A DNA stretch of 64,000 nt from Bacteroidota bacterium. Its GTDB lineage: Bacteria > Bacteroidota > Bacteroidia > Palsa-965. Each line of letters opens with the position of its first letter. The stretch's first letter is position 1. The position numbers were made by a program, and so were the translations under genes. Under the pieces are notes generated by a model that had not been told where the DNA came from, searched no databases, and saw only the letters and a list, made by a program, of their open reading frames with translations. Shown here one piece after another: positions 1 to 64,000 of this stretch. Where the stretch lies: positions 1 to 64,000 of the forward strand of contig PLYR01000020.1 in the NCBI GenBank assembly GCA_003153435.1. The letters run 5' to 3'.

Positions 1-12
1 TTTGGAACGCTT

Positions 13-219
13 ATGCTTGGAGTCAGGATTTCGGCATATTCCTACTCATCAAACGATAACGTATACTATGATGCGCACAAGTCGAATACTGGTTCCGTTG
101 GTCCGGCAGCATCCATCTCTGTCGGAGCGAGATATTGGTTCAAACCCAAGATTGGTGTTTATGGAGAATTAGGGGCAGGACACGACTTTGCAGTGGTCGG
201 CTTATGCTTTAAGCCTTAA
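13..219 (+). CDS. C-terminal end of an outer-membrane beta-barrel protein (truncated by window start)
   Basis: ORF open to the left edge region; amphipathic strands (VGARYWFKPKIGVYGELGAGHDFAVVGLCFKP) ending in an aromatic-rich strand, typical of an OMP C-terminus. Confidence 0.55.
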   Translation: MLGVRISAYSYSSNDNVYYDAHKSNTGSVGPAASISVGARYWFKPKIGVYGELGAGHDFAVVGLCFKP

Positions 220-2119
220 CGCATTCCGATAATTCCAGCCAGCGAAGCCCTTTTTCATCGAGTTCCTTTCCAAGTCTTTCATACTCTGCAGAAATTTTCT
301 GAAGTTCCTGGTGATCGGATATATCTTCTGAAAGTTGTTTTTCCAAGTCCTTTCTCCGGGTTTCGAGCTTAGGAAGATCTTTTTCCAATTCCTCAAATTC
401 AGTTTTCTCCTTAAAGGTCATCTTGCGTTTCCCCCCGGATTCTATTTGGACCGCAGCCGCAACGGGCTGTGCTGCACTGATCTGGGCTTTTTGTTCCACT
501 TTAGCACTTGCTTCTTCTTCTTCAAGCTTTTCGCGGTACTGGGTATAATTGCCAGGAAAGTCTCTTACCTGCCCGTCACCTTGAAAAATAAACAAGTGAT
601 CCACCAACCGATCCATAAAATAACGATCGTGTGTAACGATCAGCACACATCCCGGAAAATCGGCAAGAAACTCTTCAAGGGTGGATAATGTTACGATATC
701 AAGGTCATTGGTCGGCTCATCCAGAATGAGGAAATTCGGATTCGTGATCAGAATCGTAAGAAGATATAATCGCCTTTTCTCACCACCACTGAGTTTAGAA
801 ACAAAATTATACTGAACCTCCGGTGGGAACAGAAAACGTTGAAGAAGCATTGAAGCCGTGAGCTTAGAACCATCAGCGAGAGGAATAAACTCTGCAATAT
901 CTTTGATGACTTCGATCACCCGCTTTTCTCCATTAAACACCATCCCTTGCTGGGAGTAATATCCATAAACGATGGTCTCACCGGTCTGAATCTTTCCGGA
1001 GTCAGGAGTTTCGAGTCCCATGATCATATTCAGAAAGGTTGACTTCCCTACTCCATTTCTACCTACAATACCAATCTTTTCTCCTTTTTTGAAGACATAT
1101 GAAAAATCTTTGAGTATCTGCTTTTCTTCGCTCCAGGCTTTTTTAAGCTTAATGAGTTCCAGAATCTTCCCACCCAGACGGCTCATCTTAACAGACATTT
1201 CAACCTTGTCGGTTGATTTCTTCTTAAACGCATTCTCTTTGACATCGTCAAATGCATCCACCCTGGCTTTAGCCTTTGTTCCTCTTGCTCTTGGCATCTT
1301 TCTTACCCACTCCAGTTCACGCCGGTAGAGGTTCTTTGCTTTATCAAGTTCACTCGCTTCATTGATTTCCCGCTCTGACTTTTTTTCTACATAGTAGGAA
1401 TAATTCCCTTTATACCGGTATACGTTTCCGGCTTCCAGTTCAATGATCTCATCACATATACGGTCCAGAAAATAACGATCGTGTGTAACTATAAGCAGCG
1501 TAAGGTCTTTTTCAAGCAGGTATTCTTCCAGCCATTCTGTCATTTCAATGTCCAGGTGGTTGGTAGGTTCATCCAGAATCATGAGATCAGGTTCCTGAAT
1601 AAGGATCTGGGCCAGAGCCAGTCGTTTTTTCTGACCTCCTGAGAGGGTTTCTGTTTTCTGCTCCAGGTGTTTTTCAAGACCTAGCCGGCTCAGAACCTGT
1701 TTAGCGCGACTTTCATAATCCCAGGCGTGGAGCAAATCCATTTTCATCTGTGCATTATGAAGCTTGTCCATCAAGGCCATATCCGAATTCGTTTCTGCTT
1801 CAATCAGACACTGTTCATATTCCCTGATTGCTAAGGCAGCTGCATCATCACCACTGTGCAACACTTCAACAGCTGTCATCTGAGGATCAAATTGAGGATC
1901 TTGATAGAGAAAAGCAACCCGGATATCATTCCGGAGTGTGCAGATTCCGCTATCAGCCGTATCAAGGCCTGCAATAATATTGAGGAGAGAGGTCTTTCCG
2001 GCCCCGTTTTTAGCAACCAGAGCAACTTTCTGGCCCTGATTTATGCCAAAATTAATCTTATCAAACAATATTCTCGGGCCATAAGCCTTACTGAGCGATT
2101 CAACGGAGAGGTAATTCAT
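209..2119 (-). CDS. ABC-F family ATP-binding cassette protein (Uup-like)
   Basis: Two ABC domains, each with Walker A (GKNGAGKTS, GRNGVGKST), signature LSGGQKKR/LSGGEKRR and Walker B LMILDEPTNHLD/FLILDEPTNDLD; C-terminal coiled coil. Confidence 0.95.
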   Translation of the reverse strand: MNYLSVESLSKAYGPRILFDKINFGINQGQKVALVAKNGAGKTSLLNIIAGLDTADSGICTLRNDIRVAFLYQDPQFDPQMTAVEVLHSGDDAAALAIREYEQCLIEAETNSDMALMDKLHNAQMKMDLLHAWDYESRAKQVLSRLGLEKHLEQKTETLSGGQKKRLALAQILIQEPDLMILDEPTNHLDIEMTEWLEEYLLEKDLTLLIVTHDRYFLDRICDEIIELEAGNVYRYKGNYSYYVEKKSEREINEASELDKAKNLYRRELEWVRKMPRARGTKAKARVDAFDDVKENAFKKKSTDKVEMSVKMSRLGGKILELIKLKKAWSEEKQILKDFSYVFKKGEKIGIVGRNGVGKSTFLNMIMGLETPDSGKIQTGETIVYGYYSQQGMVFNGEKRVIEVIKDIAEFIPLADGSKLTASMLLQRFLFPPEVQYNFVSKLSGGEKRRLYLLTILITNPNFLILDEPTNDLDIVTLSTLEEFLADFPGCVLIVTHDRYFMDRLVDHLFIFQGDGQVRDFPGNYTQYREKLEEEEASAKVEQKAQISAAQPVAAAVQIESGGKRKMTFKEKTEFEELEKDLPKLETRRKDLEKQLSEDISDHQELQKISAEYERLGKELDEKGLRWLELSECVKA

Positions 2120-2302
2120 GGGGCGCGAAGATACGGAAATTACAGGAGCCCTTTCCTTTTGGGTCAGGCAATTTTTTATGGCAACACCAGGGCTAGTTCA
2201 TTGATTTTCTGAAATATTTTTATGTAATCTACTTAATCTACTATATGGGTTTTATATTTGATACATTTATGATATTTACATAATAATAAATAAAGTCAAA
2301 TC

Positions 2303-3232
2303 ATGAAATCCTTTCTCCTCCTCTTATGCTCCACATGGGTTGTAGTTACCCTGAAAGCTCAAACCTTTGAATTATCCTATACTTTCGACAGCGTCAGGAC
2401 TTCAACCGGAACTACAGATCCAACTCCAATTATCAACCCGCCCGGTATCTTGGCCAGCCGCTTCTCTGCGCACGGTGTATCTCAGAATCCGAATGCAACA
2501 GGACGATTCTCCTTCACTGGTTGGCCTCTTGGAGGCATCAGTGGGACCACCTCTTATTCATCTCTCAGTGGAAAACTGGATACCGGGAAGTATTTCGAGG
2601 TCAGCCTGGAACCACTGACCGGGTTTCTCCTGAATCTGGATTCAGTCAGCTTCTTGTTCCAGCGTTCAGGAACGGGTATTCGGACCATCTCCGTCAGGTC
2701 TAATGAAGACAACTTTAGTAATAATCTTGTACCGTCTGTCAATCCTCCCAACCCTGATCTGACTATCGAGCCCGGAAATATCATTTTTCTGAACAAGGAT
2801 ATTACAAGCATGCAAACAGGCAGCACAATCAAAGCAGGAGGCTCTTTATTCACAAACTCATTCAAACCCATAACCTTCCGTTTTTATGGATTTAATGCAA
2901 CCGGGGGAACAGGAACTTTTAGTCTGGATGAGGTAGACATTTTCGGAAGTTCCAGCCTGGTTCCTACCGGAATGGCCAATGAGCAGGGAAAAGATATGCG
3001 GGTTTATCCCGACCCATCCATTACGGGAGTGTTTTATCTGGAAAAAGGAGAACTCACCCAGGTATGCGATGCGACTGTTTATTCACTTTCCGGCAAGAAG
3101 ATACTTAACGTTGCCTTTCCCCTGACAGGAAGGCTTGAAGTGAATCTGGCCAGTGAACAAAACGGCATCTATCTGCTGCATGTTACCTGGCCAGGCTCTT
3201 ATTCAGTATATAAGCTTTGTCTGATGCGCTGA
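2303..3232 (+). CDS. Secreted protein with signal peptide and T9SS type A C-terminal sorting domain
   Basis: N-terminal signal peptide; C-terminal VYPDPSITGVFYLEKG...VYSLSGKKI...NGIYLLHVTWPGSYSVYKLCLMR is a T9SS-CTD pattern. Confidence 0.75.
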   Translation: MKSFLLLLCSTWVVVTLKAQTFELSYTFDSVRTSTGTTDPTPIINPPGILASRFSAHGVSQNPNATGRFSFTGWPLGGISGTTSYSSLSGKLDTGKYFEVSLEPLTGFLLNLDSVSFLFQRSGTGIRTISVRSNEDNFSNNLVPSVNPPNPDLTIEPGNIIFLNKDITSMQTGSTIKAGGSLFTNSFKPITFRFYGFNATGGTGTFSLDEVDIFGSSSLVPTGMANEQGKDMRVYPDPSITGVFYLEKGELTQVCDATVYSLSGKKILNVAFPLTGRLEVNLASEQNGIYLLHVTWPGSYSVYKLCLMR

Positions 3233-3238
3233 CTCAAA

Positions 3239-4717
3239 TCAGCTCATCTGAAACTGGGTCAGAACCCAGTTATGGTCATAATCGATAATCGGGGCATCAC
3301 AATAAGCACATTTATCAAGGGTTGTATCGCCGTAAGGAGATCCGCAGGAAGCGCACTCATAGCTGAACACCGTTTCTTTGGCCGGCGTTTGAAGAGCCTT
3401 CAGGTTTTTAGATAAGGTCAGTGTGTAATTCCTGCTGGTCAATTCCCTGTCGAGCAGCGTAAGTTTTTCTTCTGCTTTAACACGCTGATAAGTACATTTC
3501 ATGGAGAATACGATATGCAGCTTCTCCGAATCCTTATAAAAGGTAATCATAGATACCTCGTTCAGGTAGAGTCTGTCGAATACGATGTTTCCGCTCCGCT
3601 TCCGTTCTTCGAGTAAAGCATTCTTTACAGTCTCAATGGCAAACCGGTCGAGTTTGTTTGGCTTCTCCCCTCCCATCACCTGCATCACCTGCATAAACAC
3701 GTTGGATGCAACATCCTCCATTCGTTGAATAGAAAACGTATCATCATGTTTGGTAAGTTCCTTCAGTTCTTCCTGATTTGCGACTGATCGTCCGGGAGAG
3801 TAATCAGCTTCTTGAGTAATTTCGCTCAACACCCAATCGTAAGAAGCATTATTGGTTAGTGTACCACAGGATCCACAACGGCTGATTTCTCCCATATCCA
3901 CATCGAATGTTGCTCCGCAATTCGGGCAGTTGTTTGAGTTATAAAGGTTTTTACCAGTATCAGGGCCATTTCTCTTGATGAAGGTCCAATACTCTGTATC
4001 GTCATCTCCTCTGAATTTTTCATTGAACTGAGGGTATTTTTCGCTGATAAACTCATCATCCATTTTAAAATGGATAGCCACATCAGCTGTTTGATAGTTT
4101 CCGTCAGATTCGAGATTCGCTACCCTGATCTTTGCAATCTGGATATTACTTAGCTTATTCACCTGACTCAGCTTGTTCATCATTATAAACTGTCCGTTGA
4201 ACCGCTGGTAAACTCCATCGGAGATCCATTTACGAACCAGCTTGAGATCTTTCTTCTGCCATGCATCCTGGATGCCTAAGAAGGAGGTCTTTACTTTCTC
4301 TTCATCAAGACCTGCGGGATATGGAAGAGATGCCCCTTCAGCAGAAGAAGTATATCCATCATCGTCGCTGCCTCCTCCGCTTATAGCAAAGATCAGACCC
4401 AGGATTGCACCCAAAGCACCTTCGGGCTTATTGTTTCTGAAATAGGCTTTAAGAATGAAATAAACGATTAGCAGAATCACTCCGATAATAATTCCGAAGG
4501 CCCCAAAACCGAAACCGATTCCTCCTCCTCCAAAACTATGTCCACCACCCATACTGTGTCCTCCTCCAAATCCTCCTCCGCTGCTGTGTCCACCACTGCT
4601 ATGTCCACCACCACCACCACCACCTGCCCGTGCGAAGAGTGCATTATTGGTAATTAAACAAATAGCCGTGAAGGCAAAAAACGCTTTGCGTAGGATGGAA
4701 CAGGATCTGGAATTCAT
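3239..4717 (-). CDS. Tim44-like domain membrane protein with Gly/His-rich N-terminus and two zinc-ribbon-like motifs
   Basis: Signal/TM region, GGGGHSSGGHSSGGGFGGGHS tract, Tim44-like region (FLGIQDAWQKKDLKLVRKWISDGVYQRFNGQ), CPNCG...CGSCG and CASCG...CAYC. Confidence 0.75.
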   Translation of the reverse strand: MNSRSCSILRKAFFAFTAICLITNNALFARAGGGGGGGHSSGGHSSGGGFGGGHSMGGGHSFGGGGIGFGFGAFGIIIGVILLIVYFILKAYFRNNKPEGALGAILGLIFAISGGGSDDDGYTSSAEGASLPYPAGLDEEKVKTSFLGIQDAWQKKDLKLVRKWISDGVYQRFNGQFIMMNKLSQVNKLSNIQIAKIRVANLESDGNYQTADVAIHFKMDDEFISEKYPQFNEKFRGDDDTEYWTFIKRNGPDTGKNLYNSNNCPNCGATFDVDMGEISRCGSCGTLTNNASYDWVLSEITQEADYSPGRSVANQEELKELTKHDDTFSIQRMEDVASNVFMQVMQVMGGEKPNKLDRFAIETVKNALLEERKRSGNIVFDRLYLNEVSMITFYKDSEKLHIVFSMKCTYQRVKAEEKLTLLDRELTSRNYTLTLSKNLKALQTPAKETVFSYECASCGSPYGDTTLDKCAYCDAPIIDYDHNWVLTQFQMS

Positions 4718-4807
4718 AGAATGGATTTCGATGAATTCAAATGTATATAATTTACCCGAACCAGGTAAAAATAAAAATGAAATTTCTGGACTTTAGAAAA
4801 GGATGGA

Positions 4808-5548
4808 TTACTTTTTATCTACCGGTTTAAAGATGTAATTCACTTTTATGGGATCAGTAGGGTGTTCCGAACCGGTATTTCCCTTTTCATTGAGGGTCTG
4901 GTCGATTTCTTCGTATCCTTCCATGTCATCCTCCGAATCTTCTTCAGCCGAGGACTCCTGCTCCCAGCTAAATTTGTCACGTTCCGGGCCTTCTGCCCGA
5001 AAAAACCAGGCACAAACGATCCCGGCCAGGGAACCCAGGAGATGGGATTCCCAGGAAATGCTATCCACCAGCGGAAAGACTCCCCAGACAAGGCCGTTAT
5101 AGAATATCAACACCAGAAGGGAGATACGCATCAGGCGGTGATCTTTACGGAATATACCTGCAAAGAAGAGAAAGCTCACAAAACCGTAGATAAGCCCGCT
5201 TGCACCTAAATGATATGCCCCTCCCGATCTTGCTCCTGCCCACACCCATATACCTGTCATGAGATACAGCCAGAAAAAAATACGAAAAGCAATGCCCCTA
5301 TAAAAATAAAACATGATGGTTCCCAGAATAATAAGAGGGACTGAGTTCGAAAGTAAGTGGTTGTTGCTTCCATGGATGAGGGGTGCCATAATAATACCTG
5401 GAAGCCCCCTGACACTTCTTGGATAAATCCCCAGTTGGTTCAGAGGGAGATTCCAGGAGGTCTGTGCCAGACGGATCAGCCACAGAATTGCGACAAATAC
5501 GGTGGGGAAGATCAGATTAAGGAAGAGACGTTTGCGCTCGTTTGTCAT
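4808..5548 (-). CDS. Rhomboid family intramembrane serine protease
   Basis: Multi-TM, GASGLIYG catalytic serine motif, HGSNNHLLSN N-terminal motif, SHLLGSLAGI histidine motif. Confidence 0.9.
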   Translation of the reverse strand: MTNERKRLFLNLIFPTVFVAILWLIRLAQTSWNLPLNQLGIYPRSVRGLPGIIMAPLIHGSNNHLLSNSVPLIILGTIMFYFYRGIAFRIFFWLYLMTGIWVWAGARSGGAYHLGASGLIYGFVSFLFFAGIFRKDHRLMRISLLVLIFYNGLVWGVFPLVDSISWESHLLGSLAGIVCAWFFRAEGPERDKFSWEQESSAEEDSEDDMEGYEEIDQTLNEKGNTGSEHPTDPIKVNYIFKPVDKK

Positions 5549-5720
5549 AGGACCGGGCTATAACCTTTATATAAAACGTAATTCAGGCTATATTGTTTCC
5601 GGTATGAGCCTATTAACCAAAATAATGCCATTGACAGCTTGTCAGTTCCTTTAAGATTTGCTAACAATAGGAACATATAGGGAAGGTATCTTTGACCTAT
5701 CAATAATCTCAAAAGAAAAT

Positions 5721-5951
5721 ATGAATTCTATTTCCAATGAAATAATAGGGAAAACAGCAACAGTCTATATGAAGGATGGAAGCGTCAAGAATGGACGAAT
5801 CCTAGGAATCCGAACCGATGTTGAAAGGCTATGTGCCGTTGAATTTGAAACCAAGCAAGCCTGTGACCCCTATTTCCGAGTAAAGCACAGAGAAATCACT
5901 GAATTTCTTGACACTACCTGCATTGAAGCCATAGACCCTTATTGCAAATAA
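5721..5951 (+). CDS. Small hypothetical protein (77 aa), possible Sm-like fold
   Basis: ATG at 5721 inside ORF 5658-5951 (track start is TTG); IGKTATVYMKDGSVKNGRILGI resembles an LSm strand pattern, by eye only. Confidence 0.55.
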   Translation: MNSISNEIIGKTATVYMKDGSVKNGRILGIRTDVERLCAVEFETKQACDPYFRVKHREITEFLDTTCIEAIDPYCK

Positions 5952-5959
5952 ATAAGCAG

Positions 5960-8056
5960 TTATTTCATGTCTTTTATGACATTGACTGCTTCAAAGAGAT
6001 GAATGTCTTTCCGAAGTCTTTTCTGGAAATCCTTTTCCCTTGCCATTTTTGTGGTATCATTTTTAATCACCTGTAAATCGGATGACAAAGTGATCAATTC
6101 CATGCCGGCAATATCCTTATCCAAAGCTTCATACTTTTTGCCGGTCTCTTCCACACCTTTCTCTTTAGCGTGATATTTTACCAGATTCAATGTTTCATAG
6201 GTATCATCTCGTTGATTTTTCAAGCGTTGGGCCTCTTCAGCAAGGAGCTTGAACGATTCGCTACTCTTGGTACGAGCTTCGCTTTCTTTCCGGAGTTTAT
6301 CGTACGACAGTGGGTGAATATTCCAGGTCTGATAATCGGCTTTGCTAATCTCATCCCATTTCATCGGGTAATCCAGTTCCCGCTCTCCAAGATCAAGATA
6401 CATATAACGGTCAGGAAGAATAATATCGGGAACGACCCCTTTCAGCTGAGTGGCCCCGCCACTGATTCTATAAAACTTGGATCGGGTCACTTTGACTGAA
6501 CCCAAGGGTTTGAAATTCGCATATGCTGGGTTCAGTTGCTCATCCAGATCGGAGAACTGCTGAACACTTCCCTTTCCAAAAGTAGATGAACTGCCCATAA
6601 TGATACCTCTTTTATAATCCTGTATCGCTGCTGCCATAATTTCAGATGCCGAGGCACTTCCGGAATTAACCATGACTACCAATGGCCCATCATAAATGAG
6701 GCTTTCTTCCCGATCGCTTAAAACAGTTGGAATACCAGTCCGGCTCTTCACCTGTACAATAGGGCCTTTGTCAACGAACAGTCCGGCCATATCCACTACA
6801 TCAGAAAGTGATCCCCCTCCATTGTCGCGAAGATCAAGCACGATACCATCTACCGTATCGGCCTTCAGTTTCATAATCTCCTTCTTGACATCAGCGGCAC
6901 AGTTATGTCCACCCAACCGTTTAAAATCTGCATAGAAAGAGGGCAACTTAATGTAACCTATCCTCATACCATTCTCCTTCACAATATCAGAGTGCGCATA
7001 AGTCTCTTCCAATTGTACAATATCACGGATGATGGAAATGATCTCGGTTCCACCTGCAACCTTTCTTACGGTAAGTCTGACTTCCGTTCCTTTCTTTCCT
7101 CTGACTATCTTCACCACATTATCCAGCTTCATTCCGGTAACCTCCACTGGCTCCCCATCTCCTTGAGCAACTTTAAGAATAATATCTCCGGCTTTCAGTT
7201 TCCCCTGACGCCAGGATGGGCTACCGGGAACAATGCTTGAAACTTTAATTTCCTCATCTTTTTGCTGAAGCTGGGCACCTATCCCTTCCACTTGTCCGCT
7301 GAGTGCAATATCGAAGTTGTCGCGTTCCACTGGGGCAAAATATTCGGTATGGGGATCGTAAGCTCCTACGATGCAATTCAGATAAAGTGAAAACCGGTCT
7401 TCCCGATCCACCTTATTAAGTCTCTCGAATATCTCATCTTCTGACTTAAGCACCTTTTTCCTGGCATCTGCTTCCATTTCAGTAGCGTTTTTTTTCTTGA
7501 AGCTGGTATCTTTCTTTGCGATTGCTTTCTCTTGTTCGTTCATCATATCATTCAGTCTGAACAAAACCTGGTATTTCAGGTATTTTCTCCAGTCCTCCTT
7601 CAATTCTTCCTTTGAAGCGGCATACTTAAACTTATCAGGATTTAATTCTACACTCTCTTCCTTGGTAAAATCAAAAGGTTTGGAAAGTATGTCCTTATAA
7701 TACTGCTGATCTTCCTTGGTCCTCTTATTAATGATTTCAAGACTGAGGTTAAAGAAATCAAGTTTGTTGTTTAGAACCTGATCATCGATCTCGTATTTAT
7801 ATTTGGAAAATTTATCAACGTCTTCCTGCAACAGAATTTTCTTATTGTAGTCCAGGCGTTTCAGGTAGAGACTGAATACATGAAGGGAAAAACTGTCGTT
7901 AAAAATCTGGGGATTGTAATGATTTGCATTAAGGTTCTCAAGCAGCCGGGCCTGAATAACCTCATCCTTCGTTGGTGAGCCTGAAAACAATACACAGGAA
8001 GTGACCAAAACCAAAAGGCTCAGGGATACAGAAATTCGAATCAGGGTAGGTTTCAT
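5960..8056 (-). CDS. Carboxy-terminal processing (tail-specific) protease, S41 with PDZ
   Basis: PDZ region (VEGIGAQLQQKDEEIKVSSIVPGSPSWRQGKLKAGDIILKV), catalytic VVMVNSGSASASEIMAAAIQDYKRGIIMGSSSTFGKGSVQ. Start taken at internal ATG 8056 (MKPTLIRISVSLS, signal peptide). Confidence 0.92.
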   Translation of the reverse strand: MKPTLIRISVSLSLLVLVTSCVLFSGSPTKDEVIQARLLENLNANHYNPQIFNDSFSLHVFSLYLKRLDYNKKILLQEDVDKFSKYKYEIDDQVLNNKLDFFNLSLEIINKRTKEDQQYYKDILSKPFDFTKEESVELNPDKFKYAASKEELKEDWRKYLKYQVLFRLNDMMNEQEKAIAKKDTSFKKKNATEMEADARKKVLKSEDEIFERLNKVDREDRFSLYLNCIVGAYDPHTEYFAPVERDNFDIALSGQVEGIGAQLQQKDEEIKVSSIVPGSPSWRQGKLKAGDIILKVAQGDGEPVEVTGMKLDNVVKIVRGKKGTEVRLTVRKVAGGTEIISIIRDIVQLEETYAHSDIVKENGMRIGYIKLPSFYADFKRLGGHNCAADVKKEIMKLKADTVDGIVLDLRDNGGGSLSDVVDMAGLFVDKGPIVQVKSRTGIPTVLSDREESLIYDGPLVVMVNSGSASASEIMAAAIQDYKRGIIMGSSSTFGKGSVQQFSDLDEQLNPAYANFKPLGSVKVTRSKFYRISGGATQLKGVVPDIILPDRYMYLDLGERELDYPMKWDEISKADYQTWNIHPLSYDKLRKESEARTKSSESFKLLAEEAQRLKNQRDDTYETLNLVKYHAKEKGVEETGKKYEALDKDIAGMELITLSSDLQVIKNDTTKMAREKDFQKRLRKDIHLFEAVNVIKDMK

Positions 8057-8085
8057 ATCGGATGTTATGTCCACGAAATTACTTA

Positions 8086-8116
8086 AATAAAAGCAGACCC
8101 GAAGGTCTGCTTTAGT
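8086..8116 (-). terminator. Intrinsic terminator with UUCG tetraloop for the gene at 8182-12399
   Basis: On the - strand AAGCAGACC-TTCG-GGTCTGCTT (perfect 9-bp stem, 8091-8112) followed by TTATTT. Confidence 0.8.
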
Positions 8117-8181
8117 TAAAAAAACACAAAAAACATGCACTGGCAGGAAGAATCTCCTACCAACGATTAATCTCTTCAGAG

Positions 8182-11100
8182 TTAATGATGTGCACCTCCT
8201 CCAAAAGAACTGTATTGAATATTGAGAGTTCTGACGGCAGTTCCATAAGTGTTTACAATTTTAATCTCAATCGTATTCATGCCCGGGTTCAGATTAGGTT
8301 TGAAAGTAAGTGTGTGGGTACCATCTGAATATCCGGTACCGAAATTGAACGGTGCACCATTTACCTTCACGGTGATATCTCCCTGTGCCACTGTTCCGCC
8401 CATGGAACAGGTTACCTGCGGATTTGGCAAAGAAGCAAGCGCCGGAGCTCCTGTTGGACTTAAAACAAGGATTGAAGGCACCATAGAGGCACCATAACCT
8501 TGTGTATGTGTCCCGGTTCCGGTTCCATTGCCTCCCCCACCGGTCATTGGACTGCTCAGCATCAGAGTAGTGGATTTGGTATCAGATCCGCTTGCATTTG
8601 TAGCTGTGATTACAAAATTATTCTGGCCTAAGATCAGTCCATCATGAATCAGGAGCACATGAGAGTTAGGATCGTAAGTAAATGCAACGGATACAGAATT
8701 CCTTGTCACATTGATCCCGTTACTTGCAGTTACATTCTGCACAGTTGCAGTTACCCCATCGGTAGCTACAACGGTAGTATATGGATTAGAGGTTGGAGCT
8801 GTAATGGTTACTATGGGTCTTGGAGGAGGAGGTGGTATGTTTGTAAACTCCACATTCACTGATTTACTATCGCTACCTCCTGCATTCGTCGCGGATACAA
8901 CAATCATATTACCACCATCATGCAAAGGAGCTGAGAAGCTCAATGCCTTCGTGGTCACATTGAAGTTGAAACCGGAAATATTAGTTCCATTCACAGTCAC
9001 CTTAATAGCAGATGCCTGGGCTACATTCTGTACAGTAGCGTTCACCGGCATCGGGGAATTATGAGTGGACCAGGGCTGAGAAGGAGGATTTGTGATGGTT
9101 ACAATTGGCTTAGGTATTGCTGGTGGGGTGTAAATCACAACCTGAGTAGCAGTAGTTGTTCCACTCGCATTGGTTGCAGCAATCGTGTAACTATTCACAT
9201 CTGGTGTTAGCACGGTTGAGAAAGAGAGTGTTCCATTTCCAGGATTGAAGACAAAATTCGGAATATCTCCTGCGGCGCTGGTCACCTTTACCTGACTCTG
9301 TAGGGATACATTTTCAACAATCGCATTGAGTGTAAAGGAACTCATCGCTGTATTGAAAGGGCTGGCAGAAGGGTTGCTAATAATTATTACTGGCTTAGGC
9401 AATACCGGAGCATTATAAATCACATCCATGGTTTTGGTATCCGTACCGGTAGAATTAGTACCACTCAGGATGAAATAGTTGTTACCCGGATTCAGGGGCG
9501 TATTAAAAGTCAGCTTACCGGAGACCGGGTCAAAGTTCATATTCGTGGAGGTTGCTCCATTGATCTGCAGGTGGATATTACGGACAGAATTTACATTTAC
9601 AACCTTTGCCTCCACAGAGACCGAATTAACAGTCGTAGTATATGGACTTGGAGAAGGCTGCAGGAAAGTCACGATTGGCCGTGGCAATCCAGCATCTCCG
9701 CTTCCTGGGACATATTTCACCGACATGTTTTTATTATCCGATCCGCCATCATTGGCTGCGAGAATATTAATAGAATTCATTCCCGGATTTAGAAGCGCAT
9801 TAAATGTGACCGTATGGGTGGAAAGAGAAAAACCGAATCCATACAGATTAACTCCATTCACAATTACCTGGATCTGGCTTGCCATAGTCACATTCATAAC
9901 TGTAGCTTTTATTGGAAGAGGGCTCATGGGTGAAATGAATGGATTATTCACCGGAACGACAAACGTAATTAAAGGAGGACTGACTACGATTGGCGTATAA
10001 ACAACTTCGAGGCTTTTTGTATCATATCCTCCGTTGTTGGTTGCAGTGATACGGATATCACTATTTCCCTGATTGAGATTCGATGTAAACTGAAGTGCCT
10101 TGCTTACCGGAGAATAAACAAAATTGTTTACGGGTATTCCGTTCATGGTCACCGTAATCTGCGATGCTGCAGTAACGTTGACAACCGTTGCATTGACTGT
10201 AAGACTGGAAACAGATGTTCCGTAAGGGTTTCCTATCGGGGAAATAATATTTACGATAGGTCGTGGCAGCATAGGCTGGGTATATTCTACAGTAAGCTGT
10301 TTCGAATCAGAACCTCCGGAGTTCGTCGCTGAAATCACAAAGGAAGTGTTGCCATTCGTGAGTGGCGCACTGAATTCGAGTATACGTGTAGAAAGATTAT
10401 AAACAAATGAATTCAGGTTACTTCCATTCATGCTTACCTTAATCTGATTCGGGAAATTCACATTGTCCACCCGGGCCCTGATGAGTATATAATCAGTAGA
10501 AGTGATGAATGGATTGTTGTGAGGAACCTGTATGGTGACCACTGGAGCAGGTACCGTAGGAGGAGTGTAAACGATATCCATCGATTTACTATCCGTTCCG
10601 GTAGCATTCGTTGCGCTGAGGTAGTAGTAATTATTTCCACCAACCAGCGCAGGGTTATAGTTAAATGTTCCACGATTCGGATCAAAACTGAAATCCAAAT
10701 GCCTTTGGCCATTTACAGTAAACAGGATCTGATTGGGATCAGTTACATTTTGAATCTGAGCAGAAAGCGTACCATTTGGTGAATTAGTAAGGAATGGAGT
10801 ATTACCTGGTATCGTGAATTGAACAACCGGAGGAGGAACAGAATAATAAACCGGGGTATAGATGACATTCAATCCTTTACTATCTGACCCACCGCGGTTT
10901 CCTGCCAGGATATAAACGTAGTTATTTCCAGGGCTGAGAGACATGGTAAACTGCATCAGATGTGAACCTGGATCGAATTGAAAATTAGAAGAACCGGCTC
11001 CGTTAATTTTCAACTGTAGTTCAGATACATTCCACACATTGTTGACGATGGCGGTTACCGCAACCATATTGGAAGATGTGTTGTAAGGGTTTTGCACCGG

Positions 11101-12399
11101 AGAGGTAATGGTGATGACCGGAGGAGCCTCCACAGGGGTGGTATGAATAATGGTATAATAGAAGTATTGGGTTTTGGAATCCGTCCCATAAGCGTTGGTA
11201 GCGGTGATCGTAATCGTATTGCTACCTTCGATTAAATAAAAATCACCATTAAACACTCCATCTGCGGTGTTGAAATGCCAGGAGTTGATAGGCATTCCAT
11301 TCACGGTTACCTGAACATCATTTGCATTTGGCACATTGTGAATTTGAGCAGTAACCATACCATCTCCCTGACTGGTTTGGAAAGGATTCGCTGTTGGATA
11401 GGTTATATAGATTGTTGGTCTTGCTCCGGACGGTGGCGGTGGAGGGGGCGGCGGAGGAGGATTTTTTATATGAGTATCTGTAGTTACATGCCCATCAGTT
11501 CCACCGGATGTATGAGTATGATGTTTTCCACCAAATCCGAATTTGATAAAGAAATCAGCATAATTATATCTGTTATGAGAAACCAGCGCGGCATTATTCT
11601 GAGTCCACTGCACACCATCAATTGGCACATTACCTGCAAATGTCACCTTATACTCTACCCCTATCTGGAAAAAGTTCTTTACCTGGTAACCCAGTCCTAT
11701 TCCCAGTGATGGCATAAAATGCCAAGTCGGTGTAGCGCTTCCATCAGCTGTCGTTTCATAATTATGATCCATCTTAGCACTCAGGGCATTCGCAATCTGA
11801 GTCTTGTTCATGGTGCCGGCCGTATCAATGCCTTTAAAGTTATAGGGTACGTTGTTAGCGTCTCTCATATCGAGGAAGGTTTGCGTTTGCACCATTCCTA
11901 CCCCACCAAAAAGATATGCCAGAGGTCCTGAACCCGTTCTTTTGTTAATCAGATTGGGTCCGGCGAGGATTTCAAGACTCAGTTCATGAAGGGTCATCAT
12001 ATAGTTATTGTACACAAAGCCACCACTCTTGACAAAGTTCAGGGTTGTATCAGTCCCCCCATTCAGAGCCTGATTGTTTTTAATCCCATAATTTCGGTTA
12101 TAATCCTGCCCATAGGTGGAAGCACTCAGGTATCGGAAACGCCAGCCCAGGAAAATTTTGCTATCGGTATAGGTGAGGTAATTCTTTCCCACCGTAAATC
12201 CTCCCCCGAAACCTGCATGATCAACAGGTACGTTGGAATTTTGCCAGGCTCCGCCCAGGTTTAACCCTATCCAAACCGGGTTCCTGAAATTGCTGGGATT
12301 ATTTGGGGTCTCTGTCGCAACGGTTTGGGCCTGGAACGAAGGAACCGAAAAGCCGATGAATAAAAATGCAAGACAAAATAGAGTAGTGATTTTCTTCAT
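8182..12399 (-). CDS. Giant protein: N-terminal outer-membrane beta-barrel-like domain, His-rich and deca-proline linker, 11 tandem Ig-like (~95 aa) repeats
   Basis: Signal peptide; barrel-like aa ~30-295; PPPPPPPPPP at aa 314-323; repeats of pattern P-x-[IV]VTIxxPxxNPYxTxxxxxxVxAxVxNVxxxxxIxVxxNG...NNxxITATNxxGSDSKxxxVxYTP. Confidence 0.85.
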   Translation of the reverse strand: MKKITTLFCLAFLFIGFSVPSFQAQTVATETPNNPSNFRNPVWIGLNLGGAWQNSNVPVDHAGFGGGFTVGKNYLTYTDSKIFLGWRFRYLSASTYGQDYNRNYGIKNNQALNGGTDTTLNFVKSGGFVYNNYMMTLHELSLEILAGPNLINKRTGSGPLAYLFGGVGMVQTQTFLDMRDANNVPYNFKGIDTAGTMNKTQIANALSAKMDHNYETTADGSATPTWHFMPSLGIGLGYQVKNFFQIGVEYKVTFAGNVPIDGVQWTQNNAALVSHNRYNYADFFIKFGFGGKHHTHTSGGTDGHVTTDTHIKNPPPPPPPPPPSGARPTIYITYPTANPFQTSQGDGMVTAQIHNVPNANDVQVTVNGMPINSWHFNTADGVFNGDFYLIEGSNTITITATNAYGTDSKTQYFYYTIIHTTPVEAPPVITITSPVQNPYNTSSNMVAVTAIVNNVWNVSELQLKINGAGSSNFQFDPGSHLMQFTMSLSPGNNYVYILAGNRGGSDSKGLNVIYTPVYYSVPPPVVQFTIPGNTPFLTNSPNGTLSAQIQNVTDPNQILFTVNGQRHLDFSFDPNRGTFNYNPALVGGNNYYYLSATNATGTDSKSMDIVYTPPTVPAPVVTIQVPHNNPFITSTDYILIRARVDNVNFPNQIKVSMNGSNLNSFVYNLSTRILEFSAPLTNGNTSFVISATNSGGSDSKQLTVEYTQPMLPRPIVNIISPIGNPYGTSVSSLTVNATVVNVTAASQITVTMNGIPVNNFVYSPVSKALQFTSNLNQGNSDIRITATNNGGYDTKSLEVVYTPIVVSPPLITFVVPVNNPFISPMSPLPIKATVMNVTMASQIQVIVNGVNLYGFGFSLSTHTVTFNALLNPGMNSINILAANDGGSDNKNMSVKYVPGSGDAGLPRPIVTFLQPSPSPYTTTVNSVSVEAKVVNVNSVRNIHLQINGATSTNMNFDPVSGKLTFNTPLNPGNNYFILSGTNSTGTDTKTMDVIYNAPVLPKPVIIISNPSASPFNTAMSSFTLNAIVENVSLQSQVKVTSAAGDIPNFVFNPGNGTLSFSTVLTPDVNSYTIAATNASGTTTATQVVIYTPPAIPKPIVTITNPPSQPWSTHNSPMPVNATVQNVAQASAIKVTVNGTNISGFNFNVTTKALSFSAPLHDGGNMIVVSATNAGGSDSKSVNVEFTNIPPPPPRPIVTITAPTSNPYTTVVATDGVTATVQNVTASNGINVTRNSVSVAFTYDPNSHVLLIHDGLILGQNNFVITATNASGSDTKSTTLMLSSPMTGGGGNGTGTGTHTQGYGASMVPSILVLSPTGAPALASLPNPQVTCSMGGTVAQGDITVKVNGAPFNFGTGYSDGTHTLTFKPNLNPGMNTIEIKIVNTYGTAVRTLNIQYSSFGGGAHH

Positions 12400-12548
12400 A
12401 GTGGGATGTGTTTAATTCGCATTTACAGGAACCTTGCCACAAATGAAGGCAAATATTCAAACGACTGAAAATGTGAATGTTCTATTGGATTTTGTCCAAA
12501 TTTATTAAAAAAAGCGTATGGAAAAGGTTATTGAAGTATGAAAATCCA

Positions 12549-13913
12549 TTACATGATAGACATGGCAACTGTGAAATAGATCACGAGGCCAGTAACATCC
12601 ACCAACGTAGCTACAAAAGGGGCCGAGGAAACAGCTGGATCAGCTCCGCATTTTTTAAGGATGAGGGGGAGCATGGAACCGGAGAGCGTACCCCATAAGA
12701 CGACACCAATGAGAGAAAGGCCTACTATAAATGCTACTTGCATCCAATGCGCCCCATAGATATCACTAAAAAGGGTCCAGGTGGCAATCCTTATAAAACC
12801 AATAATACCAAGTACCGAACCCAGAAACAAACCCGAAAATACCTCCCTCTTCATTATTCTCCACCAGTCTCTCAGTGTGACTTCTCCAAGGGCCATAGCC
12901 CGGATAATGAGAGTACTAGCCTGGGAACCGGAGTTTCCCCCGCTGGAGATAATCAATGGAACGAACAAGGCCAGGACTACAGCTTTGGCAATTTCATCCT
13001 CAAAATATCCCATGGCGGTAGCCGTAAGCATCTCCCCGAGAAAGAGAATCACCAGCCACCCGGAACGTTTCTTCATGAGTTTAAGAAAAGGAATTTCCAT
13101 ATAAGGTTCATCCAGAACTTCCACACCACCTATTTTCTGAATATCCTCCGTTTCTTCTTTTTCAGCCAGACGGAGTACATCATCTATCGTAACGATACCA
13201 AGGAGAATACCCTCCTTATCAATGACCGGAAGGGCCACACGGTTATTTTTACGGAATTCATTAATTGCTTTCTCTTCATCATCTCCCACCTCCAGGTAGG
13301 TAAATCGTCCATCCATTATTTCAGAGACCCGCTTATCGGGCGATACCAGCAGAAATTCCCTGATTCTTACGTCATCAATAAGGACACCGTGATCATCCAC
13401 AACGTAGATGACATTGATTGTTTCCTTATCCTTTCCATGCTCCCGCACATAGTCGAGCACTTCTTGAACGCTCCAATTCTTTTTCACAGCGATATAGTCG
13501 GGCGTCATCATTCTTCCCACACTGTGATTAGGGTAACCCAAAAGGGAGAGTGTTATCGTACGTTCTTCTTCAGAAAGCAACTTAAGCAAGTGGTTGACAA
13601 TCTCTCCATGAAGCTCTGAAAGGAATTCCGTTCGGTCATCCGGTTGAATTTCATTGAGAATCTTCGCTGCATCCGCATGGGGAAGATCCCTGATTATTCT
13701 TTTTTGGGTACCGGGGTCCAGCACCTTGAAGGTTTTGATGAGAATACGCGGTGAAAGGGCATTAAATACAACAGCTTTCTCTGCGTCATCCAACTGATCA
13801 ATCAGTTCCACTACTTCGGGAGACAGCCAATCGTCCAATGCTTCCTTTAATTCTCCGTACCTTCCTTGTTCAACAATTTCATGAACCTGGGCTTTATTCA
13901 GTTCTCTTTTCAT
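12549..13913 (-). CDS. mgtE: Magnesium transporter MgtE
   Basis: MgtE N domain, CBS pair ([22 protein letters not shown]), membrane domain ([26 protein letters not shown]-type motif). Confidence 0.95.
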   Translation of the reverse strand: [454 protein letters not shown]

Positions 13914-14014
13914 AATATCCAGTAAAAGGTTGAAGGTCCTAAAAGTACTTAAATCAACGGTAATTTCACCGAGTCGAACAAAATCAGGATATTTGCAGAC
14001 TGTCAGATCTCAGT

Positions 14015-15007
14015 ATGCCCGAAAATAAATCTCATACACATTCCCACGATCATGCTCATTCCCATGACCATCATGAAGAGCACGATCATGGACACGATCA
14101 CGGGCATGGCCATCATCATCATCACGGTGAGTTGCCTAAGAACATAACGAGGGCTTTTATCATCGGGATCATTTTGAATTCAACTTTTGTGGTGATTGAA
14201 GTGTTTACTGGATTCTTCACTCATTCACTGGCCTTATTAACCGATGCAGGTCATAATCTGAGTGATGTTGCCAGCCTTGCTCTTGCATTGCTTGCTACCC
14301 GCATGGCACTTAAAAAGGCTTCGACTGAATATACTTTCGGCTTCAAACAAAGTACCGTTCTCGTGGCGCTGCTCAATGCCGGCATTCTGTTGCTCGCTAT
14401 GGGAGCTATAGTCTGGGAGGCCATACAGCGTCTCATGGAAGCATCTTCTCCGGAGATTCAAAGCAAACCGGTAATTTGGGTTGCGGCTGCCGGAATCGTA
14501 ATCAATTCCGTTATTGCCCTTTTCTTTATGAAAGATAAAGACAAGGACCTGAATATGAAAGGTGCTTATCTGCATATGGCAAGCGATGCCCTGGTTTCCC
14601 TGGGTGTTGTCATCGGAAACGTGGTTATGTTATTCACACACTGGTATTGGCTGGATGCAGGCCTTAGTCTTGTTATTGTAGTGGTGATCGTTTATGGTAC
14701 ATGGGACTTGCTGAGAGAATCCCTGCGACTTTCATTAAATGGAGTTCCCCGAAATGTGGATATGAAAAAACTCCATTCATTCTTATCAGCCCGTAAAGGC
14801 ATCACCGAAATCCACGACCTGCATGTCTGGGCCATGAGCACAACGGAGAATGCATTAACCGTTCACCTGGTTATTCCGGAAGGCGTTACAGATGATCATT
14901 TCTACGAAGAAATCCAGGAAGAGCTGGAACATCACTACCACATCAGCCATTCCACCATTCAGGTGGAGAGCGGCAATAACAAATTCCACTGCGAGCAGAA
15001 ATGCTGA
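14015..15007 (+). CDS. Cation diffusion facilitator family (CzcD/ZnT-like) transporter with His-rich N-terminus
   Basis: HTHSHDHAHSHDHHEEHDHGHDHGHGHHHHH; SLALLTDAGHNLSDV and HMASDALVSLGVV metal-site motifs. Confidence 0.95.
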   Translation: MPENKSHTHSHDHAHSHDHHEEHDHGHDHGHGHHHHHGELPKNITRAFIIGIILNSTFVVIEVFTGFFTHSLALLTDAGHNLSDVASLALALLATRMALKKASTEYTFGFKQSTVLVALLNAGILLLAMGAIVWEAIQRLMEASSPEIQSKPVIWVAAAGIVINSVIALFFMKDKDKDLNMKGAYLHMASDALVSLGVVIGNVVMLFTHWYWLDAGLSLVIVVVIVYGTWDLLRESLRLSLNGVPRNVDMKKLHSFLSARKGITEIHDLHVWAMSTTENALTVHLVIPEGVTDDHFYEEIQEELEHHYHISHSTIQVESGNNKFHCEQKC

Positions 15008-15180
15008 TCTGTATTTAAACGGAGGAGCTAGACCTGGCATCCGTCTTAACGCGTATTTAATCGTGAATTAGCATAATTATCACACTCCAATTTCTTTTTT
15101 GCTGTTTCCGTGCGTACATTTGTATTGTATATAGTTCATTATTTATAATGTTTTATATATATAATAATTAAAACATTAAC

Positions 15181-15360
15181 ATGAACAAGCAAGGCTTTGT
15201 TCGAACAAAGACAAAAATGGAAAACCACACTGTATTATATAGCATTTTAGGAATAGCCGCGATTATTCTATTCGTTGCAGGCCTGACCTTCTATGAGGAT
15301 GGAAAAAAATGGTTTCGACTTCATTTACTAAGGAGAAGGCGAAAACAAAAGTATCTTTAG
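15181..15360 (+). CDS. Putative small single-TM protein (59 aa, below the ORF-track cutoff)
   Basis: ATG..TAG translates as MNKQGFVRTKTKMENHTVLYSILGIAAIIILFVAGLTFYEDGKKWFRLHLLRRRRKQKYL: one hydrophobic helix and a basic C-terminus. Confidence 0.4.
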   Translation: MNKQGFVRTKTKMENHTVLYSILGIAAIILFVAGLTFYEDGKKWFRLHLLRRRRKQKYL

Positions 15361-15384
15361 GTCACATTCTTTTAAGGGTCCTGA

Positions 15385-15413
15385 TTGCGGTTAACTATTT
15401 CCAAATATCTTTG
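15385..15413 (+). promoter_or_regulatory. Bacteroidota-type promoter upstream of 15430
   Basis: TTG (15385-15387), 18-bp spacer, TATCTTTG (15406-15413), matching TTG-N~19-TAnnTTTG. Confidence 0.55.
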
Positions 15414-15429
15414 CGGGAAATAAACCCTG

Positions 15430-16290
15430 ATGATCCGAATAAAGCCATTCCTGAGTAAGAACTGTATTGTTTACACCAGAGGAAGAATTGTAATTCAATT
15501 ATTCCTTTGTATGCTGTGTACTTCCTGCTCCGGGCCGGTTTACAACAGTTTATGGCAAAAAAGCCCTGTTAAAGCAGATGGCATTCCAAATGAGTGGAGT
15601 AAACCGCTTAAACATTACGATACAAACACTAAAATTCAGTATACCTTTTCCAACGACTGGCAGAACATGTACATCTGTATCCGTGCTACAGATGATATCA
15701 CTCAGAAAAAAATCCTCCGGGGAGGAATGGTCGTCTGGATTGATACGACTGGAAAGAATAAGGAAAGGACCAGCATAACCTACCCTCTCCCCGATCTAAC
15801 TACCAAATCAGAACCGGAGAATGAACGATCCAATCAGGATGGGGACTCCTACCGCCCTAAACGGAAGTTTCACAACGATCATAATGAGATGCAGCTGAAT
15901 GGATTTAAGCCTCCGGTGGGTGGCCTTGTACCCCTTCAGAATGTGGATGGAATTTATGTAAACCTGAATGTCGACAGTCTCGACATCCTTACCTATGAAG
16001 CCGTGATTCCATTTCGCACTTTTTACCGTGATTCCCTGCAGATGAGCGACAGCTCCAGGGTGATGAGCTTCAAGATTGTCATCAATGGCCTCCCTTCCGG
16101 AAAAAAAGCCGATCAGGGTGCTGATAACAGTGCGGCAAGCAGCATGGGGAGCAACACTATGGGAGGCGGTGGAAGACCAGGAGGAGGAGGATCACGAGGA
16201 GGTAAAGGAGGGGGAACAGGTCCGGTAAACCCTCTTTATGAAAGCCATTCAGTGAAATCCCAAATCAAACTCTCCATAAAGAATAAATGA
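15430..16290 (+). CDS. Lipoprotein with CBM9-like domain and Gly-rich C-terminal tract
   Basis: LCTSCSG lipobox; KADGIPNEWSKPL...MYICIRATDDITQKKILRGGMVVWIDTTGK is CBM9/DOMON-like; GGGGRPGGGGSRGGKGGGTG near the C-terminus. Confidence 0.6.
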   Translation: MIRIKPFLSKNCIVYTRGRIVIQLFLCMLCTSCSGPVYNSLWQKSPVKADGIPNEWSKPLKHYDTNTKIQYTFSNDWQNMYICIRATDDITQKKILRGGMVVWIDTTGKNKERTSITYPLPDLTTKSEPENERSNQDGDSYRPKRKFHNDHNEMQLNGFKPPVGGLVPLQNVDGIYVNLNVDSLDILTYEAVIPFRTFYRDSLQMSDSSRVMSFKIVINGLPSGKKADQGADNSAASSMGSNTMGGGGRPGGGGSRGGKGGGTGPVNPLYESHSVKSQIKLSIKNK

Positions 16291-16363
16291 ACGGTCTCAT
16301 AAACTGACAGACGGTCGGGCATTTTGCAATTAATCGATTACATTTATAAAAAAATAAAAGACC

Positions 16364-17170
16364 ATGATAAAATTTATCTCCTTTACGCTGCTCATCCTCA
16401 CTGCCACTTTGGCCCCGGCTCAAACAGTCACTGAAATCATTGACAAACATGTCAAAGCTCTCGGAGGAAAAGAAAAGCTTAACGCACTCAAGAGCCTAAA
16501 AATGACAGGAAAAGTAATGGCTCAGGGAATGGAAATTCCACTGATCCTATTTTTGAAGGCGCCAAACTCTATGCGCACTGAATCTTCAATTCAAGGAATG
16601 ACAATGATCAGTGCCTATGATTCCAAATCCAAGACCGGTTGGTATACCAATCCGATGAGTGGTGATAAAACAGCTCAGAAAATGAATCAGGAACAGACCA
16701 CAGATATGGAAGAAATCGGAGACCTCCTGGTGGGACCACTTACTAATTATAAAGAAAAGGGGGCTACCGTTGAACTGATCGGCAAAGAAGACATGGAAGG
16801 CACTGAAGTATTCAAGCTGATGATGACAAAAAAGAACAAAAATGTAGTTTACTACTACCTTGAAACATCTACATTTCTGATCCTGAAAGAGAGCACCAAG
16901 ACTAAATTCGAAGACAAAGAAATTGAATCTGACACTTACTACAGCAACTTTAAAACCATTAACGGAATTACACTAGCCTGTACCACTGAACAGAAATCAG
17001 GAGGGCAGCTGGAAGAGCAGACTACCGCTGACAAAATAGAATTTGATGTTCCAATGGAAGATTCCCTCTTTACCCTCCCTCCTGCTGACACTAAGGATGC
17101 AAAGAAGGATGATACAAAAGATCCTAAGAAAGACGATACAAAAGACACCAAGAAACCAGGCGGAAAATAG
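16364..17170 (+). CDS. Outer-membrane lipoprotein-sorting-protein-like protein with KDDTKDxKK tail repeats
   Basis: Signal peptide; LolA/LolB-like pattern (IDKHVKALGGKEKLNALKSLKMTGKV...ITLACTTEQKSGGQ); lysine/aspartate-rich tail. Confidence 0.6.
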   Translation: MIKFISFTLLILTATLAPAQTVTEIIDKHVKALGGKEKLNALKSLKMTGKVMAQGMEIPLILFLKAPNSMRTESSIQGMTMISAYDSKSKTGWYTNPMSGDKTAQKMNQEQTTDMEEIGDLLVGPLTNYKEKGATVELIGKEDMEGTEVFKLMMTKKNKNVVYYYLETSTFLILKESTKTKFEDKEIESDTYYSNFKTINGITLACTTEQKSGGQLEEQTTADKIEFDVPMEDSLFTLPPADTKDAKKDDTKDPKKDDTKDTKKPGGK

Positions 17171-17177
17171 TATTCGG

Positions 17178-17206
17178 AGAGCCCTCCTTCCAGGGGGCTC
17201 TTTTTT
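17178..17206 (+). terminator. Intrinsic terminator
   Basis: AGAGCCC-TCCTTCCAGG-GGGCTCT followed by TTTTTT, 8 bp after the 17170 stop. Confidence 0.7.
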
Positions 17207-17233
17207 CAATCACTTTTCACATATACCTTATCT

Positions 17234-20200
17234 ATGAATCATAGAATTATCATGACCTTCCTCGGAGGGATTTTATCTGTTTCTCTATTTGCTCAGGTAA
17301 AAATAACATCAAGTACTTTTGGCGCCTTGGAAGCCAGACAAATAGGTCCTGCTGTAATGAGCGGCCGGATTACGGCTATCGATGCGGTGAACTCCAATCC
17401 AAGGATAATATTTGTAGGAACTGCCGGAGGAGGGATTTGGAAATCAACAACAGGAGGTGTTGTATTCAAATCAATATTTGATAAGTACAACCAAAGCATT
17501 GGTTGCATTGCCATAGATCAGAAAAACCCGGAAACTATCTGGGCAGGGACGGGAGAATGCAATATGAGAAACAGCGTTTCAGCCGGAAGTGGATTGTATA
17601 AATCTACTGATGGGGGCTCAAACTGGAAGCTGGCGGGACTTGACAGTACCGAACGCATCAGTAAGATTGCAATCAACCCATCAAATTCGGACATTATGTA
17701 TGTGGCGGTTCCCGGTCCGCTCTGGTGCGATAGTAAACATAGAGGATTGTATAAAACTGCTGATGGAGGTAAAACATGGAAGAAGATTTATTATGTGGAT
17801 GAGAAAACCGGATGTGCAGACATCATCATTGATCCCAAGAACCCTGAAACTATTTATGCTTCGATGTGGACCTTCAGACGTACAGCCTGGTCTTTTAGCT
17901 CTGGCGGAAAAGGAAGCGGGCTATTCAAGAGTACTGACGGTGGGTTGAACTGGACAAAAATTCAAAATGGTTTTGACGGACAGGAACTTGGAAGGATCTG
18001 TCTGGCCATTTCTCCAAGTGAACCCCAGAATCTTTATGCTATTGCAGAATCTAAAAATACTTTTCTTTATGGAACATCAGACGGAGGAGCCAACTGGAAG
18101 AAAAAGAGTGCAACCATGAATGTTACCTGGAGGCCTTTTTATTTCAGTGTGATGCTTGTGGATCCTGCTGATCCCAAACGGATGTACCGCCCTGGTTACG
18201 GATTATCAATCAGTAACGACGGAGGAGAATCCTTCAAAGAAGCTTCCTTTGAAGGAGGATGGGTCCATAGTGATCATCACACCCTCTGGATCAATCCTAA
18301 CAACACCAATCACCTCCTGCTCGGGACAGACGGAGGAATGTATCAGTCACTCGACCGTGGAAACAGCTGGACTCTTTTCGGCAACCTGCCGGTTTCAATG
18401 GCCTATCATGTAACTTATGATATGCAAGTGCCTTATCAGGTCTATACCGGATTACAGGATAATGGTTCCTGGTTTGCTCCTTCCCGATGTACTGGAGGGA
18501 TTTCAAATAAATATTGGACTAACTGTGGAGGAGGAGATGGTTTCTGGGTGCAACCAGACCTTAGCGATCCAAACATTGTTTATAGTGAATCGCAAGGGGG
18601 AGAAATTACCCGTTTCAATAAGTTAACCAATGAATCAAAAGTTATAAAACCATATGAACTGCCCGGAGAAACCAAGCTCCGGTGCAACTGGAACACACCT
18701 ATTGTAGCCAGCCCAACCAACCCAAAAACTTTTTATTTCGGGGCTCAATATCTTTATCGGACCCACAACAAAGGAGATACCTGGGAGCGAATTTCCCCGG
18801 ACCTTACCACCAATGATCCAAAGAAGAAAATGCAGGAACAGTCGGGAGGCCTTTCCGTTGATAACTCCGGAGCAGAAAATCATTGCACTGTATTCACCGT
18901 TGCAGAATCCCCTCTCGACGAAAATATGATCTGGGCAGGAACAGATGATGGAAACCTTCAGATTACAACCGACGGAGGAAAAATCTGGAAGAATGTAATT
19001 AAGAACATTCCCGGTTTGCCTGCTAATACCTGGGTTACGAGCATAGATGCTTCCAGATACGACAAGAATACCGTCTTTGTTAGCTTTGACGCACACAACT
19101 CGGGTGATATGAAGACTTATCTTTATAAGTCCACAGACCTGGGCATCACTTGGACATCGATTGCCACCACAGATCTGAAAGGATACGCACATCGTATCAA
19201 GCAAGATATTCAGAAGCCAGACCTCCTTTTCGCAGGAACTGAATCGGGACTCTTCATTTCCATCGACGGAGGAAAGAACTGGGTCAATTATAATGCAAAC
19301 TTTCCGGATGTAGCCGTACGCGACATTGCTATTCAGCCAGTCACCAACGACTTAATTCTGGCTACACATGGAAGAGGATTGATAATTCTGGATGATCTTA
19401 CTCCTATCCGAAACCTAAGTACCCCAGTTCTTGAAAGTGAAATAAGTTTTCTTCCAACCCGTGAGCAGTACCTCGGCTCTATTAGTTACGACGGCGGCTT
19501 CCCTGGATCAGGATACGAAGGCCCGAACCCAACCGAAGATCTGGTTATTCTATATTATATGAAGGATCGGCTTTCGAGTGGGGATGTTAAAATAGAAATT
19601 CGTGACCAGCAAGGAAAACTCATCAAATCTCTTCCAGGTACCAAACGAAAAGGTATCAACAAGGTTACATGGGATTTTCGTCAGAAAGCTCCACGGGTCG
19701 TGAAAGGGGTAAAAGCAGATTTCAGTGGTTTCATCGGGCCCTATGTTTCTGAAGGCACTTATATTGTAAAAGTCATCCGGGGTGATAAGTCTATTGAAAA
19801 AGAAGTTACCCTTCACTATGATCCCCGTTCTCTATATACACCCGAAGAACGCAAGTTTCAGCAGGAAACTACGATGAAGATATTTAAGATGCAGGAAGAT
19901 CTTGCATATCTGGGAGATAAGGTAACCATGCTTCTGGATTCAGCCACTATCATTGCAAAATCAAACCCTGGAGATAAGCAACTTGAAACAGTAATTAAAG
20001 CTTTCTCCGACAAAGCCAAGACCTGGCATTCAACACTATCAGCCTCTATTGAAGGGACAGCGATAACCGGGGAAGAAAAAATAAGAGAAAAGATCAGTAT
20101 GCTTTACTATGGAGTCTCCAACTTCGGAGGCCGACCTACCGACTCCCAGCTTGACCGGATCAAAGGACTACAAAAAGAAATCGATGATGCATCTGTAAAA

Positions 20201-20317
20201 GGAGAAGACCTTCTTAAAACAGAACTGCCTAAGCTGAATCTGGCTCTACAGAAGGATAAAGTTGCAAACCTCCGTGTTCTTACCCGAGAGGAATGGGACT
20301 TAAAAACAAAAAAATAA
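17234..20317 (+). CDS. VPS10/sortilin-type BNR beta-propeller (glycosyl-hydrolase-like) secreted protein
   Basis: Repeated SxDGGxxWxK/T Asp-box motifs (KSTDGGSNWKL, KTADGGKTWKK, TTDGGKIWKN, SIDGGKNWVN); signal peptide. Confidence 0.85.
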   Translation: MNHRIIMTFLGGILSVSLFAQVKITSSTFGALEARQIGPAVMSGRITAIDAVNSNPRIIFVGTAGGGIWKSTTGGVVFKSIFDKYNQSIGCIAIDQKNPETIWAGTGECNMRNSVSAGSGLYKSTDGGSNWKLAGLDSTERISKIAINPSNSDIMYVAVPGPLWCDSKHRGLYKTADGGKTWKKIYYVDEKTGCADIIIDPKNPETIYASMWTFRRTAWSFSSGGKGSGLFKSTDGGLNWTKIQNGFDGQELGRICLAISPSEPQNLYAIAESKNTFLYGTSDGGANWKKKSATMNVTWRPFYFSVMLVDPADPKRMYRPGYGLSISNDGGESFKEASFEGGWVHSDHHTLWINPNNTNHLLLGTDGGMYQSLDRGNSWTLFGNLPVSMAYHVTYDMQVPYQVYTGLQDNGSWFAPSRCTGGISNKYWTNCGGGDGFWVQPDLSDPNIVYSESQGGEITRFNKLTNESKVIKPYELPGETKLRCNWNTPIVASPTNPKTFYFGAQYLYRTHNKGDTWERISPDLTTNDPKKKMQEQSGGLSVDNSGAENHCTVFTVAESPLDENMIWAGTDDGNLQITTDGGKIWKNVIKNIPGLPANTWVTSIDASRYDKNTVFVSFDAHNSGDMKTYLYKSTDLGITWTSIATTDLKGYAHRIKQDIQKPDLLFAGTESGLFISIDGGKNWVNYNANFPDVAVRDIAIQPVTNDLILATHGRGLIILDDLTPIRNLSTPVLESEISFLPTREQYLGSISYDGGFPGSGYEGPNPTEDLVILYYMKDRLSSGDVKIEIRDQQGKLIKSLPGTKRKGINKVTWDFRQKAPRVVKGVKADFSGFIGPYVSEGTYIVKVIRGDKSIEKEVTLHYDPRSLYTPEERKFQQETTMKIFKMQEDLAYLGDKVTMLLDSATIIAKSNPGDKQLETVIKAFSDKAKTWHSTLSASIEGTAITGEEKIREKISMLYYGVSNFGGRPTDSQLDRIKGLQKEIDDASVKGEDLLKTELPKLNLALQKDKVANLRVLTREEWDLKTKK

Positions 20318-20358
20318 GCATTCTAAAGGGGTGCAAACTATGGTGCCCCTTAAAATAC

Positions 20359-20388
20359 TTTGTGGTTTAAAAAATCGGCTTATATTTG
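20359..20388 (+). promoter_or_regulatory. Bacteroidota-type promoter upstream of 20423
   Basis: TTTG (20359-20362), 18-bp spacer, TATATTTG (20381-20388). Confidence 0.65.
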
Positions 20389-20422
20389 TCTGAAGAAACA
20401 ATCCAGCCCTAACCCTTTCATT

Positions 20423-20956
20423 ATGAAGAATGTATTTAAAATTACCCTTGTATTGGGTATGTTCGGTATGATGTTCCTAAACGCAGGATGCAGCAAGTCC
20501 TCCACCACCTCTCCGATCACTCAGATTCAACAAGCGGCAGGTTTGCCTACTATGTCGGCCACGTGCAATGGCACTGCTGTGAGTTTCGCAGGAATACAAG
20601 CTTCCTATGCCGGCGGGCGATATACCATTACTGCTGCAGCTCCGGGGCAGACATCCAGCACGAATACAGGCGTGATACTCTATACAAACCTGAATGGTGT
20701 TGGAACAGCCACCCTGAACGGAGCCTCTACTACGGTTGGGAACACCGGTGTTTATGCTTTTGGCCCTTCTGATACCTCCGCAGTACAATACTGGACGGAT
20801 GCTAGCCATACCGGAATCCTGAATATCACAGCGATGGATACTGCCAAAAAGATATTGAGTGGAAATTTCAGTTTTCAAGCTATTCAGTTCCATCCAACCG
20901 GAACCACCAATACCGTGAATGTTACAAACGGAACGTTTTCCAACGTAAAATGGTAG
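20423..20956 (+). CDS. Lipoprotein of unknown function (DUF6252-like)
   Basis: MKNVFKITLVLGMFGMMFLNAGCSKSS lipobox; beta-rich Thr/Gly-rich remainder. Start at ATG 20423. Confidence 0.6.
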   Translation: MKNVFKITLVLGMFGMMFLNAGCSKSSTTSPITQIQQAAGLPTMSATCNGTAVSFAGIQASYAGGRYTITAAAPGQTSSTNTGVILYTNLNGVGTATLNGASTTVGNTGVYAFGPSDTSAVQYWTDASHTGILNITAMDTAKKILSGNFSFQAIQFHPTGTTNTVNVTNGTFSNVKW

Positions 20957-20961
20957 AATGC

Positions 20962-21630
20962 TTATTCTTCCTTCGGTCTTATCCCTTTGGGAAATAAATC
21001 ATAATATAGAGGATCCAGGAAAATCTGAATCTTGATTACAAAAATCGGAGCGCTGAAATTCCGCTTGATAAAATCATTTCCATTCAACATGAAACGGTAT
21101 CCGGTTCCAATACCCGGACCAATCCAATCGAATATTTTATAGTATCCATTTACGGTTATCTCTGCCAATTGAAGATCTGTATACTTAGATGATTCGGGCA
21201 GAGCCATTCCATTCGAACTTAGTATAGGAGCCATTCCTATCTCGTACGAAACAGGAATACTTACCTCCAGAAATTTCCGATGCAAACAGATCCATTCAGC
21301 AAATACCCCACCATAATAGAATCCTAATTTAGCCTGATAACTCTGATTCAGCCAAGTAAAATTAATATTCTGAGGCTGTAAAAGCTGATGGTAACAAACC
21401 CCAAAGCGCCACCGATGACGAACGGTAATTCCTGCTTTCAACCCGTATAAGCTGATAGGATCAGGCCCCAGAAAAGAATTTCTATTATCGAGATTTACCT
21501 CGTATTTATGAAACTTCTCCGGGCGATAAACTACCAGGCTATCTCCATGAACCTGAGCTGACAAACCTGAACTTAATAATTGGAGCCCCAGTTGAACCAA
21601 AACTAAAAGTCGGAGAAAAATTCTGTTCAC
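20962..21630 (-). CDS. Hypothetical outer-membrane-associated protein
   Basis: ORF 20962-21672; GTG start at 21630 gives a signal-peptide-like N-terminus (VNRIFLRLLVLVQLGLQLLSSGLSAQ); alternating aromatic strands. Confidence 0.5.
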   Translation of the reverse strand: MNRIFLRLLVLVQLGLQLLSSGLSAQVHGDSLVVYRPEKFHKYEVNLDNRNSFLGPDPISLYGLKAGITVRHRWRFGVCYHQLLQPQNINFTWLNQSYQAKLGFYYGGVFAEWICLHRKFLEVSIPVSYEIGMAPILSSNGMALPESSKYTDLQLAEITVNGYYKIFDWIGPGIGTGYRFMLNGNDFIKRNFSAPIFVIKIQIFLDPLYYDLFPKGIRPKEE

Positions 21631-21761
21631 ACGCCAAAGATAACAGACTTTAGTACTCGTTCCTGCTTGCAAAGTTGCAGGTTATAGACTAGAAACAGCT
21701 CTTGGTCGAATAAGCAAGATGTGAATGATATTTTCACTACATTGCTATTGAATCCTTCTCC

Positions 21762-22148
21762 ATGCAAAAACTTTATATAGAGCAAACCTTTCAGACCCCT
21801 CTGGTGCTCCTGGATCCGAAAAATAATGCTTTTGAGATCAGAGGAAACTCCTTACCAAATAATCCGTATTGGTTTTATGTGCCTGTACTTAAATGGCTGG
21901 ATGAATATGCGGAGCAATCCAATCCCGAAAGTGTGTTTGTTTTTCAACTAAATCATCAGAACTCTTCCTCCAAAAAGGTATTTCAGGAGATGTTGAAATC
22001 ACTCGATCGTATACATCAATCTGGGAAGAAGGTGAGTCTTGACTGGCACTACCCGGAGGATGATGAAGATATTTTTCAATATGGACTTGAATTCAAAAAA
22101 TCCGTAAGCTTTCCTGTAAACTGTGTGCCAATACCACTTAGCAACTAA
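21762..22148 (+). CDS. SiaC family (DUF1987) regulatory phosphoprotein
   Basis: TPLVLLDPKNNAFEIRGNSLPNNPYWFYVPVLKWLDEY...FQLNHQNSSSKKVFQEMLKSLD...DWHYPEDDEDIFQYGLEF matches the family pattern. Confidence 0.8.
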   Translation: MQKLYIEQTFQTPLVLLDPKNNAFEIRGNSLPNNPYWFYVPVLKWLDEYAEQSNPESVFVFQLNHQNSSSKKVFQEMLKSLDRIHQSGKKVSLDWHYPEDDEDIFQYGLEFKKSVSFPVNCVPIPLSN

Positions 22149-22175
22149 CTTGAAGGGTCATCATTGCCTGAATAA

Positions 22176-22916
22176 TCAGAATCCCCTTTGTTTCCTGATA
22201 TTATCGTAAGCCTGCTGTACTTTCAGGAATTTTTCTTTCGCACCTTTTTGCAATTCTTCTCCCAGCTGGCTTACTTTGTCGGGGTGATATTTTAAAGCCA
22301 TTTTTCGGTATGCTTTTTTGATTTCATCATTACTGGCTGAAGCCTCTGATTCCAGTATTTTATAATCGCTGTTAACATCTCTGAAATACATTGCCTTTAG
22401 CGAATTGAACTCTGGGTCAGCAATACCCAGATAGGAGGAAATGGTATAGATTACCTCCACTTCCCGCTTATCCACGAATCCATCAGCTTTAGCAATACCG
22501 AACAAGTAATGAAGAAGTTGAAGCCGCTGAGGAAGGGGCATAAACTGTCTTATCTGTGTGCAAACCTGAAGAAGGGGAATTTCTTTCTTGAGAAGGTCTT
22601 TGAGCACCAGCATATCCTGGGTCGCTTTGGATTCTCCGAACTGAGTCACGAAAAAATTACGGATATACTCTAGCTCCGATTTCATCGGTCGTCCATCAGC
22701 CTTCATCACGGCAGCTGAGAGTACCAGCAGGCTTACACTGAAATCGCCTGATGTAGAAGGAGGCCTACGCATGTTTTGGGCTCCTCCATTCATGGTCTGC
22801 ACTTCGAATTCTGCAGTATCAATCACCGCTCCAATCGCAAAACCCAGAAGAGCACCGACAGGGCCCCCAAAGGCCCAGCCCAGTGTTCCACCAAGCCACT
22901 TACCGTATTTAGTCAT
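22176..22916 (-). CDS. TerB-like plus J-domain protein (DjlA-like)
   Basis: TerB-like region (LSAAVMKADGRPMKSELEYIRNFF...IAKADGFVDKREVEVIYTISSYLGI) and C-terminal J domain (KKAYRKMALKYHPDKVSQLGEE). Start placed at ATG 22916 because the upstream part of the ORF reads the neighbour's Gly-rich tail out of frame. Confidence 0.85.
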   Translation of the reverse strand: MTKYGKWLGGTLGWAFGGPVGALLGFAIGAVIDTAEFEVQTMNGGAQNMRRPPSTSGDFSVSLLVLSAAVMKADGRPMKSELEYIRNFFVTQFGESKATQDMLVLKDLLKKEIPLLQVCTQIRQFMPLPQRLQLLHYLFGIAKADGFVDKREVEVIYTISSYLGIADPEFNSLKAMYFRDVNSDYKILESEASASNDEIKKAYRKMALKYHPDKVSQLGEELQKGAKEKFLKVQQAYDNIRKQRGF

Positions 22917-22977
22917 TCTTGCACTTGTATATTTTGAAGCCTGCCAAGGTAATTTAGTTGCACTTGCAGATTCTTTA

Positions 22978-23772
22978 TCACCAGCTTCCACCCGCACCGC
23001 CGCCGCCGGAACTACCTCCACCGAAGCCGCCAAAACCTCCGCCTCCTCCACCGAATCCTCCGCCTCCTCCAAATCCACCTCCACCACCAAATCCTCCACC
23101 ACCTATCCAGTACCCGCCACCTCCTCCTCCACCTCCTCCTCTGACAAGGAAGAAGAAAATAGCAAGGATTATAATGACAATGATTGCAACCTTATTTTTT
23201 GCAAAACCAGAGGGCCCAACTTTTTTGGCGTATGTATCTTTATTAAATTCTCCTTGTGCAAGCGACATCAGTGTATTAACGCCTGCATTTATTCCCTCCG
23301 CATAGTTACCGGTTTTGAACAGGGGAATCATTTCATTTTCTTCAATCTGCCTGCAGGTGATATCAGGAATAGCCCCTTCCAGACCATTCCCGGTGACGAT
23401 GTAAACTTCTCCTTTTTCAGTGCTGGTCTTCGGATGGATTGCTATCACAACCCCGTTATTCAATTTTGCCTGACCAACCTGCCATTTCCTGAAAAGACGG
23501 GTCGTAAAGTCATTAGGCTCCATCCCTTTGAAGTCGTCTACAATGACGACACAAATCTGGTTAGATGTTCTATTAGAGAAATCAACAAGTTTAGCTTCCA
23601 AAGCCGCTGCATCAGAAGGAGAGATGAGCGAAGGCCCTTTTGAAGAAAGGATATTGACCAGATGAGGAGGATCCGGGCGTTCAGGAATATTATCAACAGC
23701 ATATACCGAAGCAGTGCCTGCTAAGAAAAGGGTAAGGAAGAACAGAATCCTCCACTTGAAAAGTTTTTGCAT
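22978..23772 (-). CDS. TPM domain membrane protein with Gly-rich C-terminus
   Basis: Signal peptide, TPM domain (NRTSNQICVVIVDDFKGMEPNDFTTRLFRKWQVGQAKLNNGVVIAIHPKT), TM helix, GGGGFGGGGGF tail. Confidence 0.88.
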   Translation of the reverse strand: MQKLFKWRILFFLTLFLAGTASVYAVDNIPERPDPPHLVNILSSKGPSLISPSDAAALEAKLVDFSNRTSNQICVVIVDDFKGMEPNDFTTRLFRKWQVGQAKLNNGVVIAIHPKTSTEKGEVYIVTGNGLEGAIPDITCRQIEENEMIPLFKTGNYAEGINAGVNTLMSLAQGEFNKDTYAKKVGPSGFAKNKVAIIVIIILAIFFFLVRGGGGGGGGGYWIGGGGFGGGGGFGGGGGFGGGGGGFGGFGGGSSGGGGAGGSW

Positions 23773-23774
23773 CT

Positions 23775-24218
23775 TCAGGAAAAGCTTACGTCGTTTGATA
23801 ATTCATCCTTGTCATCTTTCCTATGTGGAAAATGTTCCCGGAGTTTGTCTCCGGCCAGTTTTATACCCTCACAAAGTCCGCGGGTAAATAGTTTCTGTTT
23901 GAAGAAAGGAAGCATATGATCTCTGACGGAATCCCAAAAATCATCAGGAACTTTGGAATTGATTCCTGCATCTCCGTAGATAACGAAGGTGCGGTCGAGC
24001 ACTGCCAGAAAGAAGAGTACACCATTCCGCTCTGCTGTATTATGCATCTTAAGCTTGGCGAATATCTTTTCTGCATGTTTCACTGCATCTTCCTTACAAT
24101 GATTCTCTACATGCACCCGAATTTCCCCTGAAGTATGAGTCTCAGCGGCTATAATAGCATCCCGGATTTCCAGTTTTTCCTTTTCAGTGAAAAAATCACG
24201 GGCTTTCTTTTCTTCCAT
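23775..24218 (-). CDS. TPM domain protein
   Basis: MEEKKARDFFTEKEKLEIRDAIIAAETHTSGEIRVHVENHC...RNGVLFFLAVLDRTFVIYGDAGI; start at internal ATG 24218. Confidence 0.85.
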   Translation of the reverse strand: MEEKKARDFFTEKEKLEIRDAIIAAETHTSGEIRVHVENHCKEDAVKHAEKIFAKLKMHNTAERNGVLFFLAVLDRTFVIYGDAGINSKVPDDFWDSVRDHMLPFFKQKLFTRGLCEGIKLAGDKLREHFPHRKDDKDELSNDVSFS

Positions 24219-24222
24219 AAAT

Positions 24223-24822
24223 TTACTTCTTAAAGAGCTGTTTAACATCCGGTGCCTGATCAGCACCTTCTTTCATCTCAAAGAATGCCTTTTCCTTGAA
24301 ACCAAACATTTTGGCCGTGATATTTCCAGGGAAAAGCTGTATAGCAGTATTGTATTCACCTACAGCCGCATTAAAATCATTACGAGCAGTATTGATTCTG
24401 TTCTCGGTTCCTTCAATCTGAGTCTGAAGATCCCTGAAATTTTCATTGGCCTTAAGGTTCGGATAGTTTTCTGCGACAGCAAGCAGTCTGCCGAGGGAAG
24501 AACTCACTGCGCCCTGTGCTGCCTGATATTTCTTCATGGATTCAGCATCCAGTTTGCTTGGATCAATAGTTACTTGAGTGGCCTTTGCCCTGGCTTCCAC
24601 AACACCGGTTAATGTAGATTTTTCAAAATCAGCATAATTCTGAACTACCGCAACAAGGTTAGGAATAAGATCAGTCCGACGCTGGTACTGACTCTCCAGA
24701 TTATGCCAGCTGGTCTGGACGCCTACGTCCATTCTTTTGAAATTATTGTAGCTACAGCCATTTAGAAAGAAGCTAGTCATAATAAGAAGTAAGGCTCCGA
24801 GTATTCTTGCACTGTGTTTCAT
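24223..24822 (-). CDS. lemA: LemA family protein
   Basis: YNNFKRMDVGVQTSWHNLESQYQRRTDLIPNLVAVVQNYADFEKSTLTGVVEARA; NDFNAAVGEYNTAIQLFPGNITAKMFGF. Confidence 0.93.
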   Translation of the reverse strand: MKHSARILGALLLIMTSFFLNGCSYNNFKRMDVGVQTSWHNLESQYQRRTDLIPNLVAVVQNYADFEKSTLTGVVEARAKATQVTIDPSKLDAESMKKYQAAQGAVSSSLGRLLAVAENYPNLKANENFRDLQTQIEGTENRINTARNDFNAAVGEYNTAIQLFPGNITAKMFGFKEKAFFEMKEGADQAPDVKQLFKK

Positions 24823-24978
24823 TGGATTCTGTATTGTTCGTTTTTATGTGAAAATTTCAAACTAATTGGGATTACGTAGTCAAACCCTGTACCATCCTTC
24901 GAGTCTGCCAATGTGACAGCCGAACAGGCCGTAAAACTAAACTATTTAAACCAGACCATAATTGCTTAATTTCAACCC

Positions 24979-25890
24979 ATGAATCCTTCAATAAGCCTGC
25001 TTTCGACCTTAAAAGGGCACCAAGGGGCCATTTATGCTCTTGAAAAAGGGCCAAAGGCAGGGATGGTATTCACTGGAGGGAGTGATAAACTGATTACTGC
25101 CTGGGATCTGAACACCTACCAGAATCTTCCTTTCCTGGCTCGTTTCCCCTCCCCTGTTTACAGTATTTGTTATGTACCTGAATATAGCCTTCTGATATCC
25201 GGAACCTCTTCCGGCGCTGTTCATTTGATAGATCTGGTAACCAACACAGAGCGTAAAGTGCTGCGTCATCATACTGCTCCTGTTTTTGACATCCGTTATT
25301 CGATGTTGCACAAGTCCTTTTATACGCTGGCAGGCGATGGAACATTGGCCCTCTGCTTATTGGAGTCGGGCTCGGTGACAAAGATCAGAAAGCTCAGTGA
25401 TGCCAAGCTCCGGCAGATGGATCTCAACGCAGAGGAAACAGAAATGGTTGTTGCCTCCGGAGATGGAGACCTTGTGTTTCTGGAACCCACTTCTCTCGAG
25501 ATAAAAAGGCGGTTTAAAGCGCATGAATTCTCTGCAAACGCGGTTCGTTATCATCCCTCCGGAAAAATGCTGATCAGCGGTGGCAAGGATGCCTATCTGA
25601 AGGTTTGGGAACTGGAACGTGAATTTCACAATCTGCTTTCTGTTCCAGCTCATAATTTTGCGATCTACAAAATCCTTTTCAGCCCAGATAGCCGGCTGTT
25701 TGCAAGTGCAAGCCGTGATAAAACAATCAAGATCTGGGATGCGGGAACATTCGCACTGCAGACCCGGATCGATAAAGAACGAAATGCAGGTCATGTAAAT
25801 TCTGTCAATACCCTCTTATGGTCTGAGCATCCTGACTGCCTGGTTTCTGCCGGAGATGACCGAAGTGTGTTAATCTGGAAGGTGCAGTAG
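24979..25890 (+). CDS. WD40 repeat beta-propeller protein
   Basis: Several GH-WD-like blades (AWDLNTYQ, LISGGKDAYLKVWELEREF, FASASRDKTIKIWDAGTF, LVSAGDDRSVLIWKVQ). Confidence 0.9.
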   Translation: MNPSISLLSTLKGHQGAIYALEKGPKAGMVFTGGSDKLITAWDLNTYQNLPFLARFPSPVYSICYVPEYSLLISGTSSGAVHLIDLVTNTERKVLRHHTAPVFDIRYSMLHKSFYTLAGDGTLALCLLESGSVTKIRKLSDAKLRQMDLNAEETEMVVASGDGDLVFLEPTSLEIKRRFKAHEFSANAVRYHPSGKMLISGGKDAYLKVWELEREFHNLLSVPAHNFAIYKILFSPDSRLFASASRDKTIKIWDAGTFALQTRIDKERNAGHVNSVNTLLWSEHPDCLVSAGDDRSVLIWKVQ

Positions 25891-25952
25891 AAGACTGCTT
25901 TTGAGGTTATAGTTGCAACGGAAAAGCAAGTATTTTCTCTATCTTTACCAAA

Positions 25953-26540
25953 GTGGTCCTCCTCTCCTCACATATAAGGAATTTATCCGATGCCGAACTG
26001 GTATCGAAGTATAAAGAAACCGGAGAAAACATTTGTGTTGGGGAGTTATTCAGGCGTTATATGCACCTTGTTTTTGGTGTTTGTATGAAATATCTTCGGG
26101 ACGAAGACAAAGCTAAAGACCTTCAAAGCCATATCTTCGAACGCCTCCTTACCGATCTGCTTAAGCATGAAGTCGGGAACTTCAAAGGATGGCTTTTTTC
26201 TGTGGCTAAAAACCACTGTTTGATGCATCTGAGAAGTAACCAAAGTCTGCTAAAAAATCAGAAAGAGTTAAAAAAAGACCTGAAACCGGATATGGAATCG
26301 GGATTTGAACTGCATCATAATCCTGTACTGGAGAAAGAACTTCAGCTCGACAAACTGGAGACGGGAATACAACAGCTTAATGAAGGACAAAAAGTTTGTG
26401 TGGAATTATTTTATATGAAGGAAAAGAGTTACCGTGAAATTGCCGACCTCACCGGATATAGCCTGCATGATGTGAAAAGTTATATACAGAACGGGAAAAG
26501 GAATTTGAAATTATTTATGCAACAACAAGATGAACGGTAA
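25953..26540 (+). CDS. ECF-type RNA polymerase sigma factor
   Basis: Region 2 (LFRRYMHLVFGVCMKYLRDEDKAKDLQSHIFERLL), region 4 (YMKEKSYREIADLTGYSLHDVKSYIQNGKRNLK); GTG start. Confidence 0.88.
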   Translation: MVLLSSHIRNLSDAELVSKYKETGENICVGELFRRYMHLVFGVCMKYLRDEDKAKDLQSHIFERLLTDLLKHEVGNFKGWLFSVAKNHCLMHLRSNQSLLKNQKELKKDLKPDMESGFELHHNPVLEKELQLDKLETGIQQLNEGQKVCVELFYMKEKSYREIADLTGYSLHDVKSYIQNGKRNLKLFMQQQDER

Positions 26541-28191
26541 GGGAACAACACTCTTCGACCCCCATACAGCTTGTCTCACCGAGCAAGCAATGTATGATTA
26601 CCTAGACGGGAAATTACTTCCGTCTGAGAGTCATATTGTGGAAAAACATCTGCTGGACTGTGCATTCTGTTCTGAAGCCATAGAGGGACTCGAACTCGTC
26701 AAAGACCGCTCTAAAGTAATGGCTGCGTTGCCGCTCACTGGAACACAGGATGAAGAAAACAAGAAAGGCTCCGGAGGAAGGATTCGCCCCTTATACTTCA
26801 ACACCAGGATCACTATTGCCGCAATTATTGTCCTGCTCACCGGAAGCTTTGTGGTACTGAAATATACGATGGGTGATTTCGAAAAGAAAGCCAACCTTTC
26901 CCAGAATAGTTCAGCGGAGAAAGCAGACACTACGAAAAATGGACTCGTAACCTCTGATGATGAAACATTTTATAAACATTTCGAACCTTTTCCAGCCAAT
27001 GAAACTCCGGAAAAGAAAACCGAAAATGCAACGGAGCGGAATGAAACCGGAGAATCCAAACCGGTTTATAACTGGACCTCATCAAATTCCCGTAATCCTG
27101 CACAAGGTGGCGATATGACTGCTCAGGTCTTGACTCTTCCCCCATCGCCAGTGTCAGGAGCTAAAGCTGTTCCGGATGAAGAGAGTCTGAGACAAGACGA
27201 TGCAAAGACTCCTTTCCGTGAACAGAAAACAACCCCTGCACCTGCGTCAGAACCTGTTGCTGCTTTCAAACAAGAAAAAGAAAAAGATGAATCAGGCAAG
27301 ATGAACGCTCGGAGTGAAAGTGAAAGTAAGACCCAGGACAAAACCATCGAAACTGACAATTTAAACAAGGCCACCACTAACAGTGAACATGTTGCTGAAG
27401 CTCCTGCTGCGAAGAATGCAAACAAAGCAGGATCTAAAGCAGCTAAAAAACAAGCTGCTGATGATCAGAGCAAGACTGACAACTATACTTACCAGTCGCC
27501 CGAAGCAGCTAAAGATGCCCCGAAAAAGGACGCCGGGCCTGACCAGAATAGAAAGCTGATCGTGGAAAAATCCGAAGAAAAAAACAAGGAGAGGCAGATA
27601 ACCATGGCCGATTCGGTCACTTCACTCATTACTACCAAAACAACGAATGCTAATCAAATTACAACTACGCTGGGTAGTACTTCTTTAGATTATCGGAACA
27701 ACAAGGAAATTAGCACGGTTAACGGAGGCCAGGGTACCGGTTCTGTTGCCAAAGTAACCACTGCAACAGGCGGATATTTTAGCCTCTCCAATACAACAAA
27801 CAGTGCCAACATCTCAACAGCAAATACCCCCATTGACGAGGCCATGAAAGCTTATCTGGCCAAAGATTTCCAGGGAGCGGTTGACAAATTCACTAAAATA
27901 CTCCTCACTGATCCTGGTAATACGAAAGCCTTATTCTACGCAGGTGTTTCATATCTTAGCCTAGCAACACCGGATACGAAACATGCCATAGATAATTTCG
28001 ATCGGGTTCTGGTTTCAGAGGATGCCTCCTTTGGGGAAGCTTCCAAATGGTATAAAGCACTTGCGCTCATTAAAGAGAACAACACTGCACAAGCTAAACC
28101 TTTGCTTGATGAAATCAATAACGGATCAGGAGCCTATAAAGCGAAAGCTGCCAGTGTGCTAAAGGATTTGAATAAAGCAAAGAAGAAATAG
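26530..28191 (+). CDS. Anti-sigma-like zf-HC2 membrane protein with disordered linker and TPR C-terminus
   Basis: ORF overlaps the sigma factor by 11 nt; zinc-finger-like HIVEKHLLDCAFCSEAI, TM helix, low-complexity linker, TPR-like ending (AYLAKDFQGAVDKFTKILLTDPGNTKALFYAGVSYLSL). Confidence 0.75.
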   Translation: MNGKGTTLFDPHTACLTEQAMYDYLDGKLLPSESHIVEKHLLDCAFCSEAIEGLELVKDRSKVMAALPLTGTQDEENKKGSGGRIRPLYFNTRITIAAIIVLLTGSFVVLKYTMGDFEKKANLSQNSSAEKADTTKNGLVTSDDETFYKHFEPFPANETPEKKTENATERNETGESKPVYNWTSSNSRNPAQGGDMTAQVLTLPPSPVSGAKAVPDEESLRQDDAKTPFREQKTTPAPASEPVAAFKQEKEKDESGKMNARSESESKTQDKTIETDNLNKATTNSEHVAEAPAAKNANKAGSKAAKKQAADDQSKTDNYTYQSPEAAKDAPKKDAGPDQNRKLIVEKSEEKNKERQITMADSVTSLITTKTTNANQITTTLGSTSLDYRNNKEISTVNGGQGTGSVAKVTTATGGYFSLSNTTNSANISTANTPIDEAMKAYLAKDFQGAVDKFTKILLTDPGNTKALFYAGVSYLSLATPDTKHAIDNFDRVLVSEDASFGEASKWYKALALIKENNTAQAKPLLDEINNGSGAYKAKAASVLKDLNKAKKK

Positions 28192-28255
28192 GTACCTGTG
28201 CAATTACAGCTCTCTACAAATTAGTAAATTGAAAATATTCTCTTATTTAAACAGT

Positions 28256-28975
28256 ATGAAAAGAGGACTCATTACGATCGGAGTATTTCTTTATTTCTTT
28301 CTACTCCACTCTTCCATTCCTGCATTTTCTCAAAATGACAGTTCAGGTCATGCTGCTTCTGATCGTGGTTTATTTCTGAGGATATCTTCAGGGATCAGTT
28401 TTGTCAACTCTACTTACACCAGTGAAGTGGTGAATGGGGGCCCATCAGGAATGAATAACGTAGATGATTTTCTCGGAAACGGTTATGCCGTGCCTGTTGA
28501 ACTTATGGTTGGATACCGAATCAAGCGATTCAAGTTCGGGCTGGGGTTTTCTTATGTTTCCTTTCATGTTCCTTCACTCACCCGCACTTCAGGATCTCAG
28601 GATTCTACTCTGGCAACCGGCGCAGTGGTAAAAAATCAGGTCAAAACCTTTGGATCCAATTATCTTTTTCCTGCTTTCGCCGGCTTTGAGTTATTCAGGA
28701 AAAATCAGTTCGCTCTGGATGTAAATATGAATTGCGGAATCTTTTTCCATGATCTTCATGCCTATGACGGAACCTATGCACCAAGCGGAACAGCGAACAC
28801 ACCCGGATACACATTCTCCTTCGGGTTCACTCCTACCTATAATCATGGAAATTATTCATTCTTCCTCAGCCCAAGCTTCGGTCTGAATCATGTAAGCTAC
28901 CACGGATCATCCAACGAAGACCTTACTGACCTATTCTTTACCCTCGGTATTGGGGCCTCTTATAATTTTAATTAA
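28256..28975 (+). CDS. Outer-membrane beta-barrel protein
   Basis: Signal peptide, alternating strands ending FTLGIGASYNFN; start at ATG 28256. Confidence 0.65.
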   Translation: MKRGLITIGVFLYFFLLHSSIPAFSQNDSSGHAASDRGLFLRISSGISFVNSTYTSEVVNGGPSGMNNVDDFLGNGYAVPVELMVGYRIKRFKFGLGFSYVSFHVPSLTRTSGSQDSTLATGAVVKNQVKTFGSNYLFPAFAGFELFRKNQFALDVNMNCGIFFHDLHAYDGTYAPSGTANTPGYTFSFGFTPTYNHGNYSFFLSPSFGLNHVSYHGSSNEDLTDLFFTLGIGASYNFN

Positions 28976-30074
28976 CGTCCTTTCCGGCTTCCAGCTTCCT
29001 GATCATCCCTTCTACATTTGATTTGTTCCCTGCATCCGGGGCCAGCAGGAGACCTGCTTTAGCATTGACGAGGGCATTTTTATAATCACCGGTTGCAGAG
29101 TAACCCCTGGCAAGGCCAATATAAGTAGTGAATTCCTTAGGATGCTTTTTGGCATTCATTTGAAACACAGCTAATGCTTCAGCAGGTTTTTTCATAGTGA
29201 TCAGGGTTCTTCCATATTGATGCAGATCTGTCATAGAGCCCAGAGGCAGAGCTTCTTTCATAGCCGAATCGGATGATGCCTTTTTTCCCGTTTTTTCGAG
29301 CAGGACGGAACGGCAACTCAGCGTTTGGAAGTTCCGCTCTCCTAACAGAGAACGATCTGACCAGCTCAGTCCTTCTTCCAGGTTCGTATTATGTTCCGCA
29401 CAGAAATAAGCGCCCTGCATCAATGCCTGCCAGGAAAAGCCTTTACCGCTTGCTAATTCCAGCCTGAAATCTGTTATTTCTGTTTTGACAAGATCCACTT
29501 CCACCTTAAATGGAATCTGCAGTTTTTCCCACTCCATCACTATGGTTGCCACACTTTCTCCTTCATCAGAAAAATGATAGTTGAGCCATTCCACACTTTT
29601 GTTCAGGTGAACCGGCTTTACCTTTACACGGAGAGCATCGTCCTTATCGTTATAGAAATAGTTACCCCAGGAGGTGCTGTTCTTATTAAAGATCAAGGTA
29701 CATTCCAGTGAATCATAAGCAATGAAGAATCCGTATCTCCCTGCTGGAAGGTCTTTGCCTTCCACCTTTACATCGGTTGAAAATTCAATGGTTGTGTTCT
29801 CATTTGCTCCGGCTCTCCAGGGTGCTGACTTGGAAGTTCCAAAAGGACGCATATCCGAAAAACCTTTGGGGACTATACCCGTGCCATAGATATGCCCTTC
29901 CCGCCCTTTAACTCCTGGCCGGTCGTAATGGATGGTTACGTCGGTTATCCCGATCTGTTCTCCAACAACCGCTTTTTTATTTCCACCTGGAGGTGGTGAT
30001 TTCAGTTCCTGTGAAGATAATATCTTAACAGAACTAACAAGAATCAGGCAGGCAAGTATCTTGAATGTTTTCAT
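28968..30074 (-). CDS. DUF2911 domain protein with TPR-like C-terminus
   Basis: ITDVTIHYDRPGVKGREGHIYGTGIVPKGF...APWRAGANENTTIEFSTDVKVEGKDLPAGRYGFF. Confidence 0.85.
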   Translation of the reverse strand: MKTFKILACLILVSSVKILSSQELKSPPPGGNKKAVVGEQIGITDVTIHYDRPGVKGREGHIYGTGIVPKGFSDMRPFGTSKSAPWRAGANENTTIEFSTDVKVEGKDLPAGRYGFFIAYDSLECTLIFNKNSTSWGNYFYNDKDDALRVKVKPVHLNKSVEWLNYHFSDEGESVATIVMEWEKLQIPFKVEVDLVKTEITDFRLELASGKGFSWQALMQGAYFCAEHNTNLEEGLSWSDRSLLGERNFQTLSCRSVLLEKTGKKASSDSAMKEALPLGSMTDLHQYGRTLITMKKPAEALAVFQMNAKKHPKEFTTYIGLARGYSATGDYKNALVNAKAGLLLAPDAGNKSNVEGMIRKLEAGKDVN

Positions 30075-30212
30075 AGAGGTCCAATATTTGTTCGTTTAAA
30101 AGTAGTGCAGGAAATCCAGAATGGATAGACCTTGGTACAGATGGAAATTGGAGAGGAAGAAAGGCTGAAAAAAGATTGCAACGGCGATCAAGCTCTGCAG
30201 GCAGAAAAATCT

Positions 30213-32204
30213 CTATTTAATTGCTTTTCCCCAGAAGTTATTAGCAATACATTCACCCAGCAGCTTCCGTTCTCCTTTGTAGGTTGCTGTGATCCAGGCG
30301 TCCTTGGTATTCAAATGGACGATCGTTTGACGGAATGCTTCTGCTTCCCCAAAGGTCTTGAATTCGCCCATAGTAAAACGGGTAATACCGTCGGGATAGG
30401 GTTTCGCAACTGCAGGAGGGGGTTCAAGGGAACGAAGGTTCAGATGTTTAAAATTTTCAGGATGACGGTAAGCTCCGATCTGAACGGTAAAGGTCAAACC
30501 TTCTGCACAAATCTTTCCAGCTGTTTCAATCAGTTTTGAATAAATGGCTTTGTCATCCAGATTTTTTCCAACGAACCAGGTCAGGTTGATGAGGCTATCC
30601 GACATGCAAGGGAAACCCGTTGCAGGTGGAGTTGCGATTACCGTTGCTGGCGAGGTTTTAGGTATAGTATCCGTTACAGTTGCTGATGAGGTTTTGTGTA
30701 TAGTATCCGTTGCAGTTGTTAATGTTGTTTTGGGTATAGTATCGGTTGCAATAGCAGTTGCGACTGGATGGACCCTGGTAGTATCGGCGGGTTTAATGGA
30801 GTCCCTTGGTGTGACCTGTTTAACGGTGACGGGCTCCACAGGAGGACTTTGTTTGGCCACGATCGGTTCTGCGGAGATGATGGCTTTACTCTCGATCGGT
30901 TGATAAGAACCGGAAGTAGCCATGAATAGATCCTGATCGCCCATAGTCCCTTTTCTTCCGGAAGAGAAATAACCGGTATCCCCTCTGGCAGTAGTCACAT
31001 AATACTTATCATCATCTGTGCTGTTCAAAGGGAAACCCATGTTCAATGGTTTAGCCCAACCGGAATCACGCCTGACCGCATAGAAAATATCATATCCACC
31101 CATACTGTTCAGTCCTTTAGAACTGAAGAAGAGATTACCATCCGGGCAAATAAAGGGACTATCTTCATCATACTTCGTATTTATTTCCGGACCTAAATTC
31201 TGTGCCGCCCCCCAGGTTCCATCCGCCTGAAGCCTGGAGATATAAAGGTCACGGCCTCCAAAACCTCCTTTACGGGTGCTTGTAAAATAAAGAGACTGAC
31301 CGTCGGATGACACAGAGCAGCTTCCCTCCCATGAACCTTTTGAATTGATATTCGGACCCAGTGCTTCGGGTACAGACCACTCTGTACCATTCCATTTACT
31401 GGAGTAGATTCCTCCTTTGTCTTTTGAAATCTTTTTATACAGATAAAGTGTTTTACCATCTGCGGAGATGGCCAGACCTATTTCTGCTCCCTTCGTATTG
31501 ATATTATTGCTGATGCTCACCGGTGCATCCCAGGTATTACCGGAGCGATGTGAAATCAGAATATCCTCATTATAGTCTCCATTCTCATCCGGATTGAGGT
31601 TCTCATCCAACAATCCACCCAGACTATTTTCACCCTTATAAGTATAGATCATGGTCATACCGTCGGGAGAAATGAGTGGAGCATATTCAGACCCTACAGT
31701 ATTCAGGGGTACAGCCAGATTGGTGATCTGTGTCCTTGTCGGTATCTTAATGAGTTGCTTGGCGTTTTCGCAATATTCAATATACCTGGCGGCGAGCTTC
31801 TTATTTTGGTCTATCGGGGCATCCATCAGATACATGTTGAAATATCGGATTGCTCCATCATACCGGTCGTTCAGGTGATAGGCCATTGCGAGATAAAGTT
31901 TCGCACCTTCCAGATCGGGGGTAATCTTACAAGCTTTGTCTATCAGGAACAGGGATTGTTCCTTTTCATCATTCTTGTGCAGGTAACAAATTCCAAGTTT
32001 ATAAATCAGGTATGCATTCAACGAATCTGTTTCCAGGGCTTTTTTATAATAGGGAAGCGCCTTTAAATACTCTCCCTGCTCGTAATAATACTCTGCAGCC
32101 CCAGGGTAATTTTCCTGAGGACGAGTAGGTTTCTTGTGCTTCTGCGCGAAAGCGCTTTGCACAAAACAGCAGGTTAAAAAGAGAATAATTGAGTTTCTTC
32201 TCAT
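30213..32204 (-). CDS. PorE-like TPR + PD40 beta-propeller protein with SPOR-like C-terminus
   Basis: TPRs (YYYEQGEYLKALPYYKKALETDSLNAYLIYKLGICYL), PD40 blades (SPDGMTMIYTYKG, SADGKTLYLYKK, SSDGQSLYFTSTRKGGFGGRDLY), SPOR-like end (FTVQIGAYRHPENFKH...RFTMGEFKTFGEAEAFRQTI). Start at 32204. Confidence 0.8.
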   Translation of the reverse strand: MRRNSIILFLTCCFVQSAFAQKHKKPTRPQENYPGAAEYYYEQGEYLKALPYYKKALETDSLNAYLIYKLGICYLHKNDEKEQSLFLIDKACKITPDLEGAKLYLAMAYHLNDRYDGAIRYFNMYLMDAPIDQNKKLAARYIEYCENAKQLIKIPTRTQITNLAVPLNTVGSEYAPLISPDGMTMIYTYKGENSLGGLLDENLNPDENGDYNEDILISHRSGNTWDAPVSISNNINTKGAEIGLAISADGKTLYLYKKISKDKGGIYSSKWNGTEWSVPEALGPNINSKGSWEGSCSVSSDGQSLYFTSTRKGGFGGRDLYISRLQADGTWGAAQNLGPEINTKYDEDSPFICPDGNLFFSSKGLNSMGGYDIFYAVRRDSGWAKPLNMGFPLNSTDDDKYYVTTARGDTGYFSSGRKGTMGDQDLFMATSGSYQPIESKAIISAEPIVAKQSPPVEPVTVKQVTPRDSIKPADTTRVHPVATAIATDTIPKTTLTTATDTIHKTSSATVTDTIPKTSPATVIATPPATGFPCMSDSLINLTWFVGKNLDDKAIYSKLIETAGKICAEGLTFTVQIGAYRHPENFKHLNLRSLEPPPAVAKPYPDGITRFTMGEFKTFGEAEAFRQTIVHLNTKDAWITATYKGERKLLGECIANNFWGKAIK
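30652..30759. repeat. Three 36-bp tandem repeats (12-aa unit) in the Thr-rich linker of the PorE-like gene
   Basis: GAGGTTTTAGGTATAGTATCCGTTACAGTTGCTGAT / GAGGTTTTGTGTATAGTATCCGTTGCAGTTGTTAAT / GTTGTTTTGGGTATAGTATCGGTTGCAATAGCAGTT. Confidence 0.85.
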
Positions 32205-32470
32205 TATTTGATATCCATTCCTCAGGTGGGAGATTGTTTTCATTACACACACACTTTCAGCACGCTATACATTACCTGCTCTAAATTCAATAAAAATAGA
32301 GGCTCTTGCTCCTGCTTCCGGGTTAACTTATAAACCCTTGTGTGTTGAAAAGCAACGCTTTCCGCAGTCCATCCCTCCAAGGATCGCTGTTCCCAATGCA
32401 AAGGAGGCAACCTGACCTGTCATTTTGGGGTATATATTTCTATACCTTTACCAGGTAAAGAAAAGGCCTG

Positions 32471-33721
32471 ATGGACATTGTACCGGTGCGATTTGAATTG
32501 AAAAACGGAGTAAGGGTTATACACGCTCCCGCCAAAGGCAGCATTGTTCATTGTGCACTGATGATCAATGCTGGTACGAGGGATGAGCTAGAAGATAATA
32601 CCGGACTCGCCCATCTCATTGAACACTGCATTTTTAAGGGTACCCGGACTAAATCAAACCTGGATATACTTAACAGCATTGATTCAGTTGGTGGTGAACT
32701 GAATGCTTATACTACGAAGGAAGAGACCTGCGTTTATGTATCCTGTGGTGCGGCTTATCTGGAAAGAGCCATCGAACTTCTTGCAGATATCACCCAGAAT
32801 TCCCGTTTTCCGGAAAAAGAAATTGCCAAGGAAAAAGAGGTGATCTTTGACGAAATTCAATCTTATAAGGACAGCCCTTCCGAACAAATTCATGATGATT
32901 TTGAAGCCCAGGTCTTCCGACATCATCCCCTCGGCCGGAATATACTCGGTGAAGCGGGTAGTATGAGGAAGCAAGACCGTGATTCCATGAAACAGTTTGT
33001 TCAGGCGAATTACAAAGGGAGAAATGTAGTATTCAGTAGTTCCGGAAATATCTCTGAACGGAGGCTGAAACAACTGTGCGATAAATACCTCGGTCGGTTT
33101 GGATCAGAAACACAAACCATTCTCCGAAAACCTTTTACGGATTATAAACCTTCCAGCATTCAGACTCCCCGCAGCACACACCAGGCTCATTGTCTCCTGG
33201 GAAATCAGGCTTATGCGGCAGGTCATAAGAACAGGATCGCACTGATCCTGTTGAATAATATGTTGGGTGGTCCTGCATGGAATTCCAGGCTAAACCTTGG
33301 GATACGCGAAAAGTATGGGATTACCTATCAGCTTGAATCAAACTATACCTCCTATTCGGATGATGGTATTTTCAGTATTTATTTTGGCACCGACCCGGCT
33401 TATCTGGAACAAACACTTTCTCTGGTGCATAAGGAAATGAAAAAGCTTACTGCTAATAAGCTGACACCCCTACAGCTCCATGCTGCTAAAGAACAGATTT
33501 GCGGCCAGATAGCTATTTCTCAGGAAAGCAGTATGAGCAATGTGCTTAGCAATGCAAAAAACATACTCGTCTTCGACCGAACACTTTCTCTCTCTGCCTG
33601 GCTTAAGAAAATCAAACAGATCCCCGCTGCCCAAATCCTGGATGTAGCCAGGGAAATATTCGATGCTGATAAACTGAGCATGTTACTCTATTCAAAAAAA
33701 CATTCCCAAAAAAAACGCTGA
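32471..33721 (+). CDS. M16 family zinc metallopeptidase
   Basis: GLAHLIEHCIFKGT (HxxEH), downstream EKEVIFDEI. Confidence 0.95.
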   Translation: MDIVPVRFELKNGVRVIHAPAKGSIVHCALMINAGTRDELEDNTGLAHLIEHCIFKGTRTKSNLDILNSIDSVGGELNAYTTKEETCVYVSCGAAYLERAIELLADITQNSRFPEKEIAKEKEVIFDEIQSYKDSPSEQIHDDFEAQVFRHHPLGRNILGEAGSMRKQDRDSMKQFVQANYKGRNVVFSSSGNISERRLKQLCDKYLGRFGSETQTILRKPFTDYKPSSIQTPRSTHQAHCLLGNQAYAAGHKNRIALILLNNMLGGPAWNSRLNLGIREKYGITYQLESNYTSYSDDGIFSIYFGTDPAYLEQTLSLVHKEMKKLTANKLTPLQLHAAKEQICGQIAISQESSMSNVLSNAKNILVFDRTLSLSAWLKKIKQIPAAQILDVAREIFDADKLSMLLYSKKHSQKKR

Positions 33722-33725
33722 CCAT

Positions 33726-34367
33726 ATGGAATTCCTGGACCCACAGATCGACACTTACGTATGCGATCATACCAGCCCCGAAACAAACCTTTTAAACAGA
33801 CTGAACAGGGAAACCTATTCTAAAATCCTGAATCCGCGGATGCTTAGCGGTCATCTGCAGGGAAGGGTATTGAGTATGATTTCCCATATGATTCAACCGA
33901 AACGAATTCTCGAAATCGGAACCTATACCGGTTATTCAGCACTCTGCCTGGCAGAAGGATTGGCTCCCGGAGGAATCCTGCATACCATAGACATCAATGA
34001 AGAACTTGAATCCATGGTTCGAAAATATATTGCTGAGGCCGGGATGGACGATAAAATAAAATATCATATTGGTAACGCATTGGAAATTATCCACAACCTG
34101 AAGGAGACTTTCGATCTTGTATTCATTGATGCTGATAAAGAAAATTACAGTACCTACTTCGATCTGGTGTTTGACAAGGTCCGCCCAGGTGGGTTTATCA
34201 TTGCCGATAATGTGCTTTGGAGTGGTAAAATTCTGACTGTTCCGGCTCCAGCCGATATTGATACCAAAGGTATCCTGGCTTATAACGATAAGGTGAAAAA
34301 CGATCCACGTGTGGAAAATGTCATTTTCCCTATACGGGACGGGTTGAATGTGGTGAGGAAAAAATAG
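33726..34367 (+). CDS. Class I SAM-dependent O-methyltransferase
   Basis: RILEIGTYTGYSALCLAEGL, DLVFIDADKENYSTYFD, GGFIIADNVLWSGKI. Confidence 0.93.
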   Translation: MEFLDPQIDTYVCDHTSPETNLLNRLNRETYSKILNPRMLSGHLQGRVLSMISHMIQPKRILEIGTYTGYSALCLAEGLAPGGILHTIDINEELESMVRKYIAEAGMDDKIKYHIGNALEIIHNLKETFDLVFIDADKENYSTYFDLVFDKVRPGGFIIADNVLWSGKILTVPAPADIDTKGILAYNDKVKNDPRVENVIFPIRDGLNVVRKK

Positions 34368-34390
34368 TTACAGCAGGCGAAGTCTGTAAG

Positions 34391-35848
34391 TTAAAGAATC
34401 GCTTTCCTGGAGATGAACCACAACCCTTTAAAGGTCAGCAGTCCATTCAGGATAAGGAGTTCATTCCCGAACTGATATCCGCCCATCCATTCTTTTGAAT
34501 TCAAGTCAATCACATAACAGATAATTGGTGCTGCCAGACACACCAGCGGAACGAATTTGTCTTTCACATTCCGTTTGGTTAGAATTCCAAACATAAATAA
34601 TCCAAGCAAAGGACCGTACGTATAATTGGCAACGCGGAACAATTGTTTGACAACCGCTTCGCTATTGATCATGCGGAACACTACGATGACAATCAGCAGA
34701 AGCAAGGCAAAACCAATATGCACCAGGTGACGGATTTGAGTCTTGCGCTTTTCATCCCAATCCTTTCTTTCTTCAAAACCCAGGAAGTCAATACAGAAGG
34801 AGGCCGTTAAGGCAGTAAGTGCTCCATCGGCACTGGGATAGGCAGCAGAGATCAGGCCAATGATAAAAAACAAGGCGGATACAGGTCCAAGAAATTTCAG
34901 TGCAATAGTCGGAAACAAATCATCGGTGGTGCGTTCGGGAATGGTCAGTCCTTTTGCCTGGACATATTGATAAAGCAAGATGCCGAGACAGAGAAAGACA
35001 AAATTTACAATCAAAAGAATAAAACTAAAGGTTATCATATTCTTCTTTGCCTCCCCTGCGCTACGGCAGCTGATGTTTTTCTGCATCATCTCCTGATCTA
35101 AACCGGTCATCGCGATGGCTATAAACATTCCACCGAAAAACTGTTTGGGAAAGAATGCTTTGGAGTGCCAGTCGCCCATAAAAATATCAGACATCGGACT
35201 TTTCCGGATGCCTGTAATCAGAGAGCTCATGTCCAGATGTAGTTCCTTACTGATCAGGATAACAGAAAGGATCAGGGAAAGCAGCATGAACGTTGTTTGA
35301 AGGGAATCTGTCCAGACAATTGTTTTTACTCCACCTTTATAGGTATAAGCCAGAATCATCAGAATAAAAGAAAGCACCGTCACCCAGAAAGGCACGCCCC
35401 AGGCATCAAAAACAAAGATCTGGAGCACATTTACAACAATGTATAATCGGAAGGAAGCACCGATCACTCTGGAGAGGATAAAGAAAAAAGCACCTGTTTT
35501 ATAGGAAAAAACACCTAGTCGCTGCTTCAGGAAAGTGTAAATGGAAGTCAGGTTCAGACGGTAATATAAAGGAAGTAACACGGTAGCAATCACCGCATAA
35601 CCCACCATATAACCCATGATCATCTGAAAATAGGAAAAGGCTCCTTTTCCTACATCCCCTGGTACCGACATGAACGTAACTCCGGAGAGAGAAGCTCCGA
35701 TCATTCCATACGCAACGAGGTACCAGCGGGAAGAACGGTTTCCTACAAAGTAACTTGCATTATCCGCTTTTCGGGTGGTCAGAAAAGTAACCCCAAAGAG
35801 GACGAGGGAGTAAAGGATTACACAACCTATAATTAATGCTGGAGACAT
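34391..35848 (-). CDS. Sodium:solute symporter family protein
   Basis: Multi-TM, SSF pattern (SYFVGNRSSRWYLVAYGMIGASLSGVTFMSVPG; GGVKTIVWTDSLQTTFM). Confidence 0.92.
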   Translation of the reverse strand: MSPALIIGCVILYSLVLFGVTFLTTRKADNASYFVGNRSSRWYLVAYGMIGASLSGVTFMSVPGDVGKGAFSYFQMIMGYMVGYAVIATVLLPLYYRLNLTSIYTFLKQRLGVFSYKTGAFFFILSRVIGASFRLYIVVNVLQIFVFDAWGVPFWVTVLSFILMILAYTYKGGVKTIVWTDSLQTTFMLLSLILSVILISKELHLDMSSLITGIRKSPMSDIFMGDWHSKAFFPKQFFGGMFIAIAMTGLDQEMMQKNISCRSAGEAKKNMITFSFILLIVNFVFLCLGILLYQYVQAKGLTIPERTTDDLFPTIALKFLGPVSALFFIIGLISAAYPSADGALTALTASFCIDFLGFEERKDWDEKRKTQIRHLVHIGFALLLLIVIVVFRMINSEAVVKQLFRVANYTYGPLLGLFMFGILTKRNVKDKFVPLVCLAAPIICYVIDLNSKEWMGGYQFGNELLILNGLLTFKGLWFISRKAIL

Positions 35849-35942
35849 TGCTTATTAATAGAAACAAAGTACGTCAAATCAAACGCCTTTAATTGAAGGT
35901 GCATCATTAGGCTATGAACAAAGTTTTTCACAATTTAGATGC

Positions 35943-37403
35943 ATGATACATCGAATCAAAGAACTCGAGTCTGCCTCTCTGGAGCTCGACCCAAGCCCCG
36001 GAGTACGTAAACAGGTCAGAAAGGAAGTCATTGCCTACACGGAAGATTTTCTTAAAACACTTGACCGGGCAAAGGCATTTGTTTCTTCTGCTGACAAAGG
36101 CATTGCTTTGCTCGAATCACCGGTATCAGAGCATCCGATCCCTATTTCCGATGCGTTGAATCTGCTTCGTAAAAATGTGGATACACCTGGATTGAATCCT
36201 GCCTCTGGAGGCCATCTGGGTTATATTCCCGGGGGAGGATTGTACTTCTCTGCACTGGGTGATTATATGGCTGATATCTCTAACCGTTATGCAGGTTACT
36301 ACTTCGCTTCTCCGGGTGCGGTCAGGCTCGAAAATATGCTCCTGCGCTGGGTTGCTCAAGTGGTGGGTTATCCTTCGGAAGCCGCAGGAAATCTTTCGTC
36401 TGGAGGAAGTATTGCAAACCTCATCGCCATTGTTACAGCCAGGGAGGCTAAAGGGATTAAGGCGAGAACAATAGAGAAAGGGGTTATTTATCTAACGGTA
36501 CATGCTCATCATTGCATCCGCAAAGCAATCCGTATTGCAGGCCTGGAAGAAAGTGTGATCCGGCTCGTTGGATTGGATGATCAATACCGAATGGATGCCT
36601 CTGCATTGGAAGCACAGATTACAACCGATAGACTTGAAGGTCTTAACCCCTGGCTGGTTATTGCTTCCGCCGGAACGACAGATACCGGTGCCATTGATCC
36701 GTTGGAAAAGATTTCGGGAATTGCGAAGGAACATAATCTTTGGTTCCATATCGATGCAGCCTATGGTGGCTTTTTTATGCTCTGCCCGGAAGGGAAACAA
36801 AAACTCAAAGGAATCGAACTCAGTGATTCTGTGGTGCTGGATCCTCATAAAGGCTTGTTCCTTCCCTATGGACTAGGGCTCGTTCTAGTCAAGAACGGAA
36901 AAGACCTCCACCGGGCTCACCAATATTCTGCGAGCTATCTTCAGGATGCTGTAGGCGTTCATGAAGATGAGCTCTCCCCTGCTGATCTGTCACCCGAATT
37001 AACCAAACATTTCCGGGGCCTGCGGCTCTGGTTACCTTTAAAGCTTCATGGTCTAAAACCTTTTCGTGCGGCTATTGAGGAGAAAATGCTTCTTGCCCGT
37101 TATTTCAGACAGGAACTGCTGAAGATAGGATTCGAAACAGGACTCGAACCCGAACTCTCTGTTGTTATATATCGGTATATCCCTAAAAAAAGAAAAGGTC
37201 TGACTCTGGAAGAGATCAATTCCTTCAATGAAAAACTGGTTCAGGAAATCCAGGCCGATGGCCGGGTATTTATTTCATCCACCATTCTCAATGGTCAGTT
37301 CACCATACGTTTTGCTTGTTTGTCCTTTCGCACACATATCAAAACAGTGAATCTTTTGCTGAAGCTCCTCAAAGAGAAATCGAAGATGTTGGATAAGGGA
37401 TAA
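35943..37403 (+). CDS. Pyridoxal-dependent group II decarboxylase (aromatic amino acid decarboxylase family)
   Basis: SSGGSIANLIAIVTAR, HIDAAYGGFFML, SVVLDPHKGLFLPYGLG (PLP lysine). Confidence 0.9.
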   Translation: MIHRIKELESASLELDPSPGVRKQVRKEVIAYTEDFLKTLDRAKAFVSSADKGIALLESPVSEHPIPISDALNLLRKNVDTPGLNPASGGHLGYIPGGGLYFSALGDYMADISNRYAGYYFASPGAVRLENMLLRWVAQVVGYPSEAAGNLSSGGSIANLIAIVTAREAKGIKARTIEKGVIYLTVHAHHCIRKAIRIAGLEESVIRLVGLDDQYRMDASALEAQITTDRLEGLNPWLVIASAGTTDTGAIDPLEKISGIAKEHNLWFHIDAAYGGFFMLCPEGKQKLKGIELSDSVVLDPHKGLFLPYGLGLVLVKNGKDLHRAHQYSASYLQDAVGVHEDELSPADLSPELTKHFRGLRLWLPLKLHGLKPFRAAIEEKMLLARYFRQELLKIGFETGLEPELSVVIYRYIPKKRKGLTLEEINSFNEKLVQEIQADGRVFISSTILNGQFTIRFACLSFRTHIKTVNLLLKLLKEKSKMLDKG

Positions 37404-37431
37404 TTTTTTAGCACTTGAAAGGACTAGCGTC

Positions 37432-38868
37432 TTAGTCCTGCTTTATCTTAGCGATGATCTCATTAAATTTCTGATCATTTTGTAAAGGCTCAAACTCCCG
37501 TTGACTCCTGATTCTGTATAGGTCATTAAAACCGAGTTCAACCGCTTTATCGAGATTTGAGAGGGCGCCGGAGACATCATTCTTTTTCATACATACAAAA
37601 GCAGAGAGATAGGCCCATTCGGAATTAGTTGGATCCACCATCTTATATAAGGTGAGGAAAATTTCTGCCTGCGGAAGCGCATCCTGCTTCAAAGCGGAAT
37701 TTGTACTCATAAAAGAAGCCAGGCTCAGATAGGCCAACAGGCGTTTGTCGTATTGGGCCCGGTCTTTGTTTTTAGTGGAGCTGGCTTCTGCATTAAGGCG
37801 GTTTATTTCATTCATCCACCAGGTCATATCCTTCTCCTGGAATGCCATTGCATATCGTTGTTGCTCGGCTTGCTCAGCCGCTGCTTCTTGCTTTTCATGA
37901 TGCCGGGCCTCCTGATAATCGGGGCCGCTAATTGATTTTTCTAGTCTCGCATATTTATCAACCGGCTTGATTCCGGCATAATAGAGATTCATCAGGTGAC
38001 AAGCGGCGTATTTAGTAAGCACATTCGCATTCCCACGAAGGAGTTTCTCCGCTTCCTTTTCATCGGAATTGAAAGAGGCATCTATAATACTGTCGTTCCT
38101 CTCCATCCGTTTAGCCCTTACGCCTTCGAGGGTCAGGAGGAGGAATGCTTTGTCCATATCCGAAGCCGGGGCCCAGTCATGTTTGCCATTAAAAATCAAA
38201 AGATCATTTACGATTCCTGCCTCGTTCAGAGATACCTGGGTATTCTTCATTTCACTCAGGTTAAAATCTTCATTGCCTACCAGTCCCACAAAGCAAACAT
38301 CTTTGGCAAGTGGCTCCCTTGCCGGCTGGAAACCTGCAGAATTGGCTATGACACCTTTGATGCGGTTATCCTGAAGGGTGATGCCAATTGCTACTCTCGA
38401 ACCACCGGAAAAGCCTCCTGCAAAAATATTCAGCATATCTACGGGAAAACGTTTGGTCACATCATTCAGAAAATTAGAAGTGATATTGATGATCATGCCT
38501 GCATCGAGACTATTTCTTGAATCATTGGAGCAAACAAGGATAAACCCATACCGGTCGGCTAGATCTGCATATTTAGAAACCGGCAAGCTTCCCCGGGCAT
38601 GTGCATCGAAAAAAAATACGACGGGATATTTATGCTGCCAGGAAAATTTCTTGGGGAGGTAGAGTGCATAGCTTTGATCAGGTACCGACTGGCAGGCTAC
38701 ACTTTTTATGACTGTTCCAGGCTGAAAGGAGTCGTTAGCGTTTGCCGAAGTGGCTGTTGCAGTAGAGGTTGTAACCGGCGATGAGGATTCATTCTTTTTC
38801 TCTGCATTTCCACAAGACAGCAGAGAGATCAGGATTACAGGAAGCAATACTTGGAACCGAAGGTGCAT
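37432..38868 (-). CDS. Lipoprotein with alpha/beta-hydrolase-like domain and TPR-like C-terminus
   Basis: LISLLSCGNA lipobox; IFAGGFSGGSRVAIGITL (GxSxG-like), KHDWAPASD histidine; TPR-like helices at the end. Confidence 0.7.
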   Translation of the reverse strand: MHLRFQVLLPVILISLLSCGNAEKKNESSSPVTTSTATATSANANDSFQPGTVIKSVACQSVPDQSYALYLPKKFSWQHKYPVVFFFDAHARGSLPVSKYADLADRYGFILVCSNDSRNSLDAGMIINITSNFLNDVTKRFPVDMLNIFAGGFSGGSRVAIGITLQDNRIKGVIANSAGFQPAREPLAKDVCFVGLVGNEDFNLSEMKNTQVSLNEAGIVNDLLIFNGKHDWAPASDMDKAFLLLTLEGVRAKRMERNDSIIDASFNSDEKEAEKLLRGNANVLTKYAACHLMNLYYAGIKPVDKYARLEKSISGPDYQEARHHEKQEAAAEQAEQQRYAMAFQEKDMTWWMNEINRLNAEASSTKNKDRAQYDKRLLAYLSLASFMSTNSALKQDALPQAEIFLTLYKMVDPTNSEWAYLSAFVCMKKNDVSGALSNLDKAVELGFNDLYRIRSQREFEPLQNDQKFNEIIAKIKQD

Positions 38869-38965
38869 GCGTTATTTTAATTCAAAAATAACGAGAATGT
38901 TTGAGTTAAGAAAGACACTCCTGCAATTCCGTCTGTCAGAGGGTAATTTTTCGTACTTTTGAAAT

Positions 38966-39586
38966 ATGAATTTTTCTTCCCGCCTGATTGAAGAAGCCGT
39001 TTCGGAGTTTTCCGGGCTTCCTGGTGTTGGACGTAAGACTGCACTCCGTTTTGTCCTCCATCTGCTCAAAAAAGACAAAAAAGAAGTCCAGGCTTTCGGT
39101 GAAGCTTTTATAAAGCTCCGGAATGAACTGAAATATTGCACCACCTGTCATAATGTGTCCGATCAGGAGATCTGTGAAATATGTGCTAACCCCAACCGGG
39201 ATCATAGCACCATTTGTGTTGTGGAAGACATCCGGGATGTCATGGCCATTGAAGGCACGTCTCAGTTTCGGGGGGTCTACCATGTTCTGGGTGGAATCAT
39301 CTCCCCTATGGATGGCATAGGCCCTGGTGATCTTAATATTGAAAGCCTAGTGGCCAAAGCAGGTACCGGGAATGTGAAGGAAGTAATCATGGCCCTAAGC
39401 ACCACAATGGAAGGAGACACCACCAATTTTTACATTTACAGAAGGCTGAAAGATCAGCCGATAAGCATTTCGACGATTGCAAGAGGTATTTCTATCGGAG
39501 ATGAACTGGAATATGCAGATGAAGTCACCCTCGGGCGTTCCATTATCAACCGTACACCCTATGCAAATTCACTGAGTCTTAAATAA
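38966..39586 (+). CDS. recR: Recombination mediator RecR
   Basis: [17 protein letters not shown], zinc motif [51 protein letters not shown]. Confidence 0.97.
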
Positions 39587-39619
39587 TGTTAGTCCCATCC
39601 TGATTTCTCTTCCAGCCTG

Positions 39620-41581
39620 ATGAAACTGTCTATCATTATTGTGAATTATAATGTCGAGCATTTCCTCGAGCAATGTCTCCATTCGGTACGTAAGGCTTGC
39701 AAAAATATAACTGCTGAAATATTTGTAGTAGACAACAATTCCGTGGATGGCTCCATCCACATGCTTCAGCAGAAATTTCCGGAAGTAAGAGTCATTGCCA
39801 ATAAAAAAAACCTGGGCTTCTCCTTCGCAAACAATCAGGCCATGAAGATGGCTACCGGTGAATACTTTCTACTGCTCAATCCGGATACTGTTGTGGAAGA
39901 AGACACGTTCGAAAAAATCATTCCTTTTATGGACAGTCACCCGGAAGCAGGGGGACTAGGTGTTAAAATGCTTGACGGAAAAGGAAACTTCCTCCCTGAA
40001 TCCAAGCGGGGACTACCCACACCCATGGTAGCCTTCTGCAAAATATTTGGACTGGCAAGTATCTTTCCCCGGTCAAGACTCTTCGGCCGGTATCATATGG
40101 GTTTTCTGGATAAAAACACGACCAGTGAAATAGAGATACTCTCCGGAGCATTTATGCTCATGCGTAAATCAGTCCTGGATAAGGTGGGCCTTCTGGATGA
40201 GGATTTCTTTATGTATGGGGAAGATATAGACCTCTCTTATCGTATTATCAAAGGAGGATTTAAAAATTATTACTTCCCGGAAACGAGGATTATCCATTAC
40301 AAAGGAGAAAGCACTAAAAAATCGAGTGTGAATTATGTCTTTGTATTTTACAATGCCATGATCATCTTTGCCCGGAAGCATTTTTCCCAGCAAAATGCAA
40401 AGATGTTTTCTCTGCTCATCAACATGGCCATCTATCTGAGAGCAGGCACGGCTTTGATCTTCCGTTTCATCCAGAAAATGTTCCTCCCCTTCCTCGATGC
40501 GGCTTTGATCCTGGTCGGTTTGTTTTTAATCAAAGATTATTACGGTCATTACATCAAATATTCGGAAGGTGATTATTATTCTTCCCGTCTGATCTCCGTA
40601 GCTTTCCCTTCCTACGTTTTCGTTTGGCTTTTCACCGTTTACTTAAGCGGTGGCTATGACAAGCCTGTAAGACTCTGGAAATTGTTTCGGGGAGTTGCGG
40701 TAGGTACCGGAATTATTCTGATGGTCTACGCCCTTCTGCCGGAAGCCTACCGTTTCTCCCGAGCGCTTATTCTGATTGGATCGGGATGGGCACTTCTCGG
40801 TCTCACCCTCATCCGGATCTTTATGAACCTGATCCGATATAAACGCTTTTCGTTTGCCACCTCTGTTCTGCGGAGGATTGCTATCATCGGCGAACCCGAT
40901 GAGTGTAACCGGGTGAATGCGCTGCTCAAGCAAACATCTGTTAATACCGGCTTCGTTGGGTTTGTAGGAACCAACGGGCATTCTGAAACAGCCGAAAATT
41001 ACATTGGTAGATTTGAGCAGCTACGGGAAATCATTTCCATCTATAAAATAGACGAAGTTATTTTTTGTGCCAAAGACCTCAGTTCTCAGAAAATTATTGA
41101 TCAGATGCTCGAACTGGGCCCCGGTGAAACAGACTTTAAGATTGCGCCACCCGAAAGCTTTTCGATCATCGGAAGTAATTCTATCGATACCGCCGGCGAC
41201 CTCTATGTCATTGACATCAATTCCATCACCAAAGCCGCCAACAGACGCAAAAAGCGGGTGCTTGACCTCTTGCTCTGTGGAGCTTTAACTTGTCTTTCCC
41301 CCATTCTCATATTTGCTCAGAAAAAACCTTTCGGATTTATTGGAAATATTTTAGCGGTGCTGATTGGTAGAAAATCATGGATCGGTTATTCTACCGGGTC
41401 CGACAAACTAAGTCCTCATCTTCCTTCCATCCGCAGCGGAGTGCTGAGTCCGGCCTCCATCTTCAAAGTAAAAGAGCTCGATGCAGAGACTCTTCGCAGG
41501 CTGAATATGGTCTATGCCAAAGACTACAGAGCATGGAACGATCTGCTCATTATTTGGAAGAATCTTTCCAGATTGGGGTAG
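39620..41581 (+). CDS. GT2 glycosyltransferase fused to a degenerate polyprenyl-phosphate sugar transferase-like module
   Basis: N-terminal GT2 (MKLSIIIVNYNVEHFLEQCLHSV...ANNQAMKMATGEYFLLLNPDTVVEED), TM segments, Rossmann-like RRIAIIGEPDE, C-terminal KKRVLDLLLCGALTCLSPILIF...YRAWNDLLIIWKNLSRL. Confidence 0.8.
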   Translation: MKLSIIIVNYNVEHFLEQCLHSVRKACKNITAEIFVVDNNSVDGSIHMLQQKFPEVRVIANKKNLGFSFANNQAMKMATGEYFLLLNPDTVVEEDTFEKIIPFMDSHPEAGGLGVKMLDGKGNFLPESKRGLPTPMVAFCKIFGLASIFPRSRLFGRYHMGFLDKNTTSEIEILSGAFMLMRKSVLDKVGLLDEDFFMYGEDIDLSYRIIKGGFKNYYFPETRIIHYKGESTKKSSVNYVFVFYNAMIIFARKHFSQQNAKMFSLLINMAIYLRAGTALIFRFIQKMFLPFLDAALILVGLFLIKDYYGHYIKYSEGDYYSSRLISVAFPSYVFVWLFTVYLSGGYDKPVRLWKLFRGVAVGTGIILMVYALLPEAYRFSRALILIGSGWALLGLTLIRIFMNLIRYKRFSFATSVLRRIAIIGEPDECNRVNALLKQTSVNTGFVGFVGTNGHSETAENYIGRFEQLREIISIYKIDEVIFCAKDLSSQKIIDQMLELGPGETDFKIAPPESFSIIGSNSIDTAGDLYVIDINSITKAANRRKKRVLDLLLCGALTCLSPILIFAQKKPFGFIGNILAVLIGRKSWIGYSTGSDKLSPHLPSIRSGVLSPASIFKVKELDAETLRRLNMVYAKDYRAWNDLLIIWKNLSRLG

Positions 41582-41599
41582 TGTGGTTTTCAAAACTTG

Positions 41600-42085
41600 A
41601 GTAGGAACTTCTACTACTACAGGGCAAAAAGATCAAACTCCTGAAGGAATTTATACTATGTTCGAGCAAAAAGGCCAAACTCCTGCAGGAATTTCTACTT
41701 TGTTCGAGCAAAAAGACCAAACTCCAGTAGAAATTTCTACTTTGTTCGAGCAAAAAGACCAAACTGCTGCAGGAAATTATACAATTGCAGAGCAAAAAGA
41801 CCAAACTCCAGTAGGAATTTCTACTTTGTTCGAGCAAAAAGACCAAGTCGCTACAGGAGTTGCCACTATTGTCGAGCAAAAAGTCCAAATTACTGGAGGA
41901 GTTTATACTTTTCGTGCAGGAACTACTACTATTGTTGAGCAAAAAGTCCAAACAGTTGCAGGAATTGATACTATTGTCGAGCAAAAAGACCAAATCGGAG
42001 TAGTAGCTGAAACTATTGTCGGGCAAAAGACCAAACCCTCACAAGAATTGCAGATTTTGTCTAGGAAAAAGATCAAATCATCATA
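41600..42085. repeat. 42-bp direct tandem-repeat array, ~11 units, degenerate at both ends
   Basis: Unit anchors (first base of GAGCAAAAAG or equivalent) at 41622, 41664, 41706, 41748, 41790, 41832, 41874, 41937, 41979, 42021 and ~42062; consensus GAGCAAAAAGACCAAACTCCTGCAGGAATTTCTACTTTGTTC. Confidence 0.97.
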
Positions 42086-42100
42086 ACTGGAGGGATTTAA

Positions 42101-42127
42101 TGCAATAAGATTGCATCAGTTTTTATA
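42101..42127 (+). terminator. Weak candidate terminator downstream of the repeat array
   Basis: TGCAAT-AAG-ATTGCA perfect 6-bp stem, then TCAGTTTTTA; AT-rich and short. Confidence 0.3.
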
Positions 42128-42203
42128 AAAATTAGCAGAAACTCCAGTATAAAACACGCTTCCATTCAAGGTTCAATTCACGGATCGGTGATGTCTCAAA
42201 GAA

Positions 42204-43349
42204 TTATTGAAAAACAACCTCCACTCTTCTATTTGCTGCCCTGCCTTCTTCTGTGTCATTCGAACTGATAGGCTGTGTCATTCCCATCCCCAGACTTTCA
42301 ATCCGTTCTTCTCCTATTCCATGATCTATGAGATAACCCTCTACTGCTTTTGCACGTGCAAGAGAAAGTAAACGGTTGTGTTCTGCTGTTCCTTGATTAT
42401 CGGTATGACCTGTAATCGTAAGCTTCAGCTTCGGGTGCTGTTTTAAAAAACCTGCCAGTTTGTCCAACTCCATATCAGACGCCGGGAGCAGCATCGCCTG
42501 ATCGGTATTGAAATATATATTCTTTAAAATAAATTTCTTGTTTACATCGAAAGCTTCCTGCTTGATGTCTTTCTTCACCACCGAATCACGGGCCTGGAGC
42601 GGAAGGGTAAAATCTATATTACAAAGTGTTGAATCCTGTTGGTTTACCTGGTCAACCACTCCAACATCATCCATATAATAATAGGCTTCCGGCAGGCTCA
42701 CCGGAAAAGGGTTATCCTCCGACTTAGGAACAATCTTATGAACCGTATGTTTATCATTATTAAAATTCCCGATCACCATAAAACGCTCTCCGCCTTCAGC
42801 TGTATAGATCCATGAAATCTCTTTCCACAATCCTTCTTCCCGAATCGGTTCATCAGCCTGGTAACGAAGCTGTGGAATCTGTTTCAGAACTTTATCATCC
42901 TCACTCTTCACGACGAAACGGCTAAAAAGCACATCTATATTAGAAGTGGTATACTCTGAACTCTGAGCCAGACTCACATGCAACTGCACACAATACCGGT
43001 GACCTTTGATCATTCTCTCTTTCAAAGGAACTTCCAGATATTCCCGGTAATCATTCATCTTATGGGCATTGAGATAACAGATAATACCTACATATCCTTT
43101 ACCCGTTCTGGGTTCATGTTTACCAAGCATATTTTCGGGAACACTGCATGGCATCTTTGCACAGCTATTGTAATAATCGGCGCTTCCCATCGTAGGTTGA
43201 AACCAATCATTCAGTCCTTCCAGTTTGTATTGAGTAATAATCAAAGGGCATTGGGAATAATCTTCGAAACTGGGGTTTGGCACCAGATTTTGGGCTCCGA
43301 GAACAGAGGTACAAAAGGCTGACAAAAAAGCTATTTTTCTGTAATTCAT
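42204..43349 (-). CDS. OmpA family peptidoglycan-binding outer-membrane protein
   Basis: C-terminal LTITGHTDNQGTAEHNRLLSLARAKAVEGYLIDHGIGEERIESLGMGMTQP. Confidence 0.92.
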   Translation of the reverse strand: MNYRKIAFLSAFCTSVLGAQNLVPNPSFEDYSQCPLIITQYKLEGLNDWFQPTMGSADYYNSCAKMPCSVPENMLGKHEPRTGKGYVGIICYLNAHKMNDYREYLEVPLKERMIKGHRYCVQLHVSLAQSSEYTTSNIDVLFSRFVVKSEDDKVLKQIPQLRYQADEPIREEGLWKEISWIYTAEGGERFMVIGNFNNDKHTVHKIVPKSEDNPFPVSLPEAYYYMDDVGVVDQVNQQDSTLCNIDFTLPLQARDSVVKKDIKQEAFDVNKKFILKNIYFNTDQAMLLPASDMELDKLAGFLKQHPKLKLTITGHTDNQGTAEHNRLLSLARAKAVEGYLIDHGIGEERIESLGMGMTQPISSNDTEEGRAANRRVEVVFQ

Positions 43350-43470
43350 TATACGAATCGGTTAATCATACTCGCCCCTTGAGAAAGACCCAAACTCCTT
43401 TTTCAGGGGATAGGACTGGCCGAAATTAAAGAAAATCCGTAAATGCCTGTCAATCACCTCAAAAGCATCG

Positions 43471-43500
43471 TTGTTTTTCGGAAATAATCCCTTATTTTTG
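43471..43500 (+). promoter_or_regulatory. Bacteroidota-type promoter upstream of the E2 gene
   Basis: TTG (43471-43473), 19-bp spacer, TATTTTTG (43493-43500). Confidence 0.6.
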
Positions 43501-43578
43501 CAAACACATAAATATATACCTGCTTGAACGAATTGTTGACTGAATTCTCTTGAAGCAATATAAAAAAATCTATTCCTG

Positions 43579-44892
43579 ATGTCAGAGTTAGAATTGATCA
43601 TGCCAAAAATGGGTGAGAGTGTTGCAGAAGCAACGATCATCAAGTGGCTAAAGAAAGAAGGCGATAAAGTAGCTATGGATGAGGCTGTTCTGGAAATAGC
43701 GACTGACAAGGTAGATTCTGAAATTCCTTCTCCTCATGCCGGCATTCTTACAAAAATACTTTTTAAAGAGGGGGATGTCGTACAGGTAGGAAAAGCGGTG
43801 GCTATGATCAGCTCAGAAGTTAGCGTAAATGGCAAATCAACAGATACAGCTGCTGCTCCGGTAAAATCAGAATCGGTACATGCAGAAGCAAAAAAAACAC
43901 CCGTGTCCGCCGGAGTGGAAATGGTCAAATCAGGGGCATCCGGAAAATTCTATTCCCCCTTGGTACGAAGTATTGCCAAACAGGAAGGGATCAGTATTCA
44001 TGAACTTGAATCTATAACCGGTACCGGTTTGCTGGGAAGGGTGACCAAGAATGATATCCTGGCTTATCTGCCTATGAAAGGCAAAGGCGGAGCAGGGAAA
44101 ACCACCCAGCCTGAAAAGACCTTTCAAAATCCAAGCACCTCAAATGGTTCCTCCCATGCCAAGCCCACAATTTCAGTAGGTGCCGGAGATGAAATTATTG
44201 AAATGGACCGGATGCGTAAGCTCATTGCCGACCACATGGTCATGAGCAAACATACCTCCCCTCATGTTACTTCCTTCGTAGAAGCAGATGTAACCAATAT
44301 GGTGCTCTGGAGAGATAAAGTCAAAGGACCTTTCGAAAAAAGAGAAGGCGAAAAGCTCACCTTTACTCCTATCCTTATAGAAGCTCTGGTGAAAGCCATC
44401 AAAGACTTTCCGATGATTAATATCTCCCTGGATGGAACGACCATCATTAAACGGAAACATATCAATATTGGCATGGCAACAGCTTTGCCAAGCGGAAATC
44501 TGATTGTTCCCGTCATCAAAGATGCTGATCAGCTGAACCTGACCGGACTGACCAAGGCTGTAAACGATCTCGCTTTCAGAGCACGGAACAACAAACTGGT
44601 TCCGGATGATATTTCCGGAGGAACCTATACTATTTCAAATGTCGGGTCTTTTGGTAATGTCATGGGCACCCCGATTATTAATCAGCCCCAGGTTGCAATC
44701 ATGGCTGTTGGAGTCATCAAGAAAAAGCCGGCGGTTATTGAAACACCTTCCGGAGACCTTATCGGCATCAGACACTTTATGTTCCTCTCTCACTCCTATG
44801 ATCACCGGGTGGTAGATGGATCTTTGGGTGGACAGTTTGTGAGAAGAGTGGCCGATTACCTGGAACAATTTGATATGAACAGAGCATTTTAA
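43579..44892 (+). CDS. 2-oxo acid dehydrogenase E2 component (dihydrolipoamide acyltransferase)
   Basis: Lipoyl domain ATDKVDSEIP, E3-binding domain (YSPLVRSIAKQEGISIHELESITGTGLLGRVTKNDIL), catalytic SHSYDHRVVDG. Confidence 0.96.
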   Translation: MSELELIMPKMGESVAEATIIKWLKKEGDKVAMDEAVLEIATDKVDSEIPSPHAGILTKILFKEGDVVQVGKAVAMISSEVSVNGKSTDTAAAPVKSESVHAEAKKTPVSAGVEMVKSGASGKFYSPLVRSIAKQEGISIHELESITGTGLLGRVTKNDILAYLPMKGKGGAGKTTQPEKTFQNPSTSNGSSHAKPTISVGAGDEIIEMDRMRKLIADHMVMSKHTSPHVTSFVEADVTNMVLWRDKVKGPFEKREGEKLTFTPILIEALVKAIKDFPMINISLDGTTIIKRKHINIGMATALPSGNLIVPVIKDADQLNLTGLTKAVNDLAFRARNNKLVPDDISGGTYTISNVGSFGNVMGTPIINQPQVAIMAVGVIKKKPAVIETPSGDLIGIRHFMFLSHSYDHRVVDGSLGGQFVRRVADYLEQFDMNRAF

Positions 44893-44935
44893 GAGGGGAT
44901 AGAAGATATTACCATTAAACTCCCAATCCAAACTG

Positions 44936-46996
44936 ATGAAAAAAATTTATCTGTTCCTTCTCCTCTCTGCATTCACGACCACTTTATTCTGCCAGCAAAA
45001 AGAAAGCGCCGCACTTAAAAAAAAGTTCGAGGAAGCGGAAGCTCTCTTCAATAAGGATCTCTTTACGATGGCCATTCCGGTTTACCAAACTGTATCCAAT
45101 GGAGATACCGGAAATTACAATGTGCTGTATAAGCTTGGTGTTTGTTATCTCAATTCAGCCAATGAAAAACCTCGTGCTCAGGAATATCTTGAAAAAGCAA
45201 GCAAGCGGGTTTCGGCGAAATGTGATGAAAGTGTTTTTAAAGAAAAAAATGCTCCGGTGATCACTTGGTTTTATCTGGGGAAAGCCCAACACTTCAACTA
45301 TAAGTTTGATGATGCTTTAGCTTCCTTCGAAAAATTCAGGACCTTCCTAGCTCCTTCCGATGCTGAACTGACCAGGCTGACCAGTCAGGCTGAAGACTGG
45401 TGCAAGAACGGAAAGACCCTCATCCTTTCCCCGGTTAACATGAAAGTTGAAAATTTAGGCCCAGGTATAAACACCCAGTATCCTGAATACTCCCCGGTGG
45501 TGACAGCGGATGAAAGCCAGCTTTTCTTTACTTCCAGAAGACCAACGACCACCGGAGGAAAAATAGATACCCGCGACAATATGTATTTCGAAGATATCTA
45601 CTCCGCCACCAAGACAGATAGTGGCTGGGGACATGTACAAAACCTCGGAGCTCCTATCAATACTGATGGACACGATGCAACCATTGGTATCTCCGTTGAC
45701 GGACAAAGACTTTTTATGTACCGTGATGATAATGGCGATGGAAATATTTATACCAGCGATCTGCTGGGTGACAAATGGAGTGCTCCGGTAAAACTGAATG
45801 AATATATTAACTCCAATAAGTGGGAAGGATCAGTAAGTGTCAGCGCTGACGGGAATACCCTTTATTTTTCCAGCGAAAGAGAAGGGGGGTTTGGAGGGAA
45901 GGATATTTATAAAAGCCGGAAGCTTCCTAACGGAACCTGGGGACGAGCCATCAATATGGGACCCAATATCAATACCCCTTTCGATGATGATGCTCCATTT
46001 ATGCACCCTGATGGAGTAACACTCTACTTCAGTTCACAAGGTCATTCCAGCATGGGTGGCTTCGATATTTTTTATGTCACACTCAACGACAGCGGAAACT
46101 GGTCTAAGCCTGTTAACATGGGTTATCCGGTAAATACAACAGATGACGACATTTTCTATTTCCCCACCGCCGACAATAAAAGAGCTTATTACTCTTCTTT
46201 CCGCAGCGATGGTAATGGTGAAAAAGATATTTACATGCTTACCCTGCCCGAAAAAGCTGAAGCACCACTGGCTGTTTATACCGGTGAAATTACAAGCCTG
46301 ATGGGAGGAGTACCCGAAGGGGCTACCATTACCGTAAAAGACAATGCTACTGGAGAAGTGGTGGGAATATATACCCCTAACTCTTCCACCGGTAAATACC
46401 TGTTTATTCTGCCTCCCGGAAAGAATTACAATATTGCTTATGAAGCAGAAGGCTATCTCTTTCAATCGGAGAACCTCGACGTAAAAGACAGCAGCTCCTA
46501 CCGTGTGATTCATAAGGCAGTGGATCTGATGCCACTCCGTGTTGGAGAGAGGACTACTCTTAAGAATGTATTTTTTTCCAGCGGTTCTGCTGAGCTTAAA
46601 CCTGAATCAAGGACAGAGCTTGACAAACTCGTAGCTCTTATGAAAAAACATTCCAAGATCACGGTCCGAATTAACGGTCACACAGACTTGCAGGGGGCGG
46701 AGGAGATGAATATGAAGCTTTCTCAAAAAAGAGCTGAATCTGTGAAAGAGTACCTGATCAAAGAAGGAGGAATAGCCGAAGAACGTATCGTAGCGCTTGG
46801 TTTCGGCCCGCATGATCCGGTTGCTATTAATAAAAACCCCAATGGAAGCTGGAACAGAGCTGGTATGACACTGAACAGGAGGATTGAGTTCGAAATCCTG
46901 AGCCTGGATGGGAAAGTGGCAGGGAAAAATGAGGAAATAAAGGTTCCGGAAGAGTTAAAACCGAAGGATAAAGAGAAGGAAAAGGATAAAAAATAA
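44936..46996 (+). CDS. PorE-like protein: TPR + PD40 propeller + CRD-like + OmpA C-terminal domain
   Basis: TPR, PD40 blades (SADGNTLYFSSEREGGFGGKDIY), carboxypeptidase-regulatory-like segment (GATITVKDNATGEVVGIYTPNSSTGKYLFILPPGKNY), OmpA domain (RINGHTDLQGAEEMNMKLSQKRAESV). Confidence 0.9.
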   Translation: MKKIYLFLLLSAFTTTLFCQQKESAALKKKFEEAEALFNKDLFTMAIPVYQTVSNGDTGNYNVLYKLGVCYLNSANEKPRAQEYLEKASKRVSAKCDESVFKEKNAPVITWFYLGKAQHFNYKFDDALASFEKFRTFLAPSDAELTRLTSQAEDWCKNGKTLILSPVNMKVENLGPGINTQYPEYSPVVTADESQLFFTSRRPTTTGGKIDTRDNMYFEDIYSATKTDSGWGHVQNLGAPINTDGHDATIGISVDGQRLFMYRDDNGDGNIYTSDLLGDKWSAPVKLNEYINSNKWEGSVSVSADGNTLYFSSEREGGFGGKDIYKSRKLPNGTWGRAINMGPNINTPFDDDAPFMHPDGVTLYFSSQGHSSMGGFDIFYVTLNDSGNWSKPVNMGYPVNTTDDDIFYFPTADNKRAYYSSFRSDGNGEKDIYMLTLPEKAEAPLAVYTGEITSLMGGVPEGATITVKDNATGEVVGIYTPNSSTGKYLFILPPGKNYNIAYEAEGYLFQSENLDVKDSSSYRVIHKAVDLMPLRVGERTTLKNVFFSSGSAELKPESRTELDKLVALMKKHSKITVRINGHTDLQGAEEMNMKLSQKRAESVKEYLIKEGGIAEERIVALGFGPHDPVAINKNPNGSWNRAGMTLNRRIEFEILSLDGKVAGKNEEIKVPEELKPKDKEKEKDKK

Positions 46997-47205
46997 ATAA
47001 ATCCTGAAATCGACCTCGGGCTCCTGTAAAATGATAAAAGAATATAAGAATATCTTGAATGGCATTAGAAAATCCATGGCTGTTAGGTAATTAATCTTAC
47101 TTTTGTCCGTATTTTTGGCTGATTTCAATCTTAGCCCAGGAGCCTTATTTATTCGATCAACTATTTTTGCATGAAGTTCATTTTAAGTTCTTTAATATCA
47201 ATCCT

Positions 47206-49341
47206 ATGACAAGAAGATTACTAATCGGATTCTCGTTTTTATTATGTGTTTTTAGCCAGGTTTCGAGTGCCCAGGATATGGCTACTTATAGGGAAAAATT
47301 TACGGAAGGGAATTATCTCATCATTGAGGAGAACTTCACTCAGGCTTTGAAAAATTTCCTGGAAGCTTATGCGATAGACTCTACCAATGCGAACATTAAC
47401 TATAAACTGGGTTATTGTTACATGAAGTCCTCTACCGAAAAATACAAAGCAACACATTACCTGGAGAAAGCTTGTCAGAATGTCTCTCATAATTATACCG
47501 ACCTGGAACCCCGGGAGAAAAAAGCCCCTGATAATGCATATTATTTTCTTGGTCAGGCCTACCACCTTAACTACCGCTTCGATGAGGCCATTGAAAACTT
47601 TACAAAATTCAAAGAAATTATAGGCCCAAAAAATAAAGAATTCAACAGGGACATAGACCGCAGGATTGAAATCTGTAAAAACGGAAAAGAATTTTACAGT
47701 GTTCCCACCAAGGTAGACATCATCAACCTTGGAGATTCGATCAATACAACCTACCCGGAGTATAGCCCAGTGGTTACTGCGGATGAGAATATGCTCATCT
47801 TCACATCCAGAAGACCAGGTAGTACCGGAGGTGAAATGGGACCCGATGGACTTTACTACGAAGATATTTACGTTTCCTATAAAAAACCCGACGGCACCTG
47901 GACAGAAGCTAAGAGTATTGGTCCGAATGTAAATACAGGAGGGAACGAAGCCTCCATTTCTCTTACCGCCGACGGACAACAATTATTCATTTATAAAGAT
48001 GATAATGGAGGGGATATCTACCTGAGTCATCTGGATGGTGACAGTTGGAGTTATCCGGAACCACTTGGTGGTGATATCAATTCGAAGACCTGGGAAACCC
48101 ATGCCTGTATGACGGCAGACGGATCGACACTGTATTTCGTAAGCGACCGGGCTGGAGGATTTGGTGGACGGGATATTTACAAGTGCGTAAAACTTCCGAA
48201 CGGAAAATGGTCTAAAGCAACCAACCTGGGTCCAACCATTAACACAGAATACGATGAGGACAGCCCTTTTATTCACCCGAATAAAGTCGATCTGTTCTTC
48301 AGCTCCCGTGGTCATAAAACAATGGGTGGCTTCGACATCTTCTTCTCCACCCTGAACCCGGATTCGAACAAATGGTCTGAACCCATGAACATCGGATACC
48401 CGATCAATACAACGGATGATGATATTTTTTATGTAGCAACCCCTGATGGAAAGCGTGCCTACTACTCCTCTGCACGACCCGGAGGATTCGGTGACAAGGA
48501 TATCTATATGATCAAGTTCCAGGATTCAGCTCCTGCTGAAAAGGCTGTGGCACTAATCAAGGGTATTGTTTCCTCCGCCGACGGAGCAGAAATTCCACTG
48601 GATATCCTCATAACCGCAACAGACTCCAGTACACTGGAACAGGTTTCCAATACCAAACCCATTCACCGTACCGGTAGTTATTCCATGATTCTGGAAACCG
48701 GTAAGACCTATTATCTGAATTATTTGGTGAATGGAAAAGTGATGTCTTCCGATACGATCAGGATTCCTGTCGGAGCTAACTATACTCAATATGACAGACC
48801 CTTGCTTCTGAATGGAATTATTCTGAAAAAAACTTCTCCTGAGGATGTAGTGAAGACCACTCCAAAAGATTCTTCCTTAGTAAAAGTTACTCCGGTTAAA
48901 GTCATACCTCATACCGATAAAGACCACGTAGGGGCTCCAAAGAAACAGGTTACTTATAATAACGGACCTGAATTCCGGATTTATTTCTCCTATAACGTAC
49001 ACAATGTAGAACTTACAAATCCAGACTTCGTAAAGTATATGGATTCTCTGCAAGCTGTTGTATTGAAAGGAAATGTAAAGCTCTTAATCACTGGCTCTGC
49101 TTCTCAGGTTCCAACTCCCTTATTTAACGGTAATAAAGGACTTGCAAACCAACGGGCTGCTGACATGAAGGATATCATCATCCAAGTTATGAAAGCCAGG
49201 AACATGGATCTTGCGAAGGTGGAATTTGTAACTCCTCCGGTTGCTCTTATTCAAGGTCCTCCTTATCAGGCTGACGCTGAGAAAAACAAAGCTCAATTCG
49301 AGAAGTATCAGTATGTTAGTGTCAAATACATCTCTAAATAA
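47206..49341 (+). CDS. PorE-like paralog: TPR + PD40 + CRD-like + divergent OmpA-like C-terminus
   Basis: Same architecture as 44936-46996; C-terminus KLLITGSASQVPTPLFNGNKGLANQRAADMKDIIIQVM lacks the HTD motif. Start at ATG 47206. Confidence 0.85.
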   Translation: MTRRLLIGFSFLLCVFSQVSSAQDMATYREKFTEGNYLIIEENFTQALKNFLEAYAIDSTNANINYKLGYCYMKSSTEKYKATHYLEKACQNVSHNYTDLEPREKKAPDNAYYFLGQAYHLNYRFDEAIENFTKFKEIIGPKNKEFNRDIDRRIEICKNGKEFYSVPTKVDIINLGDSINTTYPEYSPVVTADENMLIFTSRRPGSTGGEMGPDGLYYEDIYVSYKKPDGTWTEAKSIGPNVNTGGNEASISLTADGQQLFIYKDDNGGDIYLSHLDGDSWSYPEPLGGDINSKTWETHACMTADGSTLYFVSDRAGGFGGRDIYKCVKLPNGKWSKATNLGPTINTEYDEDSPFIHPNKVDLFFSSRGHKTMGGFDIFFSTLNPDSNKWSEPMNIGYPINTTDDDIFYVATPDGKRAYYSSARPGGFGDKDIYMIKFQDSAPAEKAVALIKGIVSSADGAEIPLDILITATDSSTLEQVSNTKPIHRTGSYSMILETGKTYYLNYLVNGKVMSSDTIRIPVGANYTQYDRPLLLNGIILKKTSPEDVVKTTPKDSSLVKVTPVKVIPHTDKDHVGAPKKQVTYNNGPEFRIYFSYNVHNVELTNPDFVKYMDSLQAVVLKGNVKLLITGSASQVPTPLFNGNKGLANQRAADMKDIIIQVMKARNMDLAKVEFVTPPVALIQGPPYQADAEKNKAQFEKYQYVSVKYISK

Positions 49342-49364
49342 ATGACAATCGATCGGTTTCAATT

Positions 49365-50969
49365 TTGACACTTATTTCACACGTGATATACAGAATCGGG
49401 CCCCTACATTATTGCTTTATAGTCCTGTTCATGGCCTGCTCGTTTATACAGGCACAGACCTCTTCTAAATCAGGTCCTGATCCTGAAGATGCATACGAGC
49501 ATTTCCGTCATGGTAATTACAGTATGGCTCTTAAAGTCTATAAGGTTCTTTATAAAAAAGATAAGAACAATATTGATTATAATTATAAGATCGCCCAGTG
49601 CTATCTGAATACCAATATCAATAAAAAAGAATCCATCCCCTACCTTGAATTTGTAACCAAACAACCCCACTACGATCCGAATGCACTTTTCGATCTGGGT
49701 AGGGCATATCACTATGCCAATCGGTTTGACGATGCTGTTAAAGCCTTTAAGGAATACAAAGAGAAGGTTGGCGACAAGGATGCAGAAAAGGTTGACCACG
49801 AAATTGAAACCTGTTACAATGGAAAAGAGCTTGTTAAATTCCCTGTCAAGGTTACCTTTGAAAATCTCAAAGAACTGAACTCCGAATATCCTGACTATTA
49901 CCCATTCACAACCAGCAGTGAATCCTTTCTGGTATTTACTTCCAGAAGAAAAGGAAACGTTGGTGCTTCTTCCGTTGAAGTGGATGGATACTATTCTTCC
50001 GACATTTATGTCTCTGCCGTAAAAGGAGGAACTTTTTTAAAGCCTAAAAATCTGGGCTCGGTAGTAAACGGACAATTTGATGAACAGTGTGTAGGGCTTG
50101 CACCAGATGGGGCCAATATGATTGTCTATATTGATAATATAACAGACGTGGGGAATCTCTACCAAAGCAAACCCGGAAAAGAAAAGGAAGGAGTTCCCAG
50201 TTTTACAAAGCCTGTTAAAATGGGCGATGTGATTAATTCGGGATTTGAAACCTCTGGTTCCTATTCCCCGGATGGAAACATTTTTTTCTTCGCCAGCGAC
50301 CGCTCTGGTGGAAAGGGAGGAACGGATATCTATATGGTTAAGAAGCTCCCTACCGGCGACTGGGCCGTGCCTCAACCTATTACCATTATTAATACCAAAT
50401 ACAGGGAAGACTTCCCGTTTATGGCCTCTGATGGAAAAACCCTTTTCTTCTCCTCTGAAGGACATTCAAGCATGGGGGGATTCGATCTGTTTAAAACCGT
50501 TTATAACGAAGAAACCAATGCCTGGTCTGCACCTAAAAATCTTGGGTATCCGATAAACGACAGCCAGGATAACCGATCCATCTCTTTTTCAAAAGATAAC
50601 CGCTATGGTTATATCTCTTCAGCAAGAGAAGGTGGAATGGGCGACCTGGATATTTACCGCATTACCTTTGATGAAATGAACCCTCGTTATACCATTGTAA
50701 CCGGATACATCATGATCGGTGATTCCACCAATAAGAAAAAGGCCAACAATTCCATTATTACGGTTACTAATGCGGTTAACTCCAAACATGTAGGTAACTA
50801 TACCCCGGCACCCGGAAGTGGGAATTATGTGATGGCACTTCCTCCCGGAAAATATACGATGAGCGTGGATTGCCCGGGAACAAAACCTTTTACAACCCCA
50901 TTGCAAATCCTCGACCTGGGCTCTTTCCAGCCTGAAACCACCTTAAATGTGCTGCTCAATCCGAAGTGA
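49365..50969 (+). CDS. PorE-like paralog: TPR + PD40 + CRD-like, no OmpA domain
   Basis: TPRs, PD40 blades (SPDGNIFFFASDRSGGKGGTDIY), ends shortly after a CRD-like segment (NYVMALPPGKYTMSVDCPG...LNVLLNPK). Non-ATG start (TTG 49365 or GTG 49383). Confidence 0.82.
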   Translation: MTLISHVIYRIGPLHYCFIVLFMACSFIQAQTSSKSGPDPEDAYEHFRHGNYSMALKVYKVLYKKDKNNIDYNYKIAQCYLNTNINKKESIPYLEFVTKQPHYDPNALFDLGRAYHYANRFDDAVKAFKEYKEKVGDKDAEKVDHEIETCYNGKELVKFPVKVTFENLKELNSEYPDYYPFTTSSESFLVFTSRRKGNVGASSVEVDGYYSSDIYVSAVKGGTFLKPKNLGSVVNGQFDEQCVGLAPDGANMIVYIDNITDVGNLYQSKPGKEKEGVPSFTKPVKMGDVINSGFETSGSYSPDGNIFFFASDRSGGKGGTDIYMVKKLPTGDWAVPQPITIINTKYREDFPFMASDGKTLFFSSEGHSSMGGFDLFKTVYNEETNAWSAPKNLGYPINDSQDNRSISFSKDNRYGYISSAREGGMGDLDIYRITFDEMNPRYTIVTGYIMIGDSTNKKKANNSIITVTNAVNSKHVGNYTPAPGSGNYVMALPPGKYTMSVDCPGTKPFTTPLQILDLGSFQPETTLNVLLNPK

Positions 50970-51059
50970 CCACTACCTGTTTCAAAAGTGCAACGGCTTC
51001 TCCCTTGTGGCTTTTTTATATTCCTGTTCCTCTCCTCTTCACTAATATCCTATAACCGT

Positions 51060-51875
51060 ATGCAACTACTCAATTTAAAACGTCCGATTGCTTTTTTTGA
51101 CCTCGAAACAACAGGAGTAAATGTGGCCAGTGATCGAATTGTAGAAATCGCTATTGTCAAGATCATGCCTGACGGAAGCAAAGAGTGCAAGGATAAAAGG
51201 ATTAATCCCGGAATTCCAATTCCTCTTGAATCTTCACTTGTACATGGGATATACGACAAAGACGTCGCCGATGCGCCGACATTCAAAGCCATAGGAAAGA
51301 GTCTGGCTGAATTTCTGAAAGACTGTGACCTTGGCGGTTACAATTCCAACAAGTTTGACATTCCGTTGCTGATGGAAGAGTTCCTGCGGGCGGAGATAGA
51401 GTTTAATCTGGAAGACAGGAATTGTGTAGATGTGCAGAATATTTTCCATCAGATGGAACAGCGGACACTCAAGGCAGCATACCAATTCTACTGCGGCAAA
51501 GAACTCATCAATGCGCACAGCGCCCTGGCTGATATTGAGGCAACTTACGAAGTTTTTCTTGCGCAGATTGATCGTTATAAAGACAAAGAATTTACCGACA
51601 AAGCAGGAAATAAATCAATACCAGTAGTTAATGACATGAAGGCTTTGAACGATTTTACCAAGGTCACCAAAAATGTGGATCTGGCAGGCCGAATTGTATA
51701 TAATGATAAAGGTGTAGAAGTCTTTAATTTTGGTAAACACACAGGGAAACCTGTTGCAGAGGTGCTAAAAGCAGAACCTTCTTATTATGCCTGGATGCAA
51801 CAGGGAGATTTTCCTTTGTATACCAAGAAAGTGCTTACCCGGATAAAACTAAAAAACCTCAACACCAAAGAATAA
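51060..51875 (+). CDS. DnaQ-like 3'-5' exonuclease
   Basis: FFDLETTGVNVASDRIVEIAIV (ExoI DxE), YNSNKFDIPLL, HSALADIEATYEVF; ExoX-like C-terminus (FNFGKHTGKPVAEVLKAEPSYYAWMQQGDFP). Start at ATG 51060. Confidence 0.93.
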   Translation: MQLLNLKRPIAFFDLETTGVNVASDRIVEIAIVKIMPDGSKECKDKRINPGIPIPLESSLVHGIYDKDVADAPTFKAIGKSLAEFLKDCDLGGYNSNKFDIPLLMEEFLRAEIEFNLEDRNCVDVQNIFHQMEQRTLKAAYQFYCGKELINAHSALADIEATYEVFLAQIDRYKDKEFTDKAGNKSIPVVNDMKALNDFTKVTKNVDLAGRIVYNDKGVEVFNFGKHTGKPVAEVLKAEPSYYAWMQQGDFPLYTKKVLTRIKLKNLNTKE

Positions 51876-51880
51876 GTCCC

Positions 51881-52492
51881 ATGAAAATCATTTGTATCGG
51901 ACGGAATTATGCCGCACATGCCAAAGAGATGAAGAGCGAAGTGCCGAAAGAACCTGTCTTCTTTATGAAGCCGGATACGGCTCTGATTATACGTAACCAG
52001 CCATTCTTTATCCCCGATTTTTCAGAAGAAATTCATCACGAAGTGGAGCTCGTCTTAAAAATCAATAAAGTCGGGAGAAATATTGAGGAAAAATTCGCAC
52101 ATAAATACTATGATGAAATCGGAATAGGCATTGATTTCACTGCCAGGGATCTTCAAGCCCGATGCAAAGAGAAAGGGCTACCCTGGGAAATGGCCAAAGC
52201 CTTTGATGGTTCTGCACCGCTTGGTGAATTCAAACGCAAAGAAGACCTTCCAAAACCTGAAATGATCGGGTTTCATCTGGATATTAACGGTAAAACCGTA
52301 CAAGAAGGGAACACTCGTGATCTGCTCTTTTCATTCGATAAAATCATAGCCTACGTCTCCCGTTTTATTACTCTGAAAAAAGGAGACCTGATCTTTACCG
52401 GAACACCTGAAGGAGTGGGGCCAGTTAAAATAAATGACAAGCTGGAAGCTTATATAGGTGAAGAAAAACTGCTCTCCTTTAATGTGAAATGA
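51881..52492 (+). CDS. Fumarylacetoacetate hydrolase family protein
   Basis: CIGRNYAAHAKEM...KPDTALI...EIHHEVELVLKI...IGIDFTARDLQ...GDLIFTGTPEGVGPV. Confidence 0.95.
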   Translation: MKIICIGRNYAAHAKEMKSEVPKEPVFFMKPDTALIIRNQPFFIPDFSEEIHHEVELVLKINKVGRNIEEKFAHKYYDEIGIGIDFTARDLQARCKEKGLPWEMAKAFDGSAPLGEFKRKEDLPKPEMIGFHLDINGKTVQEGNTRDLLFSFDKIIAYVSRFITLKKGDLIFTGTPEGVGPVKINDKLEAYIGEEKLLSFNVK

Positions 52493-52516
52493 TTTTAAAC
52501 CCAGCAGAGAAGCTCC

Positions 52517-54229
52517 TTACTCTTTTACAAGTTTCTTTACAAAAACTTCATTTCCGGTCTTTACAGTAAGCAGATACAAACCCGCAGGAATGGGAGATAA
52601 TCCGGAGAGTACCCAGTTATTATAGGATTGCACCGCAGCCCGGTGTGTCTCTGTGTAGATCACCCTTCCGCAAAGATCAGAGAGCGTAACCCCGACATCC
52701 TGGCTTTGAGAAGACCAGAAGATAACCCGGAGCGAGCCTGTAAACGGGTTAGGAAAAATGTTCGATAGATAATCTCCGTCAGTTACGGATACTTCATGAA
52801 TACCCAGACTGGAATTAGCCAGACAGAAATCAGGAATACCATAACCTAACATTGAATCCGGATGAGCGAATTGAGTTGCGCTCTTCTCAATGGCTTGTAG
52901 AATTTGTGTATTGCTTAATGTGGGATGAGCCTGCCATAAGCATGCTACCATTCCACACATAATTGGAGAAGCGAATGAAGTTCCGTTCTGAGCCAATATT
53001 CCATTGCTGGCCCAGTCTGCAACAATGCTCCCCTCCCCTTCCGATGCCACTGCCGGTTTAATATCTCCGCCTGAACCAGGCCCCTCTGAACTAAAACTTG
53101 AATATACACCCGATGAGTTCACAGATCCAACCGCCAGTACACTATCGGCATCCGCAGGCGTTCCTATATAATGCCATGCAGTACCGCCCATATTGCCTGC
53201 TGCACAAACCACTGCTATCCCTTTGTTCGATGCAAAATTAGCCGCCCTTGCACAGGGAGTGGTGTGCCCGTTCATACTGGCATAATTATGATTGAGGATA
53301 GTATCATCAAAGGTGGTATAGCCCAGTGAAGTATTGATCACATCAGCTCCTACACTATCAGCCCGCTCCGCACCGGCTGCCCAGTTATATTCTTCTACAA
53401 CATATTCAGAATTTATATCTTCTGTAATAAATAACCAGTATTTCGCCTTCGGGGCTGTTCCGATAATGCTTCCCGGCATATTTCCTCCCATACAAGATAA
53501 TACACAGGTGCCATGAAAGTGGCGGTCGGCTCCATAAACAGAATCATTTTCATCCACAAAATCATGTGTTCCGAGAATCTGATTGTTGACACGCAGGCTG
53601 TCAAAAGCCTTCAGTGTATCTACATGCTGAAACCCAGCATCCAGAATGGCTATGACCATGCCCTGTCCTTGATAACCTTTGTCATGCATGCAAACTCCAT
53701 TGAGCATGCTAATCTGATTTAATGAAGGGCCATAATTCAAACTGGCTGGGGTTGGATCAGAAGAAATAAGTTTGTGAGAATCAGCTATTGGAACAGATCT
53801 GAATTTATCATAGGAACCGGCACCCGGTGCCTGCTTTATTCCGCCTACAGGAAGTGAACCAGCCACAAAAGACAGATTCGTGATGGCGGTTAACTGAGCC
53901 TGGCCTGTAACTTTAACCACCACCCCATTAAACCATTTACTCCGGAGATGAATATGCGCTCCGGTAGCCGCAACACTATCTACATAGCTTTGATTAACCG
54001 GAAGGTCTGTAAATGTAATCGGAATGGATTGATTAAGACGGCGCTGAATAGAACGGGCACTCAGGAATGCCGAGGGAGTGGTAACAGAATAGGGTGAATT
54101 ATTTTTATCCTTGAACTGAATCCAATAACGACTAATGCCCACTGAAACAGTCTGCCCCCACGAAAACGGACCAATAAAACATACCCCTATAATAAGAAGA
54201 ATAACCGATTTCAGAAATGCAGGTTTCAT
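52517..54229 (-). CDS. S8 subtilisin-like serine protease with T9SS C-terminal sorting domain
   Basis: Asp IAILDAGFQ, His HFHGTCVLS, Ser NGTSFASPIMCGMVA; CTD IFPNPFTGSLRV...PAGLYLLTVKTGNEVFVKKLVKE. Confidence 0.94.
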   Translation of the reverse strand: MKPAFLKSVILLIIGVCFIGPFSWGQTVSVGISRYWIQFKDKNNSPYSVTTPSAFLSARSIQRRLNQSIPITFTDLPVNQSYVDSVAATGAHIHLRSKWFNGVVVKVTGQAQLTAITNLSFVAGSLPVGGIKQAPGAGSYDKFRSVPIADSHKLISSDPTPASLNYGPSLNQISMLNGVCMHDKGYQGQGMVIAILDAGFQHVDTLKAFDSLRVNNQILGTHDFVDENDSVYGADRHFHGTCVLSCMGGNMPGSIIGTAPKAKYWLFITEDINSEYVVEEYNWAAGAERADSVGADVINTSLGYTTFDDTILNHNYASMNGHTTPCARAANFASNKGIAVVCAAGNMGGTAWHYIGTPADADSVLAVGSVNSSGVYSSFSSEGPGSGGDIKPAVASEGEGSIVADWASNGILAQNGTSFASPIMCGMVACLWQAHPTLSNTQILQAIEKSATQFAHPDSMLGYGIPDFCLANSSLGIHEVSVTDGDYLSNIFPNPFTGSLRVIFWSSQSQDVGVTLSDLCGRVIYTETHRAAVQSYNNWVLSGLSPIPAGLYLLTVKTGNEVFVKKLVKE

Positions 54230-54939
54230 TGTCTTCCGAATTTATTGATAGTGGACTTACAGATTACACCACTCTTGATCCTGTTCAGAACAGAAACTCC
54301 TATTACGATATTATTATCAGTAACATCTATGACTTGTCTGGAAACAAGTCCTACATTTTTGGCATAGGTATTAATATATGATTTGTAGTAAAGCAAGTTA
54401 GTATCAATCTTTTCAATGACCTGAGCAGTGGAGTCAAAACTCATGCTTCCAATGGTCTGCTTCAGATTCACAGGGCCGAATTGATATTCACAATCTCCCA
54501 TGGTGTTCTGGGCATTACCGTTCCAGGTAGGCTGGGTTGAATTTACCGGAAAGATCATTTTCACATATCTTACATTATCCTCCACCCGCTCATAATGTGT
54601 ACTTGTTCTTGTACTGTACCAGACATTTTTAAGCGTCCAGGGAATGGAATCATAAGGGTGAACGGAGTCATGCATCCGGACATATCTTTCTATTCGAAGC
54701 GATGGCCTTCCCTCGTTATCTGGAAACACAGACTCTACATACTCTTTAAGCTGATATTTAAATCGGATCGTATCTCTGGTAAATCCATCATAAATCACTG
54801 AATCAACATCATAGATCACATACCTGCCAACGTCAGATGGGGTATAGGTATAGCCCATATCAAAATGGAGTTCATTATCCTTCTTGCAGGAGAAGAAAAA
54901 CACAACACCGAAGAGCATAAGAACCAAAAGTTTTCTCAC
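54226..54939 (-). CDS. Hypothetical lipoprotein
   Basis: LVLMLFGVVFFFSCKKDNE lipobox; GTG start at 54939 (VRKLLVLMLFG) removes the overlap with mnmA implied by the ORF track. Confidence 0.65.
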   Translation of the reverse strand: MRKLLVLMLFGVVFFFSCKKDNELHFDMGYTYTPSDVGRYVIYDVDSVIYDGFTRDTIRFKYQLKEYVESVFPDNEGRPSLRIERYVRMHDSVHPYDSIPWTLKNVWYSTRTSTHYERVEDNVRYVKMIFPVNSTQPTWNGNAQNTMGDCEYQFGPVNLKQTIGSMSFDSTAQVIEKIDTNLLYYKSYINTYAKNVGLVSRQVIDVTDNNIVIGVSVLNRIKSGVICKSTINKFGRQ

Positions 54940-54949
54940 ATGTCTGAGC

Positions 54950-56050
54950 TTAGATGATAAAGCCTCCTCCAACCAAGTCATTTCCTTCGTAGAATACAGC
55001 GCTCTGTCCGGGAGCGATTGCACTCACCTTTTCATGAAACAGCACTTCCAGCTTGTCACCGTTGTGACTGACATTAGCCATCATGCCTGCGTCTTTATAA
55101 CGAATCCTGGTAAGCGCAGCATAGTCTTCGGGAAGAGTTGTGTACTTGATGAGGTTAAAATTTCTTACACTCATCTTTTGTTTCTCAAGTTCCTCTTTTT
55201 TGCCAAGGACAACGGTATTGCTCTCTGGCTTTATTTCAGTCACGAACATAGGCTCCCCGAAAGCAATATCCAGACCTTTCCTTTGACCCACTGTATAAAA
55301 AGGGTAACCTTTATGCTTCCCAACGACTGTACCATCTGCAAGTACAAACGACCCTCCATCAACACGCTCTTCCAGGTCGGTCACCTTCCGCTTGAGGAAT
55401 GCCCGGTAGTCATTATCCGGGACAAAACATATTTCATAGCTCTCACTCTTTTTGGCAAGCTCTTCATACCCGCTCTCAATCGCCATCTGTTTGATTTCCG
55501 ACTTCCGAAACTTACCCAGAGGAAAAATAGTTCGTTTAAGGCTTTCCTGAGTAAGGCCCCAGAGCACATAACTTTGATCTTTACTCTCATCAAGGCCTTT
55601 GGAAACCACGTATCTCCCGTTCTCCAGTCTCACTTGGGCATAGTGTCCGGTAGCTATAAATTCACAATCCAGCTGATCAGCCCTTTTCAGAAGCGCATCC
55701 CATTTAATATGGGTATTACAGAGTACGCATGGGTTAGGTGTTCTTCCAGCGAGGTATTCCTCCACAAAGTTGTCGATTATATAATCTCCGAATTCAGCAC
55801 GGATATCCAGGATAAAATGAGGAAAGCCATGGTTTACCGCAAGGATCCTGGCATCATTTATAGAATCAAGACTACAACAGCCGGTTTCTTTTTTAGACCC
55901 GCCTACACCGGCATAGTCCCATGTCTTCATCGTAATACCGATCACTTCATAACCTTCCTTATGAAGCATCATGGCAGTAACAGAGCTGTCAATTCCACCG
56001 CTCATCGCCACCAGTACCTTACCTTTTTTAGTTGTCCCCATCATTATCAC
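54950..56050 (-). CDS. mnmA: tRNA-specific 2-thiouridylase MnmA
   Basis: VLVAMSGGIDSSVTAMML (PP-loop), NPCVLCNTHIKWDALL, ATGHYAQV, YEICFVPDNDYRAFL. Confidence 0.97.
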   Translation of the reverse strand: MIMMGTTKKGKVLVAMSGGIDSSVTAMMLHKEGYEVIGITMKTWDYAGVGGSKKETGCCSLDSINDARILAVNHGFPHFILDIRAEFGDYIIDNFVEEYLAGRTPNPCVLCNTHIKWDALLKRADQLDCEFIATGHYAQVRLENGRYVVSKGLDESKDQSYVLWGLTQESLKRTIFPLGKFRKSEIKQMAIESGYEELAKKSESYEICFVPDNDYRAFLKRKVTDLEERVDGGSFVLADGTVVGKHKGYPFYTVGQRKGLDIAFGEPMFVTEIKPESNTVVLGKKEELEKQKMSVRNFNLIKYTTLPEDYAALTRIRYKDAGMMANVSHNGDKLEVLFHEKVSAIAPGQSAVFYEGNDLVGGGFII

Positions 56051-56858
56051 CCTTTACCGGTGGTCCTCCGTTATGTTCAAGCTCATTCTTTTCTTTATTT
56101 TCTTCCAGTCCGTCTTTGATGAGCTTATCAATATCAATATTTGGTTTCCCTAGCAGTTTTCCATTTTTAAACTCATCTATATGGTCTTCCTTTAGAATTC
56201 CACATTTATAAAAAAACCATTTTCCGTCCGGGAGGCAGTTATGGTAATTAGCTACAATCCTCTTTTGCCCCGCAGGGCAATAATAAGTTACAATTCCTTC
56301 CAGACAACCCTTCAGATAGGTCCCTTCTGCTTTTAAAGTCCCGTCTGAATCATATTGTTTCCAGGGCCCTTCCTGAATATTTCCTTTAAAGGTATATTCC
56401 TCAGCTACTTTTCCATTGACAAAATAGGTAATACTTTTACCCTCCTTCTTTCCTCCCACATAGGCTTCTCTTGAAACGAGCACGGTATCGGAAGAGAAAA
56501 ATGTCCACACACTGTCCCTTTCCTGGCTCTTATACTTTCCTTTTACCCAAACATTTCCATTGCGGTGGTACATGGTCGTATTACACGATTTGCCATCTCT
56601 TGAAAATAATGATATTGCGGTGAGCGCCCCATCTTCATCATAATACTTGAAAGTACCTATAGGCTTATCATTTCTGAATGTTCCTTCGTAAACCGTCTTT
56701 CCGTTCTTATCCGTTTTTCTGAATTTTCCCTGCTTCATCCCTTTAGAATCTACCCAATTGATGGAATCATGTTTGGTACCAAACTCCGTTTGTCCACTAA
56801 CCGGAAGGAACCAACCCAGGCATAGAATAAGAATGAGGTAAGAAGAGCTGAATTTCAT
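56028..56858 (-). CDS. MORN-like/YwqK-family repeat protein
   Basis: Repeated GxxxYYxxDGxL-type units (GTFKYYDEDGALTAI, GPWKQYDSDGTLKAEGTYLKG, GKWFFYKCGILKEDHI); signal peptide. Confidence 0.8.
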   Translation of the reverse strand: MKFSSSYLILILCLGWFLPVSGQTEFGTKHDSINWVDSKGMKQGKFRKTDKNGKTVYEGTFRNDKPIGTFKYYDEDGALTAISLFSRDGKSCNTTMYHRNGNVWVKGKYKSQERDSVWTFFSSDTVLVSREAYVGGKKEGKSITYFVNGKVAEEYTFKGNIQEGPWKQYDSDGTLKAEGTYLKGCLEGIVTYYCPAGQKRIVANYHNCLPDGKWFFYKCGILKEDHIDEFKNGKLLGKPNIDIDKLIKDGLEENKEKNELEHNGGPPVKGDNDGDN

Positions 56859-56953
56859 GTTCTAAAAGATCCTACGAAGATACGCTTTTTAAGAATGGAT
56901 TTCACTAAAGAGTGCGTCCTTTCAGTGAGATAGAAATTCCTTATTTTAGCAGA

Positions 56954-57646
56954 ATGAAGTTGAAACAGAAAGGGTTAGGCCTTCTCAAAATCACCATACT
57001 CCTTCTGTTCTTGATGAGCATATTGGGTGGATGCGCACTCTTTAGGCCAGCTCCCCAGAAGCTGTTCCAGCATGCCAGAATCTATGAACCTTTTGATGCC
57101 ATCATTGTTCCAGGCATCCCCCTTCGCAATGGTGGTACCTGGGATTCTATCATGAAAGCCCGGGTGCTTTGGTCGGTGTACCTTTATAATAAAGGAATCA
57201 CCAAGAATATTATCTTTTCAGGTAATGCGGTTTATTCGCCTTATATAGAAGCCCAGGCGATGTCTCTTTATGCCCAGGCCCTTGGAATTCCAAAAGAGCA
57301 TATTGTCATAGAACCTCTGGCACTCCATAGTACGGAGAATGTTTATTTCTCTTATAAAATCGCAAGGGAAAAAGGATTTAAGTCAATCGGACTTGCTACC
57401 GATCCATTCCAGGCTGCACTTCTCTATCGTTTCACAAAGAAACGGTTCAGAACCAGAATCACCCCAATACCGATCCTCTTCGACACGATCCGAACTATGA
57501 ATTCAGTTCGACCAGTCATTGACCCCCAGCCCGCATATGTGGAGAACTGGAAGTCTATCATTGAAACACAAAGTGCCCGCTTCCGGAGAAGGGGCACTCG
57601 TGGTAAAAACATTCACTTCGAAAAGCGAAGAATGGATGCGCTCTGA
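56954..57646 (+). CDS. YdcF/SanA (DUF218) family protein
   Basis: DAIIVPGIPLRNGGTWDSIMKARVLWSVYLYNKGITKNIIFSG...EHIVIEPLALHSTENVYFS; start at ATG 56954. Confidence 0.85.
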   Translation: MKLKQKGLGLLKITILLLFLMSILGGCALFRPAPQKLFQHARIYEPFDAIIVPGIPLRNGGTWDSIMKARVLWSVYLYNKGITKNIIFSGNAVYSPYIEAQAMSLYAQALGIPKEHIVIEPLALHSTENVYFSYKIAREKGFKSIGLATDPFQAALLYRFTKKRFRTRITPIPILFDTIRTMNSVRPVIDPQPAYVENWKSIIETQSARFRRRGTRGKNIHFEKRRMDAL

Positions 57647-57649
57647 GTC

Positions 57650-59317
57650 TTAACGGATCAGGGTAATCTTTCTGGTCTCCAGCTGATCATTTGCATTGAT
57701 CCGAACCAGGTAGGTCCCAGTGCTCAGTCCGCTCACGTCAATCACTGACTGATGTGTTCCTGCATTCTGAGTTAACAATCTTTCAGCAACCAGAACCGTT
57801 CTGCCGGTCAGATCCAGGAGAACTATTTCAACAAAGGCATCCTTTTTCAATGTATAATTGATAGTCGTAGAAGAGGAAGCTGGGTTCGGGTAAACCTTCC
57901 AGTCATCCACCAGCTTTGATTCTGTTATGCCGGTGTACAGCATATGATTCACAACATTTATTTTAGTATGATGAGAAGCAAGCCAATACGGAAGGCGTGC
58001 AGCGGTCAGTGTATCACAGGATGTAGAAGAACACCCGGTACCATCGGAGATAGTAAGACAAATGGTATACATCCCCGGAGCATTGTAAACGTGTGTTGGA
58101 GTATAAAGACTATCCATTCCTCCGTCTCCCCAGCTCCAGCTATTTGTGATATACCCTGTACCTGATGAATTATTGGTTGCGATGTAATCGCCAACGCTCA
58201 AAGGATCCGGTGTAAGAGTAAATGAGGAATGACAGTTCGCTACATTTAAAGTAAGATCCTGGCAAACACGACAACCGTTTGCATCCTGCACACAAACTGT
58301 ATCCGCTCCAACTCCATAACCTCCGAAAGAAACAGGGCCTGTATTGGATATGAGGGCACTGTGACCAGGGAAGAAGAAGGTATAAGGGGCAGTTCCACCT
58401 GCCGGAGAAGCGGTTATTGATCCATCTTGGCAGCTGGAGCATGTTGGATAGTTAGTGCTGGTGGTTGCAGTCAGATTACAGATAACAGTCCCGGTAACTT
58501 TAACAGTATCACAAAATGAACTGCTGCAGCCCCCTGGAAAGTTCATAGAATCATTGATTGAAAGGCAAACGGTGTATATTCCAGGAACATTGTAGACATA
58601 GCTTGTCGTTGCTCCGAAACCAGTAGTACCATTTCCAAAATCCCAGTAATAAGTTGTACGGGAGCTTGTATTGACCGAGTTATTCGTAAATTGAATGGTG
58701 TTCATGGCGGATTGAAACTTTGTGAAATGAGCATGACAGTTTGAATCATTCGACATTACGACTGCAGTGGTGGATGCATGACAACCATTAGCGTCGGTTA
58801 CTGTGAGCGTATAGGTGCCCACAGGTAAACCTGAAACGGATGAAGTGGACCCACTCACCCCGCCTGACCAGGAATAGGTAAGTGTACCACTTGCTCCATA
58901 GGCAGAAAGAAATGAGGCTGCCCCATCGGTACAGGTATTGCAACTTGCATTGGTAACCTGGGTAAAAATGCCCATATTGCAAATTACGGTACCGGTAACA
59001 ATTATAGAATCGCAAAATGTGCTGTTACACCCGGTTCCAACATTGCCGCTATCCATCATGGTGAGGCAAACTGCATAATGCCCGGGAATATTGTATACAT
59101 GTTGAGGGCTAGAGATCCAGTCTGATTGCCCGTCACCAAAATTCCAGCTATACTGAGTCCCGGTTACTGCACCTGTTGAAGTGTTTGTAAAACTGATAGT
59201 GTTAGGACTCGTTTGCGTCCATGTAAAGTGAGCAGAACATGCTGCCCTTGCTTCGGCACCTGCAACCAGAAGGAAACAGGCCATCAAAGCTTTGAAGAGT
59301 TGTTTTGATTTTTTCAT
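57650..59317 (-). CDS. PKD/SprB-repeat adhesin-like protein with T9SS C-terminal sorting domain
   Basis: PKD domains (YSWNFGDGQSDWISSPQHVYNIPGHYAVCLTM etc.), SprB repeats (LTYSWSGGVSGSTSSVSGLPVGTYTLTVTDANGC), CTD VYPNPASSSTTINYTL...GTYLVRINANDQLETRKITLIR; start at 59317. Confidence 0.9.
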   Translation of the reverse strand: MKKSKQLFKALMACFLLVAGAEARAACSAHFTWTQTSPNTISFTNTSTGAVTGTQYSWNFGDGQSDWISSPQHVYNIPGHYAVCLTMMDSGNVGTGCNSTFCDSIIVTGTVICNMGIFTQVTNASCNTCTDGAASFLSAYGASGTLTYSWSGGVSGSTSSVSGLPVGTYTLTVTDANGCHASTTAVVMSNDSNCHAHFTKFQSAMNTIQFTNNSVNTSSRTTYYWDFGNGTTGFGATTSYVYNVPGIYTVCLSINDSMNFPGGCSSSFCDTVKVTGTVICNLTATTSTNYPTCSSCQDGSITASPAGGTAPYTFFFPGHSALISNTGPVSFGGYGVGADTVCVQDANGCRVCQDLTLNVANCHSSFTLTPDPLSVGDYIATNNSSGTGYITNSWSWGDGGMDSLYTPTHVYNAPGMYTICLTISDGTGCSSTSCDTLTAARLPYWLASHHTKINVVNHMLYTGITESKLVDDWKVYPNPASSSTTINYTLKKDAFVEIVLLDLTGRTVLVAERLLTQNAGTHQSVIDVSGLSTGTYLVRINANDQLETRKITLIR

Positions 59318-59671
59318 TTTTATCATTTTTAAGAAGATTAATTTCCCGGTTTGATTTCTGTAACAAATGTAGATGGGACAGATTTGATACACAAAGTTGT
59401 TTTCTACTATTCTTACGCGTTCAATGGAACTAATTTCTACCAAAGCAGGTCTTTCTTAGAAAATCTTATCTGAGAAAAGAAGTTCCAATGTTTTCTTTTC
59501 TCCTGTGTCCAGATATTCAATATACAATGTTGGACCCACCTTAACAAGGCCAAGAGGCCATTCGATGCTTGATCTCCTTCATCCTTCATTCATGTTAATT
59601 GAATATCTTTGTATAGTCAGCTTTCGTTTAGGATTGACACACTGTTCCTTCTTCACAACAATCTATAAAAC

Positions 59672-60451
59672 ATGAATTTCAAGTCGAAAACAACATACGT
59701 ACTCTTATTGATGGTTATTTTGGGATTGGGTTCTGTGACATCCTGTGTGGACCGAAGACCTGTGCAGGCTTCTGCCCCACCCCCTCCTCCACCGGTACAA
59801 GTATATCAAATGCCACCCCCACCACCCTGGGCACCATTTTATTATCATACTGACCAGGTGAGATATTATTACTTACCGGACATGCAGTGCTATTATGATG
59901 TTTACCTCCAGCAATACGTTTATTTCGATGGTTTTCAATGGGTTCATAACAGCTTCCCTCCTCCTTCCTATACGGGTTATGATATGAATAACTGTTACGT
60001 GGTCGTGCTTAATCAGGGAGTCAATACTCCCTGGGTGAATCATAATGCTTATGTGACCAATTATCCAAGGGGTTATTACAATAATTCTAATTCAGGAAAC
60101 AACGGTTCAGGTAATGCCGGGCAACCGAGGAGGGGTTATAATGAAAACGATAAAGCTTTTCTGACACCCAATACGGGAACCAGAGTGAATCCCACCCCGG
60201 CTCCGGCATCGACTCAGCCGAGGGAAACAACCAAGCAACAACATCAGGCAGTTCAGGAAACACCTGCGTCTGCGCCTGTTAAATCCGAGCACTATAATCA
60301 ACCACCTCCACCTCCAGAACATAGGGAGCAGCCTGCTCCCAAACCAAAAGAAAATAAACCAGCCCCTGCCCCCAAACCGGCAAAAAAGGCTCCCGCCAAT
60401 ACCCAACCAGGGAAACAATCTGGCAAAAAACAAGACGGAAACGGGTATTGA
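59672..60451 (+). CDS. Pro-rich lipoprotein of unknown function
   Basis: LGLGSVTSCVDRRP lipobox; PPPPPPVQVYQMPPPPP and Pro/Lys-rich C-terminus. Confidence 0.65.
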   Translation: MNFKSKTTYVLLLMVILGLGSVTSCVDRRPVQASAPPPPPPVQVYQMPPPPPWAPFYYHTDQVRYYYLPDMQCYYDVYLQQYVYFDGFQWVHNSFPPPSYTGYDMNNCYVVVLNQGVNTPWVNHNAYVTNYPRGYYNNSNSGNNGSGNAGQPRRGYNENDKAFLTPNTGTRVNPTPAPASTQPRETTKQQHQAVQETPASAPVKSEHYNQPPPPPEHREQPAPKPKENKPAPAPKPAKKAPANTQPGKQSGKKQDGNGY

Positions 60452-60720
60452 ATCTTATTTTATTCCTAAGACCGGGATTGCTTAATCAAGTTATCCTGTG
60501 TACCTTGTTCAGGCGGATTAAAAATCACCGCTTGCACTCACATTATCAGCATATTACAATAAATAAAAGCATTCTCCTTATTCGGAAAAAATAAGTGTTT
60601 TTTTCGACCCAACCTTTTAAAGAAAAAGCGCATCTAATGGTTAGGCCGGTTACGATCTAATCCTGTTCCTACAACACACACACAATTTATTATTATAAAC
60701 CTCAGAAACTAGTAATCACG

Positions 60721-61557
60721 ATGAAAAAGAAACGACTACTCACACTAATCGGAGCAGCATCAGTCCTGGTCATTTCAGGATTTACTGCCTTAAATTCAAA
60801 TGGAGCGTATACTGGCTACACAGATTCACCTGTTGATGGCCCGGGAGATTGTAGTGGATGCCACCGTGGTGGATCTGCCACACCTACCGTCACTTTTAGT
60901 GCTTCGCCTGCTTTCGGAAGCGGAAACACTTATGTTCCAAATGTAACTTATACTATTTCTGTTGGAGAAACAGGATATCCTTATTTTGGATTCGATTTTG
61001 AAATGTGTAACAATACGACCACTACCGCAGTTGATGGTGGAGTTTTTGGTACCGTTGTTGCTCTTTGCCACCTTACAGCACCTTCCAGTCCTTACCCAAC
61101 TAATATTACACAAAATGCAAGGATCCCAACAGCGAGCAAAGCACAGTTCAAATGGAAAGCTCCTGCAAGTGGTCAATGCTATGCTTACATGTGCATGAAT
61201 GGTGTAAATGGTGATGGAGGTACCAGCGGCGATAAGGCTATTCCATGGAGTCTGGTGCTTAGCCCATCCCCTGCCGGGATTTCTGAACCTGTTGAAAACA
61301 AAGCGAACCTAAGCTTCTTTCCAAACCCTGCGTCTGACAACCTGAATCTTTCCTATTTCCTGGAAAAAGCCAGCACTGTTCAGATTCAGATCTTCAATTT
61401 GGAAGGAAAGAAGGTGGCTGATTTATTTAACCAAAAGATGGATGCGGGAGCACAAACCTATACCGCAACCCTTCCAGCTGACTTAGCAAAAGGCACCTAC
61501 CTGCTTAATCTCCTTATTGATGGTCAGCCAACGATGAAGAAACTCATGATCAGATAA
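60721..61557 (+). CDS. Choice-of-anchor V domain protein with CxxCH motif and T9SS C-terminal sorting domain
   Basis: YTDSPVDGPGDCSGCHRGG; CTD FFPNPASDNLNLSYFLEKASTVQIQIFNLEGKKV...GTYLLNLLIDGQPTMKKLMIR. Confidence 0.85.
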   Translation: MKKKRLLTLIGAASVLVISGFTALNSNGAYTGYTDSPVDGPGDCSGCHRGGSATPTVTFSASPAFGSGNTYVPNVTYTISVGETGYPYFGFDFEMCNNTTTTAVDGGVFGTVVALCHLTAPSSPYPTNITQNARIPTASKAQFKWKAPASGQCYAYMCMNGVNGDGGTSGDKAIPWSLVLSPSPAGISEPVENKANLSFFPNPASDNLNLSYFLEKASTVQIQIFNLEGKKVADLFNQKMDAGAQTYTATLPADLAKGTYLLNLLIDGQPTMKKLMIR

Positions 61558-61571
61558 TCACTTTTGACAAT

Positions 61572-61611
61572 AAAAAAAAGCCGGTCAGCAATTTACTGAC
61601 CGGCTTTTTTT
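61572..61611. terminator. Bidirectional intrinsic terminator between convergent genes
   Basis: AAAAAAAA-GCCGGTCAG-CAATTTA-CTGACCGGC-TTTTTTT, perfect 9-bp stem. Confidence 0.92.
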
Positions 61612-61626
61612 ATTCTTAGAATTTAC

Positions 61627-62160
61627 TCAGAGGACGAATTCAATCCTCATATCGTCAATAAAAATATCTTCTTTACTGATGTTCCAGGGATAAACACTCA
61701 CGAAGTTACCGAGGGCATTCGCATCATTTTTGTAGAGATTGCATTCCCCGCTAATCTCAACCCACTGCCCTGCTTTCTTAACCAGGTCCTGAATATGCTT
61801 TGCTTCCCAGAGGATATTTTTCTTTTCTCCCGCATCAACGGCAACAACGATCTTCCCCTGTGAATTCTGATTTTTCAGAAAAACCTGCATACTATACTTT
61901 ACCTTTCTGATAGGAAGCGGGCTGATATCATCAAACTTCAGGCGAAGTGTTGGTCCAAAGGCGTGGACTGAATCCATTTTATAAGCAAAAACGCCCGAAT
62001 ATACCGGCAACCTGCATAAATTAACGCCTAGAGTCCATCCTTTACAAGACTCAAAATCATTAAAATAGACCAGGCCTTTTTGTTTTGTAGAGTGGTTACA
62101 GGAAGCACATACAAGCAGGATGCTTGCAACTACGAACATTTTGTGATAATTCTTTTTCAT
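61627..62160 (-). CDS. Hypothetical lipoprotein
   Basis: MKKNYHKMFVVASILLVCASCNHSTK lipobox; start at 62160. Confidence 0.6.
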   Translation of the reverse strand: MKKNYHKMFVVASILLVCASCNHSTKQKGLVYFNDFESCKGWTLGVNLCRLPVYSGVFAYKMDSVHAFGPTLRLKFDDISPLPIRKVKYSMQVFLKNQNSQGKIVVAVDAGEKKNILWEAKHIQDLVKKAGQWVEISGECNLYKNDANALGNFVSVYPWNISKEDIFIDDMRIEFVL

Positions 62161-62183
62161 AGAGCTGACTGTCAAGCTGTGTT

Positions 62184-63149
62184 TTAAAATTTTGTGTTTT
62201 CGTCTTTTTTTTCGGTGGCTGCTTTTAGAACCTCCTGATTAATTATTTTCTCTATCGAGTATTGAGCCCTATTATTTACGGAGAGGAAAATTCTCCCGAT
62301 ATACTCACCAATCATGCCTATACTCATTAAAATCAATCCTCCGAAAAAAATGATGAGCAACATAAGGGAAATCCATCCCTCCGTCCTATGATCGGAGTTT
62401 AAATACTGAATAAGATAGGCTACTGCTCCAAGGAAAGAAAGAAAGGCGATAAAAAACCCGGTACCGGTGATGAGACGCAAAGGATAGATTGAATAATTAG
62501 TCATATGATTAATGAAGACAAACATGGACTTGATAAAATTATAATTCCCCTTTCCATGAAGTCTTTCATGGTGCGGCACCTCTACCTGGGTAATATTGGA
62601 AGTTATAGAAAGCAATGTAGCATCAACATATGAATAAGAGCTTTTGAATTCGATCATTTCGGCAACCACTTCTTTCCGGATGATCTTGAATGGAGATAGA
62701 TAAAGTTCTTTCGGTTTCTGGAGAAGTTTTTCCGAAAGCTTTCCATTCACCCAACTCCCAAAATTTTTCCATGCCTTCTGCTTCTTATCAGAGAAACGAG
62801 CGTAACAGGCATCATATCCCTTCAAACATTCGGAGTACAAGATAAAAATGTCCTTGGGGGCATGCTGGAGATCATCATCCATGATGACCACATAATCGCC
62901 TTTCGCGAGTCTGAGACCTGCCAGAATCGAATTATCTTGTCCGAAATTTTTTCGGAGGCTAACCCCATTTACCGATGGATTAAGGCTACAGATCTCCGTT
63001 ATTTTGTCCCAGCTTCCGTCAGTGCTTTTGTCGTTTACGAATATAACCTCATAGGAATTGAAATCACGGAAAGCCTCCAAAATAGCTTCATGTAATGGAA
63101 TCAGACACAGCTCCGAGTTAAATACAGGTATTACTATGCTAATCTTCAT
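62184..63149 (-). CDS. GT2 family glycosyltransferase (DPM1/GtrB-like) with C-terminal TM helices
   Basis: MKISIVIPVFNSELCLIPLHEAI...VIFVNDKSTDGSWDKI...GDYVVIMDDDLQHAP; two TM helices near the C-terminus. Confidence 0.93.
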   Translation of the reverse strand: MKISIVIPVFNSELCLIPLHEAILEAFRDFNSYEVIFVNDKSTDGSWDKITEICSLNPSVNGVSLRKNFGQDNSILAGLRLAKGDYVVIMDDDLQHAPKDIFILYSECLKGYDACYARFSDKKQKAWKNFGSWVNGKLSEKLLQKPKELYLSPFKIIRKEVVAEMIEFKSSYSYVDATLLSITSNITQVEVPHHERLHGKGNYNFIKSMFVFINHMTNYSIYPLRLITGTGFFIAFLSFLGAVAYLIQYLNSDHRTEGWISLMLLIIFFGGLILMSIGMIGEYIGRIFLSVNNRAQYSIEKIINQEVLKAATEKKDENTKF

Positions 63150-63186
63150 GTTTTCTTCTAATTACCCAGTCTAATCATTTTCCGAT

Positions 63187-63990
63187 TTAGGTAAAGACCC
63201 ATGCATCAGTCAAATACATATTAAAGAGGTAAGTCTGCCAAAGTATGCAGGGCAAACTTAGGATTATCAGAACAATCCATTTTTGCCTGACATTGAAATA
63301 CTCTTCCAGCATGAGGAATAATGAAATGATCAGAAAAAGGAACAAACCTGAGCTCTTCATACTCCAATGTGGTTCACCATATGCTACTAAACTAAGAAAC
63401 ACAGTCAAGCCGCAGAGACAGGTGACAAAAAATAGTATTCTTTTAAACAAAGATACCTTTGAAAGCTTATCCGGCAGCAAAAATAGAATAATATACAGAA
63501 AGGGGACTGAGAGTGTATAACGAGAGAAACCATTAATCACATTTCCGCAGGTCAGGCTGAAATAGACAAGGTTTATGGCTATAAACAATAAGGAAATCAG
63601 GAAGAGATACTCCTTTTTATGATCTTCCTCTGAGTTAAAAAGTAGAATAGGTTTCTCCCGCCAATCTTTCCGAAGACTTTTCAGAGTGATAACAAACAAA
63701 TAAATAATTGCTGGAAGGGCCAGGAAGAAGATAGAAAAAACCGACATTCCGAATCCTTCTCTCGACCAATCTCTGATTGGATTAAAAAAACCTGATTCCG
63801 TTGGCCAGAGTTCGGTTGATTCAAAATAGGCGATGAAAGACCCTGTATATAGGTATTGAATACCGGTAACTGCAAGAAAACCAACAACACAAGGGATTAA
63901 TTTGGGAGTCAAGTCTTTTATATAATGTTTCAGATCTCTGTGTCTGAAGAGCAGGATAGTATCTGCAGCAATCAAGGCTGCAATAAACAT
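63187..63990 (-). CDS. Multi-TM membrane protein, glycosyltransferase-C-like (ORF reaches within 10 nt of the window end, probably incomplete)
   Basis: About 7 hydrophobic helices, adjacent to a DPM1-like GT2; likely continues outside the window. Confidence 0.55.
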   Translation of the reverse strand: MFIAALIAADTILLFRHRDLKHYIKDLTPKLIPCVVGFLAVTGIQYLYTGSFIAYFESTELWPTESGFFNPIRDWSREGFGMSVFSIFFLALPAIIYLFVITLKSLRKDWREKPILLFNSEEDHKKEYLFLISLLFIAINLVYFSLTCGNVINGFSRYTLSVPFLYIILFLLPDKLSKVSLFKRILFFVTCLCGLTVFLSLVAYGEPHWSMKSSGLFLFLIISLFLMLEEYFNVRQKWIVLIILSLPCILWQTYLFNMYLTDAWVFT

Positions 63991-64000
63991 AAGCGACGAA

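Follow-up and report, generated by a model that had tools for sequence, protein, structure and literature searches.

An OmpA-type outer-membrane barrel bearing eleven Ig-like domains: a probable periplasmic tether or scaffold in Bacteroidota

The window analysed here, a stretch of 64,000 nucleotides from a Bacteroidota bacterium, carries on its minus strand a gene for one polypeptide of 1405 amino acids (aa) that joins a barrel, a linker and 11 Ig-like repeats, as the initial annotation had proposed. The features of the gene are listed below.

8182..12399, minus: whole gene, 1405 aa, single ORF with ATG start
12325..12399, minus: predicted signal peptide, about aa 1-25, MKKITTLFCLAFLFIGFSVPSFQAQ (from sequence; ortholog starts similar)
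11527..12288, minus: eight-stranded OmpA-type outer-membrane barrel, aa 38-291, about 255 aa (AlphaFold2 model, Foldseek OmpA match, homologs)
11422..11529, minus: His-rich and proline-rich linker, aa 291-326 (pLDDT <50 over most of its first part; sequence)
11431..11460, minus: ten prolines (P10), aa 314-323 (sequence)
8545..11421, minus: Ig-like repeats 1-10, aa 327-1285 (repeat-model scores; Ig fold in models)
8479..8544, minus: disordered Gly/Thr-rich linker ahead of the last repeat, aa 1286-1307 (pLDDT <50)
8203..8478, minus: last Ig-like repeat, aa 1308-1399 (last repeats of orthologs form a separate clade; predicted Ig fold)
12424..12439, minus: degenerate sigma54-like element TGGCAAGGTTCCTGTA, 40 to 25 nt before the start codon (comparison with ortholog upstream regions)

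The gene is the sole one of its kind in its own genome, and its architecture is neither chance nor an assembly artefact, because it was found again in 47 other genomes. The deca-proline lies where it had been reported and is encoded by a mixture of four different proline codons; the His-rich segment described ahead of it is likewise present, beginning at aa 291. Searches of Pfam and NCBIfam with the 1405-aa protein returned no T9SS CTD, OmpA domain (PF00691), LysM or intimin barrel match. The absence of a T9SS CTD had been noted before, and the protein was rejected as T9SS cargo on this ground; by the domain test it is not a member of the OmpA family, PF00691 being absent. The barrel part has no Pfam match and the repeats have only weak Ig/cadherin-like ones. 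Sequence searches with the whole protein and with the barrel profile found no solved relative; a PHROGs search gave only one weak match, of type unknown, a viral fold library only generic Ig matches, and a scan of the GTDB collection with a single barrel query one weak match, which was set aside. The tail-specific protease gene prc (S41, DUF3340; 5960-8140, minus) lies 42 bp downstream on the same strand. An operon with prc was considered and rejected, since this adjacency was not seen in the relatives compared.

An AlphaFold2 model of aa 38-522, computed from an alignment of 14 sequences, has a mean pLDDT of 84.6 and contains eight long strands, the barrel mostly at 80-95, which bears out the earlier suggestion of an N-terminal outer-membrane barrel. 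Loops 3-4, 5-6 and 7-8 are long (33, 49 and 19 residues in the window protein; 30-38, 43-54 and 16-21 across the family), and turns 2-3, 4-5 and 6-7 are short. The linker falls below pLDDT 50 at model residues 255-276, that is most of aa 292-313, and is followed by P10. In Foldseek the first-ranked barrels are OmpA entries (9fzc, E 1.6e-7, TMt 0.69). Three invariant residues, R87, R89 and E249, sit on the more polar face of their strands; their placement on the lumen side is compatible with a filled barrel.

As the strand number is even, both ends of the barrel should lie on the short-turn side. OmpA's own C-terminal domain lies in the periplasm, connected through a flexible linker (PMC5071624). 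The short-turn side of outer-membrane barrels, OmpA among them, is the periplasm, and the C-terminus is therefore expected to leave the barrel into that compartment. The homologs lead to the same placement. Homologous barrels in the class carry a PF00691 OmpA domain in five cases (L041, L042, L112, L113, L114) and a SPOR domain in one (L049), and other barrel relatives have EF-hand/TSP3 segments. Since OmpA and SPOR domains bind peptidoglycan, the exit at the C-terminal end should be periplasmic. Strand count, loop pattern and homologs together place the Ig repeats most likely in the periplasm, so that of the two topologies left open by the initial annotation, an outside stalk or a periplasmic spacer, the second is favoured and the first is unlikely. 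The likeness to OmpA and OprF comprises the eight-stranded barrel, the fold match, the disordered linker after the last strand and the OmpA domain on homologous barrels; the difference is that the window protein, 1405 aa in total, has in place of the OmpA C-terminal domain a series of 11 Ig-like repeats, the terminal one distinct.

The main alternative is an adhesin like the inverse autotransporters, in which the linker would run through the barrel and the Ig repeats would stand outside the cell with a binding tip. Intimin has the same order of barrel, Ig domains and distinct last domain, and the inverse autotransporters (T5eSS) have a 12-stranded barrel with the linker inside the lumen (PMC7312957). 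Total length and variable repeat number also fit a surface stalk, as do Foldseek matches of the repeats to surface Ig proteins such as SiiE and SGBP-B. However, the window barrel has eight strands, not twelve, its lumen side carries invariant charged residues, homologous barrels bear periplasmic OmpA/SPOR domains at the same exit, and neither an intimin-barrel nor a LysM match was obtained. The linker is modelled at low confidence, and lumen charges and strand number speak against its threading through the lumen. Membership of the intimin/invasin family was rejected for the wrong strand number and the lack of a family match (Pfam, NCBIfam). The initial annotation was thus right that the barrel does not look like that family, but the intimin-like order did not hold as a guide to topology, given the strand number, the OmpA structure match and the domains on homologous barrels, and a surface stalk is judged unlikely.

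The 11 repeats start at aa 327, 426, 523, 618, 713, 808, 907, 1002, 1097, 1194 and about 1308, each spanning about 95 aa, and a model derived from these same repeats scores every one of them at 90-117 bits. Ig folds were obtained for r1-r2 in the AlphaFold2 model of aa 38-522 and for r9-r11 in a structure model with pLDDT 88.6. The best Foldseek matches of the repeats are titin and receptor Ig tandems and LdtMt2, which tell the fold and not the function. LdtMt2 is a cell-envelope L,D-transpeptidase whose Ig-like domains serve as an envelope spacer; it shares with the window protein tandem bacterial Ig-like domains and a close fold match, but the transpeptidase domain is absent from the window protein and the outer-membrane barrel from LdtMt2.

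The last repeat had been described as the most divergent, following a Gly/Thr linker and perhaps forming a tip or binding domain. It shares 19-31% identity with the others, compared to 25-45% among repeats 1-10, and aa 1286-1307 ahead of it are indeed a Gly/Thr-rich disordered stretch. A tree of 148 repeats taken from 20 near orthologs has a clade of 17 that includes 15 last repeats, and for 17 of the 20 last repeats the nearest neighbour is another last repeat; most near orthologs also have a longer linker before it. This signal is clearer in the tree than in BLAST best-match counts, which gave none across all orthologs (0.17 vs 0.18 by chance) and a moderate one among near orthologs (0.27 vs 0.14), where other positions were also above chance. 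Because the last repeats form their own clade behind a longer linker, these data support a specialised terminal domain in the near-ortholog part of the family, and with the predicted Ig fold they lend support to the idea of a tip or binding domain.

The same regions bear on another reading, in which the protein sits in the outer membrane and its Ig chain and His-rich linker mainly bind periplasmic carbohydrate or metal and do not act as a tether. A His-rich linker segment occurs in the window protein and in one relative (L031), and the last repeat has a weak Pfam match to CBM60 (E 0.0065, under the cut-off). Yet the His-rich segment is not kept in most orthologs, the CBM60 match is sub-threshold and the SGBP-B match reflects fold only, which makes this reading quite improbable. 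Least probable of all is an accessory barrel of the T9SS related to PorG, with the repeats holding part of the secretion machinery: the NCBIfam PorG model gives 19 bits on the window barrel and up to 50 in relatives, a distant similarity far under the curated cut-off of 130 bits, and the neighbouring genes that were scanned included none recognised as T9SS. Identity with PorG itself was rejected, as the real PorG lies elsewhere in the genome (C112, 186.6 bits); moreover, the PorG model, at 209 positions, lacks a repeat region.

The survey of the architecture proposed in the initial annotation found it to recur. Searching with the barrel alone identified relatives in 20 of 59 neighbouring genomes, and, of the 395 genomes sampled from the class, 78 matched a 14-row barrel profile. 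Long barrel-Ig proteins were counted by the author in 48 of the 395, across 11 family labels and with one copy each; most of the remaining profile matches have open frames between 450 and 620 aa. Barrel, linker and Ig-like repeats are common to the long proteins, which are mostly 770-2560 aa in size, some being cut by contig ends. According to the repeat model each has 1 to 21 recognisable repeats, five proteins of one family (L106-L110) having a single one followed by other sequence, and many end in low-complexity Pro/Lys/Ser tails. A tree of 61 barrels separates the 47 that bear Ig repeats from the rest with none misplaced, though on a branch of low support (0.417). The literature search found no paper on this barrel-Ig architecture.

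Upstream of the gene, a sigma54-like -24/-12 element was spotted by eye in the ortholog sequences and then tested, a post hoc procedure in which the contrast is nevertheless large. Immediately before the start codon, GGCAY-N6-TG occurs in 21 of 47 orthologs, which carry five family labels and are not independent, and 12 of the 21 have GC at the -12 place; sigma54 promoters have the form GG-N10-GC. Three control windows further upstream contained the element in 1, 1 and 0 of 47 cases, and it was present upstream of only 1 of 279 other genes. The copy of the window gene is degenerate, TGGCAAGGTTCCTGTA. An unbiased two-box motif scan of the upstream regions gave nothing above shuffles, and single-sequence shuffle P-values for the element are weak. 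The sigma54 gene rpoN was found in all six genomes tested, and the own genome encodes sigma54 activators.

A second link to regulation comes from the neighbouring genes. In seven genomes of the same family (L029, L030, L032-L036) and in one of another family (L085), the gene and an ECF sigma gene are divergently oriented, with an anti-sigma gene of the zf-HC2 type next after the sigma gene where the contig permits. The genomes checked have 12-30 sigma region-4 matches each, which puts the likelihood of a chance neighbour on the order of 1% per genome, but the seven genomes are related. Expression of OprF depends on the ECF sigma factor SigX (PMC3597554), a dependence comparable with the ECF sigma neighbour in these relatives. 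The sigma54-type element in many orthologs and the adjoining ECF sigma/anti-sigma pair in some suggest that expression is probably tied to envelope regulation. An ECF sigma/anti-sigma pair is also present in the window at 25953-28191 (plus), 13.5 kb from the barrel-Ig gene; it is orthologous to the one adjoining the gene in same-family genomes, and the locus seems split in the window. In nine other genomes (two families), a PD40/CarboxypepD_reg/OmpA gene lies directly upstream on the same strand at about 50-270 bp. Several genes with PD40 and/or OmpA domains are clustered in the window at 30213-50969.

Taken as a whole, the protein is most likely an outer-membrane protein of OmpA topology whose periplasmic Ig chain acts as an envelope tether or scaffold (probability roughly 0.7), an assignment drawn from sequence and structure models. 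The signal peptide would direct the protein to the periplasm, and the barrel would insert into the outer membrane with both termini periplasmic and the long loops outside. The flexible His/Pro-rich linker would then lead into 11 Ig-like domains within the periplasm, the last of them a distinct Ig domain set off by a flexible linker of its own. Besides topology, the single-copy conservation, the barrel tree, the PD40/CarboxypepD_reg/OmpA gene upstream in nine genomes and the clade of last repeats count in favour of this reading. As a tether, the barrel would anchor and the Ig chain provide reach, taking the place of the peptidoglycan-binding domain in the OmpA-like layout, and we infer that the conserved last domain may bind a partner such as peptidoglycan, an inner-membrane protein or another periplasmic protein.

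Counting against a periplasmic tether, repeat number varies widely, as in surface stalks, a known peptidoglycan-binding domain is absent (Pfam), and the branch of Ig-bearing barrels is the poorly supported one noted above. At about 4 nm each, 11 Ig domains would extend about 45 nm, and relatives have up to 21 recognisable repeats. As 45 nm exceeds the width of a typical periplasm, there is no room for the chain as an upright rod; it would have to be bent or laid flat, or else be located outside. A bolder version of the tether reading, and a doubtful one, would have a conserved, sigma54-controlled Ig chain that spans the periplasm, docks through its last domain on either peptidoglycan or the inner membrane, and serves as an extensible tether or envelope ruler. 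No tether or ruler function for an OmpA-type barrel carrying Ig repeats turned up in the literature search.

Proteins in which Ig repeats follow a barrel are readily taken for intimin-like adhesins; here, an OmpA-type barrel bears such a chain, most likely directed inward. If the tether reading holds, roughly one genome in eight of those sampled from the class would have a single-copy envelope protein with a long periplasmic Ig chain, often together with a terminal domain and a promoter element that are both conserved, and how these bacteria link outer membrane, wall and inner membrane would become testable.

Two further observations concern relatives. A motif of the type ICHYPPGN...SAWxAHQAHGDxxGxC is found near the C-termini of the distant orthologs L097, L099 and L106-L110 and is a possible alternative terminal domain. 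In L037 (1-4058, minus) the repeats contain regularly spaced cysteines, unlike those of the window protein.
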